Below the pieces are notes generated by a model. It did no database searches and was not told where the DNA came from. It worked only from the letters and a program-made list of their open reading frames with translations. DNA of 22,038 nucleotides, taken from a virus. The position numbers and the translations under genes were made by a program. Shown here in pieces: positions 1-22,038 of this stretch. The stretch covers positions 1 through 22,038 of the IMG/VR virus record IMGVR_UViG_3300028829_003367. One strand, 5' to 3'. Numbering within the stretch: the stretch's first letter is position 1; the number at the start of each line of letters is the position of its first letter.

Positions 1-2
1 AT

Positions 3-374
3 ACTGACGGACGTCTAAAGAAAGTTGGAACTAGTCAAGTTACTATGACTCCAACAAGTACTAACACTGTTGTATTAAGCGAACTTAATCAAATGATCGC
101 CGAACAAAAAGGTGTTACAGTTGATCAGTTATCAGTTACAGAAACTGAAGAAACAGTTGCTACTGCTCGAGACGTTAATCCTTCAGTTCAAAAAGCACCA
201 ACTGAAGTAAAACAAGATGCTAACGCACCATTAAGTGATGATGATTTAGCGAAGTCTTACCGTTCACAAGCTGATAGGTTAAGCAAAGAAGCGGCTGCAC
301 TAAGACGTCAAGCTGAAGAATTAGTACCAACAAAAAAGAAGGCCACTAAGACAAAAGAAGATGTAAGTGCGTAA
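3..374 (+). CDS. Unknown protein, C-terminal part (5' end outside the window)
   Basis: I do not recognise this gene. An ATG lies at 45, but the frame is open back to the left edge (codons from position 3 read TDGRLKKVGTSQVT) and there is no Shine-Dalgarno sequence before 45, so the visible part is most likely the C-terminal end of a longer protein. The visible 123 residues are hydrophilic. The middle is rich in T, V, E and D, and a charged stretch near the end (about SYRSQADRLSKEAAALRRQ) has heptad-like spacing suggesting a short coiled coil. The end is lysine-rich. Its last codons overlap the next gene by 8 nt, so the two are probably co-transcribed with thyX. No enzyme motif is visible. If the ATG at 45 is real, the protein is 109 aa. 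Confidence 0.6.
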   Translation, partial: TDGRLKKVGTSQVTMTPTSTNTVVLSELNQMIAEQKGVTVDQLSVTETEETVATARDVNPSVQKAPTEVKQDANAPLSDDDLAKSYRSQADRLSKEAAALRRQAEELVPTKKKATKTKEDVSA

Positions 375-681
375 AAAGAAAACTATCCGCCCACCTAAGA
401 ATCTTATCGAAGAATGGCCGGAGGTTTTCGAACACATCTACATGAATAGCATGCCTATTAGGTATGTTCACGGTGTTGAGTTAAAGTTTAAAGACGGACG
501 TATATGGGAGGTTGACATTACTGAACAACTACCTTTTAATAACGAAAAGGATATAGTTGCTAAGTTAATGTCAGCTCTTAAAGAAGTATCTAAGGAAGTT
601 GAGCAAGTAAACTTTAATATCAACGTTAAAAAGCTCAAAGAAGAAATCAACGATCAAACTAAAAATATCATGAAGGACTAA
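367..681 (+). CDS. Conserved-looking small protein of unknown function, GTG start
   Basis: This 104-aa protein starts with GTG, preceded by AGAAG at 356-360 with 6 nt spacing. It overlaps the gene before it by 8 nt, and its TAA shares one base with the ATG at 681. The N-terminus is basic (RKKKTIRPPKN), followed by a compact section with EEWPEVFEHIYMN and a beta-hairpin-like FKDGRIWEVDI at about residues 42-52. The C-terminal third is a charged helix with regular hydrophobic spacing. No membrane segment, signal peptide or catalytic motif is visible. The basic start followed by 'PPKNLIEEWPEVF' resembles small conserved proteins that I associate with marine T4-like phages, but this rests on memory and no function can be given. 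Tight linkage to thyX puts it in the same + strand transcription unit. Confidence 0.7.
   Translation: MRKKKTIRPPKNLIEEWPEVFEHIYMNSMPIRYVHGVELKFKDGRIWEVDITEQLPFNNEKDIVAKLMSALKEVSKEVEQVNFNINVKKLKEEINDQTKNIMKD
672..677 (+). promoter_or_regulatory. Ribosome binding site of thyX
   Basis: GAAGGA lies inside the 3' end of the 104-aa gene. Spacing is 3 nt to the ATG at 681 and 6 nt to the ATG at 684, which favours the second ATG as the start. Confidence 0.55.
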
Positions 682-683
682 TG

Positions 684-1346
684 ATGACACAGGTCAAACT
701 AATTTCTTATAGTAAAGCACCAGACGAACTAGGGCTAGACGATTGTCAAGAACTAATTGCCTACTGTGCTAGAGTAAGTAATCCAGCTAATCAAATGAAT
801 AGCGAAACTAGTGAAAAACTAATTAAGTACTTGATCAAACATGCTCACTGGTCACCATTAGAAATGGTAAGCGCATGTTTAGAAATTAATACCACTCGCG
901 ATATTGCTCATCAAATTGTAAGACATAGAAGTTTTGCTTTTCAGGAGTTTAGTCAACGTTATGCTAACCCAGACGAACAAGGCGATATGTTTGAATATAG
1001 TGAAGCACGTTTACAAGATGAAAAGAATAGACAAAATTCAATTGATGTAGACGACAAAAAACTACAATTAGATTGGTTACATGCTCAGATGAGAATTGCT
1101 GTATTAGCTAAAAAAGAGTATGATTGGGCAATAAAAAAGGGCATTGCTAAAGAACAAGCCCGTAAAGTACTACCGGAAGGTATTACTAAGACAAGACTGT
1201 ACATGAACGGCACATTGCGTAGTTGGATACATTATATTGAACTTCGTGGTGCTAACGGTACACAAAAAGAGCATATGGACATTGCTCATGCTTGCGCTAA
1301 GGTTATTTCCGAAATCTTTCCGTTGGCACAGGACTTGAATAACTAA
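684..1346 (+). CDS. thyX: Flavin-dependent thymidylate synthase ThyX
   Basis: ThyX makes dTMP from dUMP using FAD, NADPH and methylene-tetrahydrofolate. The signature RHRX7S is complete: RHRSFAFQEFS at residues 80-90 (counting from the ATG at 684), followed by QRY. An upstream HWSPLE segment (about 55-60) matches the conserved HxSPxE region, although the His usual after the Glu is Met here. The later ARKVLP, the YMNGTLRSWIHYIELR helix and TQKEHMDIA correspond to the conserved dUMP/FAD-binding C-terminal half. Length (220 aa) is normal for the family. Two ATGs are adjacent at 681 and 684. GAAGGA at 672-677 lies 3 nt before the first and 6 nt before the second, so 684 is preferred. Phages carry thyX to supply thymidine during replication. 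The last 44 nt overlap the radical SAM gene on the other strand. Confidence 0.95.
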   Translation: MTQVKLISYSKAPDELGLDDCQELIAYCARVSNPANQMNSETSEKLIKYLIKHAHWSPLEMVSACLEINTTRDIAHQIVRHRSFAFQEFSQRYANPDEQGDMFEYSEARLQDEKNRQNSIDVDDKKLQLDWLHAQMRIAVLAKKEYDWAIKKGIAKEQARKVLPEGITKTRLYMNGTLRSWIHYIELRGANGTQKEHMDIAHACAKVISEIFPLAQDLNN

Positions 1347-2718
1347 CACACTCGTTATAAAAATCTTCTAATTCGGGGAACGTTTCTAAAAAGTTCGTTC
1401 CTCGTCTTTTATCATATTCATCTACAAACTTACTAAAGTCAGCTCTATGATTGATTAATTCAAGGTCTGTAAAACGGTTAGATTCTACCCATTTAATTAC
1501 ACGTTCCCATTTTGTGATGTCAGTATCGTTAAATTTGGATAGGTTAAAATTTGAATGATTGCTTTTCATAAACTCTAAACAGTCATACATTTTATCCAAA
1601 GTAGCATCATCAAGTATCTGTAAACTAAGATGTTTTGGCTCTAATAAGTACGGAGTGTCTATTGTAAAGCGTTTGTGTGTTAAGGTGTTATATTTGTGCT
1701 TCCACTCCAGTATCCGCGCTAGTAGACCCTTAAAACGGTGCACAGACATGAAATTAACGGTGATCATAAGCCCGCATTGTGCTTGTGGTACAGCATTCAT
1801 AAACGTTTCAACGTTACGTTCCCAAAGATCAATATCCATTCCGCCTCGTATATATTCAGCTTGATCTCCCCAAGTATCAATGCTAGTAAACAACTGAAAT
1901 CGGTCAATCTTTTTCTGCTGTGTTAACACAGTAACTTTATCAATAAACTTGTTAAGATTACGTTGTGGAACACACATATTAGTGTTAACACTGAATTCTA
2001 AGTTTGGATTAGGATTATTTCTAATATACTCCATTACTTTAAAGACATTACTACTTAATAACGGTTCGCCGCCTGTAATTCTAAAAGTATGTAATTGAGG
2101 ATATACTTCAGGAAACCATTTCCAAAATGCGTCAATGTAAGGATTATTCTTTTCTTTAAAAATCCAATTTTCTCTGTTTTTATTATTAGCATGATATTGT
2201 CTGCGATTCTCACGTTGTTGTAACGGATAGTCGCCAAACTTATTAAATTCATTTTCCCAAGCACTACTGATACTAGGAGTACAATAAGCACACTTCATTT
2301 GACATTCATTACCAAAACTAACTTCTAAGTATTTAGGTGCTACATTGGCATCCCAGGGCATTGATTTAATTTTATCAATAGTACCTTTTTCCATCTCTTC
2401 AAACTCAGCACTACGAAAATGCCTATCGCTTAATGAACCAGAATCTTCTAAAGCCCAACAATAACTACACTCAGGAGGACGTTCATCATTTAACATCATT
2501 TGACGTTGTTTCTTTTTATATTCACTGTTGTGTAATGCGCTTGGGTTTTCCTTTAGTTCTTCTAAACTAACTTTTTGCATACCAGGATGGTAACAACTAT
2601 GATTGTCACCTGTGTGTAAGTGTATACTTACATGATTCCATTTTGCTGTACAAAAGCCTTTACCAATTTTAGTAGCAATCTTTTTATATTTTTTGTTAGG
2701 AGATGGTTTCCAAAACAT
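1303..2718 (-). CDS. Radical SAM enzyme with N-terminal twitch/SPASM-like cluster domain
   Basis: The radical SAM core shows the cluster motif CX3CX2C as CQMKCAYC (Cys139, 143, 146) and the SAM-binding GGEP at 216-219, followed by a beta/alpha-barrel pattern (FSVNTN, LFTSID). Ahead of the core lie further cysteines: Cys23 in FCTAKW, Cys42 in SCYHP, and Cys84/Cys87 in CSYC, followed by ALEDSGSLSDR. An auxiliary iron-sulfur segment placed before rather than after the core is typical of the 'N-terminal twitch' radical SAM group, which is common in environmental phages and surface-glycan loci. The substrate cannot be read from the sequence. GAGGA at 2728-2732 precedes the ATG by 9 nt, and the start shares one base with the upstream stop. 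It is the last gene of the glycosyltransferase run, so modification of a sugar, peptide or glycosylated virion component is a reasonable but unproven role. Confidence 0.85.
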   Translation of the reverse strand: MFWKPSPNKKYKKIATKIGKGFCTAKWNHVSIHLHTGDNHSCYHPGMQKVSLEELKENPSALHNSEYKKKQRQMMLNDERPPECSYCWALEDSGSLSDRHFRSAEFEEMEKGTIDKIKSMPWDANVAPKYLEVSFGNECQMKCAYCTPSISSAWENEFNKFGDYPLQQRENRRQYHANNKNRENWIFKEKNNPYIDAFWKWFPEVYPQLHTFRITGGEPLLSSNVFKVMEYIRNNPNPNLEFSVNTNMCVPQRNLNKFIDKVTVLTQQKKIDRFQLFTSIDTWGDQAEYIRGGMDIDLWERNVETFMNAVPQAQCGLMITVNFMSVHRFKGLLARILEWKHKYNTLTHKRFTIDTPYLLEPKHLSLQILDDATLDKMYDCLEFMKSNHSNFNLSKFNDTDITKWERVIKWVESNRFTDLELINHRADFSKFVDEYDKRRGTNFLETFPELEDFYNECVSYSSPVPTERFRK

Positions 2719-3374
2719 TATTTAATTTCCTCAAACTTATTTCTAAGCCATTTAAAGTCGTTAATGTTATTTAGATCTTTAGAACTATGACCGTATTCTC
2801 TTCCGGCTAGTGCTCCTAGTTTGGCATAATCTGCGTACTCAACATTGTTAAATTTTTCGCACCAAGTAGTTAATCTATATTCGTCATCTTGTGTATTTCT
2901 TAATTTTATAACACCGCTTGATAATTTTACACACTCTCTAAATGCTGTTCTCCAAGTATGAAATGCAGTGCTGTTAAACCTATGTATATTTGTTATGTAA
3001 TCCACAGTTGTAATATCAAATGCTGTAGTCATATCAACAGCAATATTATTATCAAACAATCTTCTATCAAACACTTTGACTCCGCCGTGGCCATATACTA
3101 GATTGTTAACTGGATTGATTGATCTAAAAACAAATACTTTCTTTTCGTTAGTTAAACTGGTTAACAACTTTGTATAAGAAAAACTATCTAGCAATTCGCA
3201 GTCAGCATCTAACACAATAAATCTATCTGTAAGACTTTGATCAGCACACATTCTATGACTTCTGTGTATACCTTTACCTGTTACTAGTTTTTTAAGTGTT
3301 ACAAGTTTTTCCTTTGCTTTAGCATAGTTTACTTTAGCATAAGGATCATCGTATATTAAGAACCATTTGTCCAT
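2718..3374 (-). CDS. Glycosyltransferase-like protein, short paralogue
   Basis: This 218-aa protein is clearly related to the 301-aa protein encoded just upstream. Shared landmarks in order: an N-terminal YDDPYAKVNYAK (YDEPNAEENWAK in the other); a DxD motif in RFIVLDADCE (Asp56, Asp58); NNLVYGHGGVKVFDRR (about 90-105); FHTWRTAFRECVKL (about 138-151); RLTTWCEKF; and YAKLGALAGREYG. The DxD, sitting after a beta strand as in GT-A glycosyltransferases, would bind the metal and nucleotide-sugar phosphate. The sugar and acceptor are unknown. It lacks the C-terminal ~70 residues of its neighbour. AAGGA at 3381-3385 precedes the start by 6 nt, and the gene overlaps its upstream neighbour by 19 nt. 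The family assignment rests on motif pattern only; a different nucleotide-binding role is possible. Confidence 0.7.
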   Translation of the reverse strand: MDKWFLIYDDPYAKVNYAKAKEKLVTLKKLVTGKGIHRSHRMCADQSLTDRFIVLDADCELLDSFSYTKLLTSLTNEKKVFVFRSINPVNNLVYGHGGVKVFDRRLFDNNIAVDMTTAFDITTVDYITNIHRFNSTAFHTWRTAFRECVKLSSGVIKLRNTQDDEYRLTTWCEKFNNVEYADYAKLGALAGREYGHSSKDLNNINDFKWLRNKFEEIK

Positions 3375-4261
3375 ATCTTATCCTTATTGAAGTAAGTATT
3401 GCCTAATAATAATGCTTCGTTGTATAACTCTATCATGTGTAAACTTTGTTCATGATCAAAATATGCCCAATTTAAACCTAGTGCTTGACGCATTTCTTTA
3501 CCGTGCTGTTTAATTTTTTCAATAATATCATGTTCAGGCAAATCTTTTACTTGTTTGAATAGATCATCAAGTATTGAAAAGTCACGTACATTAATATAAT
3601 CCCATTCGCTATATGCTTTACAAGCTCCCATCCTTGCTCCTAGTATCGCATAATTTCCATTTTCAATATGACTTCCAACAGAGCACCAAATCCTTAATCT
3701 ATGTAAATTTTGCCAAGGTACTTCTTTTTTAAGATTTTGAATAGGAGGCAATACTCCTCGTACAGTTAGCATCTTAACTCCTTCACGAAACCCTGCTCTC
3801 CATGCTTGGTGTGGAGTTTTGTTTATAACTGTTGTGCTAAATGACTGTGGAAAATTTTGATACCCTCTTTCCCAACAGAAGTCTATTTGCGCTCTATCAG
3901 AGTTTGATTGTTCATGCGTTTTCATACCGAGAACAAACTGTTTATTCCATATTTTCAAACCGCCATTGCCGTATATTAGTCCGTTAATTACGTTTGTTCC
4001 GCACCAACTATAACAGTTTATTCCTTGTATATCTTCAATTACAATATCTAAAAACTTTGGATCAATAATATTATCGCCATCAACACCTACAAACCAATCT
4101 GTTTCACTAAGAGTTGCCGCTTCTTTGTGTGCGTTATCACTACCTTCTACACCATGTACACGCTTTGCCCACGGAACTACTGCTTTTAGTTTTGCCCAAT
4201 TTTCTTCAGCATTAGGTTCATCGTAACTGATAAAAATAATATCTAAATCTTTTGTTTTCAT
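3356..4261 (-). CDS. Glycosyltransferase-like protein, long paralogue
   Basis: A 301-aa soluble protein with the layout of a GT-A-type glycosyltransferase: strand DLDIIFISYDE at the N-terminus, then a VHGVEGSDNAHKEAA helix, and DWFVGVDGDN carrying the DxD motif (Asp61, Asp63). These are followed by GLIYGNGGLKIWNKQ (about 94-108), HQAWRAGFREGVKM (151-164) and RLRIWCSVG (188-196). The same series occurs in the 218-aa protein encoded downstream, so the pair arose by duplication. The start overlaps the previous stop in ATGA (4258-4261), a translational-coupling arrangement; the nearest AGCAGGA is rather far from the ATG, consistent with coupling. Sugar donor and acceptor are unknown. Placement between other glycosyltransferase-like genes and a radical SAM gene suggests a small glycan-modification module. 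Confidence 0.72.
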   Translation of the reverse strand: MKTKDLDIIFISYDEPNAEENWAKLKAVVPWAKRVHGVEGSDNAHKEAATLSETDWFVGVDGDNIIDPKFLDIVIEDIQGINCYSWCGTNVINGLIYGNGGLKIWNKQFVLGMKTHEQSNSDRAQIDFCWERGYQNFPQSFSTTVINKTPHQAWRAGFREGVKMLTVRGVLPPIQNLKKEVPWQNLHRLRIWCSVGSHIENGNYAILGARMGACKAYSEWDYINVRDFSILDDLFKQVKDLPEHDIIEKIKQHGKEMRQALGLNWAYFDHEQSLHMIELYNEALLLGNTYFNKDKIWTNGS

Positions 4262-4785
4262 ACTATGCGGTATCCTGCTGTGTTAAATTGCTTTTGATAA
4301 TACAAACTAAAATTATTACTAAAAATATCTCTATAATCTAGTTGATCAATTTCAACTGTGGTTGCTTTGTTAGTTTCACAACAAATAGTTTGATATAGAT
4401 AATTTATATTCATTTTTCTTGTTAAATAAATTTTAAACTCTCGATCTTCATTATATGTTGATTCAACTACTATGTGAGGCTTACTATCAATTGTTTTAAA
4501 TGTAATATTGAGATCACATTCTTCTTTGTTAAAGTAAATTTCTATAAATTTTCCTAGTGTAACATCTATGTTTTTTTGAGTATCTAGTAAATTAATTAAC
4601 TTTAATTTCTTACTTTCTATATCAACTTTAATTTCTGAGAGACGTAACTTGCCTTGGTTAACTAAATTAAAAAGGTAGGTATATTCCTCAGGTACTTCTG
4701 CTGAATTACATCCGGGGAGAATATAACCTTTGTTACCAGTATATGAAACTATGTTTCCAGCATCGTCAAAGCCAATTCTATACAT
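4258..4785 (-). CDS. Unknown protein inside the glycosyltransferase run
   Basis: I do not recognise this 175-aa protein. The frame is open further upstream to 4890, but the ATG at 4785 is the better start: AGGA at 4793-4796 lies 7 nt ahead, and choosing it reduces the overlap with the upstream gene from 113 nt to 8 nt, in line with the rest of the run. The N-terminus (MYRIGFDDAGNIVSYTG) reads like a beta strand-turn-strand. The rest alternates polar and hydrophobic residues, suggesting a mostly beta fold. There is an ICCETN segment near residue 135 and no signal peptide or membrane helix. No catalytic motif is visible. The gene is coupled to the next one by ATGA. Its place between two glycosyltransferase pairs suggests a partner or acceptor-binding role, which is inference only. 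Confidence 0.7.
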   Translation of the reverse strand: MYRIGFDDAGNIVSYTGNKGYILPGCNSAEVPEEYTYLFNLVNQGKLRLSEIKVDIESKKLKLINLLDTQKNIDVTLGKFIEIYFNKEECDLNITFKTIDSKPHIVVESTYNEDREFKIYLTRKMNINYLYQTICCETNKATTVEIDQLDYRDIFSNNFSLYYQKQFNTAGYRIV

Positions 4786-5626
4786 TTTTAAATCCTGATA
4801 AAAAAAGTCTTTTGTAAAGTTTATGTATTTGGTATCCAGGAAACTGCTTTTCAGAATAGTGTATAATTTCAGTTTGAAGGAAATTACCAACTGTTATATT
4901 TGCGTTATCATCTAAGTAATAACCTAAATCTAAATCAATTGATTCAACACCTATTTCATCCTGTAACTCTGATTTTAAATGTACAAATTTTGGAAATGAT
5001 GTTGTAGTTTTTACCTTATCTTCAATACCTAATATATGTGCCGCTATACTAAAAACTTCATCAGTACCTACTACTTTAGGACTATTGTTACTCATGTATA
5101 AGTTTTTAAACGTATCTTTATTTTGTGTAATATAATCAACTAATTTAAAAAACTTCTGTGTAATTCCTTTGGACTTGTTAAAGTATGTAAACCCACTGTA
5201 TAGAATTGGAATATTATTTTCTTTGTAACCCGGACGACATTCAACACTAGTAATTGGTTGATTGTTAAACTTTAAAACCTTATCAGTGATAACTAATCCT
5301 GATGATTTGTTTATAAAGTAATCAATCCAATGGCTAATATCTCTTGTAAAAAACATATCTACATCCAAACACACTGTATGTAAGTAAGGAGAATATTTTA
5401 GCATATAGTTTCTTTGATCCCATCCTTTGATTGTATCATCAGTATATACTACTCTCTGATAAGCAATATCTGAATTAACCCTAGTTTTATCATCTGTAAT
5501 TAAACATACTGAATCGTAACCTTTAGGTTGTGTTCGAATAATACTGTTAGCAAGTATAGAAGCCATATTATGGTACTCGCCTGTTTTATCGTTGTTTACA
5601 ATTAACAAATAACCAAAATTTATCAT
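4778..5626 (-). CDS. Glycosyltransferase-like protein with DVD motif
   Basis: A 282-aa protein opening with a strand (FGYLLIVNND) and helix, then YDSVCLITDD and TVCLDVDMFF, where Asp88/Asp90 form a DxD motif. The pattern of N-terminal nucleotide-binding fold, DxD after a hydrophobic strand, and a later TDEVFSIAAHIL segment (about 197-208) fits a GT-A glycosyltransferase; the YSGFTYFNKSKG stretch could line the acceptor side. The upstream 252-aa protein shares this plan, so the two look like distant paralogues. AGGA at 5633-5636 precedes the ATG by 6 nt and the start overlaps the previous stop as ATGA. The stop is TAG, unlike most genes here, and a TGA follows three codons later. Donor and acceptor are unknown. 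Confidence 0.7.
   Translation of the reverse strand: MINFGYLLIVNNDKTGEYHNMASILANSIIRTQPKGYDSVCLITDDKTRVNSDIAYQRVVYTDDTIKGWDQRNYMLKYSPYLHTVCLDVDMFFTRDISHWIDYFINKSSGLVITDKVLKFNNQPITSVECRPGYKENNIPILYSGFTYFNKSKGITQKFFKLVDYITQNKDTFKNLYMSNNSPKVVGTDEVFSIAAHILGIEDKVKTTTSFPKFVHLKSELQDEIGVESIDLDLGYYLDDNANITVGNFLQTEIIHYSEKQFPGYQIHKLYKRLFLSGFKNV
4793..4796 (-). promoter_or_regulatory. Ribosome binding site that fixes the start at 4785
   Basis: AGGA on the - strand, 7 nt before the ATG at 4783-4785. No comparable site precedes the more upstream candidate start at 4890, so this site decides the start of the 175-aa gene. Confidence 0.6.
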
Positions 5627-6381
5627 ATTAGATCCTTTTCAAAATCAAAGATAGTTTGCTTATTAAAAAAATGTAAATCAGTGCCTGTAAAAACACAAGG
5701 AAGATTATCAATCAAACATACAAATCTGTCACCTTTTACTTCTAGTATCTCGTCTTGTATACTTGCTAAAAAATTTATCTTAGGCATACTAACAGATGAT
5801 GACATTCCTTTTACGATATGTTCTGCTATTGTGAATGCATAATCATTTCTAAAATTTTGTGCTGTAAAGTAGTAAATGTTTTTATAAAAACTATAATTTT
5901 CTTTAACTAACATTGCCTGATTAAAAATAGCTTTTGCGATATTATCTTTTTTGAAATATAATGTAGTTGCCCATTTCATTGTCATGCCACGCAATACAGG
6001 CTCTCGGTCATCATAAAAATTATTAACAGTACCCATTAAAAAACTTTCTCGACTTCCAAAGTAGTTTCCTAGTAAATTGCTGTTTACAATATAGTCTACG
6101 TCAATAACAATAGTTTCATCAAACGGCGATAACCTAAACGCATCAAGCCTCGAAGTGTTATGGAAGTATTGTACTTTATTGTTTAACGTTCTTTTGTTGT
6201 CTTTATCTATATCAGTACTAATAACATAATCAAAATTATCCGATTCAAACATCTCATCAGTTACTAGTGCTATTAGCACATTGTCGTAATATTTCCTAAT
6301 TCTTTTAGCACATATTTGTGCTAGTTTAAGATAATCAACCTCTCCGTTATTGTGAGCAAAAAGTAAGAATCCCTGTGACAT
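5623..6381 (-). CDS. Glycosyltransferase-like protein with DVD motif, second copy
   Basis: This 252-aa protein starts with GFLLFAHNN, a helix with KLAQICAKRIRKY and the strand VLIALVTDE, then DETIVIDVDYIV, in which Asp94/Asp96 form a DxD motif as in GT-A glycosyltransferases. A later NDYAFTIAEHIV segment (about 180-191) mirrors TDEVFSIAAHIL in the 282-aa neighbour, supporting a shared origin. No transmembrane segment is seen, so it should act in the cytoplasm. GGAG at 6387-6390 precedes the ATG by 5 nt, and the start shares one base with the stop of the gene before it. It is the first of four glycosyltransferase-like genes that are all translationally linked. The acceptor is unknown; virion proteins or host glycans are both possible. 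Confidence 0.68.
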   Translation of the reverse strand: MSQGFLLFAHNNGEVDYLKLAQICAKRIRKYYDNVLIALVTDEMFESDNFDYVISTDIDKDNKRTLNNKVQYFHNTSRLDAFRLSPFDETIVIDVDYIVNSNLLGNYFGSRESFLMGTVNNFYDDREPVLRGMTMKWATTLYFKKDNIAKAIFNQAMLVKENYSFYKNIYYFTAQNFRNDYAFTIAEHIVKGMSSSVSMPKINFLASIQDEILEVKGDRFVCLIDNLPCVFTGTDLHFFNKQTIFDFEKDLI

Positions 6382-6743
6382 TAAGACTCCAAATTAATAA
6401 ATCTGGCGGCATCTGTTTGAAGTCGATTAAGTTCTGAAATATCATTATGATAAATGTCAAGGGCTGTGTAATAAGCGTCTTGTATGCGCTTGTTAAAATC
6501 TGTAACGTCTTCTATTAAAATTGGTAAATTGTTAGTATCTAACACTACAATATTGTGTGTTCTTTTACAATGTAATAAGTAATTCACATAGGTTAAAAGA
6601 TGAGTAGACACACTGAAAAGACCGCCATTGTAACCTAATGTAGTATTAGATTCAAATCGTTCGATTGCTCTAAGTTTTTGTTTATTTAATAATTGAAGCT
6701 TATCTGAAACATCAATAATTTGCTGTATAGATTCTTTATTCAT
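6381..6743 (-). CDS. Small conserved-type phage protein of unknown function
   Basis: A 120-aa protein if the second in-frame ATG (6743) is used. That start has GAGGA at 6749-6753 with 5 nt spacing, whereas the ATG at 6761 has no site before it. The protein begins with a long helix (MNKESIQQIIDVSDKLQLLNKQKLRAIE, about 1-30), then GYNGGLFSVSTHLLTYVNYLL, a strand NIVVLDTNNLPILIEDVTDF (about 68-87), and another long helix to the end. The helix / 'VLD..N.PI.IEDV..F' / helix plan resembles small proteins I have seen in marine T4-like phages, whose role I do not know. It sits between the last virion gene and the glycosyltransferases and shares one base with the next start. No catalytic motif or membrane segment is visible. 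Confidence 0.7.
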   Translation of the reverse strand: MNKESIQQIIDVSDKLQLLNKQKLRAIERFESNTTLGYNGGLFSVSTHLLTYVNYLLHCKRTHNIVVLDTNNLPILIEDVTDFNKRIQDAYYTALDIYHNDISELNRLQTDAARFINLES

Positions 6744-6801
6744 AATAGTCCTCGCATACAATTACTTATGCTAGAAATATGCTACTATTATGATTATTGG
6801 C

Positions 6802-8076
6802 TTAGGTCCAGCCAGCAATCCTAGTTACAGCAATTTGTGATGGGTTAATGGCAAGTGGGATTGCGCCAACTGAATGTACAAATGAAATTACGAGTTTTCT
6901 ATCAATGTCAACTCTAGAAGCAAAAGAATTACTAGCTGACGTATCTCTTAACTGAACTAAAATTTCTATGGCACGTTGAAAGGTTGATTGTCTGGCTTGG
7001 ATACTAATATAGTGATCACTATAATCAGAATAGCCGCCGGTTTGAAATTGTTCCAAAATTGTTTGCATACTTTGGCCTAAGTCAAATACGCCAAAATTAG
7101 AAATTGTTCGAGTGTCTCCGGAAAGACCCATGGCATTCTTGCCATATGCTCCAATATGAACTGGAAACACTGAATTCATTAGGTCAGCCCACGCATTGTT
7201 AAGTGCCTGATTGTTACCACCACTACCACTTTGAGTGTTTGAAGCATCGATATTTTCCATATCAACTTTAACAAGGCCGCCTGTATTAAAAAATTGCATA
7301 AAATCAAAGGCGGCATTGGTGCCTGTGCCAGGCCATGTAAGCCTCATTTGATATTCTGTAAGTCCGTTCCACGAATTTGTATTATTAGCCGAAGGAGGGT
7401 AGGTATTTGGCAGTGCTGTAGAGGTTTGGGTATCCAAATTACAAACATATTTGAACTGATTAGCTTTTGTTGAAATAGTATAATAAGGTAGATAAACACT
7501 ATTATAGATAATATCTCCTCTCAGCGGTGTTGCGATTTCTGTTCCGGTTCCGTCTGGAAAAAACCTTCCAGGTCCTGGTACTCCTCCACAAATATGTGTT
7601 ACTGCCAGTACTAAATCTGCTCTTAAGTTAGTAAACTGATTTGCGCTAATGTAGTACTGAACCGCTTCGGCAGTGTCGCCTAATCCCCATGGTGTGAATC
7701 CAAATGTAGAAAAATCTATAAGAACTTCTGTACTATTATTAACTGCTTGTACTGTGGCAAAGTTAGTTGAAATAGGCTCGCCGCCCCATGAGTTATTAAA
7801 ATTTTGAAAGAAGATAACTTCACCAGGTACTAAATGATGATCTGAATCAAATTGCACAACTGGTTGTACTTCAGAACTTATTGATATAATTGATCTTGTG
7901 AATGGATAGGCTCTGCTGTTTAGTTGGCTCTGAGCTAATCCGTAGCCTTTGCCTTCAACAAATACACCCGGAGACCCGGCAACTTCTTGAAGCGGCCCTA
8001 ACTGCTCATAAATGACTGACTGTATTGCGTCCCAATCTGAATATAGAATTGGATCGCCTGCATTTGCTTGTGTCAT
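6802..8076 (-). CDS. Putative virion structural protein
   Basis: A 424-aa protein with composition typical of virion beta-proteins: many N, T, S, G and aromatic residues, few charges, and almost no lysine in the first half. The N-terminus has ILYSDWDAIQSVIYEQLG; GKGYGLAQSQL follows, and QYYISANQFTNLRADL near residue 150 resembles the 'ISAxQWxxLRxDL' element found in marine phage structural proteins. A Gly/Ser/Asn linker (SGSGGNNQ) lies near residue 285. No collar domain or catalytic motif is seen. It follows a strong late promoter (8101-8108) and has GAGGAA at 8083-8088, 6 nt before the ATG, so strong late expression is likely. It closes the fibre block. Whether it is a fibre, whisker or other virion decoration cannot be told from sequence. 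Confidence 0.72.
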   Translation of the reverse strand: MTQANAGDPILYSDWDAIQSVIYEQLGPLQEVAGSPGVFVEGKGYGLAQSQLNSRAYPFTRSIISISSEVQPVVQFDSDHHLVPGEVIFFQNFNNSWGGEPISTNFATVQAVNNSTEVLIDFSTFGFTPWGLGDTAEAVQYYISANQFTNLRADLVLAVTHICGGVPGPGRFFPDGTGTEIATPLRGDIIYNSVYLPYYTISTKANQFKYVCNLDTQTSTALPNTYPPSANNTNSWNGLTEYQMRLTWPGTGTNAAFDFMQFFNTGGLVKVDMENIDASNTQSGSGGNNQALNNAWADLMNSVFPVHIGAYGKNAMGLSGDTRTISNFGVFDLGQSMQTILEQFQTGGYSDYSDHYISIQARQSTFQRAIEILVQLRDTSASNSFASRVDIDRKLVISFVHSVGAIPLAINPSQIAVTRIAGWT

Positions 8077-8100
8077 TAATTATTCCTCGTTATATGCGTA

Positions 8101-8108
8101 TATTTATA
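8101..8108 (-). promoter_or_regulatory. T4-type late promoter of the 424-aa virion gene
   Basis: TATAAATA on the - strand, an exact match to the T4 late promoter -10 element, 24 nt before the ATG at 8076. Transcription should start about 6 nt downstream, near 8095, leaving a leader of about 19 nt containing GAGGAA. Bases 3-5 of the octamer are the TAA stop of fibre gene E. Confidence 0.8.
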
Positions 8109-9561
8109 CTTTAAGTACACACTCAATTAATTTTTCTTCTGGATTAGAACTGCTTTCAAGAGCAATCCCAACCATTTGATAATGTAACAACACAGAAGTC
8201 CATTTTGCTGTTCCTTGGCTTGAAACATAAACTGGTTGTCCTTTTGTAATTGGACCTACAACACGCACTGGAACCCGTCCTTTTAAGCCAATTGCTTGGC
8301 CATCTATTTCGCTGTTCATTAAGTATGCTGGTTCTGCTGATATAACACCTATCGGAAACCCTACATCAGTACATGCTTGTGCTTCATGACTTTCTGTACC
8401 TATCATCATTACTGTGCCAATTGGATACGTTTTATCAGTTGTATATTTTTCTGCTAAATCGGCGTACTTGGCCGCTGAAGCAACTCCGTTAAAAAATCTA
8501 GCATCAACATCGCCGCCAATACTACGCAGTACAACAGTGTTAGGATTTTTATTAACATCTAATACCTTACCATCTATCCTTTGAGTATCTGTTGACTTAC
8601 CGTCAAATAATATAGCACTAATTGTACCAGTTGCTGAACGAGTTGGTACTGTACTAAAACCTGGAACATGTACATCACTAGGATCTAAATTTGTTAATTT
8701 GTTTGCCGTAATTGCTGATGCTGCCAGTCCATTTAGTGAACCAACAAATTGTCCTGTAAATTGTTGTGCTGTAAATTGTTGTGTTGCTTGATCAAATATT
8801 TTAGTTGTAGTAGAAGGACTTGTTTGTGCGTATAAGTCGCCTGTAACATCGCCTATAACATTACCGTGAACGTCTCCAACTAATTCACCTTTTAAGTTTT
8901 CTGACCATATGTTCTTAAACTTACGTGATTCTAATCCAAGATTTACTAGCCCAGTTGCTCCGGGATATATTGAATTTAAACTATCTGAATCAGTAACAAA
9001 TGCTTGCTGTCTACTAAATGTTAAAAAATCCAACTTATCTGTAGGTTGAGTAGGATTACTTGATGAAATAGTAATCTTTCCATTAACTTGATTTTCAATT
9101 GCTGGATTTTGATCACTATTGATATAAATTTTTAATGCCTTAACAGGATTACCAACAGTAAAGCCTAAGTCAGCAAACGACTGAGCAGTTGTAAATCCTT
9201 CTGAACCGTCTGTTCTAACAAATCTAGTTTGATCAAGCCCGCCTAATTTCTCTGCGTTACTTGCTGTACCAAAGAATCTAAAGCCAGCACTATCACTAAT
9301 ACCAGTTGTACCATTTACACTGTTTAATGTAATACCTTTTTTAATTTGACGGCCGGTTTCACTAAATCCTGCGAGTGTATTTGAACTATCTAGTGTATAA
9401 TCATCATCATTACTAAACACTGCTGTAGTAATACCGCCAACAACAGCACGTAATATAACATGTGAAGTGTTATTATTGTCTTTTACTACTTCAGTAACAA
9501 TCTGTGATGTACCAAATCCTGGTGCGCTTTGTGGACCAATCAATACAAAGTTAGATCCGTT
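8104..9561 (-). CDS. Tail fibre E, C-terminal part (continues in frame after the amber codon)
   Basis: 485 sense codons directly follow the TAG in the same frame. They contain the third fibre module (LIGPQSAPGFG, a beta section, SDAGFRFFGTASNAEKLGG, then RFVRTDGSEGF), a glycine-every-four section (GELVGDVHGNVIGDVTGDL) and a C-terminal domain from about AEKYTTDKTYPIGTV to the end, with GVISAEPAYLMNSE and LKGRVPVRVVGPITKGQ. That last domain resembles a beta-rich C-terminal domain common in marine phage fibres; I am not certain of its family. The only early start is a TTG at 9541-9543 without a spaced Shine-Dalgarno, and the next methionines lie around 375 codons further on, so independent translation is unlikely. 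The intact frame argues against an old pseudogene. Without readthrough this part is not made. Confidence 0.75.
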   Translation of the reverse strand, partial: NGSNFVLIGPQSAPGFGTSQIVTEVVKDNNNTSHVILRAVVGGITTAVFSNDDDYTLDSSNTLAGFSETGRQIKKGITLNSVNGTTGISDSAGFRFFGTASNAEKLGGLDQTRFVRTDGSEGFTTAQSFADLGFTVGNPVKALKIYINSDQNPAIENQVNGKITISSSNPTQPTDKLDFLTFSRQQAFVTDSDSLNSIYPGATGLVNLGLESRKFKNIWSENLKGELVGDVHGNVIGDVTGDLYAQTSPSTTTKIFDQATQQFTAQQFTGQFVGSLNGLAASAITANKLTNLDPSDVHVPGFSTVPTRSATGTISAILFDGKSTDTQRIDGKVLDVNKNPNTVVLRSIGGDVDARFFNGVASAAKYADLAEKYTTDKTYPIGTVMMIGTESHEAQACTDVGFPIGVISAEPAYLMNSEIDGQAIGLKGRVPVRVVGPITKGQPVYVSSQGTAKWTSVLLHYQMVGIALESSSNPEEKLIECVLKV

Positions 9562-9564
9562 CTA
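9562..9564 (-). other. In-frame amber (TAG) codon inside tail fibre E
   Basis: TAG replaces an aromatic codon that is conserved in the four paralogous fibres. A single G-to-A change from TGG (Trp, as in fibres A and D) would create it. Both flanks are in one frame. It is either suppressed or read through, a recent nonsense mutation, or an assembly error. Confidence 0.85.
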
Positions 9565-9909
9565 AGCACTTAACTGATTTGTTTGACTATCATACCATAA
9601 GTCACCTTGAGAAAGTCCTACTGGTGGGCTTGCGCCAATTTCAGCGCCACTTGCTGTTCTAAAACGTCTACCGTCATAAAATTTAAGTTTTAAATTGTTT
9701 GTATCAAACCAAACTTGGCCGCTTACTGGTCTTTCAGGTTCAACACTATTAGAAAAACTTTCAAGTAGATGTAAAAAGTTTTCGTTTTGTACTTCACCGT
9801 AGCCGCTAAAATTTCTACCAACTAATTTTAAATCAGTTGTGTTATCAATAGTACCGTCTGCTACGCTTACTAAAAATGTTCCGTTATATTTGTCTACTTG
9901 ATATGCCAT
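9562..9909 (-). CDS. Tail fibre E, N-terminal part ending at an in-frame amber codon
   Basis: 115 codons encoding the conserved fibre N-terminus: MAYQVDKYNG, DLKLVGRNFSGYGEVQNENF, LHLLESF, then GQVWFDTNNLKLKFYDG and a second copy of that element, GDLWYDSQTNQL. It stops at TAG (9562-9564), in the middle of this second element. In the paralogues that position is W in A and D, Y in C and F in B. After the TAG the same frame continues with NGSNFVLIGPQ, matching NGTDFELIGPE in fibre D, so this is the first part of one 601-codon gene and not a complete short protein by design. The late promoter at 9929-9936 and GGGA at 9915-9918 precede it, so it should be transcribed well. A truncated stub that still contains the presumed attachment domain would be the product without readthrough. 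Confidence 0.8.
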   Translation of the reverse strand: MAYQVDKYNGTFLVSVADGTIDNTTDLKLVGRNFSGYGEVQNENFLHLLESFSNSVEPERPVSGQVWFDTNNLKLKFYDGRRFRTASGAEIGASPPVGLSQGDLWYDSQTNQLSA

Positions 9910-9928
9910 GTTTTTCCCGCTCTATACG

Positions 9929-9936
9929 TATTTATT
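9929..9936 (-). promoter_or_regulatory. T4-type late promoter of tail fibre E
   Basis: AATAAATA on the - strand, matching the marine T4-like late consensus NATAAATA, 19 nt before the ATG at 9909. The predicted start of transcription is near 9923. Bases 3-5 are the TAA stop of the 156-aa gene, the same phase as at 8101 and 19576. Confidence 0.75.
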
Positions 9937-10402
9937 CAAACTCTTTAACTGTAGCAATATGAGCATTATCGTCTGCTTGCGATACAAACGTGTATGCCGC
10001 TGTATTTGTCGAATATGCTGTTACTTTCTCGTCTAAGTTTGTTTTTGCCGAGTCAATAAATGCTTTCATTGCTGTGAATGCTTCTGTATTAGGTACATCT
10101 GACGCATCTAACATCTCAATAATTATGTTTAACTGCTTGTGTATTGGATATTGCTCTAAAACTTTCACATTTGTGTTAAACTTTAGTGCTGATTCTGTAA
10201 CTACAGGCTTGTCAGATTTACTTTGAACGCTTCCTGTATCATAATCACCATTCCAATAATCGCCATTCTCATTGTCCATATCAACTGATTTGATATTAAA
10301 CTTTTCAGTATCAATATAAGATGTGTCTTGATCTTTATCCATCATGGCAATAAGGACACCATTAGACTTCATAAAGATTAATTTTTTAGTTTCTATTGCC
10401 AT
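9932..10402 (-). CDS. Unknown protein in the fibre array, possible fibre-assembly factor
   Basis: A 156-aa acidic protein. The N-terminal half is beta-like (KKLIFMKSNGVLIAMMD, then YIDTEKFNIKSVDMDNENGDYWNGDY); the C-terminal half looks helical (QYPIHKQLNIIIEMLD, AFTAMKAFIDSAKTNLDEKVTAY), where the last part reads like a coiled coil. Such a beta-then-helical build and a position directly before a fibre gene are reminiscent of phage tail-fibre assembly proteins, but I see no diagnostic motif and treat the role as unknown. GGAG at 10409-10412 (inside GGGGAGA) is 6 nt before the ATG, and only one base separates it from the oxygenase gene, so the two are co-expressed. Its stop lies within the late promoter for fibre E. 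Confidence 0.72.
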   Translation of the reverse strand: MAIETKKLIFMKSNGVLIAMMDKDQDTSYIDTEKFNIKSVDMDNENGDYWNGDYDTGSVQSKSDKPVVTESALKFNTNVKVLEQYPIHKQLNIIIEMLDASDVPNTEAFTAMKAFIDSAKTNLDEKVTAYSTNTAAYTFVSQADDNAHIATVKEFE

Positions 10403-10403
10403 T

Positions 10404-10895
10404 TTATTCTCCCCACGCCAGCACTAGGCTGTACTTTGGTCTTTCATCTTTACCTATTTGTGTTACTTCATGTTCTAAATCAATTGGCATGTTAACAACA
10501 GCACCCGGTACTTCATCTACTAAGTATCCAGTTCCATCATGGTCATACCATTTAAAATGCGGTTTATCACTTTGTAAAAATACTAATTTAAATTTCCAGT
10601 AACTTCCAATTGAATCTTTGTGACGCGGAAGATGATCTCCTGGATCATATCTATTAAGTGTTACGCTATGTACAAAGTTTTTATCTTCTGGAATAGTTTT
10701 CCAAATAGCATCTTGTAAATCATCAGGCATGTTAAAATGAAACATACTTTTCATATTACTCGATCCGTACTTTGTTTTAAACTCAAAAGCATCGCCGTCA
10801 CGACGATTTGAAAATTTGTATGAATACTTTTCTGCTAACTCTACAATTTCATTTGGGTTAGAGCAATAATTTTCTGTAAGACTAACCTGAGACAT
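10404..10895 (-). CDS. 2-oxoglutarate/Fe(II)-dependent oxygenase
   Basis: A 163-aa protein with the complete 2OG-Fe(II) oxygenase facial triad on a double-stranded beta-helix pattern: HxD as His92-Lys-Asp94 in LPRHKDS, the distal His142 in LEHEVTQI, and the co-substrate residues Arg152 and Ser156 in RPKYSLVLAW. These enzymes hydroxylate proteins, nucleobases or small molecules using O2 and 2-oxoglutarate; T4-like cyanophages often carry several. The substrate here is unknown. The frame is open to an ATG at 10928, but that one lacks a spaced ribosome site and would overlap fibre D by 47 nt. The ATG at 10895 overlaps by 14 nt and is preferred, though its GGA (10899-10901) is close. Position between fibre genes D and the 156-aa gene makes a fibre protein a candidate substrate; that is inference. 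Confidence 0.85.
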   Translation of the reverse strand: MSQVSLTENYCSNPNEIVELAEKYSYKFSNRRDGDAFEFKTKYGSSNMKSMFHFNMPDDLQDAIWKTIPEDKNFVHSVTLNRYDPGDHLPRHKDSIGSYWKFKLVFLQSDKPHFKWYDHDGTGYLVDEVPGAVVNMPIDLEHEVTQIGKDERPKYSLVLAWGE

Positions 10896-12666
10896 ATATC
10901 CAACTATTCCCTGCTTGATTAACTTCATAAATTAAATTATCGTTCCTTGTAGGATTTGAAACTGTTGTAGTGATATTCACGCCACTAACAGATGTATAAC
11001 CAATCCAACTAGAATAAGTTAATGCCCCTGTTGAACTAACATTTTGATTAGTACTTGCTATATAAGCTCTAGTGCCTGTTTCAAAGTTGCTTACCGGTGC
11101 TAGTGTATTAAGCATGTAGGCAACTGATCCAGGACCGGATGATGTTTCGTTTAACCCTCGTGTATCCAAACTAAAGAATATTGATCTGCTTCTAATAGCA
11201 TTGTTTACATAACCAACTGTTGCCGCATGATCATTAAGTGTTGGAGTGGCAGTAATTGTTAAGTTACCTACCATCGTATCTCCAGTTTTGCTAACTTTCG
11301 ATGTATCTGTTACTGTAACGTTTTGACTTCCATCAAATACAACTCCGTTAATTTGAGGAGTTCCTATGAACTTGGTTGCTGTACTAGCGTTACCGTTAAA
11401 TGTTCCATACCAATCTTTTGTATTGCCGTTGTACGCAACACTAGCATCTGTAGCAAAAATGTCACCTTGGAAATCACCTATAACTCTATTAACTACTGTA
11501 AGCGTGTTAGTATCAATGTTAGTAATAGTAGCGTTTGTACCTGTAAACGTTTTTGTACTTGCTTCATACACAAAGTTGTTAGCACTATCTTTAATGTTAC
11601 CTTTTAGGTCACCAACCATTGTACCGCTAATTTCATCTGTTAACTTGTCAACTAATGTAAGACCGCTATCACCTACTACATTACCATTAAGTGTCGATTG
11701 TATAGTGTCGGAATAAATTTCTCTAGTGTGTAATTCTCTATAACGCAACCCACTTGATCCAATGTTGAATCTGTTTGTAACACCCGGAAGCATTCCTACA
11801 TTTGAAAATATAGAAATATCATCTTCTATAGCACCTGTTTTAATTCTTACTCTAATATCATTACCAATACTGTTTTCGATAATACCTTGAGTACCGTTGT
11901 CAACAGCAATTCTTAAATCATTATCAGTTCCAATAGTTAATCCAGCATCGTCGTAAGTTGAACCACCTGGTGATCTAAGAACAAAGTTAGTGACATCCTT
12001 ACCATCAAACTTCATTGTATCACTTGCTGTACCCCAGAATCTATGATCAGAGGAAGTTATTCCTGAAACTGGTGTGTTAACCAGTGTTATGCCTTTCTTA
12101 ATAGTAGTAAAACCAGTAACACTTTCAATAATACCTGTTACAAATTCGTCATCTGAAATAATACCAATAATAGTATTATCAATAACAATCTTTACAACAC
12201 CATGGGCAATATTACTATCATCACGTATAACTGCTGAAGTAAGTTTTGTTTCAGCAAAACCTGTTGCTCTCTCAGGACCAATAAGTTCAAAATCTGTTCC
12301 ATTCCAAACATTAATTTGGCTACTACCAGTATTGTACCATAAGTTGCCTGTGTCTTTAGTTTGAAGTCCTGTTGGAACTGTAGAACTTACATCACTAACA
12401 GTAAGTCCCCTCCATTTATTATCAGTGCTTCTAAATTTAATTTGATTGTTTAGATCGTCATACCAAAGTTGACCTGGTATGCTTTTTCTAGGCTGTGTAT
12501 CACCTCTAAAATTTTCTAATAAGTGTAAGAAGTTTTCATTAAGTATTTCACCATAGCCGGCATAATTTTTACCAACAAATTTTAAATCAGTTGACGAGCT
12601 GTCAACTGTTTGGTCAGGTACTGATGTTTGAAGTACCCCGTTGTATCTGTTTACAATATATGCCAT
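10882..12666 (-). CDS. Tail fibre D
   Basis: 594 aa with the shared fibre plan. Residues 1-50 contain NRYNG, STDLKFVGKNYAGYGE and NENFLHLLENF; two copies of the GxLWYxxxxxQxxxW element follow (GQLWYDDLNNQIKF and GNLWYNTGSSQINVWNG); then LIGPERATGFAE, a GITLV section and RFWGTASDTMKFDG up to about residue 225. The variable part has the cassette GTFNGNASTATKF, INGVVFDGSQNVTVTD and GDTMVGNL, then a terminal domain from RSRSIFFSLDTRG through NFETGTRAYIAS to YEVNQAGNSWIYVSG. That last domain is shared with fibre B. GGAG at 12673-12676 is 6 nt before the ATG. The gene ends with TAG and a TAA follows seven codons later. It probably forms a trimeric receptor-binding fibre on the tail; receptor unknown. 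Confidence 0.82.
   Translation of the reverse strand: MAYIVNRYNGVLQTSVPDQTVDSSSTDLKFVGKNYAGYGEILNENFLHLLENFRGDTQPRKSIPGQLWYDDLNNQIKFRSTDNKWRGLTVSDVSSTVPTGLQTKDTGNLWYNTGSSQINVWNGTDFELIGPERATGFAETKLTSAVIRDDSNIAHGVVKIVIDNTIIGIISDDEFVTGIIESVTGFTTIKKGITLVNTPVSGITSSDHRFWGTASDTMKFDGKDVTNFVLRSPGGSTYDDAGLTIGTDNDLRIAVDNGTQGIIENSIGNDIRVRIKTGAIEDDISIFSNVGMLPGVTNRFNIGSSGLRYRELHTREIYSDTIQSTLNGNVVGDSGLTLVDKLTDEISGTMVGDLKGNIKDSANNFVYEASTKTFTGTNATITNIDTNTLTVVNRVIGDFQGDIFATDASVAYNGNTKDWYGTFNGNASTATKFIGTPQINGVVFDGSQNVTVTDTSKVSKTGDTMVGNLTITATPTLNDHAATVGYVNNAIRSRSIFFSLDTRGLNETSSGPGSVAYMLNTLAPVSNFETGTRAYIASTNQNVSSTGALTYSSWIGYTSVSGVNITTTVSNPTRNDNLIYEVNQAGNSWIYVSG
11260..11430 (-). repeat. Fibre cassette shared by genes C and D (copy in D)
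   Basis: Encodes GTFNGNASTATKF, INGVVFDGSQNVTVTD and SKTGDTMVGNL in fibre D, aligned without gaps to the copy in fibre C at 13435-13600. Confidence 0.65.
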
Positions 12667-12680
12667 TTATCGCTCCGTTA
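12654..12680 (-). repeat. Duplicated fibre leader, copy before fibre D
   Basis: TAACGGAGCG directly followed by ATAAATGGCATAT: the fibre B leader minus four bases. This gives GGAG a 6-nt spacing to the ATG against 10 nt in B, which may make D the better translated of the two. Confidence 0.7.
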
Positions 12681-13034
12681 CCTTATTGCCCTAGCGGCAT
12701 CTTCTCTTAATTGTTCTAATGCTAGATATTCGTCTTGTGTTAAACTAGTAGTAATACCTAACGCTTTTTCTCTCGTATGTCTTAGTACTTTCCAATCTGT
12801 ACTACTTAAAAATTCTAAATGTTCAATGTTAGCTTCAACATCTTCTACTGCTTGTAAATCAGAAGCAGGTTTCAGTACAACATTTCTATCGTCAACGTTA
12901 AAATAGTATCTTCCTCCGTTGATCAAATCCATGCTAATATTATCAATCTCAACTACTTCAACACCAGCAGGAACGTTCGGCTGATAATTTAAAATTGTTG
13001 TTACTGTGCTATTTTCTATACAAACGTAATACAT
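12678..13034 (-). CDS. Tail-fibre assembly chaperone-like protein
   Basis: 118 aa. The N-terminal half is beta-like (MYYVCIENSTVTTILNYQPNVPAGVEVVEI, then GGRYYFNVDDR). The C-terminal half carries STDWKVLRHTREKALG, SLTQDEYLALEQLREDAARAI: the 'tDWkvlRh.....g..tsLt..Ey..L...R..a' pattern typical of caudoviral tail-assembly chaperones, which are encoded next to the fibre they help fold. GGAGT at 13039-13043 lies within the end of fibre gene C, 4 nt before the ATG, with one base between the genes, so it is translated together with C. The stop TAA is followed by the leader of fibre D. It could serve one neighbour or all five fibres. The assignment rests on motif and context. Confidence 0.65.
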   Translation of the reverse strand: MYYVCIENSTVTTILNYQPNVPAGVEVVEIDNISMDLINGGRYYFNVDDRNVVLKPASDLQAVEDVEANIEHLEFLSSTDWKVLRHTREKALGITTSLTQDEYLALEQLREDAARAIR

Positions 13035-13035
13035 A

Positions 13036-14658
13036 TTAACTCCAAATTGCTAACCAGTTTGCGGCTGGTGTGCTTCGCTGTTCTGTGTTTTGTACATACA
13101 CTCTAATTCTTGTTCCAAGATTAGACCATGTACATCTTAAACTGTCATTACCGTCAACGCCTCCAGCATAATGGATTATTGCGATACTTGGTAAAAATGC
13201 TACTAAATCAGCCATTGTTTTGCCTGCTGGCGGATACACATCAAAAAAGTTAGCACCATTATTAAAACTTCCTACTTGATTTGTGTAGCCACTTGTGCTG
13301 TACTGTGTATTGGCATAGGTAATCGTATAAGCTGGCGGTAGTGCCGCTAAAACATTTTGATAAGTTGCTGTGTCTTTTGTGTCAACATACTGTTTAGTTG
13401 CCGCTTGTAACAGTTGGGTTGGATCTTGATGTAACATCAATGTACCTGAAAGGTTGCCGCCTGTTAAAGGTAACTTAGTTATGTCAGTAACTGTAATTGG
13501 ACCAGAACCATCAAACGGTACTCCGTTAATAGTTGCCGGTGATGCAAATCTTGTTGCTGTACTAGCATTCCCATTAAACGTACCGTTAAATACTTTTGTT
13601 ACTTCATCATAAGCAACACTTAAATCTGTGTTCTGTATTGAACCTGTAATTGTACCTGTTACATTACCTGTAACAGAACCTATAACATTTCCGTTCACTG
13701 TACCTGTTACATTACCAACAACTGGACCAGTATGTGTGCCAATTGAGTTTCCAGTTATATTACCAACAACTGGACCGTTATGAGTACCTGTTGAGTTACC
13801 GCTTAGGTCAGCAGTAATAGTGTTTGCTCTAAAGTTTCCACTAGCATCTCTAGCAACAATTGAGTCGCTTACATCGCTCGACGTAGCGTTAACTGTCCAT
13901 GTAGTAGAGTTTGTACCATCAAAATTGTTACCTGTTAAATATGTTCCAGCAATCAATGGATTAGTAGTGCTTGAAGTAAGTGTAATATTTTGACTTCCAT
14001 CAAATGCTACGCCGTTAATATTACGTGAAGTTTCTAGTATACTAGCACTATCAGCGTTGCCATTTACGCTACCTTTTAATACAGTTGAAGAATTTAAATT
14101 AATCCCAGCTCTGATATCAGTAAATCCTGGAATAGTACTAATAGTGTAAGAGCTGTCTGCTACTATACCTATTGCTGTTCCATTTGATGTTAATTTGATA
14201 ATCGGATGCGAAGTTCCTAATGTGTCAGTAACACTTTCACTAATTGCTCTTGTTATTCCAGCAAATCCTTCAACGCCTTCAGCACCTACAAATAAGAACT
14301 GTGTTCCGTCATATACATAAAATTTATTAGTGTCTGAATCTAACCATGTGTCGCCAGCTGATGGAGTTGAGGGTGCTGATTGAGAAACCGTCGTTCCTCC
14401 TACTAGCAACCACGATGAAGAGTTGTAAACTTTTAATCTATCAACATTGCTATCGTACCATATTTGGCCTTTGATTGCTTTTGGTGGAGCACCAACTCCA
14501 GCAAAGTTTTCTAACATCCATAGAAAGTTTTCGTTTTGGATTTCTCCATAGCCAGCAAAGTTTTTACCGACAAGTCCTATGCTTGTTGTTGAGTCTAGTG
14601 TACCATCTTGTAGTACAACTAATTGGTCTCCGTTAAATTTGTTTATCTGGTATGGCAT
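13036..14658 (-). CDS. Tail fibre C with glycine-repeat midsection
   Basis: 540 aa. The shared N-terminus is present: NKFNG, STTSIGLVGKNFAGYGE, NENFLWMLENF, GQIWYDSNVDRLKVYN, GDTWLDSDTNKFYVYDG, FVGAEGVEGFAG, and GFTDIRAGINL. The middle holds two tandem 16-residue units (GTHNGPVVGNITGNS and GTHTGPVVGNVTGTV), followed by glycines every fourth residue (GNVIGSVTGNVTGTITG), a pattern expected for a narrow beta-helical or prism-like shaft. The cassette GTFNGNASTATRF, INGVPFDGSGPITVTD, also present in fibre D, leads to a unique C-terminus ending in TPAANWLAIWS, presumably the receptor tip. GGAAG at 14666-14670 is 7 nt before the ATG. No collar domain or protease motif is seen. The receptor is unknown. 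Confidence 0.82.
   Translation of the reverse strand: MPYQINKFNGDQLVVLQDGTLDSTTSIGLVGKNFAGYGEIQNENFLWMLENFAGVGAPPKAIKGQIWYDSNVDRLKVYNSSSWLLVGGTTVSQSAPSTPSAGDTWLDSDTNKFYVYDGTQFLFVGAEGVEGFAGITRAISESVTDTLGTSHPIIKLTSNGTAIGIVADSSYTISTIPGFTDIRAGINLNSSTVLKGSVNGNADSASILETSRNINGVAFDGSQNITLTSSTTNPLIAGTYLTGNNFDGTNSTTWTVNATSSDVSDSIVARDASGNFRANTITADLSGNSTGTHNGPVVGNITGNSIGTHTGPVVGNVTGTVNGNVIGSVTGNVTGTITGSIQNTDLSVAYDEVTKVFNGTFNGNASTATRFASPATINGVPFDGSGPITVTDITKLPLTGGNLSGTLMLHQDPTQLLQAATKQYVDTKDTATYQNVLAALPPAYTITYANTQYSTSGYTNQVGSFNNGANFFDVYPPAGKTMADLVAFLPSIAIIHYAGGVDGNDSLRCTWSNLGTRIRVYVQNTEQRSTPAANWLAIWS
13435..13600 (-). repeat. Fibre cassette shared by genes C and D (copy in C)
   Basis: About 55 codons (GTFNGNASTATRF, INGVPFDGSGPITVTD, LPLTGGNLSGTL) closely match a stretch of fibre D, including DNA-level similarity around 'gttgctgtactagc' on the + strand. 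A shorter copy of the INGVAFDGSQNITLT part recurs within C near 13970-14040. Confidence 0.65.
13711..13806 (-). repeat. Two tandem 48-bp repeats in tail fibre C
   Basis: Two imperfect 48-nt units begin at 13711 and 13759 with the same 18 bases (attaccaacaactggacc on + starts both) and differ at about ten later positions. They encode the 16-residue units GTHNGPVVGNIT.. and GTHTGPVVGNVT.. and keep the reading frame, so they are protein repeats and not spacers. Confidence 0.75.
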
Positions 14659-14690
14659 GTTTTTTCTTCCATTATATCATATTTACCGTA

Positions 14691-16700
14691 TTATGGTCTT
14701 ATAAAATTAACTAGTCCTGTTACTGGGTCTGTTGGGTTAGTTTGATCTTCAACTAATCCTCCGCCTGGAGCTACTACCCAAGCAGTCTTACCTATGTTTA
14801 ATTCATACGTTGTAACACCTCTAATAGTAAATATTCTAGATGGTGTTCTAGCACTAACAGAATCGGCTGTGACTTCTCTAATTATACCGTAGGTAGCTGT
14901 TGGTCCACTTGGTGTTTCACTACCTTCAACATCGTAAAGTGTTGTAGTAGTAAGAGTTGGAGTAAAGGCATCTAAGTTACCTAATATATTCCTAAATGTA
15001 CTAATTCTTATTTTTGTTCCTGTTTCATATTCATTTGCTGGGCATATTCTAAGAAGCTCAGTAGCAATTTCATTTGCTGTCATAGGACTATTTTCATTTG
15101 GATAATATCCTGTAATATTCATATTAAACGGAATACTTCTTGTTCTTACAAGATTTGTAACATAGGCCTTGTTTGTTGCTTCTGTTCTTTCGGTAGCCGA
15201 CAAACTATCGAATCCTTCGTTGGCTTGTCCAATGTTAGTTTCATTAGTAGTAAGTAACCCTGTGATCTTAGGATTAGTAGGTGTACTAGTTAGCTGAATG
15301 TCGCCCCTCGGTGAAATAATAATATTTGCTGGATGCGCTGGATTGCCATCTGAGTAAGCAGATGTTACACCGTTATTACTAATAATATTATCATTAATTG
15401 TAATGTTGTCTGCTGTAAGACTAACTTGATTACCAAAAGATGTTAAGCCGGGTGCACTATTAACTGCAGAGGCAAGTTCTATCCCAGACCCTGTGTCATA
15501 TAATACATCGCTTCCGTTAATCTTGTAACCTTTAGTTGCTGGAACATTAACATTTTCTGAGAAGTTCCATGTATCTGTTGCGTTATCCCATATAATGGTG
15601 TGATCAGTGTTGCCTTTGAGCGCAATGCCGCCACCGTCTGCTAATAAGTCTGTTGCTGACCCTGTACTTGGAACTGCTAATTCTATCAGCTTATCTTCTA
15701 CTTGGACATTGGTTGATTGTACTTCAAGTACTGAACCTGTTACTACAAAGTTTCCATCGACTTGTAAGTCGCCTCCAACAACAGTTAAACTAGAAGGATA
15801 GCTTTCCATAATTTTTACTGTGTCTTTACCAGACTCACTAGGATCATTTGGCGTTGCTGATATAAAATCTAAGTTTGTTCCGCCTTTTCTTCCTCTAATT
15901 ACAATTTCTTGATTGTTTGTAGTGTTTAATAAAAATATTGCGCCGGCTCCTTCTGAGCCAAGTTGTCCATTTGTTGCTTCACCAAATCGCAAGCCGCCTG
16001 ACGCTTGAACTGTAACTACTTCTGTAAACACATTGGCTTGATTTTTCTTAGCAAAAACATCCGAGCTAAGGCCGCCAAGTGCTTCTGAGTCAGAAGCAAT
16101 ACCTAAGTATTTGTAAGTTTGCTTTAACGGATTAAAACCAATTTTAACTGACGGCTGGTCAAATCCAGGAATAGCAATTCTTGGTGAAAATTCTTGCTTA
16201 CTATAAAATCCAACTCTGTCACCGGCAACATAAACTGTAGTAATCGTTCTAAGTGTACCGTTTGAATCTTCAATGTCTTCAACAACTACTCCACTGACAC
16301 CTTGCGAAATTTTGTAGTCTGGCCCAATTAAGTAGTCTCCTGTTCCATCAAAGAAATACAATTGACGTGTTACAATGTTAAACCAAAAATCACCCGAACT
16401 AATATCTAATGGTCTAGCATTTGCTAGTGCTGATGTACCTACTGATTTCCATTCATTTCCGGAGTAAACCTTGATTCTATTTTCAGTAACATCATACCAT
16501 AATTGTCCGACTAACGGAGCAGTTGGTTGAGCATCACTAGCAAAATTCTCAAGTATTTTAACAAGGTTTTCGTTAATGTATTCTCCATACCCACTAAAGT
16601 TTTTACCTACTATAGTAATGTCTGTCGATGCTTGATCTATTTGCCCGTCGGCTACTGTTGCTATTGCTGTACCGTCTGTTCTATTAATTGTATATGCCAT
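14691..16700 (-). CDS. Tail fibre B
   Basis: 669 aa. The shared N-terminal modules (NRTDGTAIATVADG, STDITIVGKNFSGYGE, GQLWYDVTENRIKVY, GDFWFNIVTRQLYFFDG, YLIGPD, YLGIASDSEALGG) fill about the first 215 residues. The middle has GGDLQVDGNFVVTGS, STNVQVEDKLIELA, DGGGIALKGNTDHTIIWD and NFSENVNV (roughly 310-385), a module very common in marine T4-like fibre and structural proteins. The C-terminal domain runs from RTRSIPFNMNITG through EYETGTKIRIST to YELNIGKTAWVVAP and matches the end of fibre D, with about 20 extra residues. GGAG at 16711-16714 lies 10 nt before the ATG, in a leader nearly identical to that of D. A receptor-binding fibre is the likely role; target unknown. Confidence 0.82.
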   Translation of the reverse strand: MAYTINRTDGTAIATVADGQIDQASTDITIVGKNFSGYGEYINENLVKILENFASDAQPTAPLVGQLWYDVTENRIKVYSGNEWKSVGTSALANARPLDISSGDFWFNIVTRQLYFFDGTGDYLIGPDYKISQGVSGVVVEDIEDSNGTLRTITTVYVAGDRVGFYSKQEFSPRIAIPGFDQPSVKIGFNPLKQTYKYLGIASDSEALGGLSSDVFAKKNQANVFTEVVTVQASGGLRFGEATNGQLGSEGAGAIFLLNTTNNQEIVIRGRKGGTNLDFISATPNDPSESGKDTVKIMESYPSSLTVVGGDLQVDGNFVVTGSVLEVQSTNVQVEDKLIELAVPSTGSATDLLADGGGIALKGNTDHTIIWDNATDTWNFSENVNVPATKGYKINGSDVLYDTGSGIELASAVNSAPGLTSFGNQVSLTADNITINDNIISNNGVTSAYSDGNPAHPANIIISPRGDIQLTSTPTNPKITGLLTTNETNIGQANEGFDSLSATERTEATNKAYVTNLVRTRSIPFNMNITGYYPNENSPMTANEIATELLRICPANEYETGTKIRISTFRNILGNLDAFTPTLTTTTLYDVEGSETPSGPTATYGIIREVTADSVSARTPSRIFTIRGVTTYELNIGKTAWVVAPGGGLVEDQTNPTDPVTGLVNFIRP

Positions 16701-16718
16701 TTATACTGCGCTCCGTTA
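16688..16718 (-). repeat. Duplicated fibre leader, copy before fibre B
   Basis: TAACGGAGCG, then CAGT, then ATAAATGGCATAT. The same two blocks occur before fibre D without the 4-base CAGT. The leading TAA is the stop of the upstream gene in both cases, and GGAG is the ribosome site. Confidence 0.7.
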
Positions 16719-18911
16719 AACTGTTGGTAAACCACTTCTAATAATATAATTTAATGCAATATATGGATTCATTACACCAAATGGTCTTCCTACAAGTGAA
16801 TCTGGTTGACCTGCTGTTCTCTTATTCTCGTTAGCAATTCTTACTAAGCCACTTGATGCCATTTTCTGGCCGCCATTAGTAACTGTACCTGCTTTGATTC
16901 TTGTATTTGAAATTCCTGTGCCACCAATTTGTGTTGTTGGAGCAAAATCATTTGGAGCTGTTGACGTTTCATTAAATGCGTAAAATTGTGCTCCACTAAC
17001 TGTATTTGTATTTGTACGTCCTTTCATATCATGATCATGATCAGGTACATTAAACTGTTCGATTACATAAGCATCATCACCACTATAACCTCCAAGTAGA
17101 CTTGCTTCTGCTTGGTCAACTCTTGAAGTTGCTAAGTCTTGAATAGCATCGTATTGTCCTGTTGGATGCGGAATCTTTTGTCCGCTATTCATATTCTGTT
17201 TACCTAGTATAAATCTACCTCTTAAATCAGGTACTCTAAATGATGGTTGTATTGTACTATCAATAGTACTCTGTAAACTGCCTTTACCTGATATATCATT
17301 GTAAGTGTCGCCAACTACAGTATATAAATCTCTATACCTATATTGTTCATATTCAGTTCCGTCGCATAGTACATATCCTGCTGGAACATTTGAGTCAGAT
17401 CCTGAATAAGGTAATACTGTACCAATTGGTACACCAGCATCACCAAGAAATACTTGTCTTGTAACTTTTCTTAGTCCCGCTGTTCTACTATAAAATAATA
17501 TTTCATCATTTAACCCAACACTACCTGCGCTTGGTTTAGTTGAAATAATATCTGATGTTAGTTCTGTTTGGAAGGTTTTGTTTAGATTCCCTGTTCCGTT
17601 GAAGGATACAACGTTAGATGAAACATCACCTTCTAGTTTAAAGTTTGTAGCACTTGCTAAGGAAGTTGCTGAATTTGAGTTACCGTCAATATTACCTTGG
17701 AGTGTACCTTCAACTTCGTTAGCAATAATCTTATTAGCGTAGATTGTGCTATACTTGTTATTTGCTTCACCAATCGTTTCTGAACTTGTAAGAGGAGATA
17801 TTGATTTAGTAATTAACGTTCCGCTTAACATAGTTAAGTCGCCGGCTACATTTAAGTTTTTAGTAATTCCTACGCCACCACTTATAACAACTGAACCGTT
17901 AGTGGATGTTGTACTTTGTGTTTCAGATGTAAATGTTATATTACCTGTGGCATTAACTGTGCCAACAATGTCTAAAGTTTGTGTAGGATTTAGATTATTA
18001 ATACCAATTTTAGTTTCAATAACTCTAAGTACTGTAGATGGAACACCGAACGACCCTGTTCTACTTGATTGTAAGTCAATACTCGCACCCGGTGTGCTAT
18101 TATATAAAACAGCATTTGCGTTTTGTACACGCAAGTTCATATTTCCGTTTGTGCCTATAAACAGGCCGGCATCATCTCTAACATTTAATTGTTTTTGTAT
18201 TGTGCCAATAACGTCTGTTCTAATAAAACTTGTTGAAGGTATAGTTGTTCCTGCTACAACAAGCCCGTCTGCTGCACTTGCTGTTCCAATTAATTTTGGT
18301 ACAACTGCTTCTTCTGAAATATCAGTTCGTGTTGTAATATTAATTCCTGCTTCAACACTAGTAAAACCTTGAATAACAACTTTTGGTGTAAAGCTATCTT
18401 TTGAAATAATTGTTACGGGAATGTCTTGCGAATAAAATATAATAACTGTTCTAGCAACGTTATCAATATCAAATATATTTTCAACTAAAGGACCTGATTT
18501 TGTTCCTTCACTAAATTGAGGACCAACTAAAACCCAAGTAACACCCGACCACAAATATAATTGTTGTGTGGAAGTGTTTACCCAAAGGTCTCCAAGTGCG
18601 GCGCCTTGTGGTTCATCAACACCTGTTCTAATGTTTGATGTTGTTTTCCAACTAATACCATCATATACAAAAAGTTTATTCTCAACACTGTTATACCATA
18701 GTTGCCCTGTTACTGCTTGTGATGTACTTGGTGCTTGATCACTAGCAAAGTTTTCTAATAGGTGTAAAAAGTTTTCAGCAATAATTTTGCCGTAGCCTGT
18801 TTGATTACGTCCTGGAATGGTAACACTTGTATCAACATTTGATGTACTATCAAATATTTCTAGCGGTTCTGGATGTAGTGTATTATCTGTAAAATAAACT
18901 TTATATGACAT
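16716..18911 (-). CDS. Tail fibre A with phage tail collar domain
   Basis: 731 aa. The N-terminus (about 25-130) has the family elements GRNQTGYGKIIAENF, LHLLENF, GQLWYNSVENKLFVYDG, GDLWVNTSTQQLYLWSG and LVGPQ. The shaft contains IGINNLNPTQTLDIVG and SVVISGGVGITKNLNVAG (about 302-357), repeats common in marine phage fibres. A phage tail collar domain follows at about 493-572: VPIGTVLPYSG, VPAGYVLCDGTEY and FRVPDLRGRFILG. Past it lies an HxH pair in VPDHDHDMKG (His625, His627), as in the metal-binding tips of T4 gp12 and gp37, and the protein ends with PYIALNYIIRSG, a usual collar-protein ending. TGAGG at 18919-18923 is 7 nt before the ATG. It is the most gp12/gp37-like fibre of the array and the best candidate for direct receptor contact. 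Confidence 0.88.
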   Translation of the reverse strand: MSYKVYFTDNTLHPEPLEIFDSTSNVDTSVTIPGRNQTGYGKIIAENFLHLLENFASDQAPSTSQAVTGQLWYNSVENKLFVYDGISWKTTSNIRTGVDEPQGAALGDLWVNTSTQQLYLWSGVTWVLVGPQFSEGTKSGPLVENIFDIDNVARTVIIFYSQDIPVTIISKDSFTPKVVIQGFTSVEAGINITTRTDISEEAVVPKLIGTASAADGLVVAGTTIPSTSFIRTDVIGTIQKQLNVRDDAGLFIGTNGNMNLRVQNANAVLYNSTPGASIDLQSSRTGSFGVPSTVLRVIETKIGINNLNPTQTLDIVGTVNATGNITFTSETQSTTSTNGSVVISGGVGITKNLNVAGDLTMLSGTLITKSISPLTSSETIGEANNKYSTIYANKIIANEVEGTLQGNIDGNSNSATSLASATNFKLEGDVSSNVVSFNGTGNLNKTFQTELTSDIISTKPSAGSVGLNDEILFYSRTAGLRKVTRQVFLGDAGVPIGTVLPYSGSDSNVPAGYVLCDGTEYEQYRYRDLYTVVGDTYNDISGKGSLQSTIDSTIQPSFRVPDLRGRFILGKQNMNSGQKIPHPTGQYDAIQDLATSRVDQAEASLLGGYSGDDAYVIEQFNVPDHDHDMKGRTNTNTVSGAQFYAFNETSTAPNDFAPTTQIGGTGISNTRIKAGTVTNGGQKMASSGLVRIANENKRTAGQPDSLVGRPFGVMNPYIALNYIIRSGLPTV

Positions 18912-18913
18912 CT

Positions 18914-19543
18914 TTATACCTCAGTAAATCCAGTTAGACTCTGTATTCTAACTGTGTAATCAATTTGAATTAATCTGTTTAATGATTTTTGAACAGGGTG
19001 AAACACAACATGAGTTAACAGTTTTCCTGTTGATGCTTTAAGTCCAAGCTCATCAAACACATATTGCCCATCCATATCAGCAGAGTTATCAAATGCTTCT
19101 TGTCCTTCTGGCTCACCATAATCTAATAAACACGAAACAACTACATCACTGTATGTTGCTCCTGTAACATGACGGACTTCCATTTTATTTCTAGTGTTAT
19201 CAGTATTTGTGGCAGAATTTTGATCAACAATCTTAGTATATGTTTGGTTATACAAACTTGAATCAGTACCGTTTGTGTTTGGTGTAAGGTATGTAATAAG
19301 TCCAGTTGGATCAACCACTGTACCTCCGTTACCAAAGCTCATTTCACTTATCCAGCCTACGCCTTGATTAGACAAGCTCTGTGCCATTGCAACACTAATG
19401 TTTTCATAGTGTATAGCATTACGCTTATCAACGTAAACTTCCTTTGTTTGAGGGTCAAAAATCTTAATATGCCCTTCAATCTGGAACCCGCCTTGCTCGT
19501 CGGGCTTTACATTTTCTGTTTGTTTTTTTGTGTTTTCTGCCAT
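18914..19543 (-). CDS. Conserved virion structural protein of T4-like marine phages
   Basis: 209 aa from the ATG at 19543. An upstream in-frame ATG (19573) sits at or before the expected transcription start of the late promoter at 19576-19583, so it should not be in the mRNA; this fixes the shorter start, although the ribosome site there (AGAGACGG) is modest. After a charged N-terminus come GHIKIFDPQTKEVYVDKRNA, NISVAMAQSL, EMSFGNGGTVVDPTGLITYL, NKMEVRHVTG, CLLDYGEPEGQEAFDN, YVFDELGLK, and the ending THVVFHPVQKSLNRLIQIDY plus TVRIQ. I recognise this series as a conserved structural protein of marine T4-like phages, encoded beside the fibres; its position in the virion is not known to me. It is followed by fibre A after two bases. 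Confidence 0.78.
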   Translation of the reverse strand: MAENTKKQTENVKPDEQGGFQIEGHIKIFDPQTKEVYVDKRNAIHYENISVAMAQSLSNQGVGWISEMSFGNGGTVVDPTGLITYLTPNTNGTDSSLYNQTYTKIVDQNSATNTDNTRNKMEVRHVTGATYSDVVVSCLLDYGEPEGQEAFDNSADMDGQYVFDELGLKASTGKLLTHVVFHPVQKSLNRLIQIDYTVRIQSLTGFTEV

Positions 19544-19575
19544 ATCCGTCTCTTTGAGTTTGTTATCTCTCATTG

Positions 19576-19583
19576 TATTTATT
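19576..19583 (-). promoter_or_regulatory. T4-type late promoter upstream of the 209-aa virion gene
   Basis: AATAAATA on the - strand, matching NATAAATA. Bases 3-5 are the TAA stop of the large upstream gene. The predicted start of transcription is near 19570, which excludes the ATG at 19573 and supports the ATG at 19543. It probably drives fibres A to C as well. Confidence 0.75.
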
Positions 19584-22038
19584 CGGGTAGTTCTGTGCTA
19601 CTATTTTGTAAGAACTTCGCAATTGGAGTTGTTGACTCACTTAATGAAGTTCCGTTAGATACAGTGGTTTCACCCCTGTTGTACCAAGTTCTACCTGTTC
19701 TCCTAATTATGGTAATACGTGTCCCTGCCGCGACAGGATCAGTTAACCTTATATACTCATTTATGCCATCTACGCTAAATTCTGCTTCGTATTGGACATC
19801 ACCGTCTGGGCTATATGCCGCTGTAGTTGTATCATACATTTTAAATTGATCTTTATATAATCTACGACCACCCACAAACACTTCAATATCATCACATCTT
19901 CCATAATCTGTTGGAAGTGTGCTGTCAGTAAAGGTTCCGCCTTTACGTGGAACAAATTCTAAAGGACCAATTAACAAACTTGTACCATCTGATACAATAT
20001 CTGTTTTATCTTGCTCGTCATTATAAGGCACAGTTTCAGTAAAACCTGTATCAATAACTTGAGTGTCTTTAGCATGTACTTCTTTAATACTAGTTCCTAA
20101 GTACCCACGTCTTAAACCTGTTAATTTATTACCATTTTTTGTCAAGTACTGAATTTTCTCACTGTTAATTGTTACTATTCCTGCTTTTCCGGTTGCTGGA
20201 TCTGGTAAACTAGAAGCATCTGTCAGTACTATATCAGTATCATAATAGTTTAGAACTTTATCTAACTTAATATTAGTAAGTTGAAATCTATTATATCTAC
20301 TCTTATTCAATACATCTCTATTAATTTCATAACTAATCGGTGTGTTGTATATCTTATTACTATAAACAATAGTTTCAATAACATCTGTAGTTGATGTGTC
20401 CTCTTTCAAGTACACTGATTGACCACTGCTGGCAACATAAAAATCAATATTAGGTGTTAGTCTAACACCATTTTTATAAACCCAAACATTTGATACACTA
20501 TTAACACTTCTTTGTAGTTTATAACTACTTTGATTTCCTGTGTAGACATCTCTTACAATATCTACTTCTGTGTATTGTGTAAACCATGTAACATCAATAT
20601 AATCATTTGCTGAAATTGTAAATAAAGGACTAAACTTAATGTTACCATTTTCAATTTGATAGTTAGTATTAGATAGATTCTCAATTAGAATTGAATCTCC
20701 TTTCTTAACTTCGCTAGTTTGTATTTCAATTTCATTATCAGCACCATTAAAAATATAATCGGTAGCATTTTTAAGTTGTACTCCATTAGCAAAAACTTTA
20801 ATTTCTGTAGGAATAATTGTACCACTCGATAATACAGGATCGTTGTTTAATTTAATAATTGGTTCACCGTCATAAATCTTAAATGTACTGTCAATAGCTT
20901 TTAACAGCAAACCGTTATATTCTACTATAACATTTGAATTATCAGTTGATCCTAATTGATCGTAAAATGCTATTGGATATTCTTTGGTTCCTGGTGTTAA
21001 ATTAATTCTTTCTTGATTAATTCTAACAATACTTTCTGATTGACCGCTCTCTTCTGATAACACAACTATTTGTATTAGGTCATCTATTGCTGGCGCTACG
21101 CCAAACTCAACTAATGTGTTGTTTGCTGTATTAACTACACCGTTACTGTTTACAAATCCAACTGTAATTTCTATACCATTAACTGTAGCAAACACTCTTC
21201 CAGTATCGCTAAACGGAGCACCTGTTAAGAAATAACGTGTTGTTCCGTCTCCAGTAAACTCTCTAACATCAAGTAACTCAATTCCACCTACTGCTAGAGA
21301 GAATATTTCAATAATTTGACCATCTGTTGGAATATTGATGAATCTAACTTGATTATTTTGATAATCAATTGTGTAATCAACTTGGTCTTCTTTTAATACT
21401 TTGTTAACAAACACTAGCAAACTTGTATTTTCTAAAACATGCTGATCAATTTTATAAGTTGTTGTGGTTCCATCAGCTGTGTATATTCTAGAAAGCACTG
21501 CCGGTGCTCCGAATCTGTCTTTATGGAACACCTTAATGCTTAAATTCTCAAGTACTTGTCCAGGTATATTCTCTTCTGGTGCTGGAACTTGATCCGGACT
21601 AATAAATTTCTCACCATCGATAATAATATCTTCAGGTAAAAGTCCTGTTGCTGTTGAATAAGGCGAAGATCCTAATAAACTACCACCGCTAACGTCAGCA
21701 TCGATATAGTTTGCTGACTGTATATCGTTTGCTCCATCACTTTCAATTGGACGGAAGATTAAAACATCGCCATCATTAACATAAATTCCTTCATCTGGTA
21801 TTGGAATTGTAATAACATTAGTACTACCATCACCAATAAATGTTGACATGATGGCATTTGGATTAGTTGCTGAACTGCCGTTATCAAAGTCAGAAGCATC
21901 TAACCTAGTTGTTTTAGTTTCGCCTTTGCGTCTAATATAGATGTTATAAACTTTTCCTGACTCTGGTACTTCAGGTAACACAAATTCATGTGTGCTATCA
22001 TCAGCGGCAATATAAAAATCTTTGTCGTTGCTTTCAGC
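19579..22038 (-). CDS. Very large beta-repeat virion protein (5' end outside the window)
   Basis: At least 819 residues. A GTG at 21981 could be taken as a start, but the frame is open to the right edge and the residues before it (DKDFYIAADDSTHEF) read as real protein, so the gene starts beyond the window. It has at least six diverged beta modules of about 80-95 aa with the theme 'tGDGtT..y.l ... v.VfvNGv.l....DY.i......v.F...P..GD.I.I', for example YTADGTTTTYKI with FVNKVLKEDQVDYTID, FTGDGTTRYFL, VFANGVQLKNATDYIF, YTGNQSSYKL with VYKNGVRLTPNIDFYV, and VFVGGRRLYKDQF. A different domain near residue 610-670 has TDASSLPDPATGKAGIVTIN, SEKIQYLTKNGNKL and GLRRGYLGT. The architecture fits a long tail-fibre shaft or other extended virion protein. 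Its stop lies inside a late promoter. Confidence 0.82.
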   Translation of the reverse strand, partial: AESNDKDFYIAADDSTHEFVLPEVPESGKVYNIYIRRKGETKTTRLDASDFDNGSSATNPNAIMSTFIGDGSTNVITIPIPDEGIYVNDGDVLIFRPIESDGANDIQSANYIDADVSGGSLLGSSPYSTATGLLPEDIIIDGEKFISPDQVPAPEENIPGQVLENLSIKVFHKDRFGAPAVLSRIYTADGTTTTYKIDQHVLENTSLLVFVNKVLKEDQVDYTIDYQNNQVRFINIPTDGQIIEIFSLAVGGIELLDVREFTGDGTTRYFLTGAPFSDTGRVFATVNGIEITVGFVNSNGVVNTANNTLVEFGVAPAIDDLIQIVVLSEESGQSESIVRINQERINLTPGTKEYPIAFYDQLGSTDNSNVIVEYNGLLLKAIDSTFKIYDGEPIIKLNNDPVLSSGTIIPTEIKVFANGVQLKNATDYIFNGADNEIEIQTSEVKKGDSILIENLSNTNYQIENGNIKFSPLFTISANDYIDVTWFTQYTEVDIVRDVYTGNQSSYKLQRSVNSVSNVWVYKNGVRLTPNIDFYVASSGQSVYLKEDTSTTDVIETIVYSNKIYNTPISYEINRDVLNKSRYNRFQLTNIKLDKVLNYYDTDIVLTDASSLPDPATGKAGIVTINSEKIQYLTKNGNKLTGLRRGYLGTSIKEVHAKDTQVIDTGFTETVPYNDEQDKTDIVSDGTSLLIGPLEFVPRKGGTFTDSTLPTDYGRCDDIEVFVGGRRLYKDQFKMYDTTTAAYSPDGDVQYEAEFSVDGINEYIRLTDPVAAGTRITIIRRTGRTWYNRGETTVSNGTSLSESTTPIAKFLQNSSTELPE

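Follow-up and report, generated by a model that had tools for sequence, protein, structure and literature searches.

What a 2OG-Fe(II) oxygenase might act on when its gene lies inside an array of fibre genes is the question raised by a 22,038-nt stretch of viral DNA (IMG/VR record IMGVR_UViG_3300028829_003367; hereafter the window). The original prediction, read from the letters alone, placed such an enzyme of 163 aa at 10404–10895, with a start that overlaps the end of the neighbouring fibre gene. The coordinates are correct, with the gene, which we call OX, on the minus strand, and the length holds when counted from the ATG at 10895; an in-frame ATG upstream at 10928 would give an alternative product of 174 aa. 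OX also shares 14 bases (10882–10895) with the end of fibre D (10882–12666), as predicted, and a single base separates it from the downstream gene for a 156-aa protein, p156 (9932–10402). The OX gene at 10404–10895 is a real gene. The features of the locus are collected in Table 1.

Table 1. Features of the fibre array around OX, in coordinates of the window
Feature	Position	Strand	Basis
Downstream fibre, C-terminal piece, 479 aa	8104..9543	minus	ORF; comparison with relatives
Downstream fibre, N-terminal piece, 115 aa	9562..9909	minus	Fibre N-domain match
p156, 156-aa partner, putative fibre-assembly chaperone	9932..10402	minus	phrog_13209, model, OX neighbour
OX, 2OG-Fe(II) oxygenase-like gene, 163 aa	10404..10895	minus	ORF, residues, model, fold, conservation
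Fibre D, 594 aa, directly upstream of OX	10882..12666	minus	ORF; PHROG matches
Fibre D C-terminal tip domain, residues 491–594	10885..11196	minus	Alignment A5; match in L186/L187 fibres
Pro524 codon of fibre D (LxxLAP), candidate hydroxylation site	11095..11097	minus	Conservation in upstream fibres
118-aa protein behind fibre C	12678..13034	minus	Weak PHROG matches
Fibre C, 540 aa	13036..14658	minus	ORF; N-terminal domain common to jumbo-phage proteins
Fibre B, 669 aa	14691..16700	minus	ORF
Fibre A, 731 aa	16716..18911	minus	ORF

The AlphaFold model of OX (43 sequences; mean pLDDT 93.6, pTM 0.88) has the double-stranded beta-helix fold of the 2OG-Fe(II) oxygenase superfamily. It is matched by 390 PDB chains at a Foldseek E ≤ 0.001, and the best 50 of these 390 are, judging by their titles, 2OG oxygenases. 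The closest structure is PHD2 (3oui; VIA Z 15.5, rmsd 2.9, 146 aligned residues), followed by the Pseudomonas putida prolyl hydroxylase PPHD (4j25_F; Z 15.2, rmsd 3.2, 153 aligned), the Shewanella oxygenase 3dkq (Z 14.9), PIUC (14.8) and AlkB (14.6). Because all of these score nearly equally, the superfamily is clear and the subfamily is not; specifically, PHD2 and AlkB lie within one Z unit (15.5 vs 14.6), which is a tie, and the substrate cannot be read from the fold.

The residues His92, Asp94, His142, Arg152 and Ser156, which had been read as an HxD...H...RxxxS motif, are all confirmed in the translation. In an alignment of 43 OX sequences (the window protein and 42 of 50 representatives; alignment A3), the iron triad is almost invariant (His92 in 43/43; Asp94 in 42/43, with one E; His142 in 43/43), and members as little as 42% identical to the window protein still have it; the sole HxE member, L129, is 27% identical. 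Arg152 does not stand as the conserved 2OG ligand and is ruled out in this role, as its column holds R in only 15 of the 43 sequences (Q in 6, K in 5, D in 5, E in 3, N in 3, and others). In contrast, Lys154 is K in 42/43 and R in the remaining one, and Ser156 is S in 43/43. Because the Lys154 column is near-invariant while Arg152 varies, the 2-oxoglutarate-binding base is most likely Lys154, and the signature of OX, as read from the alignment, is HxD...H...KxS rather than HxD...H...RxxxS. PHD2 uses Arg as its 2OG-binding base, in contrast to the Lys of the marine OX family, and ten OX relatives from cultured phages, described below, have an Arg aligned by eye with Lys154 and lack the Ser two places on. 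The high pLDDT, the 390 fold matches and the retention of the triad in distant members indicate that the signature is more than chance, and OX is very probably an active 2OG oxygenase.

The window OX matched 0 families in Pfam and NCBIfam. PF13640 is matched by eight of the 43 OX members (best E 0.0038), and the OX relative of phage D6 scores 27.2 against a Pfam cut-off of 27; the shortfall lies with the Pfam model and does not count against the fold. In PHROGs, the window protein matches phrog_2297 ('DNA endonuclease') at 6.1e-4, and the same match is found in 28/43 members. A nuclease fold or catalytic motif was not found; the modelled window protein has the 2OG oxygenase fold. The label 'DNA endonuclease' stands in many records, including phiKZ gp137, 201phi2-1 gp222 and the Milchi protein (loci L133, L138 and L139). 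These proteins align with the 2OG oxygenase family and keep HxD...H...R, and the label is probably an error that spreads through automatic annotation. The depositor of phage Churi names its OX gene 2OG-Fe II oxygenase. OX was matched once in each of ten records, 22.6 to 364 kb long, that were searched from end to end, and a scan of bacterial genome contigs for OX homologues gave 17 pattern matches and no relative.

The original prediction would have failed had relatives carried the oxygenase away from fibre genes, and this check came out in its favour. IMG/VR scans fetched 81 contigs with OX as the query and, with p156, 21 contigs not among the 81. p156 lies within 60 bases of OX in 80/81 OX-fetched contigs, the exception (L078) ending 52 bases after OX, and OX adjoins p156 in 20/21 p156-fetched contigs, the exception (L108) beginning inside p156. 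The two genes are adjacent in 100/102 contigs altogether, both misses being contig ends. In addition, a gene with the N-terminal domain of the array fibres ends just upstream of OX in 76/81 and 18/20 contigs. Among the seven contigs without such a gene, five have an unlabelled upstream ORF of 342–631 aa (four cut by the contig start, the fifth that of L129) and two begin at or just before OX. A further N-domain fibre gene lies just downstream of p156 in 78/80 and 20/21 contigs, the misses being two contig ends and L129. Many contigs are near-identical: the 129 ORFs counted for each gene, which include contigs fetched twice, comprise 69 distinct OX and 67 distinct p156. Adjacency alone could reflect inherited synteny; the changes in gene order and genomic background described below argue against this, and we are nearly certain that OX, p156 and the fibre form a conserved functional module. 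The earlier step from gene coupling to hydroxylation of a fibre or of the 156-aa protein is thus partly supported, by the linkage to both genes; the RxxxS motif had been misassigned.

Fibre D matches phrog_14394 and phrog_15511 with its N-terminal domain; it also matches the tail fiber protein phrog_1833 at E 0.001, and its tip (~104 aa) contains LNTLAP (Pro524) and NPTRN (Pro572). Where the window has two fibre pieces downstream of p156, relatives have one ORF, of 594–605 aa in the closest groups; the window fibre at 8104–9909 carries a frame break, natural or from assembly. The 118-aa protein matches phrog_33112 (unknown function) at 8.4e-9, phrog_8716 (tail fiber protein) at 2.6e-5 and phrog_188 (tail fiber assembly protein) at 0.0041. 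These weak matches behind fibre C suggest that the array may hold two fibre/helper pairs, of which the 118-aa protein with fibre C would be the second. The array N-domain also occurs in jumbo phages such as CBB. Since CBB-type phages have this domain and OX queries match only Pseudomonas phages, the shaft does not appear to need OX. Further along the minus strand, p219 (phrog_11259; 18914–19573) is 44–52% identical to proteins of Phosso, Atu_ph07, 121Q, RaK2 and CBB. The T4-like frame in which the locus had been placed is therefore loose: its closest cultured kin by p219 are jumbo phages, Phosso, Atu_ph07, 121Q and RaK2 among them, which puts the window near the jumbo group rather than the classic T4-like cyanophages.

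p156 matches phrog_13209 at 1.5e-8, and in its model (pLDDT 89.2) the N-terminal half is beta and the C-terminal half helical. The fibre chaperone gp25 of phage Pam3 heads the PDB matches, but at a Foldseek E of 0.21, with a VIA Z of 5.2 over 69 residues (rmsd 3.8), values that make the likeness a lead. Neither the listed fold matches nor the PDB sequence search gave a significant chaperone match for p156, gp25 included. The secondary-structure layout is nevertheless alike: in the parts of the Pam3 report used here, gp24–gp25 (PDB 7YPX) is a fibre with a 162-aa partner whose N-domain is beta and whose C-domain is helical; the N-domain binds the distal part of the fibre, the helical domain trimerises, and gp25 was not detected in virions (PMC9608196). 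By analogy, we infer that p156 may be a Tfa/Pam3-gp25-like chaperone. A difference is that those parts of the report mention no oxygenase alongside gp24–gp25 (PMC9608196). The best viral model match for p156 is the 201-aa 201phi2-1 protein B3FJ83 (E 9.7e-6).

The fibre tip is found with the pair outside the array as well. A scan with a tip alignment built from the fibres beside OX (A5) gave 47 loci, with OX and p156 in 47/47 and the tip gene directly upstream of OX in 46. Because A5 derives from OX-side fibres and 43/47 of the contigs had already been found by the OX or p156 scans, the result serves more as a check of consistency than as independent sampling. Four contigs had escaped the earlier scans (L185, L186, L187 and L189); they carry a 364-aa fibre, OX and p156 as a plus-strand trio among minus-strand genes. 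The 364-aa fibre is without the array N-domain and matches array fibres only C-terminally, from residue 227 or later to residue 364. The profiles of p219, p800, GT252, rSAM and thyX found no match in these four contigs, and the scanned flanks in L186 hold ribonucleotide reductase and endolysin genes, both on the opposite strand, and a ferrochelatase gene. Among the features tested, only the C-terminal part of the fibre, OX and p156 are common to the trio contigs and the window array, and no other finding speaks as strongly for joint action of the three. The fibre tip, the chaperone-like protein and the oxygenase behave as a conserved, movable cassette. The p156 of the new background is closer to group 1 (0.37) than is group 2 p156 (0.29); unlike p156, OX does not track the fibre tip in sequence (0.52 vs 0.55), and that idea was not upheld. 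L186 also encodes, close to the trio but not in it, two 2OG oxygenases of a different family (phrog_81; 9732–10364 and 10820–11458, minus strand).

The pair extends to cultured phages. In tblastn searches of phage records, the window p156 gave no match and the window OX three matches only, so the link rests on profiles. Queries from Milchi and D6 matched 72 records each with OX, and 70 (Milchi) and 72 (D6) with the p156-like protein, all of them Pseudomonas phages. For OX, hhalign aligns the cultured with the marine profile at 97.9% (E 3.5e-13); the p156 profiles align at 99.3% (E 1.1e-20), and cross-family controls stay under 1%. Taken singly, ten cultured OX proteins match the marine profile at E 4.5e-19 to 2.4e-4 in ten-sequence searches, the weakest being the PhiPA3 protein, which is annotated short, and ten p156-like proteins match theirs at 9.3e-24 to 1.6e-14. 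Scans of viral contigs gave 0 loci with Milchi OX and two with phiKZ OX.

We opened ten regions (Astolliot, Milchi, D6, phiKZ, 201phi2-1, PhiPA3, Phabio, Noxifer, Psa21 and PS119XW), and in 10/10 the order is one or more fibre, tail or virion structural genes, the p156-like gene, OX and a third gene; the predicted linkage thus holds in cultured phages also. In Astolliot, the gene upstream of the pair is annotated as hypothetical and is the counterpart of the Milchi 'tail collar fiber protein'. Both Astolliot, an Otagovirus, and Milchi have baseplate, neck and terminase genes around the pair, in T4-like order. In phiKZ, the pair is gp136 (p156-like) and gp137 (OX), within gp131–gp138 and directly behind structural gp133–gp135, whose 201phi2-1 counterparts are annotated as mutual paralogues. 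The phiKZ arrangement differs from the window in its order (p156–OX rather than OX–p156), in the extra gp138, in fibres that are not detectably related, and in the annotation of gp137 as an endonuclease. Specifically, hhalign found no detectable homology between marine and phiKZ fibre tips (probability 0.17–0.28, the best of 20 shuffles giving 0.4–0.8), and a tip domain common to both was rejected. The 201phi2-1 paralogues gp216–220 are marked 'identified as virion protein by mass spectrometry' and gp221–223 are not so marked, which fits assembly factors; gp221 in this respect resembles Pam3 gp25. The third gene (phrog_14616) is gp138 in phiKZ (L138:10426–10914), with counterparts in L132–L134 and L139–L144. 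Its profile matches that of OX weakly near the second iron His (14%, E 0.0019), its single proteins match at 0.0019 to 0.73 with no HxD there by eye, and it is possibly a dead oxygenase-like paralogue, as far as these alignments tell.

Where in the tip might OX act? Among 66 distinct fibre ends upstream of OX (fetched via OX or p156), 42 match the tip profile and 24 do not. A single column is the same in 42/42 profile-matching fibres, that of the LxxLAP proline (Pro524 of fibre D); Pro572 is identical in 36/41 profile-matching upstream fibres. An earlier tip-proline count of 35/35 was discarded as biased, as the search patterns contained that proline or Pro572. LxxLAP occurs in 54/99 fibres directly upstream of OX (30/66 distinct, last 110 aa), in 32/288 other fibre ORFs and in 0/840 remaining plus-strand ORFs counted. 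We do not accept this enrichment as proof of the site, because homologous fibres are non-independent and the pattern is carried by phiKZ-type OX proteins, in which L..[LI]AP falls at a position that the OX model shows as the end of a helix. At the level of contigs, L..[LI]AP lies within the last 135 aa of at least one fibre in 82/102, and several of the 20 without it are short or retain the proline in a variant of the pattern. The proline is absent from L017, L018, L068, L080, L082 and other lineages: it is missing from the site in all seven distinct L017/L080-type fibres, and L068 has Ser. LxxLAP is the consensus of human HIF-alpha that PHD enzymes hydroxylate (PMC6235002), and the conserved proline of the neighbouring fibre tip stands in such a context. 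With the lineages that lack it taken into account, the LxxLAP proline is a tentative and rather doubtful candidate for the hydroxylation site.

Taken together, the recurrence of an oxygenase gene with a fibre gene and a helper gene in several kinds of phage suggests that phages chemically finish their fibre tips. The substrate of OX is probably a protein of the module, either the fibre or p156, and we lean slightly towards the fibre tip. The reading that we favour, with some reserve, is a cassette for fibre-tip maturation, in which the chaperone-like p156 presents the tip and OX hydroxylates it. OX and the fibre would be made from the same message; p156 would hold the fresh fibre chain by its C-terminal tip, where OX would use O2 and 2-oxoglutarate to hydroxylate a residue, in the likeliest case a proline, ahead of or during closure of the fibre trimer. 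The modified fibre would then enter the virion and the enzyme and chaperone would not; the effect of the modification would be a stiffer tip or adjusted receptor binding. The most specific form of this proposal, in which a HIF-hydroxylase-like phage enzyme hydroxylates the LxxLAP proline of a chaperone-delivered, receptor-binding fibre tip, and tip, chaperone and hydroxylase move as one cassette, phiKZ gp136/gp137 included, is a speculative one that we think more apt to fail than to hold.

OX might instead modify or regulate p156, with hydroxylation controlling the release or lifetime of the chaperone-like protein. Whichever the gene order, p156 lies next to OX and, in an alignment of 45 of 50 representatives (A4), its motif YPxHKQLNI is conserved, with Pro in 41/46 and Gln90 in 46/46 sequences; yet the motif proline is Ser in 5/46 and is replaced, as judged by eye, by Gln in the relatives from Astolliot and Milchi, and p156 varies more between groups than OX does, as expected if it follows the fibre tip. 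On balance this alternative is unlikely. Less probable still is that OX demethylates nucleic acids as AlkB does, or spends 2OG in auxiliary metabolism, with an incidental place in the fibre locus. AlkB has an RxxxxxR motif after the second iron His; although the AlkB chains trail PHD2 by less than one Z unit, the second Arg of this motif was not found in OX, where the window has K154...A160 and the consensus reads PKYSLVLxWG. Nitrogen-metabolism or DNA-repair roles have been proposed for cyanophage 2OG oxygenases, namely 2OG drawdown or repair, in the parts of that comparison used here (PMC3037559), but an incidental locus sits poorly with the adjacency of OX and p156 in all contigs except the two truncated at the pair, and with the recurrence of the trio in another background.

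A structural or assembly factor that retains the fold and metal site and acts by binding rather than catalysis would fit the small size of OX, its place in a structural cluster and the weak, HxD-less likeness of the third gene, phrog_14616. We consider it very improbable, as a triad and 2OG base that are near-invariant (K/R in 43/43 at the base) are hard to explain without catalysis, and the 201phi2-1 OX bears no virion-protein note. Hydroxylation followed by glycosylation through downstream genes was also weighed and is not our main reading, because L017, L018 and L073 keep the order fibre–OX–p156–fibre with thyX directly behind and are without glycosyltransferase-like genes in the part of each contig that was covered.

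The tip-maturation cassette can be set beside known hydroxylases. PHD2 and PPHD, the latter acting on EF-Tu, are the closest fold matches of OX and have the HxD...H triad in common with it; they differ in sequence (12–15% identity), OX has little beyond the core in its 163 aa, AlkB is tied with them, and the substrate of OX would instead be a virion fibre. A virus-encoded collagen prolyl hydroxylase with a fold related to that of OX is known in vCPH of Paramecium bursaria chlorella virus (5c5t_A; Z 14.1, rmsd 3.1, 140 aligned), which differs in belonging to a eukaryotic virus. To our knowledge, enzymatic modification of phage fibres has hardly been described. Among the matches listed for open-licence PMC, judged on titles and the starts of abstracts, none concerns a fibre-linked phage hydroxylase or the function of phiKZ gp136/gp137. 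In the parts used here, an overview of jumbo phages mentions 2OG enzymes that are AlkB-like or belong to gene clusters (PMC7824862), and the substrate is not known for many phage 2OG oxygenases, those of cyanophages among them (PMC3037559).

A fixed cassette of fibre, chaperone and oxygenase gives a concrete candidate substrate. What is new is the tip, chaperone-like protein and oxygenase as a movable cassette, and the reach of the oxygenase/helper pair to phiKZ, a laboratory phage that carries it under a misleading label. Hydroxylation of the fibre, if it occurs, would make infectivity dependent on oxygen and 2OG, and fibres produced recombinantly in the absence of OX could lack their proper finish. 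If the LxxLAP reading is true, the amounts of oxygen and 2-oxoglutarate in the host would determine how good the fibres of the next generation are.

At the other end of the window, the genes labelled by eye as glycosyltransferase-like form a run, and family searches with those that were scanned gave no credible match. The run ends with a Twitch-domain radical SAM gene (1303–2718, minus strand; NF033640, 327.8 bits against a cut-off of 170), which is convergent with thyX (681–1346, named by eye) and overlaps it by 44 bases.
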